DNA of 64,000 bases from Vreelandella neptunia (GTDB lineage: Bacteria; Pseudomonadota; Gammaproteobacteria; Pseudomonadales; Halomonadaceae): assembly GCF_034479615.1 (NCBI RefSeq), contig NZ_CP140255.1, positions 124,001 to 188,000 on the forward strand, given 5' to 3'. The position numbers were made by a program, and so were the translations under genes. Under the pieces are notes generated by a model, which was not told the DNA's origin, searched no databases, and worked only from the letters and a program-made list of their open reading frames with translations. This document shows positions 1 through 64,000 of the stretch, one piece after another (the first letter of the stretch is position 1; every line of letters begins with the position of its first letter).

Positions 1-285
1 TTGAAAGCTTTCGACCATCGCCTGATCGATCAGTCTACAGCGGAGATTGTTGAAACCGCTAAACGTACTGGTGCTCAGGTTCGTGGTCCGATTCCGCTGC
101 CGACCAACCGCGAGCGTTACACCATTCTGATCTCACCGCACGTCAACAAAGATGCGCGTGACCAGTATGAGATTCGTACGCACAAGCGTGTGCTCGACAT
201 TGTTGAGCCGACCGAAAAAACTGTTGATGCTTTGATGAAACTTGATCTCGCCGCAGGCGTAGACGTGCAAATCAAACTCAACTAA
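1..285 (+). CDS. rpsJ: 30S ribosomal protein S10 (5' end missing)
   Basis: Small-subunit protein of the 30S head; it also serves as NusE in transcription antitermination. The visible part begins at a leucine matching residue 10 of E. coli S10 ([10 protein letters not shown]) and continues to the normal C-terminus ([13 protein letters not shown]), so about nine N-terminal codons lie upstream of the window. The TTG at base 1 is an internal leucine codon, not a start. It is the first gene of the S10 operon and is followed by an unusually long, structured 161-base gap before rplC. Confidence 0.97.
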
Positions 286-446
286 TTACACTAGTCACTT
301 TGCGGCCCAGCGCTCATCGCTCTTTGTAAAGAGTTGGCATGAGCAGCAGCCGCCGCGCCGTGAGGCGCCATACAATGTGCTAGTGGAATGCTCTGGAAAG
401 GGCAGCCATAGCGGGTGATAGCCCCGTACACTATAGGAGACTGAGT
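286..446 (+). promoter_or_regulatory. Structured rpsJ-rplC intercistronic leader with 23S rRNA-like segment
   Basis: This gap folds into three parts. Stem-loop one pairs 312-317 with 339-344 and 320-324 with 329-333. Stem-loop two has arms 355-359 and 364-368 closed by a GTGA tetraloop. Bases 376-433 closely resemble E. coli 23S rRNA domain I around nt 288-345. The closing helix (376-380 with 426-430) and an inner helix (389-393 with 400-404) are kept by compensatory changes relative to E. coli. The rplC Shine-Dalgarno (AGGAGA, 435-440) follows immediately. The 23S comparison is from memory. A role as a binding site for L4 or L3 is inference. Confidence 0.6.
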
Positions 447-1085
447 ATGACTATCGGTTTAGTCGGTAAAAAGGCCGGGATGACCCGTGTCTTTACCGAA
501 GACGGCGCGTCTGTGCCCGTAACCGTTATTGAAGTTGATCCTAATCGTGTTACACGCGTTAAATCTGTCGAGTCTGACGGTTACGCAGCGATTCAGGTCA
601 CATCTGGCTCTCGTAAAGCTAAGCACCTCACCAAAGCGCAAGCTGGACAGTTTGCCAAGGCGGGTGTTGAAGCTGGTCGTGCACTGATGGAATTTCGTCT
701 TGCAGAAGGCGAAGAGATTCCTGAAGTAGGCGGCGAAATCACCGTATCCCTCTTCGAAGCTGGTCAAATGGTTGACGTGACTGGCACCTCTAAGGGTAAA
801 GGCTTCCAGGGTGCTGTTAAGCGCTGGAACTTCCGCACCCAAGATATGACTCACGGTAACTCTCTGTCGCATCGCGCGCCGGGTTCTATCGGCATGTGTC
901 AGACTCCGGGTCGCGTTTTCAAAGGCAAAAAGATGGCCGGTCAAATGGGTAACGCCCGTTGCACCGTGCAGAGCCTTGAGATCGTCCGTGTCGACGCCGA
1001 GCGTAACCTGCTGCTGATTAAAGGCGCCGTACCGGGTGCTCCCGGTAGTGACGTTATCGTTCGCAGCGCCGTGAAAGCAGGCTGA
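447..1085 (+). CDS. rplC: 50S ribosomal protein L3
   Basis: Primary 23S-binding protein that reaches toward the peptidyl-transferase centre. The 212 residues match the family over their whole length, from the [16 protein letters not shown] start through the central extension ([23 protein letters not shown], about residues 147-169) to the C-terminal strand. The Gln in CQTPG corresponds to the residue methylated by PrmB in E. coli. The ATG has an AGGAGA ribosome binding site seven bases upstream, directly after the 23S-like leader element, so folding there could control this start. Confidence 0.98.
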
Positions 1086-1100
1086 AGGGGATAATTACCA

Positions 1101-1706
1101 ATGAATCTGAATCTTGCTGCAGGCACGGGTACCGTTGAAGTAGCCGACGCCACTTTTGGCAAAGAATTCAACGAAGCGCTCGTTCACCAGGTTGTCACTG
1201 CCTATTTGGCGGCTGGTCGTCAGGGAACCCGCGCACAAAAGAGTCGTTCCGACGTTCGTGGCGGTGGTAAAAAGCCGTGGCGTCAGAAAGGCACCGGTCG
1301 TGCACGTGCCGGTACCATCCGCTCTCCGCTATGGCGTAGTGGTGGCGTAACCTTCGCGGCGCGTCCGCAAGACTACACCCAGAAGGTTAACCGCAAGATG
1401 TACCGTGCAGCGATGCGCTCCATCTTGTCAGAGCTGGTACGTCAAGAGCGTTTAGTCGCGATTGAAGAATTCGTCGTTGATGCGCCTAAGACCAAGCAGG
1501 TAGCTGCCAAGCTAAAAGAGCTCAACCTTGAGAAAGTGTTGATCGTTACTGAAGAAGTTGACGAAAAGCTCTATTTAGCCGCGCGCAACCTTCCCCACGT
1601 TGACGTGGTGGATGTCGCGGCAGCTGACCCGGTAAGCCTGGTAGCCTTTGATAAGGTGCTGATTACCGTCTCCGCCCTGCGTAAATTCGAGGAGAAGCTG
1701 GCATGA
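1101..1706 (+). CDS. rplD: 50S ribosomal protein L4
   Basis: Binds 23S rRNA domain I early in assembly and lines the exit tunnel. In enterobacteria it also represses its own S10 operon. The 201 residues include the extended loop [19 protein letters not shown] (about residues 54-72) and the conserved C-terminal fold ending RKFEEKLA. It lies 15 bases after rplC and overlaps rplW by four bases (ATGA), so it is translated as part of the S10 mRNA. Its presence two genes downstream of a 23S domain I look-alike is why feedback by L4 is suspected here. Confidence 0.98.
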
Positions 1707-1999
1707 ACCAGGAACGCGTATTTAAGGTTCTGCTTGGGCCGCACGTGACCGAAAAGGCCGCAATGGCAGCCGAGCGCAACCAGTACGTTTTCAAGGTGGC
1801 ATCTGATGCTACCAAGCCCGAGATCAAAAAGGCCGTTGAAGCACTCTTCGGCAAAAAGGTCGGTAGTGTTCAGGTACTGAACATGAAGGGTAAAACAAAG
1901 CGTACTGCGAACGGCGTTGGCCTGCGTAAGGGTTACCGCAAAGCGTATGTGACCCTGGCTGCGGGTGAAACGCTCGAAGACTTCTCTGGCGCCGAATAA
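1703..1999 (+). CDS. rplW: 50S ribosomal protein L23
   Basis: Binds 23S domain III at the tunnel exit and docks trigger factor and SRP. The 98 residues begin [19 protein letters not shown] and carry the basic loop [16 protein letters not shown] stretch (about 62-72) typical of the family. The start overlaps the rplD stop in ATGA, indicating translational coupling. Confidence 0.97.
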
Positions 2000-2016
2000 G
2001 GGCAGGAGTACGGATA

Positions 2017-2847
2017 ATGGCAATCGTCAAGACCAAACCCACTTCCGCCGGTCGTCGCCACGTCGTCAAGATCGTTGGCGAGGAACTGTTTAAAGGCCGT
2101 GCCTATGCACCGCTTTTGGAAAAACAGTCCAAGTCCGGCGGCCGGAATAACTACGGTCGTATCACCACCCGCCACGTGGGCGGTGGTCATCGTCACCACT
2201 ATCGGTTGATCGATTTCAAGCGCACCAAGGATGGCATTCCTGCCACCGTTGAGCGCCTGGAGCACGATCCCAACCGCAGTGCGCACATTGCACTGCTGAA
2301 GTATGCCGATGGTGAGCGTCGTTACATCATTGCACCGAAAGGTGTCAGCGCGGGTGACGTGCTGGAATCGGGTGTTAACGCGTCAATCAAGAAAGGCAAT
2401 GCCTTGCCGCTGCGTAACGTCCCGTTGGGTTCTACGGTGCACTGCATCGAACTCAAGCCGGGTAAAGGTGCGCAGATTGCTCGCAGTGCCGGTACAAGCG
2501 CCCAGTTGGTTGCTCGTGAAGGTAACTATGCCACCCTGCGTCTTCGCTCTGGCGAAATGCGTAAAGTGTTGGCCGAGTGCCGCGCGACGTTGGGTGAAGT
2601 GAGCAACTCTGAGCACAGCCTGCGTCAACTTGGCAAGGCCGGTGCGAAGCGCTGGAGAGGCGTGCGTCCGACTGTTCGCGGTGTCGCGATGAACCCAGTC
2701 GATCACCCACACGGTGGTGGCGAAGGCCGCACCAGTGGTGGTCGTCACCCGGTATCCCCATGGGGTGTGCCGACTAAGGGTCACAAGACGCGTAAGAACA
2801 AGCGCACCGACAAGCTGATCATTCGTCGTCGTAACAAGACGCGTTGA
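2017..2847 (+). CDS. rplB: 50S ribosomal protein L2
   Basis: Conserved 23S domain IV-binding protein needed for subunit joining and peptidyl transfer. The 276 residues show the full family length: N-terminal OB-like part, SH3-like part, and the C-terminal signature [29 protein letters not shown] (about 222-250), with the His essential for peptidyl transferase. The start has a GGCAGGAG ribosome binding site, 17 bases after rplW. Confidence 0.98.
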
Positions 2848-2880
2848 TCTAAATTGCCAAGACATTAAGAGGTAACGGCT

Positions 2881-3156
2881 GTGCCACGTTCACTAAAGAA
2901 AGGTCCCTTCATTGACCTTCATCTTTTGAAGAAGGTAGAGGCTGCAGTGGAGAAGAACGACCGTAAACCGATCAAGACCTGGTCGCGTCGTTCTATGATC
3001 CTGCCCAATATGGTAGGCCTCACTATCGCGGTCCATAACGGTCGCCAACACGTCCCGGTGCACGTATCCGAGGAAATGGTTGGCCACAAATTGGGCGAAT
3101 TCGCTGCTACCCGCACTTATCGTGGGCATGCGGCGGATAAAAAAGCCAAACGGTAA
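2881..3156 (+). CDS. rpsS: 30S ribosomal protein S19
   Basis: Head protein of the 30S subunit that with S13 contacts the A site region and bridges to the 50S. The 91 residues begin [19 protein letters not shown] and contain the family core [21 protein letters not shown]. The start is GTG, supported by an AGAGG ribosome binding site 9 bases upstream and by exact family alignment. Confidence 0.97.
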
Positions 3157-3174
3157 GCCAGAGAGGATTGAGAG

Positions 3175-3507
3175 ATGGAAGTCACAGCTAAGCTGCTTGG
3201 CGCTCGTTTATCCGCCCAGAAGGCCCGTTTGGTGGCTGACCAGGTGCGCGGTAAACCTGTCGCCGAGGCACTCGACCTGCTGACCTTCTCACCGAAGAAG
3301 GCTGCCAAGCTGGTTAAGAAGGTGCTGCAATCCGCGATTGCAAACGCGGAAGAAAATAACGGCATGGATATTGACGAGCTGCGTGTCTCGACCATCTGCG
3401 TCGATGAGGGCATGACGCTCAAGCGTATCAAGCCGCGTGCCAAGGGGCGTGCGGATCGTATCTTGAAGCGCACGTGCCACATCACCGTCAAGGTAGCCGA
3501 GAAGTAG
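3175..3507 (+). CDS. rplV: 50S ribosomal protein L22
   Basis: Contacts all 23S domains; its beta hairpin narrows the exit tunnel beside L4. The 110 residues have the usual helical core ([15 protein letters not shown]) and the hairpin ending in [18 protein letters not shown] (about 83-100), a region where macrolide resistance changes fall in other species; no deletion is seen here. It sits between rpsS and rpsC with short spacers. Confidence 0.97.
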
Positions 3508-3517
3508 GAGTCGACCG

Positions 3518-4222
3518 ATGGGTCAGAAAGTCAATCCAACAGGCATTCGACTGGGCATCGTCAAAGACCATGCTTCTGTCTGGTATGCTGAGCGCGGCGC
3601 TTACGCCGATAAGCTCAATAACGATCTCGAAGTGCGTAGCTTCCTGGAAGAGCGTCTTAAAAGCGCCTCTGTTAGCCGCATCCACATCGAGCGTCCGGCG
3701 AACAATGCCCGCATCACCATTCACACTGCCCGTCCGGGTATCGTGATTGGTAAGAAAGGTGAAGATGTCGACCGTTTGCGTCGCGATCTCACCCAGATGA
3801 TGGGCGTTCCCGTGCATGTGAACATCGAAGAAGTTCGCAAGCCGGAGCTGGATGCCAAGCTAGTCGCTGCTAACGTAGCGGGTCAGCTTGAGCGTCGCGT
3901 CATGTTCCGTCGTGCTATGAAGCGCGCGGTACAGAACGCAATGCGTCTTGGCGCTGGTGGCATCAAGATTCAGCTGTCAGGTCGTCTTGGTGGCGCTGAA
4001 ATCGCACGTACCGAATGGTACCGCGAAGGTCGCGTTCCGCTGCACACGTTGCGTGCGGATATCGACTACGCCACTTACGAAGCTCACACCACCTATGGCG
4101 TTATCGGCGTCAAAGTGTGGATCTTCAAGGGTGAAATTCTCGGCGGTATCGAGGAAGTACGTGCCAAGGCTAAGCAACAGCAGCCTTCCGGCAACGCGCC
4201 CAAGAAGAAAGGTTCCAGGTAA
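3518..4222 (+). CDS. rpsC: 30S ribosomal protein S3
   Basis: Forms part of the mRNA entry channel and has helicase activity with S4 and S5. The 234 residues comprise an N-terminal domain starting [14 protein letters not shown], a KH domain with the GxxG loop in [14 protein letters not shown] (about 75-88), and the C-terminal [14 protein letters not shown] signature. It has a lysine-rich tail (PKKKGSR). It follows rplV by 10 bases. Confidence 0.98.
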
Positions 4223-4237
4223 GGGGAGAGCGAGTCG

Positions 4238-4651
4238 ATGTTACAGCCCAAGCGTATGAAATTCCGCAAGATGATGAAAGGCCGCAACCGTGGCCTGGCG
4301 CATCGCGGAAGCAAGATCAGCTTCGGGGAATACGGCCTTAAAGCTACTGGTCGCGGCCGCATCACTGCGCGTCAGATCGAAGCAGGCCGTCGTGCGATCA
4401 CACGTCACGTAAAGCGTGGCGGTAAAATCTGGATCCGCGTCTTCCCTGATAAGCCGATCTCCAAGAAGCCGCTCGAAGTTCGTATGGGTAAAGGTAAAGG
4501 TTCTGTTGAGTACTGGGTTGCCCAGATCCAACCGGGTCGGGTCCTGTATGAAATTGAAGGCGTGTCGGAAGAGCTCGCTCGTGAAGCGTTTGAGCTTGCC
4601 GCACAGAAAATGCCCTTATCCACCACCTTTGCGAAACGGACGGTGATGTGA
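4238..4651 (+). CDS. rplP: 50S ribosomal protein L16
   Basis: Organises the A-site tRNA elbow region of the 50S. The 137 residues begin [19 protein letters not shown] and carry the [11 protein letters not shown] segment (about 78-88), whose Arg is hydroxylated by RoxA/YcfD in E. coli. The stop codon TGA shares a base with the rpmC ATG, so the two are coupled. Confidence 0.98.
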
Positions 4652-4842
4652 TGAAAGCCCAGGAAATTCGTGAAAAGTCCGCAGGAGAGCTCCAGGAGCA
4701 ACTCCTCGAACTCCTCCGCGAGCAGTTTAACCTGCGCATGCAGAAGGCCACTGGCCAACTGAGCCAGACTCATCTGCTCAAGCAGGTCCGCCGGGATATC
4801 GCCCGCGTTAAGACTTTGCTCAACGAGAAGGCAGGTGATTGA
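4651..4842 (+). CDS. rpmC: 50S ribosomal protein L29
   Basis: Small helical-hairpin protein near the tunnel exit. Counted from the ATG at 4651 it is 63 residues ([18 protein letters not shown]...), matching the family. An in-frame GTG three bases upstream would add one residue, but the ATG overlapping the rplP stop is the natural start. Confidence 0.96.
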
Positions 4843-4843
4843 G

Positions 4844-5104
4844 ATGGCCGAAGAAAACACAAAGCGTACGCTCACCGGTAAAGTGGTGAGCGATAAGATG
4901 GACAAGTCCATCGTCGTCATGATCGAGCGGCGCGAGCGTCACCCGATCTACGGAAAATACGTTAAGCGCTCCACCAAGCTGCACGCCCATGATGAGGCGA
5001 ACCAGGCTAAGGCAGGCGATACGGTCTCTATTCAAGAGTGCCGTCCGCTTTCCAAGAAAAAAGCTTGGACGCTGGTCGAGGTGGTTGAACACGCCAAGGG
5101 TTAA
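4844..5104 (+). CDS. rpsQ: 30S ribosomal protein S17
   Basis: Primary 16S-binding OB-fold protein. From the ATG at 4844 it has 86 residues ([22 protein letters not shown]), the usual length, including [19 protein letters not shown]. An in-frame GTG at 4835 would add three residues inside rpmC but is less likely given family alignment. It is the last gene of the S10 operon proper. Confidence 0.96.
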
Positions 5105-5153
5105 TCCCGAGGCTTGTCAATCAGTGCAGTCAGATTAGGTTTGGAGAAAACCG

Positions 5154-5525
5154 ATGATTCAGACTCAGACAATGCTGGATGTCGCCGACAACAGCGGAGC
5201 GCGCCGGGTGCAGTGCATCAAGGTGTTAGGCGGTTCACACCGTCGTTACGCTCGCGTTGGTGATATCATCAAGGTCACGGTTAAGGAAGCGATTCCGCGT
5301 GGCAAGGTCAAAAAAGGCCAGGTGCTAAAAGCGGTCGTGGTCCGGACCCGTAGTGGCGTCCGTCGTCCCGACGGTTCGCTCATCCGTTTCGATGGAAATG
5401 CGGCAGTTTTGTTGAATAACACCAACGAACAGCCCATCGGTACCCGTATTTTTGGGCCGGTGACTCGTGAACTTCGTAATGAAAAGTTCATGAAGATCAT
5501 TTCCTTAGCGCCTGAAGTGCTGTAA
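5154..5525 (+). CDS. rplN: 50S ribosomal protein L14
   Basis: First gene of the spc segment; its protein forms the intersubunit bridge with 16S h14 and is the docking site of the silencing factor RsfS. The 123 residues begin [28 protein letters not shown], almost identical to E. coli. The 49-base gap after rpsQ contains a TTTGGAGAAAACC ribosome binding site and no obvious terminator, so the S10 and spc blocks may be co-transcribed. Confidence 0.98.
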
Positions 5526-5539
5526 GGAGCGAGGCGGAT

Positions 5540-5854
5540 ATGCAAAAGATCAAACGTGACGATGAAGTCATCGTCATCGCCGGGAAGGATAAAGGCAAGC
5601 GTGGCACCGTTAAGCGGGTATTAGAAAACCGCTTTTTGGTGTCCGGTGTGAACATGATTAAACGTCACACCAAGCCAAATCCCATGGCGGGTAATCAGGG
5701 CGGTATCGTCGAGCGTGAGGCTCCGATTCACGCGTCCAACGTAGCCATCTTCAATTCGGAGACCGGTAAGGCGGATCGCGTCGGCTTCCAAGTGAAGGAA
5801 GACGGTACCAAGGTACGTATCTACAAGTCGACGCAGACGCAGATCGACGCCTAA
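5540..5854 (+). CDS. rplX: 50S ribosomal protein L24
   Basis: Assembly-initiator protein binding 23S domain I. The 104 residues show the KOW motif ([22 protein letters not shown], about 7-28) followed by the conserved [12 protein letters not shown] segment. Lies 14 bases after rplN with a GGAGCGAGG ribosome binding site. Confidence 0.97.
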
Positions 5855-5872
5855 CGCGAGTCGGGTAGCAAA

Positions 5873-6412
5873 ATGGCGAACTTGAAAGAACGTTATCAAA
5901 ACGAGGTAGCAGCTCAACTCAAAGAAGAGTTCAGCTATGCCAACGTTATGCAGGTACCCCGGATCACGAAAGTGACTCTGAACATGGGTATCGGCGAAGC
6001 AGTCAACGATAAAAAGTTGATTGACAATGCCATCGGCGACCTAGAGAAACTCTCTGGTCAAAAACCGTTGGTGACCAAGGCACGTAAGTCCATCGCGGGC
6101 TTCAAGGTGCGCGAAGGTTGGCCAATCGGAATCAAGGTAACACTGCGCGCTGAGCGTATGTGGGACTTCTTGGACCGTTTGGTTTACATCGCGATTCCCC
6201 GCGTGCGTGACTTCCGTGGTCTCAACCCGAAGTCTTTCGACGGTCGTGGCAATTACTCCATGGGTGTGCGTGAGCAGATCATCTTCCCGGAGATCGAGTA
6301 TGATAAAATCGATCGCATCCGGGGGTTGGACGTCACTATCACTACGACCGCCAAAACCGACGAGGAAGGTCGTGCGCTGCTAACCGCGCTGAACTTCCCG
6401 TTCAAGAAATAG
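5873..6412 (+). CDS. rplE: 50S ribosomal protein L5
   Basis: Central protuberance protein that binds 5S rRNA and contacts S13. The 179 residues run from [16 protein letters not shown] to the C-terminal [12 protein letters not shown], with the conserved MGIGEA and [15 protein letters not shown] stretches. In E. coli, S8 represses the spc operon through a site in the first codons of this gene; the corresponding bases here (about 5893-5909) can still form a short stem. Confidence 0.98.
5893..5909 (+). promoter_or_regulatory. Possible S8 translational repressor site in early rplE
   Basis: Bases 5893-5897 can pair with 5905-5909 (with G-U pairs), at the position of the S8 binding site of the E. 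coli spc mRNA, which mimics 16S helix 21. The pairing is short and the diagnostic internal loop is not clearly kept, so this rests mainly on position. Confidence 0.25.
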
Positions 6413-6422
6413 GGGCGAGATC

Positions 6423-6728
6423 ATGGCTAAGAAAAGTATGGTAGAGCGTGAGCTTAAGCGTACTCAGCTGGTCGCGAAGTATGCGACCAAGCGCGCTGAA
6501 CTCAAGAAGATCATCTCAGACGTTAACACGACTGAGGAAGACCGCTTCGAGGCGACGCTGAAGCTGCAGCAACTGCCGCGCGACTCAAGCCCGGTGCGTC
6601 AGCGTAATCGCTGCCGTATCACCGGTCGTCCGCACGGTTTTTACAACAAGTTCGGCCTCGGCCGTAACAAGCTGCGTGAAGCCGCCATGCGTGGCGACGT
6701 TCCTGGGTTGAAAAAATCCAGTTGGTAA
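6423..6728 (+). CDS. rpsN: 30S ribosomal protein S14 (zinc-free long form)
   Basis: 30S head protein. The 101 residues are the long type without the zinc-binding CxxC pairs: the C-terminal part reads [21 protein letters not shown], as in E. coli. Lies 10 bases after rplE in the spc block. Confidence 0.97.
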
Positions 6729-6760
6729 CGCCACGTAGTATTATCAGGAGCGCACATTAA

Positions 6761-7153
6761 ATGAGCATGCAAGACACTCTGGCGGATATGTTTACCCGTA
6801 TCCGCAATGCGCAGATGGCCACCAAGGAGACGGCAACCATGCCGTCCTCCAAGCTGAAAGTGCAAGTGGCCCGAGTGCTAAAGGAAGAAGGCTACATTGC
6901 CGACTTTGCGGTAGCGGAGGGCGTTAAGCCCGAGCTAACCGTAACTCTCAAGTACTTTGAGGGTAAGCCGGTCATTGAGCACATTCAGCGGGTTTCCAAG
7001 CCGTCCCTGCGCCGCTACATGGGCAAGGACAACTTGCCTAAGGTTGCCGATGGCCTGGGTATCGCGATTGTCACCACATCCAATGGTGTCATGACCGATC
7101 GTGCCGCGCGCCAAGCGGGTGTCGGTGGCGAAGTCATCTGCACCGTATTCTAG
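6761..7153 (+). CDS. rpsH: 30S ribosomal protein S8
   Basis: Binds 16S helix 21 and organises the 30S platform; in E. coli it also represses the spc operon. The 130 residues start [18 protein letters not shown] and end with the signature [30 protein letters not shown]. Ribosome binding site CAGGAG is 12 bases upstream of the ATG. Confidence 0.97.
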
Positions 7154-7162
7154 GAGGCTGGA

Positions 7163-7693
7163 ATGTCCCGCATAGCGAAATATCCGGTTAAAGTGCCTGC
7201 CGGCGTTGATATTAAAATCAATGCTGACCAGCTGACCGCCAAAGGCGGCCAGGGCACGCTATCTATGACCATCCACTCTGATGTAGTGGTCGGTCAGGAA
7301 GATGGCCAGCTGACCTTCGCCCCGAGCGAATCTGCCAAGAGCTGGGCAATGGCCGGTACTACCCGCGCCTTGGTTCAGAACCTGGTAACGGGCGTATCCG
7401 AGGGTTTTACACGGACTCTCGAAATTGTTGGCGTCGGTTATCGTGCCCAAGCTAAGGGCCAGACGCTCAATCTTTCACTGGGCTTCTCGCACCCGGTCGA
7501 CTACGAACTGCCTGAAGGTGTGTCAGCGGAAACGCCGAAGAACACCGTTATCGTGCTGAAAAGCGCCGATAAGCAGCAGCTCGGCCAGTGCGCCGCGGAA
7601 ATCCGCGCCTTCCGTCCCCCTGAGCCGTATAAAGGTAAGGGTGTTCGGTACGCCGACGAGCAGGTGCGTCGCAAAGAAGCCAAGAAGAAGTAA
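7163..7693 (+). CDS. rplF: 50S ribosomal protein L6
   Basis: Two-domain protein near the sarcin-ricin loop. The 176 residues begin [16 protein letters not shown] and include the C-terminal [21 protein letters not shown] signature (about 146-166). Preceded by AGGAGG ten bases upstream. Confidence 0.97.
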
Positions 7694-7702
7694 GGCAGGG
7701 TT

Positions 7703-8053
7703 ATGAACGCGAAGAAAGAATCTCGTCTCCGTCGTGCCCGCCGCGCTCGCGCAAAGATCCGCGAGCTGGGCGTGTATCGCCTGTGCGTCAACCGTACCCC
7801 GCGTCACATCTATGCGCAGATTATCTCGCCGGATGGTGGCAAAGTGCTAGCCAGTGCTTCTACGCTGGACAAAGCACTGCGCGAGGGTGCGACCGGCAAC
7901 TCAGATGCGGCCTCTAAAGTAGGTGCTCTGATTGCTGAACGCGCTAAAGAAGCAGGCATCACCCAGGTGGCCTTCGACCGTGCTGGCTTTAAGTATCACG
8001 GCCGCGTCAAGGCGCTGGCCGACGCCGCACGTGAAGGCGGCCTGGAATTCTAA
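7703..8053 (+). CDS. rplR: 50S ribosomal protein L18
   Basis: 5S rRNA-binding protein that brings 5S rRNA into the central protuberance with L5. The 116 residues show the basic N-terminus ([23 protein letters not shown]) and the C-terminal [26 protein letters not shown], the normal bacterial length. Follows rplF by 9 bases. Confidence 0.97.
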
Positions 8054-8064
8054 AGGGTTTTACG

Positions 8065-8565
8065 ATGGCGAAGAACGAACAGCAAAGCGGTGATCTGCAA
8101 GAGAAGTTAGTGCAGGTCAACCGCGTCGCCAAGGTGGTCAAGGGTGGTCGTATTTTCGGCTTCACCGCACTGACCGTCGTTGGTGATGGTAAAGGTCGTG
8201 TCGGTTTCGGTCGTGGCAAGGCGCGTGAAGTGCCGGTCGCAATCCAGAAAGCGATGGATCAAGCTCGTCGCAACATGGTCAAGGTGAACCTTGCTGGCCA
8301 TACGCTGCAGTACCCGGTCAAAGCCCGTCACGGTGCTTCCAAGGTGTACATGCAGCCGGCCTCTGAAGGTACCGGTATCATCGCCGGTGGCGCCATGCGC
8401 TCTGTACTAGAGCTCGCCGGTGTCCACGACGTACTGGCCAAGTGCTACGGTTCCACTAACCCGGTTAACGTGGTACGAGCGACTGTTAAAGGTCTCTCCT
8501 CCATGCAAGCACCGGAAGACGTGGCCGCTAAGCGCGGTCTGTCTGTCGAAGCGATCACGGGGTAA
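8065..8565 (+). CDS. rpsE: 30S ribosomal protein S5
   Basis: Protein of the mRNA entry channel affecting decoding fidelity. The 166 residues contain the S5 double-stranded RNA-binding fold ([32 protein letters not shown], about 22-53) and the C-terminal [12 protein letters not shown] segment. Lies between rplR and rpmD. Confidence 0.97.
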
Positions 8566-8571
8566 GACACC

Positions 8572-8754
8572 ATGGCAGCAACGATCAAGTTTACCCAGAT
8601 CCGGAGCACCATCGGCATCATGCCCAAGCACAAAGCTACTATGAAAGGCTTGGGTCTGCGTCGCATCGGTCATACGGTTGAACTGGAAGACACCCCCGCC
8701 GTACGCGGCATGATCCACAAGGTTAACTACCTTGTGCGCGTTGAGGGAGAGTAA
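8572..8754 (+). CDS. rpmD: 50S ribosomal protein L30
   Basis: Small 50S protein of 60 residues with the family core [28 protein letters not shown]. Located between rpsE and rplO with spacers of only a few bases, as usual in the spc operon. Confidence 0.96.
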
Positions 8755-8757
8755 TCC

Positions 8758-9192
8758 ATGAAACTTAATAGCCTAAGCCCGGCTCCGGGCTCCAAACACG
8801 CTGCGAAGCGCGTTGGACGTGGCATCGGTTCCGGTCTTGGTAAGACCGGTGGCCGTGGTCACAAAGGTCAGAAATCACGTAGTGGCGGCAGTGTTAAGCC
8901 CGGTTTCGAAGGCGGTCAGATGCCTTTGCAGCGTCGTTTGCCGAAATTCGGTTTTACGTCTGCAAAATCTCTGGTCTCTGAAGAAGTACGCCTGGCTGAG
9001 CTGTCAAAAGTAGCCGGTGGCGAAGTCACCATGGCTACTTTGAAAGAAGCCAACGTGCTGAAGGACTCTACGCTACACGCGAAGATCATCCTTTCTGGCG
9101 AACTGAAAACGGCGGTTACCGTTCGCGGAATCAAGGTCACCAAAGGTGCCCGTGAAGCGATCGAAGCCGCTGGCGGCAAGGTAGAGGACTAA
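8758..9192 (+). CDS. rplO: 50S ribosomal protein L15
   Basis: Late-assembly 23S-binding protein. The 144 residues include the Gly/Arg/Lys-rich N-terminal extension ([27 protein letters not shown], about 18-44) and the conserved [18 protein letters not shown] segment. The stop codon directly abuts the secY ATG. Confidence 0.97.
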
Positions 9193-10524
9193 ATGGCCAA
9201 GTCAGGAAACATGCCGGCGATGGGCAGCGGTCTGAGTGAACTGTGGGCGCGTTTGCGCTTCGTGCTCCTCGCCATCGTGGTGTACCGTATTGGTGCCCAC
9301 ATTCCCGTTCCCGGTATCAATCCTGACCAGCTTGCTGCCTTGTTTAGGGAGCAACAGGGCACCATCCTGGGCATGTTTAACATGTTCTCGGGTGGCGCCC
9401 TGGAGCGCATGAGCGTTCTCGCCCTGGGTATAATGCCCTATATTTCGGCGTCGATTATCATGCAGCTCATGACTGCGGTCTCCCCTCATCTTGAACAGCT
9501 CAAGAAAGAGGGTGAGGCTGGCCGCCGCAAGATTAGCCAGTACACCCGCTACGGCACGGTGATACTGGCTTTTGTCCAGGCTACCGGCATGTCCGTCGGT
9601 CTGGCTAGCCAAGGCATCGCGTACAGTGCTGACTTCAGCTTCTATTTCACCGCCGTGATTACCTTTGTATCGGGCGCGGTGTTTATGATGTGGCTAGGTG
9701 AGCAGATTACCGAGAAGGGCATCGGCAACGGTATTTCGCTGCTGATTTTCGCCGGTATTGTCGCTGGACTGCCCAGTGCCGTGGGCCAAGCCTTCGAGCT
9801 TGCCCGTAATGAAGGGGCCTGGAATGTTCTGCCGCTGTTAGCGCTGTCAGCGTTAGGTATTGCGACTGTCGCCTTTGTAGTTTTCATTGAGCGTGGCCAA
9901 CGCCGTCTCAAAGTTAATTACCCTCGGCGGCAAGTGGGCAATAAGATGTATGCAGGGCAAAGTAGCTACCTGCCTTTGAAGGTCAACATGGCCGGTGTTA
10001 TCCCGGCGATTTTTGCCTCCAGTATCCTGCTCTTCCCGGCCTCTATTGGCCAATGGGTAGGTGCCGGTGAAGGTATGGAGTGGTTGCAGCGTGCATCTCA
10101 GGCATTAGGCCCAGGTCAACCGCTTTACATCTTGCTTTTCGCGGCGGCAGTGGTATTCTTCTGCTTCTTTTACACAGCGCTGGTCTTCAACCCCAAGGAT
10201 GTGGCTGACAATCTTAAAAAGTCAGGCGCTTTCCTGCCGGGCATTCGCCCCGGCGAGCAGACCGCTCGCTATATCGACAAGGTCATGACACGTTTGACCC
10301 TGTTCGGTGCCTTGTATATCACTGCGGTTTCCTTGATGCCCCAGTTCTTGATTGTGGCGTGGAACGTGCCGTTCTTTTTCGGCGGTACCTCGTTGTTAAT
10401 CGTAGTCGTGGTCATCATGGACTTCATGGCCCAGGTGCAGTCGCATCTCATGTCGCATCAGTATGACTCAGTGATGAAGAAGTCCAACCTGAAAGGCTAC
10501 GGTAGCGGCGGTATCATGCGCTGA
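9193..10524 (+). CDS. secY: Preprotein translocase subunit SecY
   Basis: Channel-forming subunit of the SecYEG inner-membrane translocon. The 443 residues contain ten predicted membrane helices, the plug region after helix 1 ([29 protein letters not shown], about 57-85), and the SecA/ribosome-contacting cytoplasmic loop ([20 protein letters not shown], about 228-247). The start codon follows the rplO stop with no spacer. Confidence 0.98.
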
Positions 10525-10588
10525 GGCGCCGTCCACCCCTATTAAGTTAGAGAGGGCGCGCCGCGAGCCGGTTTTTGGAGAAAGATCG

Positions 10589-10702
10589 ATGAAAGTTCGA
10601 GCTTCCGTAAAGAAAATGTGCCGTAACTGCAAGATCATTCGTCGCAATGGCGCTGTCCGCGTCATCTGCAGCGAACCACGGCACAAACAGCGCCAGGGTT
10701 AA
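10589..10702 (+). CDS. rpmJ: 50S ribosomal protein L36 (zinc-binding form)
   Basis: Smallest 50S protein, 37 residues: [20 protein letters not shown] followed by a C-terminal half with the second zinc half-site. Cys11, Cys14, Cys27 and His32 form the zinc ribbon of the C+ type. The gene is short enough to be missed in automatic lists. It lies 64 bases after secY with a TTTTTGGAG ribosome binding site, the standard place in gammaproteobacteria. Confidence 0.96.
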
Positions 10703-10729
10703 TAAGCCTGGGTTGTATTAAGCGGGTGC

Positions 10730-10770
10730 CAGCATACCCCTTGCCTTAGGGCAACTAAAGGGGTATGCTG
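10730..10770 (+). terminator. Hairpin between rpmJ and rpsM
   Basis: Perfect 13-bp arms (10730-10742 and 10758-10770) around a 15-base loop, followed by TTGCGCCTTTT. It separates the spc and alpha parts of the superoperon. The T-run is interrupted, so it may act as an attenuator or RNA processing/stability element rather than a full terminator. Confidence 0.6.
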
Positions 10771-10826
10771 TTGCGCCTTTTGTAGATGAATAAACGAGCA
10801 AGCCGCTCAAATTTCGGAGTAAGCTG

Positions 10827-11183
10827 ATGGCCCGTATTGCAGGCGTCAATATCCCGGACAACAAGCATGCGGCGATCTCGCTGACCTATATCTTCGGGAT
10901 TGGCCGTACCCGTGCTGAGCACATCTGTGCTGCAGCCGGTATCGCGCCTACTGCCAAGATCCAGGATCTGTCTTCTGAAGAAGTCGACACCCTGCGTTCT
11001 GAAGTTGGCAAGTACACCGTAGAAGGCGACCTTCGTCGTGATGTTACGCTTAACATTAAGCGTCTCATGGACTTAGGCTGCTACCGTGGTCTGCGTCATC
11101 GTCGTAGTCTTCCGCTGCGTGGTCAGCGGACCAAGACTAACGCGCGTACCCGTAAGGGCCCGCGTAAGCCGATCCGCAAATAA
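10827..11183 (+). CDS. rpsM: 30S ribosomal protein S13
   Basis: Head protein contacting P-site tRNA and L5; first gene of the alpha operon. The 118 residues start [30 protein letters not shown] and end with the basic tail [31 protein letters not shown]. In E. coli, S4 represses the operon through a pseudoknot just upstream of this gene; I could not trace that fold here. Confidence 0.97.
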
Positions 11184-11222
11184 CACGCACGTTCTGGCGT
11201 AAAGACAGGAATAGACATCAAC

Positions 11223-11609
11223 ATGGCTAACCCGCGTAGTAACCGTAAAAAGGTTAAAAAGCAGGTAGTGGATGCGATTGCGCATATCCATGCCTCTTTT
11301 AACAACACGATCGTGACGATCACAGACCGCCAGGGCAACGCTCTTTCTTGGGCGACTGCCGGTGGTTCGGGTTTTCGTGGTTCTCGCAAGAGCACCCCGT
11401 TCGCTGCTCAAGTGGCAAGCGAACGTGCAGCAACTGCTGCAGCCGAGTATGGTGTGAAAAACGTAGACGTACTGGTTAAAGGCCCAGGTCCCGGTCGTGA
11501 ATCCGCCGTGCGCGCACTGAATGCCGCCGGCTTCCGCGTGCAAAGCATCGTAGACGCGACGCCCATTCCCCATAATGGCTGCCGTCCGCCGAAGAAACGC
11601 CGCGTTTAA
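11223..11609 (+). CDS. rpsK: 30S ribosomal protein S11
   Basis: Platform protein near the Shine-Dalgarno helix and E-site. The 128 residues show [42 protein letters not shown] (about 22-63) and the C-terminal [16 protein letters not shown], as in all bacteria. Confidence 0.97.
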
Positions 11610-11621
11610 GGAGACAGATTC

Positions 11622-12242
11622 ATGGCTCGTTATATTGGACCGAAGTGCAAACTGTCTCGTCGTGAAGGCACAGACCTCTTTTTGAAGAGTGGTGTGACTC
11701 CCTTCGAGAAAAAGTGTAAATCCGAGCAGATCCCGGGTGTACACGGCCAGCGTCGTCAGCGTCTTTCAGACTACGGCTTGCAGCTTCGCGAGAAGCAAAA
11801 AGTACGTCGTATGTATGGCGTACTCGAAAAACAGTTCCGTAACTACTACAAAGAAGCCGCTCGCCTGAAAGGCGCGACTGGTGAAGTATTGTTGCAGTTG
11901 CTCGAATCCCGACTGGATAATGTCGTCTACCGCATGGGCTTCGGCTCGACTCGCTCTGAAGCGCGTCAGCTGGTCAGCCACAAGGCGATTTCCGTGAACG
12001 GCCGCACCGTTAACGTAGCTTCCTATCAAGTGAAGCCGGGTGACGTTGTTTCCATTCGCGAAAAGGCGAAAAACCAAGCACGTATTCAAAGCGCGTTGTC
12101 CATTGCGGCCAACCGTGGCGATATCGCTTGGATCGAAATCGACGCCAAGAAGATGGAAGGCACTTTCAAGGCTCTGCCTGAACGCGGTGACCTGTCTGCC
12201 GACATCAACGAAAACCTGATCGTCGAGCTGTACTCCAAGTAA
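11622..12242 (+). CDS. rpsD: 30S ribosomal protein S4
   Basis: 16S assembly initiator, alpha-operon repressor in E. coli, and antitermination factor. The 206 residues start [23 protein letters not shown] and contain the S4 RNA-binding domain ([31 protein letters not shown], about 95-125). Confidence 0.97.
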
Positions 12243-12340
12243 GCAGTTTTCTGTTTCTTGTCGATCTGGTGCCGGTTTAACGCCCGCGCCAGATCGTACC
12301 GAGTACCAAGTATCCGTTTGGCAGCCTGAAAGGTGTTCAT

Positions 12341-13336
12341 ATGCAGCGTTCAGTGACAGAGTTTCTCCGTCCTCGCGACATCAAGGTCGAAGAAATCAGC
12401 GCACATCACGCCAAAATCGTACTCGAACCGTTCGAGCGTGGTTTTGGTCACACCCTGGGGAATGCACTGCGTCGCATTCTGCTTTCGTCTATGCCCGGCT
12501 GTGCCGTGGTAGAGGCTGAAATCGCCGGCGTCGAGCATGAATACAGTGCGCTCGAAGGGGTGCAGGAAGATGTCATTGAAATCCTCCTGAACTTGAAAGA
12601 TGTTGCGATCAAGATGCACAGCCGCGATGAGGCGGTGCTCACGCTGAACAAGCAGGGCCCAGCCGTCGTCACCGCTGGCGACATTGCGCTTGATCATAGC
12701 GTCGAAATCGTCAACCCGGATCACGTCATTGCTCATGTCAATGAAGGTGCCGAGCTGAAAATTCAGCTTAAGGTAGCGCTGGGTCGTGGCTACGAGCCGG
12801 CTGACGCGCGCGGCTCTGATGAAGAGACACGTGCCATTGGCCGCCTGCAGCTGGATGCCACCTTCAGCCCTGTCCGCCGTGTTTCCTACTCGGTTGAAGC
12901 CGCTCGTGTAGAGCAGCGCACCGATCTTGATAAGTTGATTATCGATCTGGAAACCGACGGTACCCTGGATCCGGAAGAGGCTATCCGTCGCAGTGCGACC
13001 ATCCTGCAAGAGCAGCTGGCCGCCTTCGTCGACCTGGAAGCTGATAAAGAGCAGGAAGTCGAAGAGGAAGAGGATCATGTCGATCCAATTCTATTGCGCC
13101 CCGTAGACGATCTTGAGTTGACCGTTCGCAGCGCGAACTGCCTAAAAGCCGAGAATATTTACTATATCGGTGATCTCATTCAGCGCACAGAAGTGGAGCT
13201 GTTGAAGACACCGAACCTCGGTAAAAAGTCTTTGAATGAAATCAAAGACGTATTGGCGGCGCGTGGCTTGTCCCTCGGTATGCGGCTGGAAAATTGGCCA
13301 CCCGCTAGCCTGAAGGACGACAAGGCCTCCGCGTGA
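12341..13336 (+). CDS. rpoA: RNA polymerase alpha subunit
   Basis: Assembly platform of RNA polymerase. Of 331 residues, about 1-235 are the dimerising N-terminal domain ([20 protein letters not shown] near 37-56). An acidic linker ([13 protein letters not shown]) leads to the C-terminal domain, with [31 protein letters not shown] including the Arg that binds UP-element DNA. A 98-base gap separates it from rpsD. Confidence 0.98.
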
Positions 13337-13375
13337 GCGTCGACTTGAGTCCCAGTTTGGTAAGGAATTACAACC

Positions 13376-13762
13376 ATGCGTCATCGTAAGAGTGGTCGTC
13401 ATCTGAATCGCACCAGCTCGCATCGTCAGGCCATGTTCAAGAACATGTCTGTCTCGCTGGTCGAACATGAAGTCATTAAGACAACCCTGCCGAAAGCCAA
13501 GGAGCTGCGTCGCGTTATCGAGCCGCTGATCACCTTGTCTAAGCAGGATAGCGTTGCAAACCGTCGTTTGGCATTTGCCCGCACGCGCTCTAAAGAAGCC
13601 GTCGGCAAACTGTTCAACGAACTAGGTCCGCGTTATGCCGAGCGTCCGGGCGGTTACGTCCGTATTCTCAAGTGCGGTTTCCGCACCGGCGACAACGCGC
13701 CTATGGCGTTCGTTGAGCTAGTTGACCGTCCGGTTGTTGAAGAAGCCGCTGCAGAAGAGTAA
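13376..13762 (+). CDS. rplQ: 50S ribosomal protein L17
   Basis: Tunnel-exit protein and last gene of the alpha operon. The 128 residues begin [24 protein letters not shown], the universal bacterial start, and end in a short acidic tail. A strong terminator follows 33 bases after the stop. Confidence 0.97.
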
Positions 13763-13794
13763 TACTCTGCGCTGTGTTTCTTTGGTAGCGAATG

Positions 13795-13825
13795 AAAACC
13801 GACCCCTAAAGGGTCGGTTTTTTTT
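13795..13825 (+). terminator. Rho-independent terminator after rplQ
   Basis: Arms 13795-13805 and 13811-13821 pair perfectly around a 5-base loop and run into eight T residues. It ends the ribosomal superoperon. Confidence 0.93.
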
Positions 13826-14027
13826 ATGGGTGCATTAATCTTCTCTTTTTCTACGCTTAACTGCCTGTTAATCGCCTATACTCGGCTTATTATTAAACGT
13901 AGTGAGCGTTGCCATCCCGCCAGGGGGAGCCTTGCGCTGTATCGAGAGTGTGGCATGGTAGTGGCGCAGCGGCGGATTGGTTAAACAGCGATTAGAACCA
14001 GGCTTTGATAACAGGCAAGGGGCAGTT

Positions 14028-15410
14028 ATGTATGCGAGGATAAAAAGCGCTGTCGGGGGAGCGTCGGCGATAGGGTTTTTGAGTATGCTAATGCTGCTCA
14101 TACTCGCGACGGTTACCACGGCGCATGCCGACAACCCGCGTTACGCGGGTATCGTCGTGGATTTGGACAATGGCGAAGTGCTTTACGCCGAGAACATTGA
14201 CGATCAGCGTTACCCTGCGTCGCTCACCAAAATGATGACGCTCTATCTCACTTTTGAAGCGTTAGAAGAGGGTACGCTGCGCTTGGATCAGCCCTTGCCG
14301 GTCTCCTCTTATGCGGCCGCCAAGCCTGCAGTCAAACTGTGGCTGGCGGCGGGTAGCTCTATCCCCGTGGATACCGCTATTCGCGCTCTCGCGGTGCGCT
14401 CTGCCAATGACGTTGCCGCGGTGGTCGCCGAAGCCTTGGGCGGCAGCGAAGCGCATTTTGCGCAAATGATGACCACCAAGGCACGCGAGCTGGGTATGCA
14501 CGCCACTACCTTTCGCAATGCCTCCGGCCTGCCTGATGCCGGCCAGATAACCACCGCACGGGATATGCTGACGCTGTCGGTACGCGTAATGCAGGACTTT
14601 CCCCAGTATTACCACTACTTCGGCCTGCAAGAGTTTAGCTACCGGGGTACCCGGCATACCAGTCACAATCGTTTGGTGCGCGACTATCCAGGCGCCGACG
14701 GCCTAAAAACCGGTTTTATTCGCGCCTCTGGCTTTAACGTAGCCACTACCGCAGTGCGCGGTGATCGGCGTTTAGTGGGAGTCGTCATGGGTGGGTTCTC
14801 ATCCCAGTCTCGGGATACCCATATGGCCAATCTGCTGGATCGTAGCTTCCTGCGTGCGTCGCTTCGGGATCAGCAAAGCTGGATGGGCGACACCAGCTTC
14901 TCGCGGGAATTTATGGCCTTTGAGCCACCTGCTCAGCCGGTTGCACCCCAGCAGCCTGCGCCACAGCAGCCCCTGCTAGCGGTGGTCGAAACTACATCGC
15001 CCTCGGCCAACGCCACCCCTTCAACGCCGTTGGTCGATCTTGACGAGCAGTTGGCTGATATTGCCACCATTCAGCGTCCCCCTCCCGAAAGCGAGGCACC
15101 TCAGCCCGACCCACTGCAAGCGTTCATTGAGCGCGAACGACAGCTGGCCTCTGCTAATGAAACAGGCGGTGGTTGGGGGGTTCAAGTAGGTGCCTTCAGT
15201 CGAGAAGCCCAAGCACGGCAGTTGGCGCAGCAAGCCGCTCAACGCATTGCCCAAAGTTTAGGTGGTCGTATTGCTGTGGACACCGTAGAGGGCCAAAGCC
15301 CGGTTTATCGCGCCCGGCTCATGGCGCTGGACGAGCAGAGAGCCCGTCAAGCCTGCCGCGAGCTGCACTCCCAAGGTATGGACTGCATGGTCGTTAACGC
15401 CAGCTTATAA
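14028..15410 (+). CDS. D-alanyl-D-alanine carboxypeptidase with C-terminal SPOR domain
   Basis: Periplasmic serine DD-peptidase of the S11 (PBP5-like) family that trims the terminal D-Ala of peptidoglycan stems. From the ATG at 14028 it has 460 residues: a signal peptide ending near TTAHA, then the catalytic domain with all three motifs, SLTK (YPASLTKMM), SAN (VRSANDVA) and KTG (GLKTGF). A Pro/Gln-rich linker (about 300-375) leads to a C-terminal SPOR domain (GGWGVQVGAFSREAQARQLA) instead of the PBP5 C-terminal domain and amphipathic anchor. SPOR domains bind denuded septal glycan, so septal targeting is inferred. An in-frame TTG at 13977 lacks a ribosome binding site; AAGGGG precedes 14028. 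Confidence 0.9.
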   Translation: MYARIKSAVGGASAIGFLSMLMLLILATVTTAHADNPRYAGIVVDLDNGEVLYAENIDDQRYPASLTKMMTLYLTFEALEEGTLRLDQPLPVSSYAAAKPAVKLWLAAGSSIPVDTAIRALAVRSANDVAAVVAEALGGSEAHFAQMMTTKARELGMHATTFRNASGLPDAGQITTARDMLTLSVRVMQDFPQYYHYFGLQEFSYRGTRHTSHNRLVRDYPGADGLKTGFIRASGFNVATTAVRGDRRLVGVVMGGFSSQSRDTHMANLLDRSFLRASLRDQQSWMGDTSFSREFMAFEPPAQPVAPQQPAPQQPLLAVVETTSPSANATPSTPLVDLDEQLADIATIQRPPPESEAPQPDPLQAFIERERQLASANETGGGWGVQVGAFSREAQARQLAQQAAQRIAQSLGGRIAVDTVEGQSPVYRARLMALDEQRARQACRELHSQGMDCMVVNASL

Positions 15411-15428
15411 GCGGGTGGGCTGTGATCA

Positions 15429-15458
15429 CCCCGCCAATGGCTAATTGGCGGGGTTTTT
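15429..15458 (+). terminator. Rho-independent terminator after the carboxypeptidase gene
   Basis: Arms 15429-15438 and 15444-15453 are perfectly complementary with a 5-base loop and are followed by TTTTTCTTTTTT. Confidence 0.9.
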
Positions 15459-15501
15459 CTTTTTTGGCACTTTATATTGACCAGTGAACAGGGAGATCGC
15501 G

Positions 15502-16377
15502 GTGACAACCTCGCTGAAAGGCATACTCTGCATGTGTTTGGGCGTTCTTTTTCTCGCCCTAGGCGACGCCGTTTCCAAGTGGTTAGGTGAAGTGCACTCG
15601 CCGCTGCAGATTATTTTCTTCCGTGCCTTGGTGTCGCTACCGTTGATTGCCCTGCTTGCCCATTTTGCCGGTGGATTACGCAAGCTGCGCACGAAACGGC
15701 CGGTCGTCCATTTACTGCGCGGCCTGATCTATACCGCCACCATGGTCTGTTTCGTATGGGGGCTGACGCTGCTACCCCTGGCAGAAGCCACGGCGATCGC
15801 CTTTGTGGCACCGCTGTTTGTGACCCTGCTTTCGGTGCCATTGTTGGGAGAGCGGATTGACCCACCGGTGCTGATTGCATCTTTAGTTGGTTTTGTGGGG
15901 GTACTGATCGTGGTGCGGCCCAACGGCGAGGCGTTTCAGGTGGGCGCGCTGGTATTAGTGGGCGCGGCGCTATTTTATGCGCTGATGATGATTACCGCCC
16001 GGCGCTACGGTGCCCGCGAACACCTCTGGGCAATGCTGTTTTATATGACCTGCGTGCCTCTGGTGGTGACCGCGCTAACGCTGCCCTGGGTGTGGCAAAC
16101 ACCTCACCCTTGGCACTGGGTAGGCTTTTTCGCCTCCGGCATCTTGGGCGTTGCGGCCACCGCTTTTATCACCTTGGCCTTTCGGTTTGCCCCTGCGGCC
16201 ATCGCCGCGCCCTTTGATTACACCGCCATGCTCTGGGCGGTACTGTTGGGCTGGTGGTTTTGGGGTGAAATGCCAGATCTCTGGGTCTGGGTAGGCAGCG
16301 CCTTGATAATGGGCAGCGGGCTAGCGGTGGCGTATCACGACCGGCGCACGACCCTGAAACGTCGTCCAACGGCGTGA
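15502..16377 (+). CDS. DMT-superfamily (EamA) transporter
   Basis: Inner-membrane drug/metabolite-type permease of 291 residues with about ten helices in two EamA repeats. The first repeat contains FFRALVSLPLIALLA and LPLAEATAIAFVAPLFVTLLSVPLLGERI (residues 110-140), the second FRFAPAAIAAPFDYTAMLWAVLLGWWFWGE. The substrate cannot be read from sequence. GTG at 15502 is preferred because AGGGAG lies 6 bases before it; a GTG at 15484 lacks one. Confidence 0.85.
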   Translation: MTTSLKGILCMCLGVLFLALGDAVSKWLGEVHSPLQIIFFRALVSLPLIALLAHFAGGLRKLRTKRPVVHLLRGLIYTATMVCFVWGLTLLPLAEATAIAFVAPLFVTLLSVPLLGERIDPPVLIASLVGFVGVLIVVRPNGEAFQVGALVLVGAALFYALMMITARRYGAREHLWAMLFYMTCVPLVVTALTLPWVWQTPHPWHWVGFFASGILGVAATAFITLAFRFAPAAIAAPFDYTAMLWAVLLGWWFWGEMPDLWVWVGSALIMGSGLAVAYHDRRTTLKRRPTA

Positions 16378-16381
16378 CTAT

Positions 16382-16395
16382 TTGATCTAGGTCAC
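16382..16395 (+). promoter_or_regulatory. ANR/FNR-type box upstream of trhP
   Basis: TTGATCTAGGTCAC matches the Anr/FNR consensus TTGAT-N4-(A/G)TCAA at nine of ten defined positions. A TATAAT -10-like hexamer at 16436-16441 would put transcription start near 16448 and the box near -60, a possible class I activator position. Function is inferred from sequence only. Confidence 0.5.
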
Positions 16396-16497
16396 GGAAG
16401 CCGTGAGCTTGCCAAAACGACGGGGTTGGGCTGGTTATAATCCAGGCCTTTCATCGCAGCCCGCTGCGAGCCATCGTCCTGATCACGGTGACCGTCT

Positions 16498-17889
16498 ATG
16501 CAAGCCCCCGAACGACTTAAGCAAGCTCCCGAACTCCTTTCCCCTGCCGGCACCTTTAAGAACATGCGTTATGCGTTTGCCTATGGGGCTGATGCGGTTT
16601 ACGCGGGGCAGCCGCGCTACTCTCTCCGGGTGCGCAACAACGATTTTAAAATTGATAACTTACATCGTGGTATCGAGTACGCCCATGCCCGAGGCAAGCA
16701 GTTTTACGTGGCCTCCAACATTGCCCCCCACAACAGCAAGCTGAAAACCTACCTCCAGGATATGGCGCCGGTGATTGAGGCAAGGCCCGATGCGCTGATT
16801 ATGTCGGATCCCGGCCTGATTATGATGGTGCGTGATCGCTGGCCGGAACAAGCCATCCACCTCTCGGTGCAATCGAATGTCGTCAACTGGGCTGCCGCCC
16901 AATTCTGGCAGCGGCAAGGTATCAGCCGCATCATTTTGTCCCGGGAGCTGTCACTGGAAGAGATCGGCGAAATACGCGAGCAGTGCCCAGGCTTAGAGAT
17001 CGAAACCTTTGTCCACGGCGCACTGTGTATCGCCTATTCAGGGCGTTGCCTGCTGTCGGGTTACTTCAATCATCGCGATCCTAACCAAGGCACCTGCACC
17101 AACGCGTGTCGCTGGAAATACAACACCATAGCGGCAACCCACGATGACACGGGCGACTTAATAGCCGCCCAAGGCAGTGGTAGCGTAGCGGCCGACAGTC
17201 CAGACGAGCTCTCGGCCCTGATTGAAGACGTTTCCCGCCCTGGCAAGCTGATGCCTGTGTATGAAGATGAACACGGCACCTACATCATGAACTCCAAGGA
17301 TCTGCGCGCGGTGCAGCATGTTGCTCGGCTGACGCAAATGGGCGTGGCATCGCTAAAGATTGAAGGGCGCACCAAGTCCCACTACTACGTCGCGCGTACA
17401 GCGCAAGTCTATCGGCAAGCCATTGATGACGCCGTCGCTGGGCGCCCCTTTAACAAACGGCTAATGGATGAACTTGAGAACCTGGCGAATAGAGGCTACA
17501 CCGAAGGCTTCTATCAACGCCATGTGCACGGCGAGTTCCAAAGCTATGAGCAGGGGCATTCCATCGGCGTTCACCAGCAGTTCGTCGGTGAAGTGCTGGG
17601 GTTTGATCCGGCTCGTGGCAGGTTGGAAGTCGAGGTTAAAAACCGCTTTGAAGTGGGGGATGGTATGGAGCTTATGTTGCCAGGTGGCAATCACCGCTTC
17701 GTGCTCGAGCATATCGAGAATTTGCGAGGTGAATCGCAAAGCGCAGCGCCTGGCTCGGGGCATCGCGTTCGAATTCCCCTCCCCAAGGTCAGCATCACCC
17801 CTGAACAGCTTGAGTTTGCGCTGTTAATGCGTGATCTCGCGCCTTCCAGCGCAGCACAACCTGAATCGTTAGGGGTAGCGATCAGCTAA
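16498..17889 (+). CDS. trhP: tRNA U34 hydroxylation protein TrhP (YegQ, U32 peptidase family)
   Basis: Needed for 5-hydroxyuridine formation at the wobble position of tRNAs by the oxygen-independent, prephenate-dependent route; the family is named for U32 peptidases but is an iron-sulfur protein. The 463 residues align with E. coli YegQ from PELLSPAGTFKNMRYAFAYG onward. Cys177, Cys184, Cys200 and Cys204 have the same spacing as the cluster ligands. The C-terminal TGF-like domain (QQFVGEVLGF...) is present. No strong ribosome binding site precedes the ATG. An ANR/FNR-like box lies about 110 bp upstream, fitting an anaerobic role. Confidence 0.93.
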   Translation: MQAPERLKQAPELLSPAGTFKNMRYAFAYGADAVYAGQPRYSLRVRNNDFKIDNLHRGIEYAHARGKQFYVASNIAPHNSKLKTYLQDMAPVIEARPDALIMSDPGLIMMVRDRWPEQAIHLSVQSNVVNWAAAQFWQRQGISRIILSRELSLEEIGEIREQCPGLEIETFVHGALCIAYSGRCLLSGYFNHRDPNQGTCTNACRWKYNTIAATHDDTGDLIAAQGSGSVAADSPDELSALIEDVSRPGKLMPVYEDEHGTYIMNSKDLRAVQHVARLTQMGVASLKIEGRTKSHYYVARTAQVYRQAIDDAVAGRPFNKRLMDELENLANRGYTEGFYQRHVHGEFQSYEQGHSIGVHQQFVGEVLGFDPARGRLEVEVKNRFEVGDGMELMLPGGNHRFVLEHIENLRGESQSAAPGSGHRVRIPLPKVSITPEQLEFALLMRDLAPSSAAQPESLGVAIS

Positions 17890-18619
17890 ACGCATAAACG
17901 TCCATCGCAAGCACACCGTGCTCAACGCTGTGGTGCAGCTGTTTTGCGTCGCCTCCTGCCCCCATGGCCACCAGCAATGGCTGAAAGTGTTCAGGGGTCG
18001 GGTGGTTCTTCAGCGCGTTGGGTGCGCGCTCCCAGCTAAGCAACGCTTCACGATCGTTGGCGATAAGGCACTCGCTTACCCAAGTGGCAAACTCATCTAC
18101 CCAGGCGGGCACAGGGCTCTCCTGGGGCATGATTTCATACAGGTTATGGGTCAGGCTGCCCGAGCCGATCACCAAAATCCCCTCTTCCCGCAGCGCCGAC
18201 AGGCGCTCGCCCAGCGTGGCCAGCTCCGCATTGCTCCAGCGCACCGGAAGCGACAGCGAGACAACCGGCACATTGGCGTCAGGAAACATCAGTGAAAGGG
18301 GCACCCAGGCGCCGTGATCCAGGCCGCGCTCTACCCGCTCGGCGCCCAGTAACACGGCCAGTCGTTCGGCCAGTTCAGGTTCGCCAGGGGCGGGATACTG
18401 GCACTCGAAAAGCGCCCGAGGGAAGCCGCCAAAGTCGTGAATGGTTTCTGGCTTGGCGCTGGTGCTGACCTTAAGCGCCAGGCTCTCCCAGTGCGCTGAG
18501 ACCACCACCACCGCCTTGGGCGCAAGCTGCCTGCCCAGTTCACGTAGAAAGGCATGAGCCGGGGTTTTATTGAGGGCCAGCATGGGCGAACCATGGGAAA
18601 TAAACAGGCTAGGTAACAT
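17882..18619 (-). CDS. ygiD: DODA-type extradiol ring-opening dioxygenase (YgiD family)
   Basis: LigB-fold dioxygenase of 245 residues related to E. coli YgiD (4,5-DOPA extradiol dioxygenase), a cytoplasmic metal enzyme. The metal-site His residues lie in FISHGSP (near 9), VVSAHWES (near 43) and GLDHGAWVPL (near 101); a further His is in GSGSLTHNLYE. The true substrate is unknown. The gene ends 8 bases inside trhP, tail to tail. It is preceded on the same strand by doxX and a LysR regulator, a grouping seen with redox-responsive genes. Confidence 0.85.
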   Translation of the reverse strand: MLPSLFISHGSPMLALNKTPAHAFLRELGRQLAPKAVVVVSAHWESLALKVSTSAKPETIHDFGGFPRALFECQYPAPGEPELAERLAVLLGAERVERGLDHGAWVPLSLMFPDANVPVVSLSLPVRWSNAELATLGERLSALREEGILVIGSGSLTHNLYEIMPQESPVPAWVDEFATWVSECLIANDREALLSWERAPNALKNHPTPEHFQPLLVAMGAGGDAKQLHHSVEHGVLAMDVYAFS

Positions 18620-18704
18620 GAGTGAGTCTCCTCAGCAGCATGGCCAACGCTGGCGGTAAGCAAGCGCTGGCAATAGGGTTAGGTGATAGTTTTAGGTGAT
18701 AGTG

Positions 18705-19142
18705 TTAGGTGAATCGGTTACTTAGCACCCAGCGGCCGCTGCCCAGGCCCGCTTGCACGATTAACGCCAGCGTCCAGAACACCGGAAATTCCCAACCGCC
18801 GCCGGCATTTGAGAACATCCAGCCGTTGCCAAGATGCACCCACGCAGCGCCAAGCAGTACCGGCACCAGGGCCAGGCTCACCCAGCGGGTATAAACACCC
18901 AGAATCAGGGCGGCGCCACCGCCTACTTCGGCAGCAATGGTCAAGTAAGCCAGAAACCCTGGTAAACCCAGTGATTCAAAATAGCCGACGGTGCCCGGCA
19001 GGGTAAACACAAACACCTTGAGCAAACCGTGGGCAAGAGCCATCACACCCAGTGCGACGCGCAGTAGTGAGATGGCCTGGGGTTGTAAAGAGTGCTGTAC
19101 AGAGGGCTGTAGAGAGGGGGCAGAGTGAGTATGCGTTGTCAT
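18705..19142 (-). CDS. DoxX family membrane protein
   Basis: Four-helix inner-membrane protein of 145 residues counted from the second ATG, MTTHTHS, which has GGAAG at the right distance; an ATG at 19157 would add five residues. Core segments are LLRVALGVMALAHGLLKVFVF, YLTIAAEVGGGAALILGVYTRW, LVPVLLGAAWVHLGNGW and FPVFWTLALIVQAGLG. DoxX proteins are linked to quinone or redox metabolism and oxidative stress, but the exact reaction is unknown. It lies between a LysR gene and ygiD. Confidence 0.85.
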   Translation of the reverse strand: MTTHTHSAPSLQPSVQHSLQPQAISLLRVALGVMALAHGLLKVFVFTLPGTVGYFESLGLPGFLAYLTIAAEVGGGAALILGVYTRWVSLALVPVLLGAAWVHLGNGWMFSNAGGGWEFPVFWTLALIVQAGLGSGRWVLSNRFT

Positions 19143-19220
19143 CGTAGTAGCTTCCATCGAGTGGTTGATAAAGCTACTTTACCGTCGAGTGAGCGTGAGA
19201 TAATCAGCGTAATTTGCACA

Positions 19221-20141
19221 TCACTGTTGCGTAATGGGCGACAATCCAATGTGCTGCTCCCAAACCGGCGGGTCGCCCCACGCTTCGGTGAGCAGGTCGA
19301 TGAAGTGTTCAACCTTGGCGGGCAGGTAGCGCCGGGCGGGGTAGAGCGCATGAACATCGAGCAGCACCGCTGGCTCACTGGTCAAGATGGGCACTAAACG
19401 CCCGTTGGCGATACTCTCTGTGACCAGAAAACTGGGCTGCTGAGCGATGCCCAGGCCCGCTTCCGCGGCGTGGGTGAGTACATCGCCGTTATTGCTTTCC
19501 AGTGGGCCATTGACCGTCAATGACTGCGTGGCAATCTTCCAGTCAGCGCTCTGTTGGCCACTTCGATAGCGCAAGCAGCGGTGCTCGGCAAGGGCTTCAA
19601 CGCTGCTGGGTTCACCGTGAGCGGCAAGATACGCCGGCGAGGCACAGAACAGCAGGCGGCAACGGGTCAGGCGGCGCGCCACTAGGCTGGAGTCAGGCAG
19701 GCTGCCGATACGGATCGCTATGTCGTAACCCTCTTCCAGCAGGTCGACACGGCGGTCGTTCAAATCCAGGCGCACTTCCAGCGCTGGGTGAGTGTGCATA
19801 AATTGCGCGACGAGTGGCGCTAGGTAGCGGGTACCAAAGCTCATCGGCCCATTCACGCGCAGCCGCCCGCGCACATCGCTGGTTCCTTGACCCACCTCGG
19901 CGGCTGCCTCATCAAGCGCTTGCAGGATCCCTTGGGCTCGGACTAGATAGCGTTCCCCAGCCTCAGTGAGATGGAGCCGTCGCGTGGTGCGTTGTATCAG
20001 TCGCGCACCCAATGCCTCTTCCAGTGCCATGACCTGGCGGGATACGCGAGTGCGGGAAATATCCAGCGCTTCAGCAGCGCGGGTATAGCTACCCAGCTCG
20101 GCTACCCGCACAAAAGCGGCGATATGCTCTAACTGATTCAT
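19221..20141 (-). CDS. LysR-family transcriptional regulator
   Basis: 306-residue regulator starting MNQLEHIAAFVRVAELGSYT: winged HTH at about 1-60 (RAAEALDISRTRVSRQVMALEEALG), then a substrate-binding-like effector domain (RLRVNGPMSFGTRYLAPLVAQF onward). The start overlaps the thiE stop as ATGA, so it is co-transcribed and coupled with thiamine genes. The downstream doxX and ygiD genes are plausible targets. Its family resembles the CrgA/DsdC-like LysR group; the effector is unknown. Confidence 0.88.
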   Translation of the reverse strand: MNQLEHIAAFVRVAELGSYTRAAEALDISRTRVSRQVMALEEALGARLIQRTTRRLHLTEAGERYLVRAQGILQALDEAAAEVGQGTSDVRGRLRVNGPMSFGTRYLAPLVAQFMHTHPALEVRLDLNDRRVDLLEEGYDIAIRIGSLPDSSLVARRLTRCRLLFCASPAYLAAHGEPSSVEALAEHRCLRYRSGQQSADWKIATQSLTVNGPLESNNGDVLTHAAEAGLGIAQQPSFLVTESIANGRLVPILTSEPAVLLDVHALYPARRYLPAKVEHFIDLLTEAWGDPPVWEQHIGLSPITQQ

Positions 20142-20770
20142 GACGCCGAAGCGGCTTGGAAAACCTGAAAAGCGCGCGCTGCCTGGTAAGGATCGGGCTG
20201 ACCACAAATAGCCGATATTACGGCTAAACCGTTTGCTCCTGCCCGCTGTACGCTAATCGCATGATCCGCTTTCAGTCCGCCAATGGCCACGCTGGGCAGT
20301 GGGCACGCCTTGACCAGCGCAGCCAAGCCACCAAAGCCGATGGGCTGGGCGTGATCCTGTTTGCTCTCGGTGGCAAACACCGGGCCAATCCCCACATAAT
20401 CAAGCAGCTCAAACGGCGTGGCTTGCAGCTGAGTGATGGTATTGATCGACAGGCCGATAATTGCCTGTTCTCCTAACAAACGGCGCGCTTCCTGAACGGC
20501 GGCGTCGCTCTGGCCGACATGCAGGCCATCGGCCTGGCTTTCCAGTGCCACCTGCAAGCGGTCGTTAATGATCAGCGGGACACCGGTGCCCGCCAGAAGT
20601 GCTTTTAGCCGTTTGGCTTGGGCAATCATCTGTTCATCGCTGGCATGCTTGTCACGCAACTGCACGATGGTGACACCGCCTTTTACCGCTGCCTCGACCG
20701 TTTGTTCCAAGCCGTGGTCTCGGCAGAGCGCGGCATCGGTGACCAAATAGAGCGATAGATCAAGCGGCAT
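20138..20770 (-). CDS. thiE: Thiamine phosphate synthase
   Basis: Joins HMP-pyrophosphate and HET-phosphate to thiamine monophosphate. From the ATG at 20770 (GGAGG six bases upstream) the protein has 210 residues: MPLDLSLYLVTDAALC, the diphosphate-binding VQLRDKHASDEQM, LIINDRLQVAL, ADGLHVGQSD and DYVGIGPVFATESK. The reading frame extends 62 codons further upstream, but that part lies inside thiM and does not resemble the family. It overlaps the end of thiM by 11 bases and the lysR start by 4. Confidence 0.94.
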   Translation of the reverse strand: MPLDLSLYLVTDAALCRDHGLEQTVEAAVKGGVTIVQLRDKHASDEQMIAQAKRLKALLAGTGVPLIINDRLQVALESQADGLHVGQSDAAVQEARRLLGEQAIIGLSINTITQLQATPFELLDYVGIGPVFATESKQDHAQPIGFGGLAALVKACPLPSVAIGGLKADHAISVQRAGANGLAVISAICGQPDPYQAARAFQVFQAASAS

Positions 20771-21569
20771 GAATTGCCTCCAGCTGGGCATGAGTAGTGA
20801 GGTCATCAGGGGTGAGTTGATACAGCGCATCCAGCAGCGCCACTTGAAAGCTACCAGGCCCCTGGGCGTTAGCACCCGCCCGCTCACCCGCGACGGCAAA
20901 GCAGCCCAGCGCGGCTGCCGTTGCGCCCAGTGGGGCGTCGCGGTTGGCAGCCACAAAGCCTGCCACTAGCGCGCTCAGCCCACAGCCAAGGGTTGTTACG
21001 CGGGGCATTAAAGGGTGGCCACCGTTAATACGGTAGTGCCGTGCGCCGTCCGTTACCCAATCACTTTCGCCGGTCATCGCAACAATACAGCCGTGTTTTT
21101 GCGCTAATGCTACCGCGGCGTCCACGGCTTGGTCGGTGGCGGCGGTGGAATCCACGCCGCGGCCTTGGCTGGCTAAGCCATTAAGGGCAAGAATTTCAGA
21201 CGCATTGCCGCGAATCACGCTGGGTTTAGCGGCCAGCAGCTTCGCGCACAGCGTTTGGCGATAGCGCGTGGCGCCAACGGCGACGGGATCTAATACCCAG
21301 GGAATATCATGTTGCTGGGCGGTCGCTGTGGCGGTCAGCATCGCATCGGCCCAGTGGGCAGAGATCGTGCCGATATTAATCGACAGCCCCGCGGAAATAG
21401 CCGTGAACTCCGCCACCTCTTCAGGCGCATGCAGCATGGCGGGCGAGGCGCCGGTGGCTAACAGCAGGTTGGCAGTGCTGTTCATGGCCACATAGTTGGT
21501 CATACAGTGAACCAGCGGGGTGACTGAGCGCAGCGTCTCAAGGTAATCGCCAAGCGAGCGTAGGGTCAT
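20760..21569 (-). CDS. thiM: Hydroxyethylthiazole kinase
   Basis: Salvage kinase phosphorylating 4-methyl-5-(2-hydroxyethyl)thiazole to feed ThiE. The 269 residues show VHCMTNYVAMNSTANLLLATGASPAMLHAPEE at the N-terminus, VIRGNASEILAL (about 130-141) and the catalytic VTTLGCGLSALVAGFVA (about 190-206). The ribosome binding site GGGAGG (21575-21580) is in a hairpin downstream of a TPP riboswitch, so thiamine pyrophosphate should repress translation. Confidence 0.95.
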   Translation of the reverse strand: MTLRSLGDYLETLRSVTPLVHCMTNYVAMNSTANLLLATGASPAMLHAPEEVAEFTAISAGLSINIGTISAHWADAMLTATATAQQHDIPWVLDPVAVGATRYRQTLCAKLLAAKPSVIRGNASEILALNGLASQGRGVDSTAATDQAVDAAVALAQKHGCIVAMTGESDWVTDGARHYRINGGHPLMPRVTTLGCGLSALVAGFVAANRDAPLGATAAALGCFAVAGERAGANAQGPGSFQVALLDALYQLTPDDLTTHAQLEAIHAA

Positions 21570-21574
21570 AGCAT

Positions 21575-21590
21575 CCTCCCGGCAGGGAGG
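21575..21590 (-). promoter_or_regulatory. Hairpin sequestering the thiM ribosome binding site
   Basis: On the minus strand CCTCCC pairs with GGGAGG, the thiM Shine-Dalgarno, across a 4-base loop. The CTCCC arm could alternatively pair with GGGAG in the 3' strand of the riboswitch P1 region (21607-21613), giving a translational on/off switch. A second hairpin (21590-21606 region, GTGGTAA/TTACCAC) separates them. Confidence 0.65.
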
Positions 21591-21605
21591 TGGTAAGCGT
21601 TACCA

Positions 21606-21685
21606 CGACTCCCTACGCCGGTGTTATCCGGTTCAGGTTCAAAGGGTGCTTCTCAGCCCACCCGTAACGGAGGGCGCCCCTGTCG
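21606..21685 (-). promoter_or_regulatory. TPP riboswitch (thi box)
   Basis: Read on the minus strand, this contains the hallmark thi-box segments CTGAGA, ACCCTTTGAACCTGA and CCGGATAACACCGGCG in order, with CGAC/GTCG able to close P1. Position directly upstream of thiM confirms the assignment. It likely controls the whole thiM-thiE-lysR mRNA. Confidence 0.95.
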
Positions 21686-21752
21686 AGGGATTACTATCCT
21701 TGCCTGAAGTAGCCCTGTAAAGCCCTCCTGCGCCATCGCACATCTCTTTATC

Positions 21753-21848
21753 GAGCGAAGGTTTACGCGAGGGCGCTGTTAACCCGTCCTTGGGCGCTAC
21801 TTTCGCCATCCCTGGTCGAAAGACCCTCGCTTCAACCTTCCCTCGCTC
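21753..21848. repeat. Long imperfect palindromic intergenic element
   Basis: Outer arms GAGCG-AAGGTT (21753-21763) and AACCTTC...CGCTC (21834-21848), and inner arms GCGAGGG (21767-21773) and CCCTCGC (21824-21830), enclose a segment resembling the AGGGATGG...GCGCC intergenic repeats I associate with halomonads and pseudomonads. It lies between the thi riboswitch and the next minus-strand gene. Membership of a genome-wide family could not be tested here. Confidence 0.45.
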
Positions 21849-21868
21849 CTGTATCGGATAAGTCGAAT

Positions 21869-22213
21869 CTAACGAAACGAAATACGTGTACCGTAGGTAA
21901 GCATTTCATCAGGTGTCATCGCTTTACCCTCTACCCCAATCATCTCGTCACCGCACTGGTCGGCGAAAGTCAGCACGCCGTGGGTCAGGCCCAGTTGGCC
22001 CAGAGTGTCGCGGATTTCACCGGTGCCCAGAAAAGTACTGACGTGGCCTTTGTTGTCACTCAGGTCAGACACGCCGTTAGCGTGGTGAAAGCGCACTTTG
22101 TAAATTCCATCCATCGACTCGACTTCAACAATCGGCGAAAAACCGTTGTGAAGCGCATTGGCAAGCTGTTTCAGGGTCAGCTGGTCTCCCAGCGTCATAT
22201 CAATCGCACTCAT
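21869..22213 (-). CDS. DUF6482-like small protein
   Basis: 114-residue soluble protein, start MSAIDMTLGDQLTLKQLANALHNG, with a good AGGAGC-like site (AGGAGCTTTCC) just upstream. The pattern VESMDGIYKVRF...LSDNKGHVSTF...LTFADQCGDEMIG resembles the DUF6482 family of gammaproteobacteria, recalled by motif only. No function is known. It is a single minus-strand gene between the thi region and divergent gloA. Confidence 0.7.
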   Translation of the reverse strand: MSAIDMTLGDQLTLKQLANALHNGFSPIVEVESMDGIYKVRFHHANGVSDLSDNKGHVSTFLGTGEIRDTLGQLGLTHGVLTFADQCGDEMIGVEGKAMTPDEMLTYGTRISFR

Positions 22214-22457
22214 GGAAAGCTCCTGGTAGACGCCTCAAAGGTGGGGCATCACGCATGTTGCGGGGACTACTTTTGTAAAGCTTATGAATAATAAGTGTAG
22301 GGTTTTTGTTTAGTATTGCCAGCGCGCTTATCGGTGCCCCGATACGACACTGCCTACGTGCCTGTAAGGACTAGCATTATGGCAATAAAGCCCCCATGGT
22401 AAGCGGTATGTGAGGCTCAATAGAGTCAATGAACAGTATTAGCGAGAGGAGAGTGAA

Positions 22458-22994
22458 ATGAGTTTTCAAGGCGAGCAGCATCCCGGCGTTGTGCCCGCGC
22501 CACCTCAGACCCAAGGGTTTCGTTTAAATCACACCATGCTGCGGGTAAAAGATCCTGAGCAGGCACTGGCGTTCTACTCCAAGGTGTTTGGTATGCAGGT
22601 GATGCGACGGCTGGATTTCGAAGAGATGCAATTCTCGCTCTACTTCCTAGCCAACCTTGAGCCCAGCGACAGCGTGCCGGAAGAGGCGCAAGCGCGTACC
22701 GCCTGGACGTTTAGCCAGAAAGGGCTGTTGGAGCTGACCCACAACTGGGGAACCGAAAACCAAGAAGATTTCGCCTATCACGATGGCAATGCCGAGCCCC
22801 AAGGCTTTGGGCATATATGCTTCAACGTGCCGGATTTGGCAGCGGCCCAGGCGTGGTTCGACGAGCACGACGTTACCTTCGTCAAGCGCGCCGATCAGGG
22901 CAAGATGAAAGATGTTATCTTCGTTAAAGACCCGGACGGCTACTGGATCGAAGTAATTCAAGCAGACCTGATGGTGGGTAAGAGCGACTCTTGA
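22458..22994 (+). CDS. gloA: Lactoylglutathione lyase (glyoxalase I)
   Basis: Converts the methylglyoxal-glutathione hemithioacetal to S-lactoylglutathione. The 178 residues are the long, eukaryote/Pseudomonas-type form: RLNHTMLRVKDPEQALAFYSKVFGM (first His ligand), LLELTHNWGTE (Glu), GFGHICFNVPDL (second His) and GYWIEVIQ (second Glu). The insertions relative to short E. coli GloA suggest a zinc-dependent enzyme. AGAGGAGAG precedes the ATG. Confidence 0.94.
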   Translation: MSFQGEQHPGVVPAPPQTQGFRLNHTMLRVKDPEQALAFYSKVFGMQVMRRLDFEEMQFSLYFLANLEPSDSVPEEAQARTAWTFSQKGLLELTHNWGTENQEDFAYHDGNAEPQGFGHICFNVPDLAAAQAWFDEHDVTFVKRADQGKMKDVIFVKDPDGYWIEVIQADLMVGKSDS

Positions 22995-23003
22995 GGCACG
23001 CCA

Positions 23004-23372
23004 ATGGCTGAACTACTGTTCCGATTGCGCCATGTGACCGATGAAGAGGCCATGGAGGTGCGTGACCTGCTGGCCGCCCATGGCTTTGATACCTACGAAA
23101 CCCAGGCGGGCTTTTTCCGCCTGGGGGTCGATGCTATTTGGCTGCGCAACCCGCATCAGCACGACGCAGCCATCGCGGCGTTAGAGGCCTATCAGGCAGA
23201 GCGTCTTGAGCGCGCCCAGCGCGAGCACCAGGAGGCGGTTGAGCGGGGTGACGCCGAGACGCTGTGGCGTCGCTTGGCCGCTCATCCGCTGCAGGTCGTG
23301 CTAGTGCTGCTAGCCGTGGGGCTTATTGCCGCCCTTACGCTACTGCCATTCCTGGGCCTATCGCGCGCCTAA
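23004..23372 (+). CDS. DUF6164 family membrane protein
   Basis: 122 residues: a soluble N-terminal part (MAELLFRLRHVTDEEAMEVRDLLAAHGFDTYET) like the DUF2007/DUF6164 fold, a charged coiled segment (about 65-85), and one C-terminal membrane helix (VVLVLLAVGLIAALTLLPFLGL). Function unknown. It follows gloA by 9 bases, so it is probably co-transcribed; its end overlaps the cupin gene by 4 bases tail to tail. Confidence 0.8.
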   Translation: MAELLFRLRHVTDEEAMEVRDLLAAHGFDTYETQAGFFRLGVDAIWLRNPHQHDAAIAALEAYQAERLERAQREHQEAVERGDAETLWRRLAAHPLQVVLVLLAVGLIAALTLLPFLGLSRA

Positions 23373-24034
23373 GCTGCGGGCAGGTGGCCGCGTTTGAGGT
23401 ACATCATAACGCCATCATCACCGGCGGTGAGTGCCGGTGCCGCGCCGCTGGGGTAGCGACACCAGGTGCCTGCGGTGTAACTCTGTTCGCTATCGCTTAG
23501 CGTACCTTCCAGTATCAAAAACTCCAGTCCACCCCGCAGCGTAGGGTAGGTAATGGAGGTGCTCGCCGACCAGCGCTCCAGGCTGGTGCGCTCCTGCTTG
23601 TAGGTGTGCAGCATTTTATAGGCAATGCGCGGGCGTCGGTCTGGCTGCCAGGGCAGCCGGTGAGCAGGCACCGCCAGCTGTAGCGTGTCGTTGGGGTCAA
23701 ACTGGTGCAGTTTGACAAAGATCAGCGCGCCTTCCTCGCCAATCTGCGGGGTATGGCCGGTGCCAATGGGGTTTCTCAGGTAGCTGCCCGCCGCATAGCG
23801 CCCATGCTCATCGGCAAACACGCCTTCCAGAACCAGAATTTCTTCGCCGCCGCCGTGGGTATGCCGCTCAAACTGCGTATTGGGGGCATAGCGCACAAGG
23901 CTAGTAGCGCGAGCAACTTCATCACCAATCCGGTCAAACATCATGCGCTCTACCCCCGCGCTGGGGGAGTCGACCCACTGATACTCTTCCGGGGTAACAC
24001 AGGCAAAGTGGCTAAAATCGGCGTTTAGACGCAT
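23369..24034 (-). CDS. ChrR-like double cupin protein
   Basis: 221 residues from the ATG at 24034 (GAAGAG upstream); two ChrR-type cupin halves. The first holds the metal motif FERHTHGGGEEILVLEGVFADEHG (about 54-77) and YLRNPIGTGHTP. The second half (about 140-221) repeats the fold (LEFLILEGTLSDSEQSYTAGTWCRYPSG) but lacks the His pair. Relatives include zinc anti-sigma factor effector domains and quercetinase-like enzymes. No sigma factor gene is adjacent, so a metal-dependent enzyme or sensor role is open. Confidence 0.8.
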   Translation of the reverse strand: MRLNADFSHFACVTPEEYQWVDSPSAGVERMMFDRIGDEVARATSLVRYAPNTQFERHTHGGGEEILVLEGVFADEHGRYAAGSYLRNPIGTGHTPQIGEEGALIFVKLHQFDPNDTLQLAVPAHRLPWQPDRRPRIAYKMLHTYKQERTSLERWSASTSITYPTLRGGLEFLILEGTLSDSEQSYTAGTWCRYPSGAAPALTAGDDGVMMYLKRGHLPAA

Positions 24035-24136
24035 GGGAAAGGGCTCTTCGCAGTGAAGGTAAGTGACGGGGGAGGTTGCTAGTCTCCTTATCGACAGCAA
24101 AAAATGCAACTTTCGGTTGTTTGATCTCCGTTATAT

Positions 24137-24193
24137 CGCCATAAAAAACACCCCAATCGTTGGATGGATGTCCAACGATTGGGGCGCAGTTCA
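24137..24193. repeat. 57-bp hairpin repeat, copy 1 (terminator of ampC)
   Basis: Contains perfect 14-bp arms CCCCAATCGTTGGA/TCCAACGATTGGGG around a 6-base loop. On the minus strand it is followed by TTTTTT, just after the ampC stop, so it should terminate ampC. The same 57 bp recur at 30460-30516 with about seven changes. The edge TGAACTGC-CCCCAA...GTTGGACA resembles ends of IS3-family elements. Confidence 0.8.
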
Positions 24194-24225
24194 CGAAGGT
24201 GGCATCGGGTTGTCTGGCTGCTTGC

Positions 24226-25440
<1,215 letters not shown>

Positions 25441-25547
25441 TTATTTCCAGACGCAAAGCACGTGACAGGGGTTAACTTACGGCCCGCTGCGGCAATTCAC
25501 AAACAGCGATATTTTGCATAAGCCATTAGAAAAATTTGGGGGTCAAG

Positions 25548-26423
25548 GTGGTGCGTCCCTACCTGCCGTTGAAGGCGCTGCGCGCGTTTGAGGCGTCGGC
25601 CAGGCATTTAAGCTTTACCCGCGCGGCAGAAGAGCTTCACGTTACCCAAGCGGCGGTCAGCCACCAGGTAAAGCTGCTCGAAACGCTGTTGAAGGTACCC
25701 CTTTTCAAACGTTTGCCGAGGGGGCTAATGCTTACCCAGGAGGGTGAGCTGCTGCTGCCGGTATTGAAGAGTTCATTCGACCAAATCGCCCACACGCTGG
25801 AACGGGTGGGCGAGAGCAGCTATCGGGAAGTATTGAACGTCGGCGTTGTGGGGACATTTGCCGTGGGTTGGCTGCTGCCGAGGCTGGGAGATTTTCAGCG
25901 CCAGTACCCCTACGTCGATTTACGACTCTCCACCCATAATAATCGTGCAGATATTGCTGGCGAAGGGCTGGATTTTGCGATCCGCTTTGGCACGGGGGCC
26001 TGGCACGGTACCGCGGCGCAGCCGCTGCTACCGGCGTCACTCTCGGTAATGTGCATACCCGATATTGCTGCGCGGCTTAAAACACCTGCCGATGTATTAG
26101 GCGAGACCTGGCTGCGCTCTTATCGCGCCGACGAGTGGACAGAGTGGCTATTGGCGGCAGGGTTACCACGCAGCTTTCCGATGACCAACAGCATTGTGTT
26201 TGACTCTTCCATCGCCATGGTGGAAGCAGCCCTACAAGGAGCAGGCGTGGCGCTGGCACCTCCGCTGATGTTCCCCCGCCAGCTGAACAGCGGCGCGCTG
26301 GTGCAGCCTTTCGACACCGCTGTTAGCCTTGGAGGTTACTGGCTGACTCGCCTGCAGGCACGCCCGGAAACCCACGCCATGGCGTCCTTCCGGGAGTGGC
26401 TGCTCACGGCCATCAATGCCTGA
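25548..26423 (+). CDS. ampR: AmpR-type LysR regulator of ampC
   Basis: LysR regulator that senses muropeptides and switches ampC. The protein aligns along its length with AmpR: RPYLPLKALRAFEASARHLSFTRAAEELHVTQAAVSHQVKLLE, then NVGVVGTFAVGWLLPRL, LRLSTHNNRADIAGEGLDFAIRFGTGAWHGT and FDSSIAMVEAALQGAGVALAP. The GTG at about 25548 gives 291 residues and aligns with the AmpR N-terminus; a TTG four codons earlier is possible. Intergenic operator half-sites were not resolved. Confidence 0.92.
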   Translation: MVRPYLPLKALRAFEASARHLSFTRAAEELHVTQAAVSHQVKLLETLLKVPLFKRLPRGLMLTQEGELLLPVLKSSFDQIAHTLERVGESSYREVLNVGVVGTFAVGWLLPRLGDFQRQYPYVDLRLSTHNNRADIAGEGLDFAIRFGTGAWHGTAAQPLLPASLSVMCIPDIAARLKTPADVLGETWLRSYRADEWTEWLLAAGLPRSFPMTNSIVFDSSIAMVEAALQGAGVALAPPLMFPRQLNSGALVQPFDTAVSLGGYWLTRLQARPETHAMASFREWLLTAINA

Positions 26424-26445
26424 GCAGCGCTATTGACGTTAACGG

Positions 26446-27564
26446 CTAGTGGCTATGACCATGATCGTCGTGATCGTGATCGTGATCGTGATCGTGATCG
26501 TGATCGTGATCGTGGTCGTGGTCGTGGTCGTTAGAATGACCGTGATCGTCATGACCCGGCTGAGCTAGCGCATCGTGCAGCACCTGCGCATTGTGGCGCA
26601 TCATACCCAGGTAGGTACTGGCTTCACCCTCTGCTGCCAGCGCATCAGCGTAAAGCGTGCCCGCAATGGGCAGGCCGGTCTCTTCGGCTAGCTGGGTGAT
26701 GATCGACTGATTGGTCATATTCTCGTGGAACAGCGCCTTCACGTTCTCCTGCTCAATCACATCCACTAGTGCCGCCATGCTGGCGCCACTGGGGTCGGCT
26801 TCCGTGGAAAGCCCTACCGGCGAGAGAAAGGTTACCCCATAGGCACTTGAGAAGTAGCCAAAGGAGTCGTGGCCGGTAATCACACTGGTGGAGGCCGGAA
26901 TTTCATCAATCAGCGCGCGAATCTCAGCGTCGACCTCGGCCATTTCCTGTAAGTACTGTTCCGCATTGGCGCGGTAGGCATCGGCGTTATCGGCATCGGC
27001 GGCGATTAAGCCATCGCGGATATTGGCGATATACACCTCGGCTTGGTGCATATCCTGCCAGGCGTGGGGATCCTCATCACCATGATCATGATCCGCATGC
27101 TCTTCGTGGCCAGAGTCGTGATCATCATGCCCGTGATCGTCGTGATCGTCGTGATCGTCGTGGCCATGTTCGTGCTCGTCATGCCCATGCTCGTCATGGC
27201 CGGCGAAAGCCAGCGGCTCGATACCGTCGGTCGCGGTCACCAACGCACCCGAGTAGTCGCTGGCGCTAATTAAGCGCTCCATCCAGCCTTCAAACAGCAG
27301 GCCGTTGAAAACCACTAAATCAGCATTGGCCAGGGAACGGGCATCGCCAGGGCTGGGGGAGTAAACGTGGGCATCGCCATCGGCAGCCACCAGGGAGGTC
27401 ACCTCAACATGCTCGCCGCCCACGTTTTCCACCATATCCGCGAGAATAGAGAAACTGGTGACCACCTGAACGCGCTCATTAGCCATGGCAGCAGGCAGCG
27501 CCAGCATAGCGGAAACACCCACTAACCAGCGCGACGACCGAGATGATAAATAGGCAAGCGACAT
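26446..27564 (-). CDS. znuA: Zinc ABC transporter substrate-binding protein
   Basis: Periplasmic zinc receptor of the cluster A-I family, 372 residues with an N-terminal signal peptide (ending near PAAMA). Ligand His residues lie in DAHVYSPSPGD (near 66), DPHAWQD (near 167) and GHDSFGYF (near 232), with an Asp in LYADAL. Two His/Asp-rich stretches are striking: the family's mobile loop (about 122-166) and a C-terminal tail of repeated HD dipeptides (about 337-372) encoded by an almost pure hexanucleotide repeat. Last gene of the znu operon. Confidence 0.95.
   Translation of the reverse strand: MSLAYLSSRSSRWLVGVSAMLALPAAMANERVQVVTSFSILADMVENVGGEHVEVTSLVAADGDAHVYSPSPGDARSLANADLVVFNGLLFEGWMERLISASDYSGALVTATDGIEPLAFAGHDEHGHDEHEHGHDDHDDHDDHGHDDHDSGHEEHADHDHGDEDPHAWQDMHQAEVYIANIRDGLIAADADNADAYRANAEQYLQEMAEVDAEIRALIDEIPASTSVITGHDSFGYFSSAYGVTFLSPVGLSTEADPSGASMAALVDVIEQENVKALFHENMTNQSIITQLAEETGLPIAGTLYADALAAEGEASTYLGMMRHNAQVLHDALAQPGHDDHGHSNDHDHDHDHDHDHDHDHDHDHDDHGHSH
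26461..26531. repeat. Hexanucleotide tandem repeat in znuA 3' end
   Basis: About eight near-identical copies of GATCGT (plus strand), then GGTCGT variants, encoding alternating His-Asp in the ZnuA tail. Being a multiple of three, copy-number change would lengthen or shorten the tail without frameshift. Confidence 0.85.
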
Positions 27565-27599
27565 ACAACACTCCTTACGATAAGCATGAAGACTGATAA

Positions 27600-28490
27600 T
27601 TAAGCCCCTTGCTCCACTTCCAGCGGCGTTGTTTTACGCCGCAGCTTGGCTGCCAAGCTGTGGTAGCGACCAAACAGGGCCGAAAAAAGATAACCAAACC
27701 CGGCCAGCAGAATAATGCTCGGGCCTGACGGGATATCCAGATGAAAAGAGAGCAGCAGGCCGCCGGTGCTCGCCACCATGGCCAGTACAATCGCGATGCC
27801 GATTAAGCCCTCCAGGCGTTTGCTCCAAAAGCGCGCCGAGGTGGCGGGCAGCATCATTAAGCCTACCGCCATCAGCGTGCCCAGGGTTTGAAAGCCTGCG
27901 GTTAGGTTCAGCACCAGCAGCCCCAAAAACACGCTGTGTACCCAACCGCTGCGGCGGCTTTGGCCACGCAAAAACAGCGGATCCAAGCACTCCACTACCA
28001 GGGCGCGAAACACCACCGCCAGAATCAACACAATCAGCGTGCTAATGCCCGCGATCAGTAGCAGCGCGGTAGAGTTGATCGCCAGAATCGAGCCGAACAG
28101 TACATGGGTAAGGTCAACGCTGCTGCCGCCCAGTGAAATCAGCATCACGCCTGCGGCCAGCGAGATAATAAAAAAGCTCGCCATGGCGGCATCTTCGCGC
28201 TGGCCACCCATTTTCGAGACCGCCCCCGCCAGCAGCGCCACCATTAACCCAAACAGCACCCCGCCAATACTCATAATCGGCAGCGAAAACCCTGCCAGCA
28301 GGAACCCCAGCGCGACGCCGGGCAGAATCGCGTGGGCCATGGCGTCGCCGATCAGGCTCATGCCGCGCAGCACCAAAAATACTCCCAGCGGCGGCGCGGC
28401 CAACGAAAGCGCTAAACCACCCACCACAGCACGGCGCATAAAGCCGTAATCGAACGGGCTGACAAACCACACATTAAGCAGATCCAGCAT
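27600..28490 (-). CDS. znuB: Zinc ABC transporter permease
   Basis: Inner-membrane channel subunit of the ABC-3 family, 296 residues with about eight helices. Typical segments are VLRGMSLIGDAMAHAILPGVALGF (about 40-63), GSILAINSTALLL and LNLTAGFQTLGTLMAVGLMMLPATSARF. It overlaps the end of znuC by 17 bases and is followed after 35 bases by znuA. Confidence 0.93.
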   Translation of the reverse strand: MLDLLNVWFVSPFDYGFMRRAVVGGLALSLAAPPLGVFLVLRGMSLIGDAMAHAILPGVALGFLLAGFSLPIMSIGGVLFGLMVALLAGAVSKMGGQREDAAMASFFIISLAAGVMLISLGGSSVDLTHVLFGSILAINSTALLLIAGISTLIVLILAVVFRALVVECLDPLFLRGQSRRSGWVHSVFLGLLVLNLTAGFQTLGTLMAVGLMMLPATSARFWSKRLEGLIGIAIVLAMVASTGGLLLSFHLDIPSGPSIILLAGFGYLFSALFGRYHSLAAKLRRKTTPLEVEQGA

Positions 28491-29208
28491 GGCGTCCTCC
28501 CATGGTAAACGGCACTACCTGAGCGGGTGCGTGTTGATGGGTCAGCGCACTGGGTGCGACCCAGCGGCCATGGCCGCCGTTTAGCATCAGCACTTCATCG
28601 GCCAGGCGGCGCAGGTGATCCATATCGTGGAGCACGACAATAATCGTCGCACCGTCATCTGCCATCTGGCGCAGGATGCGGATCAAAATATCCACGGTTT
28701 CGCTATCCACGTTGGCAAAAGGCTCATCCAGCAGAAGCAGTTCGGCTTCCTGCATTAACGTACGGCCGATCAACGCGCGCTGGCGCTGGCCGCCGGAAAG
28801 CTCACCCAGCGGGCGGTGGGCCAAGTGCGAAATGCCCAGCCGCGCCATGATTTCGCGGCCCTTGCGGTAGTGCCCCGCACAGTAGCCGGTTAACGCCCCG
28901 TGGCTGGGCCAGCTGCCGGTCATCACCAACTCTTCCACGCTCATGGGGAAGGTCAGGTCTAACGCCAACTGTTGGGGCAACCACGCCCGACGCTCTTTGG
29001 CCACGGTGCAGACGACTTCCCCGCTAATAGGCCGAAGTTCGCCCATAATGGCCTGAATAAGCGTGCTTTTGCCGGCGCCGTTAGCGCCGATCAGCGCGGT
29101 AATCGCCCCCGGCTTAAAGTCGCCCTCAAGGTGCTCCAGCACCGTGCGGCGCGCCTGGGCCAAGTGCAGATTGTGCAGTTGTAAACGTGATAAAGAGCGC
29201 TGGCTCAT
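28474..29208 (-). CDS. znuC: Zinc ABC transporter ATP-binding protein
   Basis: ATPase of the zinc importer, 244 residues from the ATG at 29208. Walker A GANGAGKST (about 42-50), Q-loop PQQLALDLTFP, signature LSGGQRQRA, Walker B LLLLDEPFANVD and switch HDMDH are intact; the C-terminus has several His residues. Its ATG overlaps the stop of an upstream 49-codon gene in ATGA, which decides this start over longer frames. Confidence 0.93.
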   Translation of the reverse strand: MSQRSLSRLQLHNLHLAQARRTVLEHLEGDFKPGAITALIGANGAGKSTLIQAIMGELRPISGEVVCTVAKERRAWLPQQLALDLTFPMSVEELVMTGSWPSHGALTGYCAGHYRKGREIMARLGISHLAHRPLGELSGGQRQRALIGRTLMQEAELLLLDEPFANVDSETVDILIRILRQMADDGATIIVVLHDMDHLRRLADEVLMLNGGHGRWVAPSALTHQHAPAQVVPFTMGGRHAGSA

Positions 29209-29354
29209 CCTAACCACCCGCCAGCCCAAACCACCAAACCCCACAGTGCTAGTAGCGGCACGGCAACAAATAGCAGCCGTTTAACAGCCGATAGCGACAT
29301 CAAGGAGAAGTGGCATGGGCCCTCCTTGTTGTGGCGGTGCGTATGCTCACTCAT
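29205..29354 (-). CDS. Small His-rich single-helix membrane protein in the znu operon
   Basis: A 49-codon frame starts MSEHTHRHNKEGPCHF and ends in a hydrophobic helix (RLLFVAVPLLALWGLVVWAG, about 26-45). GAGG lies eight bases before the ATG and the stop overlaps znuC in ATGA, strong signs of a translated, coupled gene. Four His and one Cys within the first 15 residues suggest metal binding at the membrane. It lies directly downstream of the Zur-like box, as the first gene of the operon. No family was recognised; a role in zinc delivery or sensing is inference. Confidence 0.7.
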   Translation of the reverse strand: MSEHTHRHNKEGPCHFSLMSLSAVKRLLFVAVPLLALWGLVVWAGGWLG

Positions 29355-29377
29355 CAAGCGGCCTCGTATAATATCAA

Positions 29378-29399
29378 ATAGGTTATAACATAACGTTTA
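29378..29399 (-). promoter_or_regulatory. Zur-like operator of the znu operon
   Basis: The core GTTATAACATAAC (29382-29394) with A/T-rich flanks matches the gammaproteobacterial Zur palindrome (AATGTTATA...ATAACATT) apart from one change in each arm. It is about 25-45 bp upstream of the first znu-operon ATG and next to a TATTAT -10-like hexamer on the minus strand, consistent with zinc-dependent repression. Confidence 0.7.
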
Positions 29400-29535
29400 G
29401 CAAAGCTAAAAAATTGCTGGTTATTTTACTCGTTCACGCCGTGCTGGCAACGATAAAGCGCTGGGGGAGAACCGCCGCCAGCGCTATAGAGGAGTATTAA
29501 AAAAAGAGGAGTGGTGCAGGCCGTTGCGTAAAAGC

Positions 29536-30207
29536 CTAGTAACGCCAGGTGGCGCCAACTTGCTGGGGCGCCACATGCAGCGCGTACTCGCCGGGGATCG
29601 TTATTGGCCCAAGCGATAGATTAGCGGGCTGGAAGCGATTAATCGCGGAAGACGCCTGATTCGGCTGTGTCCAAATTTGCAGTTCGTTGACCAGCATGCC
29701 GGTGGCAAAGTTGATCGCACCATCGCTTTCCCGGCCATCGGCGGCAATCACCGCGCCCGCCACGCCATTGACCACTAGAGAACTCACACGGGCGCCCCAG
29801 CCGCGGCGCTCACGCTCCGCTTGGGCAAGCTGTAAACCCAACGACTGCACGCCGCTTAAATCACCGCTGGCTTTCAAGCGCTGATACTCGGCCAGGGCCG
29901 CGGGGTGCGGCTGGCGGTCGGTCAGCACGCCGCCCACGGCCAGGGCGGATTTCACCACGCCCACCCGCGCATCAAAGCGGTCATCCGGATCGCTCGCCTC
30001 GCTGGACTGGTAAGCGTTCACCGCCAGGCTGGTGGCGTAAATACCCGTCCAACCCCACTGCCAAATATTGGCGTGGCGTGCACCGTCCTCAAACACATCA
30101 TCGTACTCACTCCACTGCCCGTTGGTTTGAGCCTGGGCGTGTGAAGAGACAGGCAGGGCGATCACCAAGGTGGTAACCAACGCGGCAAAAAGACGAAAAA
30201 CATGCAT
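29536..30207 (-). CDS. Hypothetical exported protein
   Basis: 223 residues from the ATG at 30207; a signal peptide (MHVFRLFAALVTTLVIALPVSSHAQAQ) is followed by a soluble domain. WQWGWTGIYATSLAVNAYQ and SSLVVNGVAGAVIAADG could be short membrane-associated helices. No catalytic motif or family was recognised. The frame continues upstream of the chosen start, but without a signal-like or ribosome-binding context. Stands alone between the znu operon and a tRNA fragment. Confidence 0.65.
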   Translation of the reverse strand: MHVFRLFAALVTTLVIALPVSSHAQAQTNGQWSEYDDVFEDGARHANIWQWGWTGIYATSLAVNAYQSSEASDPDDRFDARVGVVKSALAVGGVLTDRQPHPAALAEYQRLKASGDLSGVQSLGLQLAQAERERRGWGARVSSLVVNGVAGAVIAADGRESDGAINFATGMLVNELQIWTQPNQASSAINRFQPANLSLGPITIPGEYALHVAPQQVGATWRY

Positions 30208-30319
30208 GATGAAGCGCCTATATAAGGGGTGCAGTAGCGCTAAGCGTAGCACGCAAATCAAATGAGACGAGGGGGCAGGGTGTCGAAGTGTGCATAACCC
30301 TTAAAATAGGCGGCTCAGC

Positions 30320-30351
30320 AAAGTGTGGGAGTTCGAGTCTCTTCATCCGCA
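30320..30351 (+). other. 3' end fragment of a tRNA-Leu gene
   Basis: GGGAG-TTCGAGT-CTCTT forms a T-arm and is followed by CATCCGC-A, the acceptor 3' strand and discriminator typical of tRNA-Leu; bases before it (AAAGTGT) resemble a long variable arm. No D-arm, anticodon arm or 5' acceptor strand exists upstream, so this is a partial gene, as left by integration or excision of elements that target tRNA 3' ends. Confidence 0.7.
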
Positions 30352-30356
30352 GTTCG

Positions 30357-30375
30357 CTGCCTGCCAGGCAGTTTT
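30357..30375 (+). terminator. Small hairpin with T-run after the tRNA fragment
   Basis: CTGCC-TGCCA-GGCAG followed by TTTT. It could be the original tRNA terminator carried along with the 3' fragment. Confidence 0.4.
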
Positions 30376-30459
30376 GAAGCTAGATTTAAGTGTGCCCTTG
30401 GCACTGCTGCGCCTGAGGCTGACGCAGCGCTAAAGTAGCTTGAACGCTTCATTGTATTT

Positions 30460-30516
30460 CGCCACGAAAAACACCCCAATCATTGGATGAATGTCCAACT
30501 TTTGGGGTGCAGTTCA
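30460..30516. repeat. 57-bp hairpin repeat, copy 2
   Basis: Same orientation and about 88 % identical by eye to 24137-24193. The hairpin arms are partly degraded (CCCCAATCATTGGA versus TCCAACTTTTGGGG). On the minus strand it is followed by TTTTT, and sits just after the stop of the 30528-30833 gene, so it may serve as its terminator. Confidence 0.8.
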
Positions 30517-30527
30517 ATGCTAGGGCT

Positions 30528-30833
30528 TTAATCTTCTTGCGGCGGTGATTCTAGGGCGCGTTTGTCGTCAGGTACCCGGACGATGTGGCCGACTTCCAGT
30601 TTGTTGTGGCTTTGGTGGCGGCTGCCGTCGGTGTCGATGATGGCGGCGACTTCGCCAATGCTGACCGCGTCATCTTCTCGGTAGGCTTCTACTTTGATGC
30701 GCACCATGGCGCCTTGGTAGCGGGCGGAAATAACGTCGCCTGGGTCGGGTTGGCTGCTTTGATCCGGGTGTTTCTTAAAGTACTGCATAACACTGGCGTT
30801 GCCGGGTTCATCCCATTCGATATGCTGATGCAT
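30528..30833 (-). CDS. Hypothetical small soluble protein
   Basis: 101 residues, MHQHIEWDEPGNASVMQYFKK..., preceded by GGAAG. Acidic, no membrane segment, no family recognised. The middle reads GDVISARYQGAMVRIKVEAYREDDAVSIGEVAAI, a pattern of short beta strands that would fit an OB/SH3-like fold. The downstream hairpin repeat likely ends its mRNA. Confidence 0.65.
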   Translation of the reverse strand: MHQHIEWDEPGNASVMQYFKKHPDQSSQPDPGDVISARYQGAMVRIKVEAYREDDAVSIGEVAAIIDTDGSRHQSHNKLEVGHIVRVPDDKRALESPPQED

Positions 30834-30906
30834 CGCTGTCTTCCTTGTCTAGTGAGTGGCGTGATGAGTGTTGCTTCAGTGTAGTGCCTTAACGGGGTTG
30901 TGTGTG

Positions 30907-31866
30907 CTATTCGTCGACCGCCATATTCATTTCCATCTCTGAGCTGTTTTCCTGCCCTACGTACTGAAAGAGAAAGTTTAGCGCAGCTGGAAGGCTGGCC
31001 CGCCATACGCGCCAAGTGTGGCCGCCGGGGTAGAGGTCGAGGCGCACATCGTTGGGTTGGATGCGTTCCATGGCTTGGCGCAGGATGCGGGCGTGAAATT
31101 CAGCGTCATAAACGTCGCTTCGCCCAGCGCTGATATACAGCGGCACGGGGGAAAGATCGCCTTCTTCCTCGGTGCCGCGGGGGGTTACGCGCAGGCGATA
31201 CTCTTCCAGGTAGCTGGTGTAGTTGAGGTTTTGCCACAGCTCGCGATCAAATTGGCCCTGGTCATTGATAAATGAGGGGTGGCGCCAGGCGGTGGAGTTT
31301 CGCGGCGGCAGGGGGGCATAGCTGGCGGGGCTTAACGCGGCTACCGCGGCAAACAGTTCAGGCCGCTCCAGAGCAAAATTGAGCGCGCCGTAGCCACCGG
31401 CAGAGAGGCCCGCCACGCCACGCAGGTGGCGCTCTTGTCCCACTCGGTAGGTCGCTTCCACGTGGGGCATTAGGTCGTTAAAAAACGCGCTTCGGGCAGG
31501 TTCATTGTGGCCATCCACCCACCAGCTGCGGCTGCCGGGCATAATGAAAACTGTCGGAGGAATATGCCCGGCGCGAATTAACCTATCCGCCACCTGTTGC
31601 AAATTGCCGCGAGAAACCCAGTCGCGGTCAGTACCAAAGGAGCCGTGCAACATATAAACGACCGGGTACGCGTCTGTCGCTTGGTCGTCATAATTGTCGG
31701 GTAAATAAATACTATAGGGGTAGTCGTAACCTAGCGTGGGCGAGAAAAACTGATGGTGCTCAACCTCGCTGGCCAAACTATGGCCACTGAACGTTAGCCA
31801 GCCAATCAATGCCGTCATTAGGGCGTTAAAGCGGTAGGAAAGAACGGGTGGCTTGAGGGTGAACAC
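30907..31866 (-). CDS. Secreted alpha/beta-hydrolase, esterase D type
   Basis: 319-residue putative esterase (PF00756 type) with a signal peptide ending near HSLAS. PVVYMLHGSFGTDRDW forms the oxyanion region, GLSAGGYGALNFAL (about 160-173) holds the nucleophile Ser, SAGRSDVYDAEFH probably supplies the acid, and GGHTWRVWRASL the His. Similar folds occur in S-formylglutathione hydrolases, enterochelin esterases and mycolyl-type transferases. The divergent acyltransferase gene hints at acylated surface sugars as the setting, but this is inference. Confidence 0.82.
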   Translation of the reverse strand: MFTLKPPVLSYRFNALMTALIGWLTFSGHSLASEVEHHQFFSPTLGYDYPYSIYLPDNYDDQATDAYPVVYMLHGSFGTDRDWVSRGNLQQVADRLIRAGHIPPTVFIMPGSRSWWVDGHNEPARSAFFNDLMPHVEATYRVGQERHLRGVAGLSAGGYGALNFALERPELFAAVAALSPASYAPLPPRNSTAWRHPSFINDQGQFDRELWQNLNYTSYLEEYRLRVTPRGTEEEGDLSPVPLYISAGRSDVYDAEFHARILRQAMERIQPNDVRLDLYPGGHTWRVWRASLPAALNFLFQYVGQENSSEMEMNMAVDE

Positions 31867-32018
31867 TTTTCCTCCGGGAATTAAAACTGTTCAAAAAGGT
31901 CGGACAGCGCGAAGGCTTTTATTGTTCAGCATAGCCAAAGAAGACAGCCAGTTAGCAAAGCCATTCATCATCGCCATCCAAAATGCCAGGGTAGGAGTAG
32001 GTAGCGGCGGGAGGCCCA

Positions 32019-33047
32019 GTGCGGAAAATAGAAGAGATCTATTGGTTGCGTGCTTACGGCTGTATAGCCGTTTTTTTGTTTCACTTACTGGATCATGTCA
32101 ATCAACGCCTTGATAACGTTGCTACCGATTTGATGCGCATACCGCTGGTCTTGGGTACGCCAATTTTCCTGTTTATTGCTGTCTTTGTGTTTGCCGTTCG
32201 CTACGACAAAGCCGTGCCGGAAGGCTTTCTTGCCCAGCGCGTGCAGTATGTGATGGTGCCGTACTTTGTGTATGGTTTTATTTATTCGACGGCAGAATGG
32301 GCGAGGCTGCAGACATCAGATGAGCCGGTGGGATTGTTAACCAACGCCATTGAGTATTATGTCTACGCGGGCTGGCATGGCTATTTTTTGATCATTGCCA
32401 TGCAGTTTTACGTGGCTTATTGGCTGTTTACCCGTTGGCAGCTATGGCGTTTAAACCCGGTGCCTTGGCTGTGGGGCGCTTGTGTGATCAGCATGGCGTA
32501 TTGGGGTCTGGCTTACTGGTTTGACGTTGACCTGCCCGGCTATCTGCTGTGGATTGCCCCGCTGGGGTGGATCTACGTGTTTTTCCTGGCGCTGGTGTTG
32601 GTGCGCTATTACCCGTTAGCCCCTGAAGGCTTGTTACTAGAGCAGCCTACCTGGATGCAGCAAATGGCCCGCCCGCTATGGCTGGGGCTGTTAGTGGTGC
32701 TGATTGTCGCCGCCACCTTTGCTGGCTGGCTAGCGTTCTCTTCCAAAGAGGTATGGGTAATCCCGTTCTTTGTGTTGTTTACGCTCTGCGCTATGCGTTA
32801 CTTGGCCGGGCGGCCTGCGCCTTTGTGGGTGCGTCACGTCAATGCCTATTCGTTCGGTATTTACTTGGCTCACCCCATGTTCTTTGTGCTCACCGATCTG
32901 GTGGTCGAGCCGTTATCGTTACCCGTTGGCATATATGCGCTATTGCTTATGGTGGTTGGTGTCGTTGGTTCAGTGGGGCTGAATAAACTGGCCAATACCA
33001 CCACGCTCGGTGCGATGCTGTTCGGCAAGCGGTTGAAGGTAAGTTAG
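32019..33047 (+). CDS. Acyltransferase 3 family membrane protein
   Basis: 342 residues with about ten membrane helices and the family N-terminus EIYWLRAYGCIAVFLFHLLDHVN (about 6-28), whose His after a helix is the catalytic-site marker of the OafA/WecH-type O-acyltransferases. The C-terminal helix contains NAYSFGIYLAHPMFF. Start is GTG with GGGAGG five bases upstream. Likely transfers acetyl or similar groups to a cell-surface glycan; the acceptor is unknown. Confidence 0.82.
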   Translation: MRKIEEIYWLRAYGCIAVFLFHLLDHVNQRLDNVATDLMRIPLVLGTPIFLFIAVFVFAVRYDKAVPEGFLAQRVQYVMVPYFVYGFIYSTAEWARLQTSDEPVGLLTNAIEYYVYAGWHGYFLIIAMQFYVAYWLFTRWQLWRLNPVPWLWGACVISMAYWGLAYWFDVDLPGYLLWIAPLGWIYVFFLALVLVRYYPLAPEGLLLEQPTWMQQMARPLWLGLLVVLIVAATFAGWLAFSSKEVWVIPFFVLFTLCAMRYLAGRPAPLWVRHVNAYSFGIYLAHPMFFVLTDLVVEPLSLPVGIYALLLMVVGVVGSVGLNKLANTTTLGAMLFGKRLKVS

Positions 33048-33109
33048 CAAGGGTAGGTCAGTAAGGAGTAGCCAGTAAAAAATGTTAGAGGAGAGCGGCA
33101 GAAAGCGTA

Positions 33110-33733
33110 TCAGGGCGGTGTCGTGAAAGCCGCATCGGATGCGTTAGGCTGCACGGAGGGGGCTGGCTCCTCCGCTTGGCTCAGTAGGTGTCCGCTGTAG
33201 GTTTTCAAACGAGTGGGGCAGGTGTGTAAACGCTGCAGAAAATCGTCTATCGCGCTGTCATCGTCCAGCTCAGGGTCAAACCCACCCAAGCGTTCAAGCC
33301 AGGCGCGCCTAACGGCAATGTAGGGCGGGAATATCAAGGCGCTGGCCATCAAGCGCCGCAGGATACGCTCCGGCAGCGATGGCTGGGGAAGGCCGATAAT
33401 CAAGGCGTCAAGGGTGTAGGTGTTGAGCTGGGGATAAAGCGCACCCCATAGGTCGGCTGGCAGCGGTTTTTTCTGCAGCGCGATGATGAGCCACTCCGCT
33501 TGGCTGGAAGACGCGGCTTTATTGAGGCGAGCTCCCAGAGGCCGCGCTGGCGTAATCAGCGAGTGAGTGTGGTAACGCTGCTCAATAGCACTCAGGCGCT
33601 CTTGGGCTTGAGTGGCCGTCACCAAAATGGGCAGCAAGTGGTCGGCAACACCGGATTTACGTATGGATTTTAAGTGGCGTGGCAACATCTCACCCGTCAC
33701 CATGGCATCAACGATAAAGCAGACCGATCCCAT
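33110..33733 (-). CDS. Glycosyltransferase-2-like protein
   Basis: 207-residue soluble protein resembling GT-A glycosyltransferases of the rSAM/selenodomain or TIGR04283 kind. It has an N-terminal Rossmann-like part (PILVTATQAQERLSAIEQRYH), LGARLNKAASSSQAEWLIIAL, and the family signature AVRRAWLERLGGFDPELDDDSAIDDFLQRL (about 140-170). A clear DxD motif is absent, so activity is uncertain. Convergent with the acyltransferase. Confidence 0.6.
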   Translation of the reverse strand: MGSVCFIVDAMVTGEMLPRHLKSIRKSGVADHLLPILVTATQAQERLSAIEQRYHTHSLITPARPLGARLNKAASSSQAEWLIIALQKKPLPADLWGALYPQLNTYTLDALIIGLPQPSLPERILRRLMASALIFPPYIAVRRAWLERLGGFDPELDDDSAIDDFLQRLHTCPTRLKTYSGHLLSQAEEPAPSVQPNASDAAFTTPP

Positions 33734-33849
33734 TTGCCGACTCCGATTGTGAGCAAACCTATCAAATTGTAATTTATTGTAGTATCCGGTTTATTTGGGT
33801 AGCAAGTAAAAAAGCTTGCGAGCTAAAAATGAGAGCCCAGTATTCTCTA

Positions 33850-33897
33850 TGCACCATAAGTGAGCGCGAGAAACTATTTTTGTTCTATTTTGGTGCG
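33850..33897 (+). promoter_or_regulatory. Possible NtrC enhancer half-sites upstream of glnA
   Basis: TGCACC (33850-33855) followed by a weak second half, and GGTGCG (33892-33897), match halves of the NtrC site TGCACC-N5-GGTGCA. They lie roughly 160-200 bp before the predicted sigma-54 start, within enhancer range but farther out than usual. Confidence 0.4.
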
Positions 33898-34026
33898 TTA
33901 TGGGGTTTTTACACGACTGTGAAAGCTCTGTTTCGCCGGTATGCGTCATCAAGTAGCATTGGAGTCCATTTTTTAATGTTTATAAAACAAATAGTTGTTG
34001 TTTTTTCATGCCATATTGGTGCAGTG

Positions 34027-34043
34027 TTGGCATGCTCTCTGCA
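34027..34043 (+). promoter_or_regulatory. Sigma-54 promoter of glnA
   Basis: TTGGCATGCTCTCTGCAT carries GG at 34029-34030 and GC at 34041-34042 with exactly 10 bases between, the -24/-12 arrangement. Transcription would start near 34053, leaving a leader of about 215 bases before glnA. The rest of the 33734-34266 gap shows no credible gene. Confidence 0.75.
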
Positions 34044-34266
34044 TTGTATTTGCAAGCGGCTAGCGGGCCGTAGGCATATGCCTTACGGCGTGCTAAAACG
34101 ATAGCCGGTCTGAAATGCTCGCTGAGCGATTTGTGAATCAATGTCAGACAAACGTTGAGCGAACAAGAATGACAAACGTGCGGTTAAGCACGTATTTTGT
34201 CGAACAACACTTTTATCGGTAGCTTACTGTCGTTAGCTTTAAGCCACGCTCATACCGGAGGACACT

Positions 34267-35673
34267 ATGTCAGCCAAGACTCTCGCGCTAATTGAAGAAC
34301 ACGATGTTAAATGGGTAGACCTGCGTTTCACCGACACTCGCGGTAAAGAGCAGCACGTGACCGTGCCTGCGCGAGATGTGAATGAAGAATTCTTCGAAAA
34401 TGGCCAAATGTTCGATGGCTCTTCTATTGAAGGTTGGAAGGGCATTAACGAATCCGACATGATTCTGCGTCCGGAAGATGGCACGGGTTACCTCGACCCC
34501 TTCACCGAAGATGCCACGCTGGTACTGCGCTGTGACATCATCGAGCCGGCCACTATGCAAGGCTATGATCGTGACCCGCGCTCTATCGCTAAGCGTGCAG
34601 AAGCTTACCTGCAGTCAACTGGCCTGGGCGACACCGCGTTCTTCGGTCCTGAGCCTGAATTCTTTATCTTTGACGAAGTGCATTGGAAGTCTGATATCCA
34701 GGGTTCCATGTACAAAATCACTTCCGAGGAAGGTGCTTGGGCAACTGATAGTCAAGTAGAAGGCGGCAACCTGGGTCACCGCCCGCGCGTTAAAGGCGGC
34801 TACTTCCCGGTTCCTCCGGTCGACAGCTTCCACGATATTCGTGGTGCAATGTGTAACACCCTGGAAGCGATTGGTCAGACCGTCGAGGTGCACCACCACG
34901 AGGTTTCCAACGCAGGCCAGAACGAAATCGGCGTTAGATTCAACACGCTGGTGAAGAAAGCTGACGAAGTTCAGGAAATGAAGTACGTGATCCACAACGT
35001 GGCGCATGCTTACGGCAAAACGGCCACCTTTATGCCGAAGCCGCTGGTCGGTGATAACGGTTCGGGCATGCACGTACACCAGTCGTTCTGGAAAGATGGC
35101 AACAACCAGTTCGCCGGTGACGAGTACGCTGGCCTGTCTGAAATGGCGCTTTTCTACATCGGCGGCATCATCAAGCACGCCCGTGCCCTGAACGCCTTTA
35201 CTAACGCTTCTACCAACTCGTACAAGCGTCTGGTGCCTGGCTTCGAAGCGCCGGTCATGCTGGCCTACAGTGCCCGTAACCGTTCTGCTTCAATCCGTAT
35301 TCCTTACACCGCTAGCCCGAAAGGCAAGCGTGTTGAAGCGCGCTTCCCTGATCCGACTGCCAACCCCTACCTGGCGTTCTCTGCCATGTTGATGGCGGGT
35401 ATCGACGGTATCAAGAACAAGATCCACCCTGGCGATGCCATGGACAAAAACCTGTACGACCTGCCGCCAGAAGAAGGCAAGTCAGTACCGACTGTGGCGC
35501 ACAGCCTGGATCAAGCACTGGAAGCCCTCGACGCTGACCGTGCGTTCTTGACCGAAGGCGGCGTGTTTACTGACGAAATGATCGATGCCTACATCGAACT
35601 CAAGATGGAAGAAGTGGAGCGTATTCGTATGACCACTCACCCCATCGAGTTTGATATGTACTACAGCTGTTAA
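34267..35673 (+). CDS. glnA: Glutamine synthetase type I
   Basis: ATP-dependent ligation of ammonia to glutamate; dodecameric cytosolic enzyme. The 468 residues are typical of GSI-beta: [17 protein letters not shown] (near 50-66), [14 protein letters not shown] (metal-site Glu), [15 protein letters not shown], and Tyr397 in NLYDLPPEE, the residue adenylylated by GlnE. Preceded by a sigma-54 promoter and a CGGAGG ribosome binding site; followed by a terminator and then the ntrBC genes. Confidence 0.98.
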
Positions 35674-35736
35674 TCAGCGTTACTCGCCCCTGGCTGTTAC
35701 TATCAGCCAGGCGGTGGTAACAATGATTGCTAAGAG

Positions 35737-35762
35737 AACCCCGCTACGGCGGGGTTTTTTGT
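35737..35762 (+). terminator. Rho-independent terminator after glnA
   Basis: AACCCCGC (35737-35744) pairs with GCGGGGTT (35749-35756) across a 4-base loop and runs into six T residues. Confidence 0.92.
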
Positions 35763-35795
35763 TATTAGGGGCTTAGAAGCGTGGCAAGGAGAGCT

Positions 35796-36350
35796 ATGAG
35801 CAAAATCAATACAGTAGCGATAAGCAGTGTGCTGGTAGCTCTCTTAGGCGTGGGAGTAGTGGTTAGCTCGGCGTTCGGGCAGACGGTTTATCGGGTGACC
35901 GATCAGCACGGCAACGTTACCTTTACCGATAACCCAGGTAGCGGTGGCGAGGCGTTGGAATTAGCGCCGTTGCCCAGCCTGCCGCCTGCGTTAAGCGCTG
36001 CTCTCACCAACCCCAATCCAAGTGCAGCCTCACCCGCCGCTGTACGGCCACGCGGTAAACCGGGGCAGCCCTTTATGCCCTACGACCATTTTTCGATCGC
36101 TCTGCCCCAGCAAGGCGCACAGGTGGAAGAAGGAATGACCGCGGTGGAGGTGACTGTTGCGCCACCGTTGCGCGACGACCATCAGGTGCGGCTGTTGGTG
36201 AATGGCGAGATTAGCCAGACAGCGCTGCACAGTGATGTCTTCTGGTTAACGGGCCTAACCACGGGGCGATACGAGCTCCAGGCAGAGCTGCTGGATAGCA
36301 GCCAGCGTTTGCAGCACCGCACGGCAGCGGTGACGATTACGGTTCCTTAA
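35796..36350 (+). CDS. DUF4124 domain exported protein
   Basis: 184 residues from the ATG at 35796 (AAGGAG six bases upstream; a GTG five codons earlier is unsupported). A signal peptide is followed by the DUF4124 motif QTVYRVTDQHGNVTFTDNPGSGG (about 30-52) and a C-terminal Ig-like beta domain (about 110-184, VEVTVAPPLRDDHQVRLLVNGE). Such a gene between glnA and ntrB is a common gammaproteobacterial arrangement, but its role there is not known. Confidence 0.82.
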   Translation: MSKINTVAISSVLVALLGVGVVVSSAFGQTVYRVTDQHGNVTFTDNPGSGGEALELAPLPSLPPALSAALTNPNPSAASPAAVRPRGKPGQPFMPYDHFSIALPQQGAQVEEGMTAVEVTVAPPLRDDHQVRLLVNGEISQTALHSDVFWLTGLTTGRYELQAELLDSSQRLQHRTAAVTITVP

Positions 36351-36426
36351 AAAACGCCTTCATCAACGCGATTAGAAAAGCGCTACCAGAAAAAACAGGC
36401 CTATATATTTCTTTCCAAAACCTGCA

Positions 36427-36443
36427 TGCACTAAAGTGGTGCA
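36427..36443 (+). promoter_or_regulatory. NtrC enhancer site upstream of ntrB
   Basis: TGCACTAAAGTGGTGCA differs from the 17-bp NtrC consensus TGCACC-N5-GGTGCA at one base. Its centre is about 130 bp before the start predicted from the downstream sigma-54 promoter, the standard enhancer distance. Confidence 0.8.
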
Positions 36444-36456
36444 TTGCCAGGGGCGT

Positions 36457-36473
36457 TTGGCACGACAAGTGCG
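36457..36473 (+). promoter_or_regulatory. Secondary sigma-54-like promoter
   Basis: TTGGCACGACAAGTGCGC has GG and GC spaced by 10 bases and a perfect -24 TGGCACG block; it lies only 14 bases after the NtrC site. It may be an alternative start or a decoy. Confidence 0.45.
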
Positions 36474-36538
36474 CTAAAACGATCCACCCGCTTCCGTTGC
36501 GATGCCCGCAAGCCGTGCAAATGGGCATCAATGCATAG

Positions 36539-36555
36539 TTGGCGCGCTTTTTGCA
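36539..36555 (+). promoter_or_regulatory. Sigma-54 promoter of ntrBC
   Basis: TTGGCGCGCTTTTTGCA matches the sigma-54 consensus TGGCACG-N4-TTGCA at all but one position, GG at 36541-36542 and GC at 36553-36554. Start is expected near 36565, 30 bases before the ntrB ATG. Confidence 0.8.
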
Positions 36556-36595
36556 GCTCCCTCATTGATCATCCACCTGTAGGTCTGTATCGGCG

Positions 36596-37684
36596 ATGGA
36601 AGACGCGATTTTTCAGGACACCACCATGCATCAGCGTTTGCTTGAACATCTCACCACGGCGGTATTGCTGCTAGACGGCGAATTGCGTGTGCGCTGGATG
36701 AACCCTGCCGCTGAAGCGTTGCTAGCGGTCAGCCTTAGCCGTGTTCACGGCATTAGCCTGGACACGCTACTCGGCGGGGATGAAAGCATTGACGATGTAT
36801 TGGCCAAGGCGCGGGATGCGTTTCACCCCTATACCCAGCGTGAAGCGCGCATTACCCCGTTGAATAGTGAACCGCTAACGGTTGACTACACGGTGACGCC
36901 GTTATCCGACGATGAGCTGCTGCTGGAAGTGGAGCCGCGGGATCGGCTGATGCAGATCTCTCGGGAAGAGGCGTTGACCACTCGCCAGGAGACCATCAAG
37001 GTGCTGGCCCGCGGGCTCGCCCATGAAGTCAAAAATCCGTTAGGTGGCATTCGCGGGGCGGCGCAGCTATTAGAGCGGGATCTAGACGACCCGGCGCTGC
37101 GCGAATATACCCATATTATTGTGGAGGAGGTGGATCGGCTGCGCGATCTGGTCGACTCCATGCTCGGACCTAACCGGATGCTTAAACACGAGCCGGTCAA
37201 TATTCATAAAGTGCTGGAGCGAGTGCGGGCGCTGCTGATTGCCGAACACCCTTGTGTGACCATCAGCCGTGACTACGACCCCAGCTTGCCCGACCTTTCC
37301 GGCGATGAGTCGCAAATGATTCAGGCAGTGCTCAACGTGGCCCGTAATGCGGTGCAGGCCATGAGTGATGCGCAAACGCCGGAACCTTGCTTAATACTGC
37401 GCACCCGAGCCCGTCGCCAGTTTACCCTTGGTGCTGAACGCCACCGGCTGGTGAGTGAAGTCGCGGTCATCGATAACGGCCCTGGGGTTCCGATAGCGCT
37501 GCAGGAAACGCTGTTTTACCCAATGGTGTCGGGACGCGCGGAAGGCAGTGGCCTTGGGCTTTCTATCGCCCAATCGATTTTGCATCAGCATCAAGGATTG
37601 ATCGAATGCGACTCACGCCCTGGACACACCGAATTTCGTTTACTGATTCCCATGGTTATTAATTACACCGGAGAAGCGTCATGA
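36596..37684 (+). CDS. glnL: Nitrogen sensor histidine kinase NtrB
   Basis: Cytosolic kinase/phosphatase that with PII sets NtrC phosphorylation. Of 362 residues, about 10-115 form a PAS domain (LLEHLTTAVLLLDGELRVRWMNPAAEALL). The H-box is GLAHEVKNPLGGIRGAAQLLER with His143. The ATPase domain shows NVARNAVQAM, VIDNGPGVP and GSGLGLSIAQSI. The first ATG (36596) is used; MHQRLLEHL ten codons later is an alternative. Its stop overlaps ntrC in ATGA. Confidence 0.95.
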   Translation: MEDAIFQDTTMHQRLLEHLTTAVLLLDGELRVRWMNPAAEALLAVSLSRVHGISLDTLLGGDESIDDVLAKARDAFHPYTQREARITPLNSEPLTVDYTVTPLSDDELLLEVEPRDRLMQISREEALTTRQETIKVLARGLAHEVKNPLGGIRGAAQLLERDLDDPALREYTHIIVEEVDRLRDLVDSMLGPNRMLKHEPVNIHKVLERVRALLIAEHPCVTISRDYDPSLPDLSGDESQMIQAVLNVARNAVQAMSDAQTPEPCLILRTRARRQFTLGAERHRLVSEVAVIDNGPGVPIALQETLFYPMVSGRAEGSGLGLSIAQSILHQHQGLIECDSRPGHTEFRLLIPMVINYTGEAS

Positions 37685-39108
37685 CTGAGGCTGCACGTAA
37701 TGATGTTGCGCGGGTGGTCATTGTCGATGATGACCGCGCTATCCGCTGGGTGTTGGAGCGCGCCTTGGCGCAACCCGACCTTGACGTTGAGTGTATCGAG
37801 CGCGCCGACGTTGCCCTGACGCGTTTGTTGGAAAACCCACCCGACGTGCTGGTCACCGATATTCGTATGCCGGGCATCGATGGGCTGGATCTTATGTCCC
37901 GGGTACGCGAAGCGCATCCTGACTTGCCGGTGATCGTGATGACCGCGCACTCCGACCTGGACAGCGCCGTAGCCTCGTATCAGGGCGGGGCGTTTGAATA
38001 CCTGCCCAAGCCGTTTGATGTTGACGAGGCCCTGGCGCTGGTGCGCCGCGCCGTGGCCCACGCTCGGGAGCGCCAGCGTCCAGTCGCCGTGCCGGAAGGT
38101 TTAAACGCCGAAATTATCGGTGAAGCGCCCGCCATGCAGGAGGTGTTTCGCGCCATTGGCCGTCTTTCTCACTCCCACATCACGGTGTTGATTAACGGGG
38201 AATCGGGTACCGGTAAAGAGCGCGTTGCCCAGGCGCTTCATCAGCACAGTCCGCGAGCGGGCAAGCCGTTTATTGCTCTCAACATGGCGGCGATTCCTCG
38301 CGACTTGATCGAGTCTGAGCTGTTTGGTCACGAGAAGGGCGCGTTTACCGGTGCGGCCCAGCAGCGCCAGGGGCGTTTTGAGCAGGCTAACGGCGGCACG
38401 CTGTTTTTGGACGAAATAGGCGATATGCCCGCTGAAACTCAAACGCGGCTACTGCGCGTGCTGGCCGATGGCGAGTTTTATCGCGTTGGTGGGCATACCC
38501 CGGTCAAAGTGGATGTACGCATTATTGCTGCCACCCACCAAAACCTTGAGGTGCTGGTGGACGACGGCCGCTTCCGGGAGGATTTGTTTCACCGCTTGAA
38601 CGTGATCCGTATCCATCTGCCCAAGCTTGCCGAGCGCCGTGAAGACATTCCGCGCTTAACGCGGCACTTTTTAGCCGAAGCGGCGAAAGAGCTGACCACG
38701 GATATCAAGGTGCTGACCAGCGAAGCGGAAGCCCACTTAACGCGTTTGCCGTGGCCCGGCAACGTGCGCCAGTTAGAAAATATCTGCCGTTGGCTCACTG
38801 TAATGGCGTCAGGGCGTGAAATTCTGGTTGAAGATCTTCCGCCGGAGCTGCGTTCACCCAGTGCTTCGGAAAGCAGCGCCCACGGCGATTGGCGCACGGC
38901 GTTTCGCGACTGGGCGGATCATGCCCTGGCTGAAGGCCATACTCATCTGCTGGAAGAAGCGGTGCCCGATTTTGAGCGGATCCTGATTGAGACAGCGCTA
39001 AAACATACCGGCGGGCGTAAAGGTGAAGCCGCTGAGCTGCTGGGCTGGGGGCGCAATACGCTCACGCGTAAACTGAAAACACTATTACCGGCACTCGCTG
39101 ATGAGTAA
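37681..39108 (+). CDS. glnG: Nitrogen response regulator NtrC
   Basis: Sigma-54 activator for nitrogen-limitation genes. Of 475 residues, 1-125 are the receiver with Asp60 ([10 protein letters not shown]). The AAA+ domain has GESGTGKE (Walker A), [10 protein letters not shown] (sigma-54-contact loop), [12 protein letters not shown] (Walker B) and the R-finger region LFHRLNVI. The C-terminus is a Fis-type HTH ([25 protein letters not shown]). Coupled to ntrB by a 4-base overlap; NtrC sites upstream of ntrB suggest autoregulation. Confidence 0.97.
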
Positions 39109-39109
39109 T

Positions 39110-39982
39110 CTATTCGTCAGCGAGTATATACACCGCATCGGCTAGGGTGGGGTCGGGCAGGGTGCAGTCGCTCATTTGCCAGGGCAGCAGGCTCACGGTG
39201 TTGCTAACGCCCAGGGCATTGAGCTGATAGGCAACGCCTTCGTTATAGCTCACATGGCCTAGCCCCATTAAGCCCACCACCAGGGCGCCGCCCTGCGTGG
39301 CTTCTGTCAGGCGCTGGGCCATGGCGATATCCCAGGTGAGCTGCGCTTGAATAAAACGCTCAAGCGATTCGGGGTCATCGCCCATGGCGTGCTGATTAAA
39401 TACTTCGGTGAGCCTTGAGCGGTAACTGGCGCTGGCGGGGAATGGCGACGGGACCGCATGGCGTTCATCCGCGGGCACGTGCTCCCAGCCATCATTGACC
39501 AGGCGCTGGCGCAGATCCGGGGTAATGTTGAGCGCGACCAACGGAATTTTTGCCATCCGGGCAAACTCTAAAATCGGCATATACAGCGCTGAATCAAACC
39601 CCCACGCCTCATCCCACTGCGTTTGCTCAAGCATGGTGGCACTATCCAACTCATCGGCGACCCAGGCATCAAGAGCCGGCTGAGCGCTGCGCGGCAGCAT
39701 CTCCAAGCCAATTACTAGATCATCGCGGAGGGCATGCAGTCCCGCTAGGGTGTGCAGTTGCCAGCGATGGTGGGCTCTCTCATCGTGCTGTTCACCCAGT
39801 AATACCACTTGTTGCTGGGCCGCCGTCTGCAGCAGCTCACTACTGGTGAATGGCTGCCCTTCCTGCCACCACTGCCCTGGGCTTGGACAAACCGCCAGAG
39901 CTACATTGGGCAGCAGGCTAGCCAGCGCTAAAGCCGCGAGTAGTCCAAAGTGTTGTCTATTGCGGTTATTGTGTCGCTTCAA
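39110..39982 (-). CDS. ChaN-like exported protein
   Basis: ChaN/EreA-like (haem-binding uptake, Tiki-superfamily) protein. The core is VVLLGEQHDERAHHRWQLHTL (conserved GExHD-type motif), VIGLEMLPRSAQPALD, and VVGLMGLGHVSYNEGVAYQL. The first ATG of the frame would lie inside an upstream gene. A TTG at 39982 gives 290 residues with a clean signal peptide (QHFGLLAALALASLLPNVALA), overlapping the preceding small gene's end. A Cys follows after ALAV, but the -1 residue is not a normal lipobox residue. Function in iron/haem handling is by family only. Confidence 0.75.
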   Translation of the reverse strand: MKRHNNRNRQHFGLLAALALASLLPNVALAVCPSPGQWWQEGQPFTSSELLQTAAQQQVVLLGEQHDERAHHRWQLHTLAGLHALRDDLVIGLEMLPRSAQPALDAWVADELDSATMLEQTQWDEAWGFDSALYMPILEFARMAKIPLVALNITPDLRQRLVNDGWEHVPADERHAVPSPFPASASYRSRLTEVFNQHAMGDDPESLERFIQAQLTWDIAMAQRLTEATQGGALVVGLMGLGHVSYNEGVAYQLNALGVSNTVSLLPWQMSDCTLPDPTLADAVYILADE

Positions 39983-40139
39983 TGCGTCTGATCTCGGCAA
40001 GTAATGCTTCTGCTTCTTCGGTAAGCGTGGCATTGGCACGCATATCGCCATTGCGTGAAGCCTCCATGGCAGCTTGTAGTTTGCGTTCATACTCTTGCTG
40101 AAGCTTCTTTTTGGGGTCGCGCTTAAACATTCCTAACAT
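39966..40139 (-). CDS. DUF6435 small protein
   Basis: 57 residues from the ATG at 40139, MLGMFKRDPKKKLQQEYERK, with GGAG upstream. It matches the small helical DUF6435/Lacal_2735-type proteins (F-x-x-DP-x-KKL...Y...A-x-x-RNGD...AE). Function unknown. The last codons overlap the proposed chaN start, so the two are probably translated together. Confidence 0.8.
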   Translation of the reverse strand: MLGMFKRDPKKKLQQEYERKLQAAMEASRNGDMRANATLTEEAEALLAEIRRIEATQ

Positions 40140-40228
40140 GAGCAATCTCCTCACTATCTACGTAATGGTGTACACCATTTGTATAGGTTTAGGGTGCTCG
40201 TGTCGAATGTTTGTTTTAGCTAGGCTTG

Positions 40229-40756
40229 CTAATGGTTCTGTGCGGGCGCACTGCACTGGCGTAAAAAACGCTCAAAATCGAGCAAAATAGTCTCCAGGCT
40301 GGCGTGCAGGCGATGATCGTCATCTACCATCCGCAGCGATAGACGCTGCAGGCGGGCACGTTCGATCACCGGTTCAGGGGCAATCACGTCATCCTGCCAG
40401 CCGTGAATAATATGTGTGTGCCGCGCTTGTATCATCAGCGACGTTTCTGGGTAGTCGGCAAGCCCCAGCGCGGGTGCCAACAGAAAGCAGCCCAATACCG
40501 GCCGTTGAGCGCTAACTGCCGCGCTTAACCAGCCCCCTAAGCTTGAGCCTGCCAGCACACACTGAGCTGGGTCGTCTCCGCGCTCGACCAAGACTCGCAG
40601 CAAGTATTCGAGGCGCTGCTGTGGCTCTGCCATGCCCCGGTAATCCATAACAACGGGCTCACAGTCATCCAGCTTTTCAGCGACCCCTTTCAGCGCCTGG
40701 GTTTTCAGTGCGCCCGGCCCGCTCTCAAGGCCATGGGACAGATAAACAATCATCAT
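40229..40756 (-). CDS. YqiA-like alpha/beta-fold esterase
   Basis: 175-residue cytosolic hydrolase: YLSHGLESGPGALKTQALKG at the N-terminus, nucleophile in LAGSSLGGWLSAA (about 68-80), acid in IIHGWQDDVIAPE, and His in VDDDHRLHASL. The size and motif order match the YqiA/UPF0227 esterase family. The natural substrate is unknown. Confidence 0.8.
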   Translation of the reverse strand: MMIVYLSHGLESGPGALKTQALKGVAEKLDDCEPVVMDYRGMAEPQQRLEYLLRVLVERGDDPAQCVLAGSSLGGWLSAAVSAQRPVLGCFLLAPALGLADYPETSLMIQARHTHIIHGWQDDVIAPEPVIERARLQRLSLRMVDDDHRLHASLETILLDFERFLRQCSAPAQNH

Positions 40757-40761
40757 AACGT

Positions 40762-40893
40762 TTAGCTCGCTGCGCGCTGGATAGCTTCGCCACCCTGTTG
40801 AAGGTCTTCACCCGCACCACGAATGGTATTACAGCCGCTGACCAGCAGCAGTGTAGTGATTATGAGTATGCCTAGGGCAACTGGGCGTTTCAT
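40762..40893 (-). CDS. Entericidin family lipoprotein
   Basis: 43-residue precursor with a membrane segment and lipobox LVSG-Cys21, then the family mature sequence CNTIRGAGEDLQQGGEAIQR. A perfect AAGGAG precedes the ATG. EcnA/B-type lipoproteins are small cell-envelope proteins, in E. coli linked to stress and stationary phase. Missed by length filters. Upstream of the esterase gene on the same strand, by only 5 bases. Confidence 0.9.
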   Translation of the reverse strand: MKRPVALGILIITTLLLVSGCNTIRGAGEDLQQGGEAIQRAAS

Positions 40894-41184
40894 ATCGATC
40901 TCCTTGAACATATGGGGTAAATCAGATGGGGTAAAGAGGTGGCCTTTGAAGCCTGGCCTGAGTGAGGTGTAAAACCAAATGATTAGTCAGCAAAAATAAT
41001 CCCTGCGTGGACGTTTTGCCACGGTTTTCTACCTAGCTGGGCGTGAAAGTGTGCCCCTAAGGTCTGTACTTATGTCGCATGTGTCAGTTCTATACATCAA
41101 AATGACCGTTCGTGAGTGATTTTTGGCATGCTTTTTGTTTTATAAGCAATTGTTTTTTAAAGTTATATTTTTTCAATGGGGCTT
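40894..41184. other. AT-rich intergenic region without a visible gene
   Basis: No credible frame or strong hairpin seen. It is more AT-rich than its surroundings and probably contains the promoters for the entericidin gene (minus) and the small RNA (plus). No clear GacA box (TGTAAG-N6-CTTACA) was found. Confidence 0.5.
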
Positions 41185-41201
41185 TTGGCGCAATACATGC
41201 A
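41185..41201 (+). promoter_or_regulatory. Sigma-54-like promoter upstream of the small RNA
   Basis: TTGGCGCAATACATGCAT has GG at 41187-41188 and GC at 41199-41200 separated by 10 bases, with a good -24 block. It would start a transcript near 41211. I saw no convincing sigma-70 promoter nearer the first hairpin, but absence is not proven. Confidence 0.4.
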
Positions 41202-41269
41202 TTTACTAGGTGGTTGCACAGAAATGTTTCAGTTATTCAGCTGTTTAGAGTTAAACGTTCAAATCTAGT

Positions 41270-41451
41270 GTTTGCAAAAAACTGAGTGAGTGGGCTGACA
41301 AGCAAAAGGAAGGCAGGAAGCCGAAAGATAAACAGGATGTTGAAGGATATTCAGCCCACTCACTGGTTACAGCGCAAGGAGGCGCTGTTCATCAAACAAA
41401 GGAGTGGTCTGATGCAAAACAACCATCTCATGAAAATGAGGTGGTTTTTTT
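41270..41451 (+). ncRNA. CsrB/RsmZ-like CsrA-sequestering small RNA (candidate)
   Basis: Six GGA motifs occur in about 100 bases, all as AGGA: 41308, 41316, 41335, 41345, 41378 and 41401. Several are displayed in hairpin loops: GGC-AGGAA-GCC (41312-41322), AACA-GGA-TGTT (41331-41341) and CAGCGC-AAGGAG-GCGCTG (41370-41387). ACAGGATGT equals the CsrA SELEX core. A 14-bp outer helix (41285-41298 with 41351-41364) encloses the first four. A terminator ends it. The 5' end is not determined. This matches RNAs that titrate CsrA/RsmA. No conserved protein frame is seen. Confidence 0.7.
41421..41451 (+). terminator. Terminator of the small RNA
   Basis: AACCATCTCAT (41421-41431) pairs with ATGAGGTGGTT (41436-41446) including one G-U, with a GAAA loop, and continues in seven T residues. 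Confidence 0.88.
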
Positions 41452-41637
41452 GTGCGCGCAGCTTTATATATTAGATATTGATTTTAAATGGTTTTTTTGA
41501 ACGTCTTGTCGTGCGGTAACTGTACGGATCGCTACCGCACAGATTAATGCGTTGTTTTGGTCTATCCTTCGATGAAATCGAAATGCAGCGGTTAGAAAAC
41601 GTCAACGTAACGACCGCTCACTATCAGGGACAAGATT

Positions 41638-41769
41638 ATGGCGATGGCATTGATGTTATGCATGTTTGTTTTGTTCTTAGGGTTCTCAGGACTGGGCGTG
41701 TATATGATGTTTAAGACATCATTCATGGCTAGAATTGATGAGCGTGATGATATGCCGCCTGATATTTAA
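41638..41769 (+). CDS. Small single-helix membrane protein
   Basis: 43 residues: an N-terminal membrane helix (MALMLCMFVLFLGFSGLGVYMMF) and a charged cytosolic tail (ARIDERDDMPPDI). AGGGA precedes the ATG and a strong terminator follows 17 bases after the stop, so it is probably a real monocistronic gene. No family was recognised. Confidence 0.6.
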   Translation: MAMALMLCMFVLFLGFSGLGVYMMFKTSFMARIDERDDMPPDI

Positions 41770-41786
41770 CTACCTGCCTTGAAAGT

Positions 41787-41815
41787 AAAACGCCCGCATA
41801 AGCGGGCGTTTTTGC
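41787..41815 (+). terminator. Rho-independent terminator after the small membrane protein gene
   Basis: AAAACGCCCGC (41787-41797) pairs with GCGGGCGTTTT (41802-41812), loop ATAA; T-rich on both sides, so it can act in either direction, also for the convergent PAP2 gene. Confidence 0.9.
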
Positions 41816-41876
41816 GCTGACTGTCTATCACGCGGCTGTCCATCAAAGGGTTGTCCATTAAGGGGCAGGACGCGTT

Positions 41877-42416
41877 TTACCCCATCCAATACAGGCTGGC
41901 CAAGGCAAAAGCGTAGCCCATCGCTGCCCCTGCCAGCACATCGCTGACATAGTGCAATCCTAACCCTACCCGTGAGATCGCTATCAGCAGCGTTAATGGC
42001 AGCACCACCGGTAGCAGCCAGGGCGTGTGGGCGACGACTAAAACGCTAAACATCACTGCGTGCATGGTATGGCCGCTGGGAAAGCTGTATCGGTCACGGG
42101 CCGGTTCACAGCATTCAATACCTTCACTATAGGTAATGAAGGGCCGTTCACGGCATAAGCGGGTTTTCACTAGCCGATATACCGCCACGGCAAATAGTGC
42201 GATGACGCTGTACTGCAAAACACGCCAGGCGCCATTTGGCTGAAGCCAAGGCTGGGCGAGAATCAGCAGCACCCAAACAGGCCAATCGCCTAAGCGGCTG
42301 GCGGCCTGAAGTGTGATTCGCCAGGGGCGGTAGGTCGACAGCCGCGAAATGCGCTGGCAGAACTGCCACTCCAGCAGGTCAAGACGATCGAATACGACAA
42401 GCGGACGCGGGCGCAT
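41877..42416 (-). CDS. PAP2-family membrane phosphatase
   Basis: 179-residue integral membrane lipid phosphatase-like protein. The three catalytic motifs are present: KTRLCRERP (KX6RP, about 84-92), PSGHTMHA (about 113-120) and SRVGLGLHYVSDV (SRX5HX3D, about 149-161). Likely dephosphorylates a polyprenyl or phosphatidyl lipid. It starts 38 bases inside the end of the glycosyltransferase gene, so the two form an operon. Confidence 0.88.
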   Translation of the reverse strand: MRPRPLVVFDRLDLLEWQFCQRISRLSTYRPWRITLQAASRLGDWPVWVLLILAQPWLQPNGAWRVLQYSVIALFAVAVYRLVKTRLCRERPFITYSEGIECCEPARDRYSFPSGHTMHAVMFSVLVVAHTPWLLPVVLPLTLLIAISRVGLGLHYVSDVLAGAAMGYAFALASLYWMG

Positions 42417-43542
42417 GATGAGCCTCCTGGGCTTGGTGTAGGTAACTCAAAAACTGCTCGGCAATCCCCGTCCAGCTCTGCTCAAGGGCACGTAAACGCG
42501 CTACTCGGCCTAAACGAGCGTAATCAGCGGGGTGTTGGCACAGCTCCACCGCTGCCTGTTGGAAAGCGGCGCTATTACCAGCTGGGACGGTGACACCGTT
42601 GTGGCCGCTGCTAATCAGTTCAGCGCTGGCTGCGTGATCATAGGCCACCACGGCTAAGCCGCTGGCCATGGCTTCCGCCACTACATTGCCCCAGGTTTCG
42701 GAAAGCGAGGGGAAAATAAACAGGTCGGCGCTGGCGTAGTGGCGAGCGAGGGATTCTTGCCCTACGAAACCAGTGAAATGGGCATCGGGGAGCGCCTTTT
42801 CCAGCTGTGCCCGTGCGGGGCCATCGCCAACGATTACCTGGGCGATATCGGGCCGTACCTCGCGCATGGCTTGAAGGCTTTCATGGAGCAGGGTGAGGTT
42901 TTTTTCTGCGGCTAACCGGCCAACGTAAAGGGCCACCGGCTGATGCTCGCTGACCCCCCAGCGCTGGCGCAATTGAGCATCGCGATGGTTGGGTGAGAAG
43001 CGCTCTCCATCCAGCCCGCGTGATAGCACATGGACACCCCGGATCCCTTGTCGCTGCAGGGCTTTAGCTTGCTGATGAGTCGGCACTAACGTCAAGTCAC
43101 AGCCGTTATGGAAGTAGCGTAGGTAGCGGCGTGTAGTCGAAGCCAGCCAATTGACGCCGTAATCTTCACAGTAGTGGTCAAAGTTAGTATGCCAGCCTGC
43201 TACCAAAGGGATATTGAGTTGCCGTGCCGCTTGGCGTGCCGCCCAGCCGAGAGGGCCTTGGGTCGCTAGGTAGATAACATCGGGGCGATGTTGGCGCCAA
43301 AAACGGCGCAGCGTAGTGGGCCTAACCAGCCCCACTTGCACATCCGTGTAGCCGGGTAAGGCAAAGCGTTGCACCTGTAATTCCCGGTTAACACCGGTTG
43401 CATTCCCTGCGCTTCGAGGTCGCGGGCGGATCACATCTACCGGCACTCCTTGCCGGTTAAGTTCATAGCTTAACCGGCTCAACGTATGGGCAACACCATT
43501 GATGTCCGGTGACCATGTCTCACTAACGATGCAGAGCCGCAT
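42379..43542 (-). CDS. GT4-family glycosyltransferase
   Basis: 387-residue GT-B enzyme. The N-terminus MRLCIVSETWSPDINGVAHTLSRL is typical of MgtA/PimB-like transferases, with GWHTNFDHYCEDYG (about 117-130). The donor domain has VALYVGRLAAEKNL (about 203-216) and the EX7E-like signature SETWGNVVAEAMASGLAVVAYD. With the overlapping PAP2 gene it resembles glycolipid synthesis pairs (sugar transfer to a diacylglycerol made by a PAP2 enzyme), which is an inference. Confidence 0.87.
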   Translation of the reverse strand: MRLCIVSETWSPDINGVAHTLSRLSYELNRQGVPVDVIRPRPRSAGNATGVNRELQVQRFALPGYTDVQVGLVRPTTLRRFWRQHRPDVIYLATQGPLGWAARQAARQLNIPLVAGWHTNFDHYCEDYGVNWLASTTRRYLRYFHNGCDLTLVPTHQQAKALQRQGIRGVHVLSRGLDGERFSPNHRDAQLRQRWGVSEHQPVALYVGRLAAEKNLTLLHESLQAMREVRPDIAQVIVGDGPARAQLEKALPDAHFTGFVGQESLARHYASADLFIFPSLSETWGNVVAEAMASGLAVVAYDHAASAELISSGHNGVTVPAGNSAAFQQAAVELCQHPADYARLGRVARLRALEQSWTGIAEQFLSYLHQAQEAHHAPASACRIRSS

Positions 43543-43867
43543 AAGCGATTCATCCCTTTATCACGTTTTCGTCCAGTGTGGGAGAGGTGAATGACACTGC
43601 CGAGTCAAACAGGTGAATAAGTGATGACACGCTTAAATAAATAGGTTGATAGATAAAGTGCTACAGTCATCTATTCCTATATCAGTTCAATGTTAAATTT
43701 GGATGGCAGTTTTATTTTAAATCACATTAAAAAATAAGTTCCCTAAAAAATAAAACTTTAAAATTAATGAAATATAACTCCTTTAAGGTTGCCTGCGTTG
43801 AGGCGTTATTCGTCCTTCATTGTGCCTTCGCAAAGCGCAAGCATTAACTACTTCAATGGGAACAATC
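43543..43867. other. AT-rich porin upstream region
   Basis: About 43640-43790 is markedly AT-rich, with runs such as TTTTATTTTAAATCAC and CCCTAAAAAATAAAAC, and holds no gene. It presumably contains the porin promoter and binding sites for nucleoid proteins or OmpR-type regulators; no specific site could be named. Confidence 0.5.
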
Positions 43868-44875
43868 ATGTTTAAAAAAACGACACTGGCCATGGCCGTT
43901 AGCGGTTTATTGGCAGCCTCTGCAGCACAAGCAGCAACCGTTTATGATCAAGACGGTACCGACCTGGAAATCTACGGCCGTATTGCCATGGGGTTTGAAG
44001 GTGGCGGTGTTGATGACGGTGTTGATAACGGCGAAGAGTTCCGCAATTTCGGCTCCCGTCTGCGGATTACCGCTGGTCACCAGATTTCTTCAGACCTGCG
44101 TGCATTCGCCCGTGTAGAGTGGCGTTTTACGGGTGACGAACGTAATACATCCTCTGGTTTCGATGAGGTGCGTAACAGTTACCTAGGCCTGGAAAGCCAG
44201 CAGTTCGGTACCTTTATGGCCGGTAATTACAACAGTTTTTACGATAACTACGTTATGACGCCGTTCGATGTCTACGTTGAGCGTGGCTACGAGTTTGCTG
44301 GTGGCGGCCTACAGGCACGTGGCGACTCTATTGGCTATAAAACGCCGAAAATGAGTGGCTTTCAGGCAGTTATTTCTGCCAAGCATTTCTCTGAGCGTGG
44401 CATGACCGATGCAGAGATTGAGGCAACCGGTGGCAGTGATATTGCCGCTCAAGGTGGTTTAGTTTATGAAACAGGCCCAGCACGTCTGGCGCTAGGTTTT
44501 GTCGATGATGTAGCGATTGGCGGCGGTAATGATGAAATGCGCTATGGCGCAACGGGTGAATTCAGCATTACGGACTCATTCTCTGCACGTGTAGGTTATG
44601 AAACCCGCGGTGATGACGATGTTAACGGTGGCGGTTTCGATAAAATCGGTGTTGGTGCGACTTTCGCTATCGATTCCTGGAAGTTCTTCGCCGATTACTA
44701 CAACATCGATGTAGACGGCGCTAGCGATGAGCGCAACGCTTGGGCGCTAGGATCCATGTACAAGCTGTCTAGCAATTTCGATATGTTCCTCGAGCTTAAC
44801 GATCGTAACCTGGATGCTGTTAATGACTTCGAAGAAGATATGTACTACGCACTAGGCGCTCGCTATCACTTCTAA
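43868..44875 (+). CDS. Gram-negative outer-membrane porin
   Basis: 335-residue general porin from the ATG at 43868: signal peptide MFKKTTLAMAVSGLLAASAAQA, then a beta-barrel starting TVYDQDGTDLEIYGRIAMGFEGG and ending in the OmpA/BAM-recognised C-terminal Phe (YYALGARYHF). The constriction-loop region NSFYDNYVMTPFDVYVER (about 115-135) is family-like. Very acidic, as common in halophile surface proteins. A 16-codon longer frame upstream is not a signal peptide and is rejected. Confidence 0.92.
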   Translation: MFKKTTLAMAVSGLLAASAAQAATVYDQDGTDLEIYGRIAMGFEGGGVDDGVDNGEEFRNFGSRLRITAGHQISSDLRAFARVEWRFTGDERNTSSGFDEVRNSYLGLESQQFGTFMAGNYNSFYDNYVMTPFDVYVERGYEFAGGGLQARGDSIGYKTPKMSGFQAVISAKHFSERGMTDAEIEATGGSDIAAQGGLVYETGPARLALGFVDDVAIGGGNDEMRYGATGEFSITDSFSARVGYETRGDDDVNGGGFDKIGVGATFAIDSWKFFADYYNIDVDGASDERNAWALGSMYKLSSNFDMFLELNDRNLDAVNDFEEDMYYALGARYHF

Positions 44876-44960
44876 TTAATAGAGTGATGTAAGCGGTAGT
44901 GTTGCATTGTTTTTTGCATTAGTTCTTTAGCTTTTAGTTAGCTCGCATGTTTCGATCTTT

Positions 44961-44990
44961 ACCGGTGTGGATAATTCCACACCGGTTTTT
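44961..44990 (+). terminator. Rho-independent terminator after the porin
   Basis: ACCGGTGTGG (44961-44970) and CCACACCGGT (44977-44986) pair perfectly around ATAATT and lead into TTTT. Confidence 0.9.
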
Positions 44991-45227
44991 AGCGTTTTTA
45001 TATTTCATGCTTTACCTGGCTGCCCTCAAAGAGGCGCTCTTTATTCTCGGTGAGTTATTTCTCGAACCGTAAACTTAAGGAGAGGAGAGAAGGTAATAAT
45101 TTTGCCATGGAGACGAAATGTCGCTGGTAGGCTATCTTTGGTTATTCGTCATCTAATGTGGATTTAATATTAACCGGCACATTTTGTGCCTCACGGTTCA
45201 GACAGAACCACCAAGCCAACTGTCTGT

Positions 45228-45325
45228 TGTGGGAGGCCGCTTCCAGCGGGCGAAGGGTACCAAAGGTACCCAGGTGTTGTCAGGCTGACAGCCTAAACGG
45301 TCGCGAGCTAAAGCTCCCTCCCACA
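45228..45325. repeat. REP doublet (REPIN-like element)
   Basis: TGTGGGAGGCCGCTT (from 45228) and the inverted copy ending GCTCCCTCCCACA (45313-45325) are REP-like ends. Between them lie a GGGTACC-AAA-GGTACCC palindrome (45255-45271) and TGTCA-GGC-TGACA (45278-45290). The whole folds into a long cruciform/hairpin, the structure of REPINs mobilised by RAYT transposases. It sits in the 544-bp gap between porin and the 5'-nucleotidase. Confidence 0.65.
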
Positions 45326-45419
45326 GGTCAGTTGTCAGAAATAATTCCATACCGAATGACGAAGAGCCCTATCTTTACTGCTAGGGTGTCTGAACACTAT
45401 TATGAAAGGAGTCATTTGA

Positions 45420-47060
45420 ATGCGTTTTCACCGCTATGGCTTGGCGCTAGGGACAGCGCTATTTGCCTCCGTTCCTCCCGCCTTTGCTGATAATTACACT
45501 CTGACGCTATTTCACACCAACGATCTACATGGGCGTACCGATCAGTATCCCTATTTGATCACCACGCTGAATGAGGCGCGGGAGACTTACGGCGAAGGAT
45601 TATTGCTAGACGCTGGCGATATCTTTTCGGGCACGCTCTACTTCACTGAATCTCAGGGCCAGGATGCGCTGGAGTTTATGAACTTGATGGGCTACGACGC
45701 CTTTGTGCCCGGCAACCATGAGTTCGATTTAGGTGATCCACAGCAAGGTCACCAAGCGCTAGCAGCGTTTTTCGCAGGCGCCGAATTTCCTATTTTAGGG
45801 GCTAATCTGGTCTTCTCCGCAGGCCCGGAGTTTGCTGACATGCTGGGTGAGTCAGTCAGTGCTGACCCGCAAGCGGGGACGCTTTATGACGGCATTATTG
45901 TTGAGCATAACGGCGAGCCTATCGGCATCTTTGGGTTAAGCACTCTAGACAGCGAGACGATCTCTAGTCCTGGCCACGTTACTATTAGTGATTACCGTCA
46001 AGCCGCTGAAGTCATGGTGGCAAGCTTTGAAGAGCAGGGTGTTAACAAAATTATTGCCCTTACCCACCTTGGTTACGACAGCGACCCCAGCGTAGGTAAC
46101 GACCTGCTGCTGGCAGAGCATGTTGAAGGCATCGACATTATTATTGGTGGCCACAGCCATACCCAAGTGTCGCCCCCCAGGCTGCTGAGCGAGAGTCGCG
46201 CTGGTGAGACGCTCACATCACCAACGGTGATTGGCCAGGCAGGCGAGTATGGCCAGCACCTGGGGGTTATGCAGGTCATCTTCGACGAGAACGGCGTGGT
46301 GGTGGATGCCAGTGGTGAGCTGCTGGCCGCCGACGACCGCGAAGCGGATTCTGACGCGGCTCAGCGGCTTGAACCCTACACCGCGGAAATTGAAACATTA
46401 CGGGATACCTTGATCGGCGCCAAGGCGATCGCCGAGTTACCCAATCCCCGCCACGGCAGCGGTGATGAACGGAGCGTGCGAGCCAATGAAACAGCGCTAG
46501 GCAACTTGATTACCGATGCCCAACTGCATGCCGCGCAGCAGGTAGCGCCCGACACGGTCATGGCGATCCAAAATAGCGGCGGTATCCGTGAAGCGATTGA
46601 AAGGGGGGATGTGTCCGTAGGCGATCTAATCGCCGTACAACCATTTGGCAATCGCCTGACGCTGCTTGACGTCACCGGCGCTGAACTGTTGGAAACCTTC
46701 GAAATCGCCCTGGCCAATGCACCCGGCGAGGATGGCGGTTTTCTGCAGGTGTCAGCAGGCGTTGAGTTGGTGTATGACAGCAGCGAGCCGCCAGGTGAGC
46801 GGGTTGTGAGCCTACACGTTGCCCAGGAAGGCGCGATGCAGGCGATTGATCCAGAGCGTACCTATACCATCGCCACCAATAGCTTTACCGCCGCCGGTGG
46901 CGACAGCCATACGGTGCTTGGCGCTGCCTATGAAGATGGTCGTAACACCATCGTCGGCAATACAGACTGGGAAATGCTGCGCGACTATATGGTGGAGCGT
47001 AAAGAGGTATTCTACCAAGTCGAAGGGCGGATCATCGACTTGGCTCAAGAGGGCGCGTAA
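45420..47060 (+). CDS. Periplasmic 5'-nucleotidase / metallophosphatase (UshA-like)
   Basis: 546 residues with a signal peptide ending PAFA-D. The N-terminal metallophosphatase domain has LFHTNDLHGRTD, LLLDAGDIFSG, VPGNHEFDLG, LTHLGYDSD and IIIGGHSHTQV as metal and phosphate ligands. The C-terminal 5'-nucleotidase domain (about 330-530) shows ETALGNLITDAQ, NSGGIREAIERGDV and TNSFTAAGGD. Releases phosphate from nucleotides outside the cytoplasm. AAGGAG precedes the ATG. Convergent with ugpC; both serve phosphorus acquisition. Confidence 0.93.
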   Translation: MRFHRYGLALGTALFASVPPAFADNYTLTLFHTNDLHGRTDQYPYLITTLNEARETYGEGLLLDAGDIFSGTLYFTESQGQDALEFMNLMGYDAFVPGNHEFDLGDPQQGHQALAAFFAGAEFPILGANLVFSAGPEFADMLGESVSADPQAGTLYDGIIVEHNGEPIGIFGLSTLDSETISSPGHVTISDYRQAAEVMVASFEEQGVNKIIALTHLGYDSDPSVGNDLLLAEHVEGIDIIIGGHSHTQVSPPRLLSESRAGETLTSPTVIGQAGEYGQHLGVMQVIFDENGVVVDASGELLAADDREADSDAAQRLEPYTAEIETLRDTLIGAKAIAELPNPRHGSGDERSVRANETALGNLITDAQLHAAQQVAPDTVMAIQNSGGIREAIERGDVSVGDLIAVQPFGNRLTLLDVTGAELLETFEIALANAPGEDGGFLQVSAGVELVYDSSEPPGERVVSLHVAQEGAMQAIDPERTYTIATNSFTAAGGDSHTVLGAAYEDGRNTIVGNTDWEMLRDYMVERKEVFYQVEGRIIDLAQEGA

Positions 47061-47078
47061 TAAGTCGCTTTTATGCCT

Positions 47079-48137
47079 CTATCGTGTTTCCGTGCGTTTC
47101 CCCGTAGCGCTGTTGAAGGGATGCAGCGCTTCTAAAGTGACATAGAAGCGTAACGTCTCGCCTTCAGCGACCGGCGGCTGCCCCGATACGCGGATGACTG
47201 TGGGCTGGTCGCTATCGGCCAGGGTCACATACAGGTGGCTTTCGGCCCCCGCGGCTTCAAACAGCGCAAGCGTAGAGTCGACAATTAGGTGAGGCGCAGT
47301 CGGCGGCGCTAGATGCATATCATCCGGTCGAATGCCGACGACATCGGTGCCTTCGGGTAGGTTATCCAGTAGACCGTTGGCGCCTTGTTCTTTCAAGTAA
47401 TCCACCGGTAGCATGTTCATGGCGGGGGAGCCGATAAACCCGGCGACGAACATGGTGGCGGGGCGGGCATAGATCTCCATGGGCGTGCCCACTTGCTCAA
47501 TCTGCCCGGCGTTAAGCACCACTAAACGGTCACCCAGGGTCATGGCTTCCAGCTGGTCGTGGGTCACATAGAGGCTGGTAGTCTTCAGGCGCCGCTGCAG
47601 CTGTTTGATCTCCACGCGCATCTGCACCCGCAGCTTGGCATCCAGGTTGGAGAGCGGTTCGTCGAATAGAAACGCCGCAGGCTCGCGCACCAGGGCACGG
47701 CCCATGGCTACCCGCTGGCGCTGGCCGCCGGAGAGCTTGCGCGGCTTGCGCTCTAGAAAATCTTCGATCTCGAGCATTTTGGCGGCAATTCGCACGCGCT
47801 TTTCAATGTCTTCTTTGTTAAACCCGCGGTTCTTGAGGCCGTAAGCAAGGTTGTTGTACACCGTCATATGCGGGTAGAGCGCATAGTTCTGGAACACCAT
47901 GGCGATATCACGCTCGGCGGGTTCTAGCTTATTGACCACCCGGTCACCGATTTTGAGCGTGCCCTCGGTAATGGTTTCAAGCCCTGCCACCATGCGCAGC
48001 AGGGTAGATTTGCCGCAGCCGGAAGGCCCGACCAGCACCACAAATTCCCCATCTTCAATCTGTAAATCGATGCCTTTGACGGCGTGAACATCGCCGCTAT
48101 AGGTTTTCTTTAGCCCTTCCAAGGTAATGCTGGCCAT
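47079..48137 (-). CDS. ugpC: Glycerol-3-phosphate ABC transporter ATPase
   Basis: 352-residue MalK-type ATPase with a C-terminal TOBE/OB regulatory domain. Walker [10 protein letters not shown] (about 37-45), signature [19 protein letters not shown], Walker [12 protein letters not shown] and switch [11 protein letters not shown] are intact. It energises UgpAE. Last gene of ugpBAEC, one base after the ugpE stop. MsmK/MalK-like multi-sugar use is possible, but operon context indicates glycerol-3-phosphate. Confidence 0.93.
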
Positions 48138-48138
48138 C

Positions 48139-48981
48139 TTATTTCTCCGTCTCGGTCAGGCCTTTCACAAATAGGCGTTGCATAAACAGAATCACTAAAA
48201 CCGGCGGCAGCGCTGCCATCACCACTGCCGCCATCACCAGTTGCCACTGAGGGTTCTCTTCCGAGGTCATGCGCTGAATGCCCATCACGATGGTGTAATA
48301 ATCAGGGTCGGTAGTGATAATTAACGGCCAGAGGTACTGGTTCCAGCCGTAGATAAACATGATCACAAACAGCGCGGCGATATTGGTTACCGACAGCGGC
48401 ATCAGTATGTCTTTAAAAAACTTCAGCGGCCCTGCGCCATCGACTCGGGCGGCTTCGAGCATCTCTTCGGGAATGGTCATAAAGAACTGGCGGAACAAGA
48501 AGGTTGCGGTAGCCGAGGCAATCAGCGGGATCGACAGCCCGGCAAAGCTATTGAGCATATTAAGATCCGCGACGACCTGAAAAGTCGGAATAATGCGCAC
48601 TTCCACCGGCAGCATCAACGTGACGAAGATCACCCAGAAGAAGAACATCCGGAAGCGGAAGCGGAAGTAGACGATGGCAAAGGCGGAAAGTAGCGAAATA
48701 GACAACTTTCCTACCGTGATCGCCATGGCCATTATAAAACTGTTCCAGAGCATCAGGGCGGCCGGCGGTGCGCCAGCATTGGAGACGCCCGACTGCCACA
48801 TCCGCGTGTAGTTTTCGATCCCGTGACCGCCGGGCAGCAGTGGTAGCGTGCCCTGCAGCAAGCCCGAGAGGGAGTGGGTAGAGGCGATGATCGCGACATA
48901 CACCGGAAAAGCCACCAGCGCGACACCAGAGATCAAAACAATATGGGCTATCAGGTTAGCCCAAGGGCGGTTTTCAACCAT
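48139..48981 (-). CDS. ugpE: Glycerol-3-phosphate ABC transporter permease UgpE
   Basis: 280-residue inner-membrane permease with six helices. It begins [35 protein letters not shown], contains [14 protein letters not shown] in the periplasmic loop, and has the EAA loop [26 protein letters not shown] that docks UgpC. It follows ugpA by 18 bases. Confidence 0.93.
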
Positions 48982-48999
48982 TAACGTTCTCCCTAAGGC

Positions 49000-49884
49000 T
49001 TAGTAATTGACTCGGCGCTCAATAAAGCGGAATTGAATCATCGTTAATGCCACCACAATCACCATCAGAATCACCGACTGAGCCGCGGACGAGCCAAGGT
49101 TTAGCCCGACAAAACCGTCGGCATACACTTTGTAAACCAGTATGTTAGTGGCCTGGGCCGGGCCGCCTGCGGTGGTGGCGTGAATAATCGCGAAGGTGTC
49201 GAACATGGCGTACACCACGTTAACCACCAGCAAGAAGAAGGTGGTAGGCGTGAGCAGCGGGAAAATGATCGTCCAGAAGCGCTTGATCGGGCTGGCGCCG
49301 TCAATGGAGGCGGCTTCAATCAACGATTGGGGAATGGACTGTAAACCCGCCAGAAAAAACAGGAAGTTATAGGAGATCTGCTTCCAGGCAGCGGCAAAAA
49401 TCACCAGCAGCGTGGCGTCACTGCCCGAGTTACGGTGGTTCCACTGGTAACCCACCATTTCCAGCATATAGGGCACAATGCCGATAGAGGGGTTGAAGAT
49501 AAACCACCACAACACGCCCGCAAGAGCGGGGGCGATGGCGTAGGGCCACACCAGTAGCGTGGTGTAGGTGCTGCGTGAGCGAATCATCCGATTGACGGTA
49601 CTGGCCAATAAAAGCGCCACTGTCATCGATAGCAGGGTAGTGCCCACGGCGAATACCACCGTCACCGATAGCGAATTGACATAACTGCCGTCACGAAATA
49701 GACGGGCAAAGTTCTCAAGACCCACAAACGTTGAGCGCAGCCCAAAGGCGTCTTCGCGCAACAGCGACTGATACAGCGCCTGGCCTGCAGGCCAGATAAA
49801 GAAAATCAGTGTCACAATCACCTGGGGCGCCAGCAGCGCGTAGGGCAAAAAGCGACCAGGGTAGGTCATGCGTTTGGTTTGCAT
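49000..49884 (-). CDS. ugpA: Glycerol-3-phosphate ABC transporter permease UgpA
   Basis: 294-residue partner permease: [26 protein letters not shown] at the N-terminus, EAA loop [26 protein letters not shown] (about 190-215), and the C-terminal [25 protein letters not shown]. Sits between ugpB and ugpE. Confidence 0.93.
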
Positions 49885-49931
49885 GGGCAGCTCTGCAAAT
49901 GGTTAGTAAATATAAGCATCAACAAACAAAA

Positions 49932-49961
49932 TCGCCGCCTGCCCAATTAGGCAAGCGGCGA
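49932..49961 (-). other. Intercistronic hairpin between ugpB and ugpA
   Basis: TCGCCGC-C-TGCC (49932-49943) pairs with GGCA-A-GCGGCGA (49950-49961), one mismatch, loop CAATTA, with no T-run in the minus-strand direction. It likely protects the 3' end of ugpB mRNA, giving more binding protein than permease. Confidence 0.6.
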
Positions 49962-49974
49962 AGTGAGTGCTTAT

Positions 49975-51300
49975 TTACTGGTTGGCAGCTTCAAAGTCAC
50001 GAAGCAGATCATTGCCGCGTTCCACAGCGTCGTCTGCCGCTTCCTGGCCCGATTTGCCACCGGTCATTACGGCTTCCATCTCTTCGGAGATGATGTCGCG
50101 AATCTGCACGAAGTTACCAAAGCGTAGGCCTTTGGAGTTCTCGGTCGGCTCGTTAAGGGTCATCTGTTTCAGCGAAATATCTGCACCGGGATTCTCTTCG
50201 TAGTAGCCCTGTTCTTTGCTCAGATCCCAAGCGGCTTGGGTGATGGGCAGGTAGCCGGTTTGCTGGTGCCACTGTGCCTGCACTTCGGGCTGAGAGAGGT
50301 ACTCAAAGAACGCTGCAACGGCTTCGTACTCTTCGTCGCTGTGGCCCTGCAGTGCCCACAGGGTGGCGCCACCGATAATCGAGTTTTGCGGTGCGCCTTC
50401 TACGTCGTCGTAGTAGGGCTGCATGCCAAAGCCAACTTCAAACTCTGAATTGGCGGCGACATCCGCACGTGAAGCAGAAGAGCCGAAGAAAATCGCGCAG
50501 TCCTGGGAGTAGAACATCGGCTCAGAGTCGGGGCCGGAGCCGGGGCCACCCCATTTAAAGACGCCTTCTTCCTGCCAGTCGTGGAGGTTGTCCCAGTGGC
50601 GAGCGACTAGCTCATTGTTGAAGGTAAACTCGGTTTCCATACCGCCAAAGCCGTTTTCCAGCGTACCTAGCGGCACGTTATGCCAAGCGGAGAAGTTCTC
50701 CAGCATCACCCAACTAGGCCAGGAGGTGGTAAAGCCACAGCTGGCCGCACCAGACTCGACGATTTGACGTGAAAAATCGGCCACTTCTTCCCATGTTTCG
50801 GGGGGCTGCTCGGGATCCAGGCCCGCTTCTTCAAACATGTCCCGGTTGTAGTACATGATGGGCGTAGAAGAGTTGAACGGGAAAGAGAGCATATTGCCGT
50901 TGGTGTCGGTGTAATAACCAACCACGGCGGGCAGGAAGGCTTCGTTATCAAAAGCGCGACCATGCGCTTCCATCAACTCGTACACTGGGTAGATGGCGCC
51001 TTTGGCGTTCATCATGGTACCGGTACCGACTTCAAACACCTGCAGGATATGCGGCTGCTCATTGGCGCGGAAGGCGGCAATGGCGCCTGTCATCGTCTCG
51101 GTATAGGTGCCGCGATAGCTGGGTGTGACGTGGTAGTCGTCCTGTGAAGCGTTAAACTCTTCGGTCATTTCTTCGAGAATTTCGCCCAATTGACCGCCCA
51201 TGGCGTGCCACCAACTAACTTCAGTGGCTGCCTGGGCAGACAGGCTAAGGCTGGCAGTAGCCACACCAACGGCAAGTGCGTGCAGTGTAAAACGAGACAT
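49975..51300 (-). CDS. ugpB: Glycerol-3-phosphate-binding periplasmic protein
   Basis: 441-residue type-1 extracellular solute-binding protein with signal peptide ending SLSAQA. It aligns with UgpB: EVSWWHAMGGQLGEILEEMTEEFN, YRGTYTETMTGAIAAFRANEQPHILQVFEVGTGTMM and GYLPITQAAWDLSKEQGYY. First gene of the ugpBAEC operon; a Pho-box-like site lies about 110 bp upstream. Confidence 0.94.
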   Translation of the reverse strand: MSRFTLHALAVGVATASLSLSAQAATEVSWWHAMGGQLGEILEEMTEEFNASQDDYHVTPSYRGTYTETMTGAIAAFRANEQPHILQVFEVGTGTMMNAKGAIYPVYELMEAHGRAFDNEAFLPAVVGYYTDTNGNMLSFPFNSSTPIMYYNRDMFEEAGLDPEQPPETWEEVADFSRQIVESGAASCGFTTSWPSWVMLENFSAWHNVPLGTLENGFGGMETEFTFNNELVARHWDNLHDWQEEGVFKWGGPGSGPDSEPMFYSQDCAIFFGSSASRADVAANSEFEVGFGMQPYYDDVEGAPQNSIIGGATLWALQGHSDEEYEAVAAFFEYLSQPEVQAQWHQQTGYLPITQAAWDLSKEQGYYEENPGADISLKQMTLNEPTENSKGLRFGNFVQIRDIISEEMEAVMTGGKSGQEAADDAVERGNDLLRDFEAANQ

Positions 51301-51407
51301 AACAGCTCCTTGTGGGCCTGAGCTTAGTCAGGCGTGCAATGCGTTTGTTGAGATTTTTGGATGCACTGAACAGTAAGAAGTGTAGATGACGTTTTAGTGA
51401 ATGCACG

Positions 51408-51425
51408 ATGAACCTGCCGTGACAG
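51408..51425 (-). promoter_or_regulatory. Pho-box-like site upstream of ugpB
   Basis: On the minus strand, CTGTCACGGCAGGTTCAT matches two 7-bp Pho-box halves (CTGTCAT) 11 bases apart at 6/7 and 5/7. ugp is a PhoB target in E. coli, which supports but does not prove the assignment. Confidence 0.45.
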
Positions 51426-51515
51426 TCAACGTTAATTTATTAACCGGTCTGCTCAGTAGGAAAACGAAGAGGCCAGTGATAGGGTGATATAAACAGCCTA
51501 ACTAACGAGAGAAGT

Positions 51516-52679
51516 ATGACTGAAGCGACAACTTTGCTGGCGAAGCTGGTGTCGTTTGACACTACCTCCAGCGAATCCAATCTAGCGCTGATTGAGTACG
51601 TGGAAGGTTATTTGGCCGAGTACGGCGTTAGTGCCGAGCGGGTAATGAGCCCCTGCGGCACCAAGGCTAATTTAATTGCAAGGATCGGTTCAGAGGCGCC
51701 GGGCGGGGTAATGCTTTCCGGGCATACCGATGTGGTACCGGTAGCGGGGCAGCCCTGGTCGAGTGATCCCTTCACTCTGCGTGATGGCGGCGATGGGCGT
51801 CTTTATGGGCGTGGCACCTGCGATATGAAAGGCTTTATTGCCTGCGTGCTGGCTATGGTGCCCAAGTGGGTTGAGGCACCTCTGCAGCAGCCCATTTATC
51901 TTGGTTTCTCTTACGATGAAGAGATCGGCTGCGTGGGGGCGCCAAGCCTCATTAAGCGCTTTTACGAGCACTACTCCACCACCGCCCATGTGATTGTCGG
52001 CGAGCCCACCAGCATGCAGCCAGTGGTCGCGCAGAAAGGGGCGACCAACCTACGCACCACGGTGATTGGTCAGGAAGCTCACAGCAGCCAGGTCAATCAA
52101 GGCACCTCAGCCATCCACGTAGCGGCAAGGCTGGTGACCTTTATTGAGGACACCATGGCGGCGTTGGTGGAAGAGGGGCGCGTCGATGAGGCCTTTAATG
52201 TGCCTCACACCAGCTTGCACGTAGGCAAAATAAAAGGCGGTACGGCGATCAATATTATGGCGCGGGAGTGTCAGTTTGAGTGGGAGATTCGCCATCTGCC
52301 TACGGACACCTTCGACGAAATATACGCGCGCTTTGAGGCCTATTGCGGCCAGCTAAGCGCTGAGCTGCAGGCCAAAGGCAAGCACGTTGAAATCATCACC
52401 GAGCCGCTAAACGTGACAGTGCCGGGCTTGGCCGACCGTGAAAACGAACAGGTACTGCGCTTAGCCAAAGACCATTTGCCAACAGGGTGCTGTGACCACG
52501 CGGTGGCCTATGCAACCGAGGCCGGGCAGTTCCAGGGCCAGGGCCTGCAGACAATAATTCTTGGCCCTGGCAGCATCGCCCAGGCGCATCAGCCCGATGA
52601 ATATATCGATATTGAGCAGCTTGAAGCGTGCGAAGAGTTTCTAATGAAGATGGGCAAAGCGTTAGAGAAGACTGTCTAA
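51516..52679 (+). CDS. argE: Acetylornithine deacetylase
   Basis: M20-family di-zinc amidohydrolase of arginine synthesis, removing acetyl from N2-acetylornithine. The 387 residues show LSGHTDVVPVAGQPW (about 67-81), YGRGTCDMKGFIA, SYDEEIGCVGAPS (catalytic Glu) and GEPTSMQPV. The ending GPGSIAQAHQPDEYI supplies the last ligand. The motif details fit ArgE better than DapE. GAGAGAAG precedes the ATG. Confidence 0.93.
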   Translation: MTEATTLLAKLVSFDTTSSESNLALIEYVEGYLAEYGVSAERVMSPCGTKANLIARIGSEAPGGVMLSGHTDVVPVAGQPWSSDPFTLRDGGDGRLYGRGTCDMKGFIACVLAMVPKWVEAPLQQPIYLGFSYDEEIGCVGAPSLIKRFYEHYSTTAHVIVGEPTSMQPVVAQKGATNLRTTVIGQEAHSSQVNQGTSAIHVAARLVTFIEDTMAALVEEGRVDEAFNVPHTSLHVGKIKGGTAINIMARECQFEWEIRHLPTDTFDEIYARFEAYCGQLSAELQAKGKHVEIITEPLNVTVPGLADRENEQVLRLAKDHLPTGCCDHAVAYATEAGQFQGQGLQTIILGPGSIAQAHQPDEYIDIEQLEACEEFLMKMGKALEKTV

Positions 52680-52693
52680 ATAGCTAATAACCA

Positions 52694-52729
52694 AAAAAAT
52701 CCCACCCGGTTAATGGGGTGGGATTTTTT
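52694..52729 (+). terminator. Bidirectional terminator after argE
   Basis: AAAAAATCCCACCC (52694-52707) pairs with GGGTGGGATTTTTT (52716-52729). A and T runs on both sides allow use by argE and by the convergent 52757-53068 gene. Confidence 0.93.
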
Positions 52730-52756
52730 GTAGTGCTTTCATACCATGTCGCTTTT

Positions 52757-53068
52757 TCAGTGCTGAGGATGTTGTTCGAACAGCTCAGCTTTGGCATGGC
52801 GCATCACATCTTCGCACGCCTGCTGTTGGGCTAACTGTGTTAGCAGGCGTTGAGTTACTTCGAAGCCCTTGCCTAAGCAAGTGTCGACTTCCTGTTGGCT
52901 AACCGCTGGCGTCACTCGGTAATCGATTTTTACCGTGCGCCCACCACCTTCCAGCCGATCCGCAACTCCCCTGAGTCGCCACGCGATTTTCTCTTTCCAA
53001 GTTGCTGATTCTTCCGCGCCTTCGTTTACGCTAAACGTGCACTGCCATTCCGGTTTAAAGACCTTCAT
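52757..53068 (-). CDS. Hypothetical small protein
   Basis: 103 residues from MKVFKPEWQCTFSVNEGAEES; the frame runs 65 codons further upstream, but GGAGG directly precedes 53068 and the upstream part is low-complexity hydrophobic and overlaps the ychJ start. Contains WKEKIAWRLRGVADRLEGGGRTVKIDYRV and two isolated Cys (CLGKGFEV, QQACEDV). No family recognised. GGAG and CTCC around the ribosome binding site can form a very small hairpin. Confidence 0.65.
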   Translation of the reverse strand: MKVFKPEWQCTFSVNEGAEESATWKEKIAWRLRGVADRLEGGGRTVKIDYRVTPAVSQQEVDTCLGKGFEVTQRLLTQLAQQQACEDVMRHAKAELFEQHPQH

Positions 53069-53252
53069 AGGAGAACCTCCAAAAATTTTGGAAAGAATGA
53101 TCGATCGTGTTTCGTACCCCATCGTCTGAATGTATTGCCCCACCACTATATACCTAACGCAGCATAAATATCGAACAATAGTCATACACGTCGGGCGACG
53201 CGCATAGGGCGTATCGGTTAGGCTATAAATGATGTGACTAACGAGCTTTTTT

Positions 53253-53726
53253 ATGACCTCCACAACTGATCCAAGTTGCCCCTGTGGTAGCTCTTTAACG
53301 CTTGATAAGTGCTGTGGCCGTTATCATCAAGGCGAGCCTGCTCCCACGCCTGAAGCATTGATGCGCTCTCGTTATGCGGCTTTTGTGCTAGGGCTTAGCG
53401 ACTACCTGTTGGCGACATGGCATCCCTCTACCCGCCCTGCAGAGCTTGCGCCGGATCCTGACGCTGAGTGGAAGTCGCTATCCATCATCTCCGCAGAACC
53501 GCCGATCGAGAATATCGGTTACGTGCATTTTCGTGCTTGTTTTTATGAAAGGGGGCGAGTGCAAAAAGGATGGCACGTATTAGAAGAGGTCTCCCGCTTC
53601 GTTAACGAGCAGCAACGCTGGTGGTATATAGACGGAACACCCACGCTTACCCGCCTGAAACCACGCCGAAACGACCCGTGCTTATGTGGTAGCGGGCGCA
53701 AATTAAAGGTATGTTGCGGTGAATAG
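53253..53726 (+). CDS. ychJ: YchJ-family SEC-C motif protein
   Basis: 157 residues with a SEC-C zinc motif at each end: CPCGSSLTLDKCCGRYH (9-25) and DPCLCGSGRKLKVCCGE (about 141-157), flanking the UPF0225 NTF2-like core (ALMRSRYAAFVLGLSDYLLATWH). The family's biochemical role is unknown; SEC-C motifs bind zinc and often nucleic acid or SecB-type partners. Overlaps the next gene by 8 bases. Confidence 0.9.
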   Translation: MTSTTDPSCPCGSSLTLDKCCGRYHQGEPAPTPEALMRSRYAAFVLGLSDYLLATWHPSTRPAELAPDPDAEWKSLSIISAEPPIENIGYVHFRACFYERGRVQKGWHVLEEVSRFVNEQQRWWYIDGTPTLTRLKPRRNDPCLCGSGRKLKVCCGE

Positions 53727-54018
53727 TGGCATCGTTCAGCCTCACAAAGCCGAACCGCAATGGTATCTCTATTTGTTGGAGTGCCAGCGCGGCACCTATA
53801 CGGGCATTACCAATAACCTGGCAAAGCGCTATCAAGCGCACTGCACCGGTAAAGGGGCGCGTTATACCCGTGCAAATCCGCCTGTTGCGCTGCTGGGTGC
53901 CGAACCGTTTGAAGACCGCGCGGCCGCAAGCCGGGCTGAATATCAGTTAAAGCAACAAACGCCGAGCCAAAAGCGCCGCTGGGCCAGGCAGTGGCCCGTG
54001 CAATTAGAAGCTAACTAA
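53719..54018 (+). CDS. GIY-YIG nuclease-like protein (YhbQ/UPF0213)
   Basis: 99 residues: WYLYLLECQRGTYTGITNNLAKRYQAHCTGKGARYTRANPP (about 15-55), with Tyr pairs, the Arg of the R-x-x-x-H helix region, and AEYQLKQQTPSQKR toward the C-terminus, as in UPF0213 single-domain GIY-YIG proteins, which act in DNA repair or recombination. Start is a GTG inside the ychJ end, indicating translational coupling. Confidence 0.87.
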   Translation: MNSGIVQPHKAEPQWYLYLLECQRGTYTGITNNLAKRYQAHCTGKGARYTRANPPVALLGAEPFEDRAAASRAEYQLKQQTPSQKRRWARQWPVQLEAN

Positions 54019-54064
54019 GTATCCATTACCCGCTACCGCATTAGGCGTGGATTAAGGAGGCAGA

Positions 54065-55099
54065 ATGCTGACGTTTTATTCAGAGGATAGCCGTTTACGC
54101 CAGGCGCGCACGGAGTTGCACGACGGCGCTTTGGTGACCCCGTTTGAGTGCCCTGAACGCCTTGATCTAGTGCTTAAGCATCTTCGACAGTCCGGGCTTG
54201 TGGATATTCGTACTCCTAGCGCCTATGGGTTAGCGCCAGTATTAGCGGTGCACGACAAAGAGTACGTGGGGTTTCTAGCCAACTGTTGGCAAGAGTGGCA
54301 GGCGGCTGGGCATGAGGGGGAGGCGATTCCCAATATTTGGCCCGCACGAACCATGCGTGGTGACCGCATTCCGCGATCCGTTAGCGGTCAGCTAGGCTAC
54401 TATGCTTTGGCGGCGGAAACGTCGATCTCAGAAGGCACCTTTGAAGCCGCCATGGCGAGTAAAGACGTGGCGTTAGGCGCGGTAGAGCATACGCTGCAAA
54501 CTGGCGAACCCAGTTTTGGTTTATGCCGGCCGCCAGGCCACCACGCCGCGTTTGATCAGTTTGGCGGTTACTGCTTCTTTAACAATGCCGCCATTGCCGC
54601 CCAGCGAGCCTTAGATACAGGCAAACACCGGGTCGCCATTCTTGACGTCGACTTCCACCACGGCAATGGCACTCAGCAAATTTTCTACCAGCGTGACGAT
54701 GTGCTGTTTATCTCGCTGCACGGCGACCCAGAGGTCACCTTTCCTTACTATTTGGGCTACGCTGATGAAAACGGTGAAGGGCAAGGCAAGGGCTTTAACG
54801 TCAATTACCCGTTACCGCCGGGCACCAGCGTTACCACGTGGATGGCCACACTTGAACAAGCCTTGGCGCAAATTAAAGCTGCGGAGTGTGAATGCCTGAT
54901 CGTATCGCTAGGGGTCGATATCTTCGAAGGTGACCCAATAAGTGCCTTCACCTTTACTAGCGCAGATTTCATAGCGTTAGGTGAGCGCCTGGCTCAAGCA
55001 GGCCTACCCAGCGTGTTTCTGATGGAAGGGGGCTATGCGGTAGATGAAATCGGTGTCAATGTAGTCAACGTGTTACAAGGTTTTGAACAGGCGCTATAA
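54065..55099 (+). CDS. Histone-deacetylase-family acetylpolyamine amidohydrolase
   Basis: Zinc amidohydrolase of 344 residues related to bacterial acetylpolyamine deacetylases. Active-site elements are LCRPPGHHAAFDQFGGYCFFNNAA (His dyad, about 157-180), ILDVDFHHGNGTQ (Asp and His ligands), SLGVDIFEGDPIS (second Asp) and MEGGYAVDE. The N-terminal ERLDLVLKHLRQSG and inserted loop (about 95-115) resemble the polyamine-specific class. AAGGAGG precedes the ATG. Confidence 0.88.
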   Translation: MLTFYSEDSRLRQARTELHDGALVTPFECPERLDLVLKHLRQSGLVDIRTPSAYGLAPVLAVHDKEYVGFLANCWQEWQAAGHEGEAIPNIWPARTMRGDRIPRSVSGQLGYYALAAETSISEGTFEAAMASKDVALGAVEHTLQTGEPSFGLCRPPGHHAAFDQFGGYCFFNNAAIAAQRALDTGKHRVAILDVDFHHGNGTQQIFYQRDDVLFISLHGDPEVTFPYYLGYADENGEGQGKGFNVNYPLPPGTSVTTWMATLEQALAQIKAAECECLIVSLGVDIFEGDPISAFTFTSADFIALGERLAQAGLPSVFLMEGGYAVDEIGVNVVNVLQGFEQAL

Positions 55100-55201
55100 A
55101 AAGGTCTTGAACTGCATCTAAACAAGGGTAAAGGTTAACCGTGACAGCGGCCCCTAAATCGGGCAGGCTATTGCCCTTTCAACGGGGCAGGGAGCTCAAG
55201 C

Positions 55202-55537
55202 GTGGCAGTGTATGGTGGAATTCAGGCACATGAATTGGAGCGTTGGCTTAATGCGTTAACCAACGCCGCCTATGACCGACGCTGCCCGCTGGTAAAAGTA
55301 CACGGTGGCAACGCCCGTGCGCGTACCGCCCGTCAAGATCTCCTTCATTTGGCGAACGACTATCGCTGCGGCGACTCTAGTCGCGAAGAGAGCGCCGCCG
55401 ACCTGGGCCGCTGGTGCCAAACCTATCTTTCAGAGGCCGAGTGGTACGTGCTGGTCGGCACCCGTCAAGCCCCTTCCCAGCCGCAAAGCGAAGAAGAGAG
55501 AAGCCTTACCGTGCTCAAGCAGCATCGGGTGGGGTAA
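55202..55537 (+). CDS. Hypothetical small soluble protein
   Basis: 111 residues from a GTG with GGGAG upstream: MAVYGGIQAHELERWLNALTNAAYDRRCPLVKVHGGNARARTARQDLLHL. Helical and charged, no membrane segment. The acidic/basic pattern hints at a nucleic-acid or protein-binding role but no family was recognised. Followed by a good terminator. Confidence 0.6.
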   Translation: MAVYGGIQAHELERWLNALTNAAYDRRCPLVKVHGGNARARTARQDLLHLANDYRCGDSSREESAADLGRWCQTYLSEAEWYVLVGTRQAPSQPQSEEERSLTVLKQHRVG

Positions 55538-55564
55538 CAGCGCTCATCAGCACTAACTGCGATC

Positions 55565-55591
55565 AAAAGCTCCTGCGATGGGGCTTTTTTT
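55565..55591 (+). terminator. Rho-independent terminator
   Basis: AAAAGCTCC (55565-55573) pairs with GGGGCTTTT (55580-55588; one G-U), then TTT. Ends the hypothetical gene before the peptide ABC operon. Confidence 0.88.
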
Positions 55592-55768
55592 GTGCGCGAG
55601 ATGTATGTCTTAACAGGCAGGCGAATTTTTTTAATGGCAGGAAAATTAGTAGGTGCTTAACAACGATGTGTTGACAAAAGTTTAACAAGATGAGTAGTTT
55701 GAAAGGATATGTCTACTCGACTAACGTTTTACAAAAACGCTATCTAAGAGCAGGGGGCAATACATCTT

Positions 55769-57625
55769 GTGACCATTACACCAGCGCTATCGGTTCGCTC
55801 CTTGGGCGTGAATTTTGGCTCCAACCAGGTTGTTAAAAATCTGAGTTTTGATGTTTATCCCGGTAAAACGACGGCAATCGTTGGCGAATCCGGCTCGGGT
55901 AAATCGGTGACTTCACTGGCTATTATGCGCTTGGTGGAGTACATGAATGCTGAGATTACCAGCGGCACAATACTGTTCCACCGTGACGCCAGTGGCTCTC
56001 AACCGAAAGATCTTACCCAGCTTTCGGATAAGGCGATGCGCAAGATACGTGGCAAAGAGATTGCCATGATTTTTCAGGAGCCCATGACGTCGCTGAATCC
56101 GGTTTACACCATTGGCGATCAGATTACCGAAGTGCTGGTATTGCATGAGAAGCTAACCCAAGACGCGGCGCGGGTCGAAGCAGTAAAACTGTTAAAACTG
56201 GTGCGCCTGGCCGATGCTGAAGCGCTGTTAAAACGTTACCCCCACCAGCTATCCGGCGGCATGCGCCAACGAGTGATGATAGCGATGGCGCTGGCCTGCC
56301 GACCAAAAGTGCTGGTTGCCGATGAGCCCACCACCGCATTGGATGTCACCATTCAGGCGCAGATCCTTACCATTATGCGTGACCTGCAGCAGGAGCTAGG
56401 GATGGCTGTCATCTTCATTACCCACGATATGGGGGTGGTGGCGGAAATGGCCGACCAGGTAGTGGTCATGCGCCATGGCGAAAAGGTCGAGGAAGGGGCG
56501 GTGGAGGAGATTTTCGCCCGCCCCCAACACCCCTATACCCAAGCACTGTTAGCGGCGGTGCCAAAGCTTGGCAGCATGCAGGGCGAAGCCCTTCCACGCA
56601 TGGATCCATTAGTGGTGCTGGATGGAAATGTTGCGCGTACGCTGGGTGAAAGTCGTCAGCAGGATACCGCTAGAACCGATGCAGCCCCAGTGGTGGAGAT
56701 AGAAAATTTAGTCACCCGCTTCGATATCCGTAAGGGCTTCTTTGGTGGAGTTAGCCATCGCGTCCATGCGGTGGAAAATGTCAGTTTCAGCATTTTTCCT
56801 GGAGAGACGCTGGCGCTGGTAGGAGAGTCGGGGTCTGGCAAGTCGACCATCGGGCGCACCATTCAGCAGTTGCAGGAAAGCACCAGTGGCACGATACGCT
56901 TTGGTGGCAAGGCCGTGGCCGACATGTCGCGGGCAGAAAAAATGCGCCTGCGCCAAGAAGTGCAGTACATTTTTCAAGACCCGTTTGCCTCCTTGGATCC
57001 CCGCAAAACCGTGGGCTTTTCGATAGCCGAACCCATTCGTACGCACGGCTTGTTGCACGGTGCTAAAGCAATCCGTCAGCGCGTTAATCAGTTACTTGAG
57101 CGCGTTGGTTTGAGTGCTGATCAGGCTGAGCGCTATCCTCATGAGTTTTCTGGCGGCCAGCGCCAACGGGTATGTATTGCCCGCGCTCTGGCTTCCAAGC
57201 CTAAGTTGATCATTGCTGATGAAGCGCTATCTGCCCTCGATGTTTCTATCCAGGCGCAGATCATTCACTTGCTCATGGAATTGCAGCAAGACGAAGGCTT
57301 GGCCTATCTGTTCATTAGTCATGACATGGCTGTAGTGGAAAAAATGAGCCACCGCGTGGCGGTATTGCATCTTGGCCAAGTCGTTGAGTTAGGCGAGCGT
57401 CGAGCGGTGTTTGATTCGCCTCAGCACTCCTATACCCGCAAGCTGTTGAGCGCTGTGCCGGTGGCCGACCCCTCACAGAGGCGGGAGCGTACATTGCTAC
57501 AGGGCGATATTCTTAGCCCTATCCGTAAGGTCGGTGATGAGCCAGAACATTTGCCATTAGTGCAGGTGGCTAGCGGTCATTTCGTTGCCCAGGAAGTAGG
57601 CAGCGCCGAGCGTTTGGCATCATAG
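55769..57625 (+). CDS. Fused dipeptide-type ABC transporter ATPase (two ATPase domains)
   Basis: 618-residue protein joining DppD- and DppF-like ATPases. The first domain has Walker A GESGSGKS (about 43), signature LSGGMRQRV and [11 protein letters not shown]. The second, after a linker near 280-310, has GESGSGKST (about 353), FSGGQRQRV and [11 protein letters not shown]; each half ends in the oligopeptide-ABC C-terminal extension ([24 protein letters not shown]). The layout matches GsiA/YejF. Start is GTG with GCAGGGGG upstream. It powers the permeases downstream. Confidence 0.92.
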
Positions 57626-57660
57626 TTGGTTTTCAGATGATACAAAAAAGGAGTCATCCA

Positions 57661-59190
57661 ATGAAGAAAAACAAACGCGTGCTCAATGGTGCCATCGCCG
57701 GTATGGCACTGAGCGTTGCCTTCTCTGCCTCTGCGCAGGCTGGTTCATTAACGATTGCTTCACCGCAAGATCCGGGTAGCTGGGATCCCATCGATACGTT
57801 TTTGGTGAATTGGGCCTCGGTTGCCACCAATATTTTCGATGGTTTGACCTATAGAGGCCCTGATCTAGAGCTGGTGCCCGGCCTGGCAACCGAGTGGGAG
57901 GAACTGGATGAGGGTACCCGTATCCGTTTCACTCTGCGTGAAGGCGTCACCTTCCATAATGGCGAGCCCTTCAATGCTGAAGCGGTAAAGTTTACCTTTG
58001 ATCGCTTATTAGGTGAGGAAGGGGGGCAGGGACCCCAGCGCTCCAACTACACGGCGATTGAAAGCGTGGAAGTCATTGATGACTATACAGTCGACTTCCA
58101 CCTGAATGAGCCCGACCCAGTGCTGCTCACCAAACTAGCAGGCTACGGCGCAATGATTGTGCCACCGGAGTACCTGGCCGAGCATGGCGATGAGCACTTC
58201 AATACCCATCCGGTAGGCACCGGGCCTTTCAAAGTAGTGGAATATAATCCCCGTGAAGACGTTCAGCTTGAGGCCTTTGCCGAGCACTGGGGCGGCGCGC
58301 CGAAACTTGACGAAGTGACTTACCGCTTTATCTCCGAGCCATCTACTGCCGTGGCTGAACTACAGGCTGGGCGGGTTGATATCGTCATTCCGCCGACGGT
58401 TCCTATCGGCATGATCGACACCATCAATAACCATGACGGGATCAGCGTTGTCAGCGTGGCTTCGCCAACGGTGGAAGCGATTCGGTTCAACACCCAGTCC
58501 GGTATTACCGCCGATGAACGCGTGCGTAAAGCCATGATCATGGCGGTGGATCGTCAGGCGATTATCGACTCCATCCTGGCTGGCGAGGGCGAAATGATCG
58601 CCAGTTTCCAGGGTGCTCAGTCCTTCGGTAACGACCCAGATATGGAGCCCCTGCCATATGATCCGCAGCAGGCTCGCAAACTGCTGGATGAAGCGGGCGT
58701 CGAGCAAGGCGCTACGGTACAGATCGATGTGCGCGGTAACGACGCCACCTTTGGTGAGGTGGCCCAGGTAGTGGCGGCTTACCTGCAAGGGGTGGGGATT
58801 ACCGCATCGATCCAGCCTTACGAGACCAATGTGCTACTCAACGACATTATTCCGGCAGGCCGCACTGGAGAGATGTTCCAGCAGAAATGGGGCGGTTGGA
58901 CGTTCGACTTCGACAATACCGCTTATCTGATGTACCACACAGGCGAACGCTGGAATCCTTATGACAGCGACGCTGAGTTAGATGAAATGCTCGAATCCCA
59001 GCGCAGCATTACGGATCAGGAAGAGCGAGAAACGCTGCTCCAGGAGATTGCCCAATATACCCAGGATCGCGCCTTGGAAATGCCGCTCTATAGTATCAAT
59101 GCCCTTTACGGTGTCAGTGACCGGGTGGAGAATTTTGAGCCTGCCCCGGATAACCGTATACGTTTAACCAACGTGGACGTTAGTGAATAA
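57661..59190 (+). CDS. Peptide ABC transporter substrate-binding protein
   Basis: 509-residue family-5 binding protein from the ATG at 57661 (AAGGAG upstream); signal peptide ends FSASAQA, no lipobox. Typical motifs are LTIASPQDPGSWDP, LVPGLATEWEELDEG, FTLREGVTFHNGEPFNAEAVKFTFDRLL and HPVGTGPFKVVEY. Its specificity is not readable, but co-transcription with a carboxypeptidase gene suggests small peptides. Resembles GsiB/DppA. Confidence 0.92.
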   Translation: MKKNKRVLNGAIAGMALSVAFSASAQAGSLTIASPQDPGSWDPIDTFLVNWASVATNIFDGLTYRGPDLELVPGLATEWEELDEGTRIRFTLREGVTFHNGEPFNAEAVKFTFDRLLGEEGGQGPQRSNYTAIESVEVIDDYTVDFHLNEPDPVLLTKLAGYGAMIVPPEYLAEHGDEHFNTHPVGTGPFKVVEYNPREDVQLEAFAEHWGGAPKLDEVTYRFISEPSTAVAELQAGRVDIVIPPTVPIGMIDTINNHDGISVVSVASPTVEAIRFNTQSGITADERVRKAMIMAVDRQAIIDSILAGEGEMIASFQGAQSFGNDPDMEPLPYDPQQARKLLDEAGVEQGATVQIDVRGNDATFGEVAQVVAAYLQGVGITASIQPYETNVLLNDIIPAGRTGEMFQQKWGGWTFDFDNTAYLMYHTGERWNPYDSDAELDEMLESQRSITDQEERETLLQEIAQYTQDRALEMPLYSINALYGVSDRVENFEPAPDNRIRLTNVDVSE

Positions 59191-59284
59191 ACGTAACGCC
59201 ATCCGGCCGCTTGCAAGAGCGGCCGGTTCTTCACACTGACACTTCACAAAAGCTTCATGTAAGCGTTTCGGGCTTGGGGTCATA

Positions 59285-60208
59285 GTGGCAAAATTTCTTC
59301 TTTATCGAATACTGCAGGCCGTCTTTGTGGTGATCGCCGTGACGCTGATCGTCTCTTTTGCGATCAGGTTAACCGGTGATCCGGCGGTCATGCTGGCACA
59401 AGGGGCGGGGAGTATTACCGAGGCGGATCTGGATAGGATTCGTGAAGCCTTGGGGTTGAACCAATCCTTCCTGACCCAGTACATCGGTTTCCTGCGCGGT
59501 CTGGTGGTGGGTGATTTTGGGCGCAGCTTTATGGGCGGAACCCCAGTGAGTGACCTGATCGGTCGCGCGCTGCCCGCCACCTTGGCGCTGGCTTTCGCCT
59601 CGCTGTTTGTGTCTATCGTGGTATCGATACCGCTGGGAATCAAGGCAGCGGTATCGCGGGGAAGGTGGCCCGACCAGATGATCAGGATATTTTCCCTGAT
59701 CGGGCTCTCTTTTCCTAACTTCTGGCTGGCCATCATGCTGGTGCTGCTGCTCTCCATCACTTTTAATCTGCTGCCGCCCAGTGGCATGGAGGGCTTCTCC
59801 AGCTTCATTATGCCCGCGGCGACGATGGGGATCATTCTAACCGCCACCAACGTGCGCCTAGTGCGAACCACTATGCTGGATACCCTCCGCTCTCAGTACA
59901 TCATGGTGGCGCGGGCAAAAGGCCTTTCCAACACGGTCGTACTCTACAAACATGCGCTGCGTAATTGCTCCATTCCGCTGATCACCTATTTTGGTTTGCA
60001 GTTCGGTGGTCTGTTGGGCGGTATTGTCGTTGTCGAGCGAGTTTTCAACTGGCCGGGGCTTGGCACCTTGGCCTTTGAGGCCGTGTCAGCCCGGGACTAT
60101 CCGGTCTTGCAGGGCGTTATCACCGTGCTCTCGTTAATGATCATCTCTATCAACCTTCTCGTTGATATCGCTTATGGCTTGGTCGACCCCAGGGTGCGTA
60201 AGGAATAA
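59285..60208 (+). CDS. Peptide ABC transporter permease (DppB type)
   Basis: 307-residue permease with six helices: MAKFLLYRILQAVFVVIAVTLIVSFAIRLTGDPAVML at the N-terminus, the large periplasmic loop before LVVGDFGRSFMGG, and the EAA-type loop YIMVARAKGLSNTVVLYKHALRN (about 205-227). Start is GTG. Confidence 0.92.
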   Translation: MAKFLLYRILQAVFVVIAVTLIVSFAIRLTGDPAVMLAQGAGSITEADLDRIREALGLNQSFLTQYIGFLRGLVVGDFGRSFMGGTPVSDLIGRALPATLALAFASLFVSIVVSIPLGIKAAVSRGRWPDQMIRIFSLIGLSFPNFWLAIMLVLLLSITFNLLPPSGMEGFSSFIMPAATMGIILTATNVRLVRTTMLDTLRSQYIMVARAKGLSNTVVLYKHALRNCSIPLITYFGLQFGGLLGGIVVVERVFNWPGLGTLAFEAVSARDYPVLQGVITVLSLMIISINLLVDIAYGLVDPRVRKE

Positions 60209-60210
60209 CC

Positions 60211-61065
60211 ATGACGGCAGCTATCAAAACCGACAAATTGAAACGCTTTAAGAACCTGGAGTTTATTCTCGGTGTGCTGCTCGTCGGGGGGATTGGCTTT
60301 GCCGTGATCTTCTCCGGCTGGCTATTCCCCGGCGGTGGCTCAGAGCTAAATCTAGCCTATCGGTTAACGCCGCCGTTGGTGGAGCCTGGCTTTCCCTTGG
60401 GCACGGATCCGTTAGGTAGGGATGTGCTGGCGCGGGTGATTATTGGTGGAGAAATCTCGCTAAAAGTTGGGGTCTACTCAGCCCTCGGAGCGGTGGTGAT
60501 CGGCATCATTATGGGGTTGGTATCCGGCTACTACGGTGGGTTTCTGGATATGATCGTGATGCGCTTTGCCGACGTGCAACTCGCGCTGCCCTTTATCCTG
60601 CTGGCGATTACCTTTATTGCCGTGATTGGTGGCGGACTAACCAATATGATTATTCTGTTGATTATCTCCCAGTGGGTACAGTACGCACGCTTGGTGCGCG
60701 GCTCGGTGCTATCGTTGCGCGACCGCGAATTTATCCTGGCGGCCAAAGCGATTGGGGTAAAAGATATTCGCATTCTGTTCCAGCATTTGTTGCCGAACCT
60801 GATTGGCCCCGTCATCGTGCTGATGACCCTCAATGTGGCCAATAATATTCTGCTGGAGAGCAGCCTGACCTTTTTAGGCTTGGGCGTGGATCCGGTGATT
60901 CCCAGTTGGGGCGGCATGCTGGCTGAAGGGCGCACATATCTGCAAACGGCGTGGTGGGTTAGTGTGTTCCCCGGCTTGGCTATTCTGTTAACCGTGCTGG
61001 GGCTGAACCTGCTGGGTGACTGGCTCCGGGATGCCCTGGATCCCACTGGACGCACCTCCTTATGA
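60211..61065 (+). CDS. Peptide ABC transporter permease (DppC type)
   Basis: 284-residue second permease. It contains PLGTDPLGRDVLARVIIGGEISLKVG (about 64-90), the family N-terminal marker, and the coupling loop REFILAAKAIGVKDIRILFQHLLPN. LESSLTFLGLGVDPVIPSWGGML near the end is characteristic. Two bases after the first permease; overlaps the peptidase gene in ATGA. Confidence 0.92.
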   Translation: MTAAIKTDKLKRFKNLEFILGVLLVGGIGFAVIFSGWLFPGGGSELNLAYRLTPPLVEPGFPLGTDPLGRDVLARVIIGGEISLKVGVYSALGAVVIGIIMGLVSGYYGGFLDMIVMRFADVQLALPFILLAITFIAVIGGGLTNMIILLIISQWVQYARLVRGSVLSLRDREFILAAKAIGVKDIRILFQHLLPNLIGPVIVLMTLNVANNILLESSLTFLGLGVDPVIPSWGGMLAEGRTYLQTAWWVSVFPGLAILLTVLGLNLLGDWLRDALDPTGRTSL

Positions 61066-62849
61066 CCAACGATCCCCGTATGGATATCTTGTTAGAGCGC
61101 TCGTTTCCACGCACCACGCGATCTTTGCTTGATGAGTACGCCACGCCTGCCTATCAAGGCTATCAGTTGGAGGCGTGGGTCTTCGACGATGAAGCCGAAC
61201 GTCAAACCACAGAAGCTGCCTTCAAGGCCGCGGGTATTAGTGCGCGCCTGCGCAGTGCCTATAAGCCCCTGGTGCACTTCTTTTTAGAGGAGTTCTCTTG
61301 GGCGTCGCTGCAGTCGTTGGTGATTGAGTATCCTTCGTTAGCGCACGCGCCACGCCGCTTTCTGCTGGAAGCCTACCCGCTGGCGGCGCTACTTCCGCAA
61401 GGTGTAGCGCTACGCTGGGAGGAAGTGGGTACCACGCCTACCACTATTTCAACCACTATCTCTACGCCTCTTCATTATCGCGTTCGTGTAGAGCGAAGCA
61501 CTGGGGAGCTGGAAACGTACTGTGTTGAAGCGCCTAATCGTCAACATCTAGATCATGTAGACGAAGCACAGTGCTCACCCTGTGGCTGGCTGCGGCTCAC
61601 CTCTCCCAATGGCGAGGTAAGCGAGTCAATTGTTGAGACGGACTATGAAGCGCTGTTTCAAGCGGCGATGGCGACGTTATCCTCAACCCAGTGGCAGACA
61701 GCATCGCCCTACTTTGAAGAGCTCAACTTTACGGTGCAGTTGCCCTGTAGTGACCGCCGGTTAGCGTTGGACGATGAGCATATCAGCCTTGCCGAGGCGC
61801 TCCATGAAGAACTCTATTTCTCAGCGCTGGAGTATTTTCAGCGCCGTGCAGGGTTGGCGCTGGGGGATCGATCCATTCAGCCGGGGCAGATTGTGCCGGA
61901 AGTCTCCTCCCAGGGGGAGCGAGCCTATTTAAACGTCAGCCTACGGCCTTTGGATGCCTCCCAACTGCCGCGGGCCGAGGTCGAACTGGAGAGCGCTCAG
62001 GAGGCTATCGGCGTTGAGCAAATAGAGGCTTTATTGGCGGCGCTGGGTGGTCAGGCGTTACACGCCAAGACACGAGCGGGGAGAGCGGTAGAGGCGCGTT
62101 ATATCGTCGGCAGTGACCGCGCCGTGATGATCAGTGCGGGGCAGCATGCCAACGAAACCTCCGGCGTGGTGGGGGCGTTGCGTGCCGCGGCTCAGCTAAG
62201 CGGTGAGCCAGAGGCCCACTTTGTCATCTCGCCGCTGGAAAACCCTGATGGTTATGCGTTGCAAGGCCGGCTCATTGCCACTCAGCCACGCCATATGCAT
62301 CACGCGGCGCGCTATACCGCCTTTGGTAATGACCTACAGAGCCAGCCACTTGGGCAGCCATTTGAACATGCTATTCGTGAACAGGCATTTGCTTTCAGTA
62401 ATGCCGGACTGCATATCAATCTGCACGGCTACCCGGCCCATGAGTGGACGCGGCCGTTAAGCGGTTACGTGCCCCGCGGCTTTGAGATGTGGACGATTCC
62501 CAAGGGCTTTTTTTTGATCCTGCGCTATCAACCAGGCTACGAAACAGCCGCCGAGCAGTTGGTGGAAGCCGTTACCCAGCAGCTTGCGCAAGTGCCTGGG
62601 CTGGTCGAATTTAATGCCGCGCAAATTGGGTTATTTGAGACCCACGCAGGCGCATTAACTTTCCCGATGTTGAACGGCTTCCCCTACCTTGTCTCGGAAG
62701 ACGGCGATCAATTAACGCCATTGATGCTGATCACTGAATACCCCGATGAGACCCTAACCGGCGAGCCCTTTGTGCAGGCGCATACCGCGCAAATGGCCAC
62801 GGTGGTGGCGGCCTATAACGCCTTTCAAACGCTCTCATTGAATGCTTAA
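61062..62849 (+). CDS. M14-family zinc carboxypeptidase
   Basis: 595 residues; the C-terminal half (about 350-590) is an M14 metallopeptidase-like domain with GQHANETSG (HxxE zinc motif, near 367), PLENPDGYALQGR and HINLHGYPAHEW (third ligand His). The N-terminal half (about 1-330) has no recognised family and no signal peptide, so it acts in the cytoplasm. Coupled to the peptide permease genes by a 4-base overlap, it probably degrades the imported peptide, perhaps one with an unusual C-terminus. Confidence 0.85.
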   Translation: MTNDPRMDILLERSFPRTTRSLLDEYATPAYQGYQLEAWVFDDEAERQTTEAAFKAAGISARLRSAYKPLVHFFLEEFSWASLQSLVIEYPSLAHAPRRFLLEAYPLAALLPQGVALRWEEVGTTPTTISTTISTPLHYRVRVERSTGELETYCVEAPNRQHLDHVDEAQCSPCGWLRLTSPNGEVSESIVETDYEALFQAAMATLSSTQWQTASPYFEELNFTVQLPCSDRRLALDDEHISLAEALHEELYFSALEYFQRRAGLALGDRSIQPGQIVPEVSSQGERAYLNVSLRPLDASQLPRAEVELESAQEAIGVEQIEALLAALGGQALHAKTRAGRAVEARYIVGSDRAVMISAGQHANETSGVVGALRAAAQLSGEPEAHFVISPLENPDGYALQGRLIATQPRHMHHAARYTAFGNDLQSQPLGQPFEHAIREQAFAFSNAGLHINLHGYPAHEWTRPLSGYVPRGFEMWTIPKGFFLILRYQPGYETAAEQLVEAVTQQLAQVPGLVEFNAAQIGLFETHAGALTFPMLNGFPYLVSEDGDQLTPLMLITEYPDETLTGEPFVQAHTAQMATVVAAYNAFQTLSLNA

Positions 62850-62901
62850 TCTCAATGACGGCGAGACTGTCACAATAGCGTTGCACTGTTATAATGGATG
62901 A

Positions 62902-64000
62902 ATGAACAGTGCTTTCGCGACACCTACCGCCTCCCTCGATGACCCCTTCTATTACCTGACGAACTTTCGCTTCGTTTTGGCCTGGGTGGGGGAGCGCCAC
63001 GCTGATCTGCTCGCAGCAGGCGAGCTTACCTTTCTTGAAACGTTCAAAACCTTGCCGCAGGCTTCTCAAGCGCTGCTGGTACGCATGGTAATGCGTAAAG
63101 GCGAGCTGTTTCGGCTTAGCAAATTACGCTATACCGAAGTAGGCGACAGCGCTGAGGCGATAGCGCCCTTGATCGCTCTTGGCTGGGTCGATAGCGACCC
63201 GGCACTTAGCGTCGATGAGCTGTTTAACCAGCTACGCTTGGCCGAGTTACGCCAGGCGTTGGCGGCGGATATACACGCCGCCGGGCTGAGTGCCTCTAGC
63301 GCCAAAACCGTGCTCTACGACACGCTGGCAAGCCCGCTCAATGAACCCAAGCGGTTATGCCAGTGGTGGCCCGAGGCAAACGATCCAATTCTGCGGCTAA
63401 CGGTCATGGAAACCTGCGACCGGCTGCGGCTGATGTTCTTTGGCAACCTGCGCCAGGATTGGGCCGAGTTCGTTTTGACCGAGCTTGGCCTCCAGCGTTT
63501 CGAGTCGGTGCCTTTTACCCCGCAGTCCCGCGCGTTCCAGTCGCGCCAGGAAGTGGACACCTACTTAGCGCTCCATCGTCTGCGCCAACGTCTGGACGAC
63601 GGCGAGCTGCCCGCCGATCTATTCCCTGAAGTGCCACCGCCTGCGGATAACCGCTGGCTGGCCACACGGCGCGCGCGGTTACTGCTCCAGTTGGGCCGAG
63701 TAGCAGAGCGTAGCGGAGACGCAGCGCTAGCGATGACGCTGTATAGCGAGTCCGCCAGTAGTGAGGCGCGCATTCGGCAGCTACGTGTGTTGGAGCGCCA
63801 AGGGGAACACCCTGCGGCCTTTGAGCTGGCGACCCAAGCGCTTAATAGCAGCCCCAACGAAACCGAGCACCAGGCGCTGGCGAGGATCCTGCCACGCTTG
63901 CAGCGGCGGCTTAAACTGCCTGCTGAACCGAGCGACCCCGAACCCGCCCATGAGCGCTGGGACTTATCATTGCCTGGGCCGCAGTGGGTCGAACGCGCTG
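62902..64000 (+). CDS. FAN1-like VRR-NUC nuclease, N-terminal part (runs off the window)
   Basis: An open frame continues to the last base (366 codons visible). It starts MNSAFATPTASLDDPFYYLT, followed by NFRFVLAWVGERHADLLAAGE and LVRMVMRKGELFRLSKLRYTEVGD, the SAP-like N-terminal region of bacterial FAN1 homologues, and a helical TPR-like stretch (RLLLQLGRVAERSGDAALAMTLYSESASSEARIRQLRVLERQG). The catalytic VRR-NUC domain would lie beyond the window. FAN1 is a structure-specific nuclease for crosslink repair. Expected to be about 550 residues in full. Confidence 0.85.
   Translation, partial: MNSAFATPTASLDDPFYYLTNFRFVLAWVGERHADLLAAGELTFLETFKTLPQASQALLVRMVMRKGELFRLSKLRYTEVGDSAEAIAPLIALGWVDSDPALSVDELFNQLRLAELRQALAADIHAAGLSASSAKTVLYDTLASPLNEPKRLCQWWPEANDPILRLTVMETCDRLRLMFFGNLRQDWAEFVLTELGLQRFESVPFTPQSRAFQSRQEVDTYLALHRLRQRLDDGELPADLFPEVPPPADNRWLATRRARLLLQLGRVAERSGDAALAMTLYSESASSEARIRQLRVLERQGEHPAAFELATQALNSSPNETEHQALARILPRLQRRLKLPAEPSDPEPAHERWDLSLPGPQWVERA

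Follow-up and report, generated by a model that had tools for sequence, protein, structure and literature searches.

A 23S rRNA domain I mimic between rpsJ and rplC in Vreelandella neptunia and its relatives, a putative operator for ribosomal protein L4

A 23S-like segment in a long intergenic gap

Why are rpsJ and rplC, neighbors in a tightly packed ribosomal protein gene cluster, separated by a long stretch of noncoding DNA? We examined this question in a 64,000-nt stretch of Vreelandella neptunia DNA (contig NZ_CP140255.1, positions 124,001 to 188,000), referred to here as the window. The window begins within rpsJ, which is followed by rplC, rplD, and then further genes of the S10 and spc operons (Table 1). 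The gap between the end of rpsJ at 285 and the start of rplC at 447 is 161 nt, whereas each of the next eight junctions measures -4 to 33 nt; the original prediction, made from the sequence alone, had rightly called this gap unusually long. Rfam yielded no match at E ≤ 10 in window positions 1-1500 and nothing relevant in 1.2 kb around the rpsJ start. Scans of positions 1-700 detected neither a promoter-like site nor a + strand terminator-like site, leaving an attenuator or a separate transcript start in the gap unsupported. The sole Rfam match in the window at gathering score is a TPP riboswitch (RF00059) at 21593-21691 on the - strand, with 69.1 bits.

Part of the gap had been proposed to resemble E. 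coli 23S rRNA nt 288-345 at roughly 46 of 58 positions. An ungapped comparison of window positions 376-433 with E. coli K-12 rrlB reproduced this figure exactly (46/58), and nt 288 was the best placement of the segment within rrlB nt 1-860. By comparison, the best of 2,000 shuffled queries against the same 860 nt reached 33 identities, as did the best of the other + strand 58-mers of the window, sampled every 7 bases and not overlapping the element. The stem differences are compensatory, as had also been claimed, with UGCUC/GGGCA here in place of GCGUC/GGCGC in E. coli. Identity to the host's own 23S rRNA is lower than to that of E. coli (37/56). With indels allowed, local alignment of the full rpsJ-rplC gap likewise scored 208 against E. 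coli 23S, above the shuffle maximum of 161, and 149 against host 23S, which falls inside the shuffle range (mean 129, maximum 183).

Because the alignment to host 23S fell within the range of shuffled sequences, we built two covariance models: R1, from 31 mRNA elements only (alignment A1), and R2, from 31 23S segments only (alignment A2). When run on the 64-kb window, R2 returned a single match at E ≤ 10, located at 379-434 (73.2 bits, E = 6.9e-20). Conversely, R1 run on the whole 4.95-Mb host genome gave 78 bits for the element and 48.5 bits (E = 3e-7) for the six 23S genes; there was no further match at E ≤ 10 (150 of 2,427 first-look candidates scored), and thus no second copy of the element outside 23S. 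R1 also matched all 31 supplied 23S loci, although R1 itself had selected most of them, so that this number is not independent. The E. coli 23S sequence, in contrast, was fetched by accession, and here R1 matched positions 432-487 of the retrieved locus, which correspond to 23S nt 291-346. Genome G063 contains an additional weak match to R2 (contig C10, 8379-8446; 26.4 bits, E = 0.0015), with a 23S gene some 5 kb away.

The mRNA thus reproduces both the sequence and the structure of an rRNA site, and the proposed domain I mimicry is borne out by the ungapped match together with the reciprocal models. At 379-434, the mRNA holds a conserved structure modeled on 23S rRNA domain I, corresponding to E. 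coli nt 291-346. Some details of the original prediction required correction. The likeness extends over 376-433 as described, and the conserved unit is 379-434. The element does lie close to the rplC Shine-Dalgarno sequence, at a distance of 3 bases rather than 4: the closing CAC ends at 431, AGGAG begins at 435, and the rplC start codon ATG is at 447. Both predicted hairpins are present in the MFE fold, one (312-344) inside a longer stem at 302-353 and the other at 355-368 with a GUGA loop, but they do not belong to the conserved unit, since positions 286-379 are only 57% conserved.

Table 1. Features of the rpsJ-rplC region and nearby genes, in window coordinates
Feature	Position	Strand	Basis and remarks
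rpsJ (S10)	1..285	+	Pfam PF00338; 5′ part cut by window start
CACUAGUCAC	289..298	+	Pairs with GUGCUAGUG at 377-385 (9 bp, one bulge); in part of the host's family only
Upstream hairpin	302..353	+	MFE stem; low conservation, differs between relatives
Upstream hairpin with GUGA loop	355..368	+	MFE fold
GUGCUAGUG	377..385	+	Strand common to the alternative helix and the closing helix of the mimic
23S rRNA domain I mimic	379..434	+	Exact R1 and R2 match; gapless end to end against E. coli 23S nt 291-346
Closing helix, 5′ strand GUG	383..385	+	Pairs with CAC 429-431; counted on A1; same helix covaries in 23S
Stem-loop UGCUC-UGGAAA-GGGCA	389..404	+	389-393 paired with 400-404; covarying stem
Core GCCAUAGCGGGUGAUAGCCCCGUA	405..428	+	Most conserved part; 23/24 identical to host 23S genes
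Closing helix, 3′ strand CAC	429..431	+	A1; covaries in 23S
Shine-Dalgarno AGGAG of rplC	435..439	+	Sequence; 3 bases past the closing helix
rplC (L3)	447..1085	+	Pfam PF00297; first gene 3′ of the mimic
rplD (L4)	1101..1706	+	Pfam PF00573; next gene but one after the mimic; product is the likely ligand
rplX (L24)	5540..5854		In the window

Distribution, covariation and selection

Within the host's family, a search with positions 376-446 found matches in 247 of 250 genomes, covering all 24 genera. Among the matches listed, identity was 99-100%, with divergent genera read individually; the three genomes without a match also gave no rplC match. We then expanded the search to 32 other families of the order, each represented by one genome in which rplC was found. 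R1 detected the element in 25 of these families at E ≤ 1 (weakest E, 0.005), although 20 of the 25 elements were themselves inside the model. R2, which contains no mRNA, detected it in 23 of the 32 at E ≤ 1 and in 21 at E ≤ 0.01. All 25 elements sit in the rpsJ-rplC gap. The expected conservation in relatives is therefore present at both the family and the order level.

The seven families without the element (loci L085, L087, L088, L090, L094, L096, and L098) have short gaps of 19-48 nt, which indicates that the element is dispensable. Searching with R1 for a moved copy in 11 order genomes in which the element or rplC had not been found, we obtained matches in one genome, three in number and all in 23S genes; in the ten others not even 23S was matched, so absence is only weakly tested there. 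Single in-frame stops interrupt the rplC reading of three genomes that are 74-86% complete (G045, G046, and G053), for which assembly error is our guess.

A pattern scan of named genomes gave at least 119 loci. Among those listed, 114 lie in the rpsJ-rplC gap, three lie beside rplC or rpsJ at the end of a contig or locus, and two fall in 23S-like sequence; 117 of 119 among the matches listed are thus at the rpsJ-rplC junction, and the element is consistently upstream of ribosomal protein genes, as is typical of ribosomal protein leaders (r-leaders). The 80 loci listed by name include Pseudomonas putida, P. fluorescens, P. protegens, Stutzerimonas, Marinobacter, Oceanospirillum, Gilvimarinus, Saccharophagus, Chromohalobacter, Salinicola, and Vreelandella. 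A stricter pattern that includes the rplC start (ATGAC) was present in at least 92 of 293 order genomes, and the reversed pattern, used as a control, in none. Outside the order, the best 27 R1 loci within the class were all in 23S genes. The class sample comprised 56 genomes, with rplC found in 51 including the host; the 29 non-host rplC loci returned and tested, all from other orders, contained no R1 match at E ≤ 1.

To assess pairing, we used A1, a MAFFT alignment that was not fitted to structure. It holds 31 chosen sequences, of which 11 are variants from the host's family and the others are 20 of the 25 elements from the order. Large indels or strong divergence led us to leave out five loci (L069, L081, L091, L092, and L093), which R1 still finds with 20.9 to 54.6 bits. 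In A1, 93.4% of cells are paired, and 7 of 13 pairs have changed on both sides, including all five pairs of the stem 389-393/400-404. None of 500 shuffles of A1 reached any of five pairing measures, although shuffling does not control for relatedness; slid controls, which do, gave 19-57% paired. The GGG/CCC helix hardly varies and is uninformative on covariation, and in 14 of the 31 elements one pair of the closing helix (columns 9 and 54) is not a standard one. The helices of the mimic covary in 23S as well. Pairing is therefore retained across homologues, with covarying stems among the 31 sequences, as the original prediction anticipated and as is characteristic of r-leaders.

Four of the loci left out of A1 vary in stem or loop. 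The stem is longer in L081 and L091, and the GGG/CCC loop is bigger in L069 and L092, with the core bases kept throughout. Such a pattern is expected of an RNA fold. The long extra stretch inside the GGGU...AGCCCC loop of L092 (130-218, - strand) and L069 is reminiscent of an expansion segment.

The original prediction had offered, as an alternative, that the segment is an inert fragment of rRNA. The 23/24 identity of the core to the host 23S genes would suit an inert or recently copied fragment, which would be expected to evolve with the host's 23S or to decay. We observed neither. Across 59 family loci (57 distinct gaps, with the host present twice as L001 and L011), mean pairwise identity is 95.2% in the mimic (380-433) and 57.4% in the gap before it, compared with 59.5% and 61.4% at fourfold sites of rplC and rpsJ, respectively. 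In 17 genomes, the identity of the mimic to its own 23S (0.729) is much the same as to the 23S of other hosts (0.727; permutation P = 0.36), with a mimic-to-mimic identity of 0.752 and a segment-to-segment identity of 0.826 for 23S. This comparison used the host and 16 of 20 fetched 23S segments; G065, G069, and G074 were left out for indel-rich or very divergent mimics and G113 because its mimic was not cut out. Since the mimic does not track its own 23S, it is old and maintained in its own right. Taken together with the covariation and with its unchanging location in most of the order's families that were sampled, these results make an inert fragment almost certainly the wrong explanation. 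Gene conversion was likewise rejected on the covariation, the conservation contrast, and the own-versus-other identities. In the host's 23S (L002, 1475-1530), the closing helix reads AGGC..GUCG rather than the usual AGUG..CACG, while the mimic keeps the usual form.

Candidate ligands and a proposed mode of control

To identify which features of the rRNA are retained, we compared conservation in the mRNA and 23S sets. At 18 positions, the two sets share a base that is at least 90% conserved in each (E. coli 295, 299, 300, 317, 318, 322, 325-328, 332-337, 339, and 340), and in the core at 405-428 this holds for 15 of 24 positions. In contrast, the apical loop and the base that follows it (E. coli 306-308 and 310-312) are invariant in the 23S set and 48-87% conserved in the mimic, although most of the 23S set was chosen with R1, which biases it towards 23S sequences that resemble the mimic. 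What the mimic retains seems to be a binding surface rather than the whole rRNA element. The loop UGGAAAG at E. coli 23S nt 306-312, which is near-invariant in 23S and looser in the mimic, may serve another contact in the ribosome.

L4 has a site at about 23S nt 295-343 and cross-links to nt 320-325, both inside the span of the mimic. Domain I RNA has been described as a specific target of, and competitor for, L4 (passages of PMC7186457), and initial binding of L4 is to 23S domain I, as outlined in sections of PMC2672003. In E. coli, L4 is the repressor of the S10 operon, and its binding to the mRNA is outcompeted by the 23S site (passages of a 2024 review, PMC10931766). On this basis, we propose that 379-434 is probably an L4 operator, through which L4 would prevent rplC and the genes behind it from being translated.

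Other ligands were weighed. The same mimic could be read by L24 or, less likely, by L22, L23, or L29 of the cluster, with repression of the S10-spc block. L24 initiates assembly close to the 5′ end of 23S, and domain I is the first binding site of L22, as it is of L4; both L24 and L22 assemble at the 5′ part of 23S (sections of PMC2672003). With rplX also in the window, this counts against the L4 reading. However, the looser conservation of the apical loop in the mimic indicates that whatever binds the mimic does not need it, which speaks against these proteins, and the uL24 passages of the 2024 review name no operon repression, while L4 is a known repressor (PMC10931766). We therefore regard L24 or its neighbors as an unlikely ligand. 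L3 is the product of the very next gene, rplC lying immediately 3′ of the mimic, and had been raised as an alternative. It assembles at the 3′ end of 23S rather than on domain I (sections of PMC2672003), and a ligand is not reliably predicted by which gene comes next (passages of PMC7247131). These points make L3 very unlikely.

The structure might also act with no ribosomal protein at all. It could influence translation or RNA stability at the rplC junction, be a target of an RNase, or recruit a ribosome assembly factor that reads this part of domain I. The 15 core positions shared between mRNA and 23S fit such a role, and the upstream hairpins might be used in processing. For stability or for translation starts in general, however, there would be no need of 56 nt of 23S-like sequence and fold, and the operon encoding L4 is where L4 feedback would be expected. 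We consider a function of this kind quite unlikely.

Under the L4 model, output of L4 beyond its uptake by 23S rRNA would leave free L4 to bind the mimic. The bound fold, with its closing helix just before the Shine-Dalgarno sequence, would exclude the 30S subunit from rplC. The rplC start codon follows the closing CAC at a distance of 13-38 nt (median, 16) in the 114 gaps of named genomes among the loci listed and of 12-21 nt (median, 15) in the other loci. Given this closeness, a protein holding the fold would overlap the 30S landing site. Expression of the tightly packed genes after rplC would drop together with that of rplC, as their junctions of -4 to 33 nt are close enough for coupling, while rpsJ, 5′ of the mimic, would escape control. 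Fresh 23S rRNA would compete L4 off the mimic and lift the block. With no + strand terminator in 1-700, translational repression is the simpler reading, and attenuation, the other half of what happens in E. coli, is unsupported.

In part of the host's family, the gap also holds a strand (289-298) able to pair with the 5′ side of the closing helix (Table 1). The motif CACTAG occurs in the first 30 nt of all 47 distinct family gaps with GTGCTAGTG and in none of the 14 without it. This co-occurrence may reflect one inherited event, and the switch reading is suggestive only. The MFE is -61.8 kcal/mol, compared with -61.4 kcal/mol when the alternative helix is forced and -52.6 kcal/mol when the rRNA-like fold is forced. 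The free RNA is thus predicted not to take the rRNA-like fold by itself, and the missing energy would have to come from protein or tertiary contacts. In gaps with the 289-298 strand, this strand may hold the closing helix open when L4 is not bound.

Relation to known ribosomal protein operators

The closest functional parallel is the S10 leader of E. coli, through which L4 controls both transcription and translation of its own operon and which shares with the mimic the operon, the likely regulator, and the competition between mRNA and 23S sites for L4 (passages of PMC10931766). As described, the two differ in that the E. coli site precedes rpsJ and acts partly by attenuation, whereas the mimic lies between rpsJ and rplC and copies 23S at the sequence level. 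The element should not be called an E. coli-type S10 leader, since the feature that defines such leaders by place, a site in the 5′ UTR before rpsJ, is absent: the mimic is 3′ of rpsJ. Nor was a Rho-independent attenuator present in 1-700, the stretch before rpsJ having been covered by the Rfam scan only. According to passages of the 2024 review, the E. coli-type L4 site is conserved in enterobacteria, Haemophilus, and Vibrio, and conservation is not shown for Pseudomonas (PMC10931766).

Other operators resemble the mimic in design. The L1 operator in the rplK-rplA mRNA closely resembles 23S in both sequence and secondary structure, and rRNA wins the competition for the protein (passages of PMC10931766); it involves another protein and another part of 23S and is no relative of the mimic. 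The S8 (spc) and S7 (str) operators lie between genes of their operons, and the S8 site resembles the 16S site (passages of PMC2704228 and PMC10931766), but these are read by 30S proteins on other RNA and are likewise unrelated. Predicted r-leaders for L4 in Archaeoglobi and for L2 in Alphaproteobacteria occur in the same gene cluster, one of them regulating rplC-rplD, yet they belong to other lineages, and the table that lists them does not mark them as rRNA-like (PMC7247131). That study, by Eckert and Weinberg in 2020, reported 20 new leaders; in the passages covered, L4 appears only for Archaeoglobi, and none is given for the relatives of Pseudomonas or Halomonas (PMC7247131). The rpsJ motif of Peptostreptococcaceae, described in 2024, is also a predicted leader in the S10 gene cluster, but it lies before rpsJ in another lineage, and no link to 23S was found in the passages describing it (PMC11109978). 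The main text of that survey places the rpsJ motif in Peptostreptococcaceae only and mentions neither rplC nor Pseudomonas (PMC11109978).

In the literature searched, we found no recognizable report of a 23S mimic between rpsJ and rplC, including the portions covered of PMC2864571, PMC2965389, PMC6429828, and PMC12548453; older key papers fell outside the search, and an earlier mention is possible. We therefore file the element as a putative ribosomal protein operator acting by rRNA mimicry, new in its place, lineage, and degree of likeness. As an rRNA mimic it is unusually literal, with covariance models built from mRNA and from 23S finding each other. The positions kept by the mimic, compared with those kept by 23S, may separate the bases needed by the protein from those needed by the rest of the ribosome.

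For the S10 operon of Pseudomonas and its relatives, the literature covered describes no mechanism of balance, and the mimic offers a concrete candidate in most sampled families of the order. We think it somewhat better than an even bet that the element is an L4 operator across the order. Pseudomonas, Marinobacter, Halomonas, and their kin would then have lost the E. coli leader, or never possessed it, and would gauge L4 against 23S rRNA directly through a piece of 23S carried in the S10 mRNA, thereby uncoupling rpsJ from the rest of the operon. In Halomonas and its nearest kin, the upstream strand would make this a two-state switch driven by the protein.
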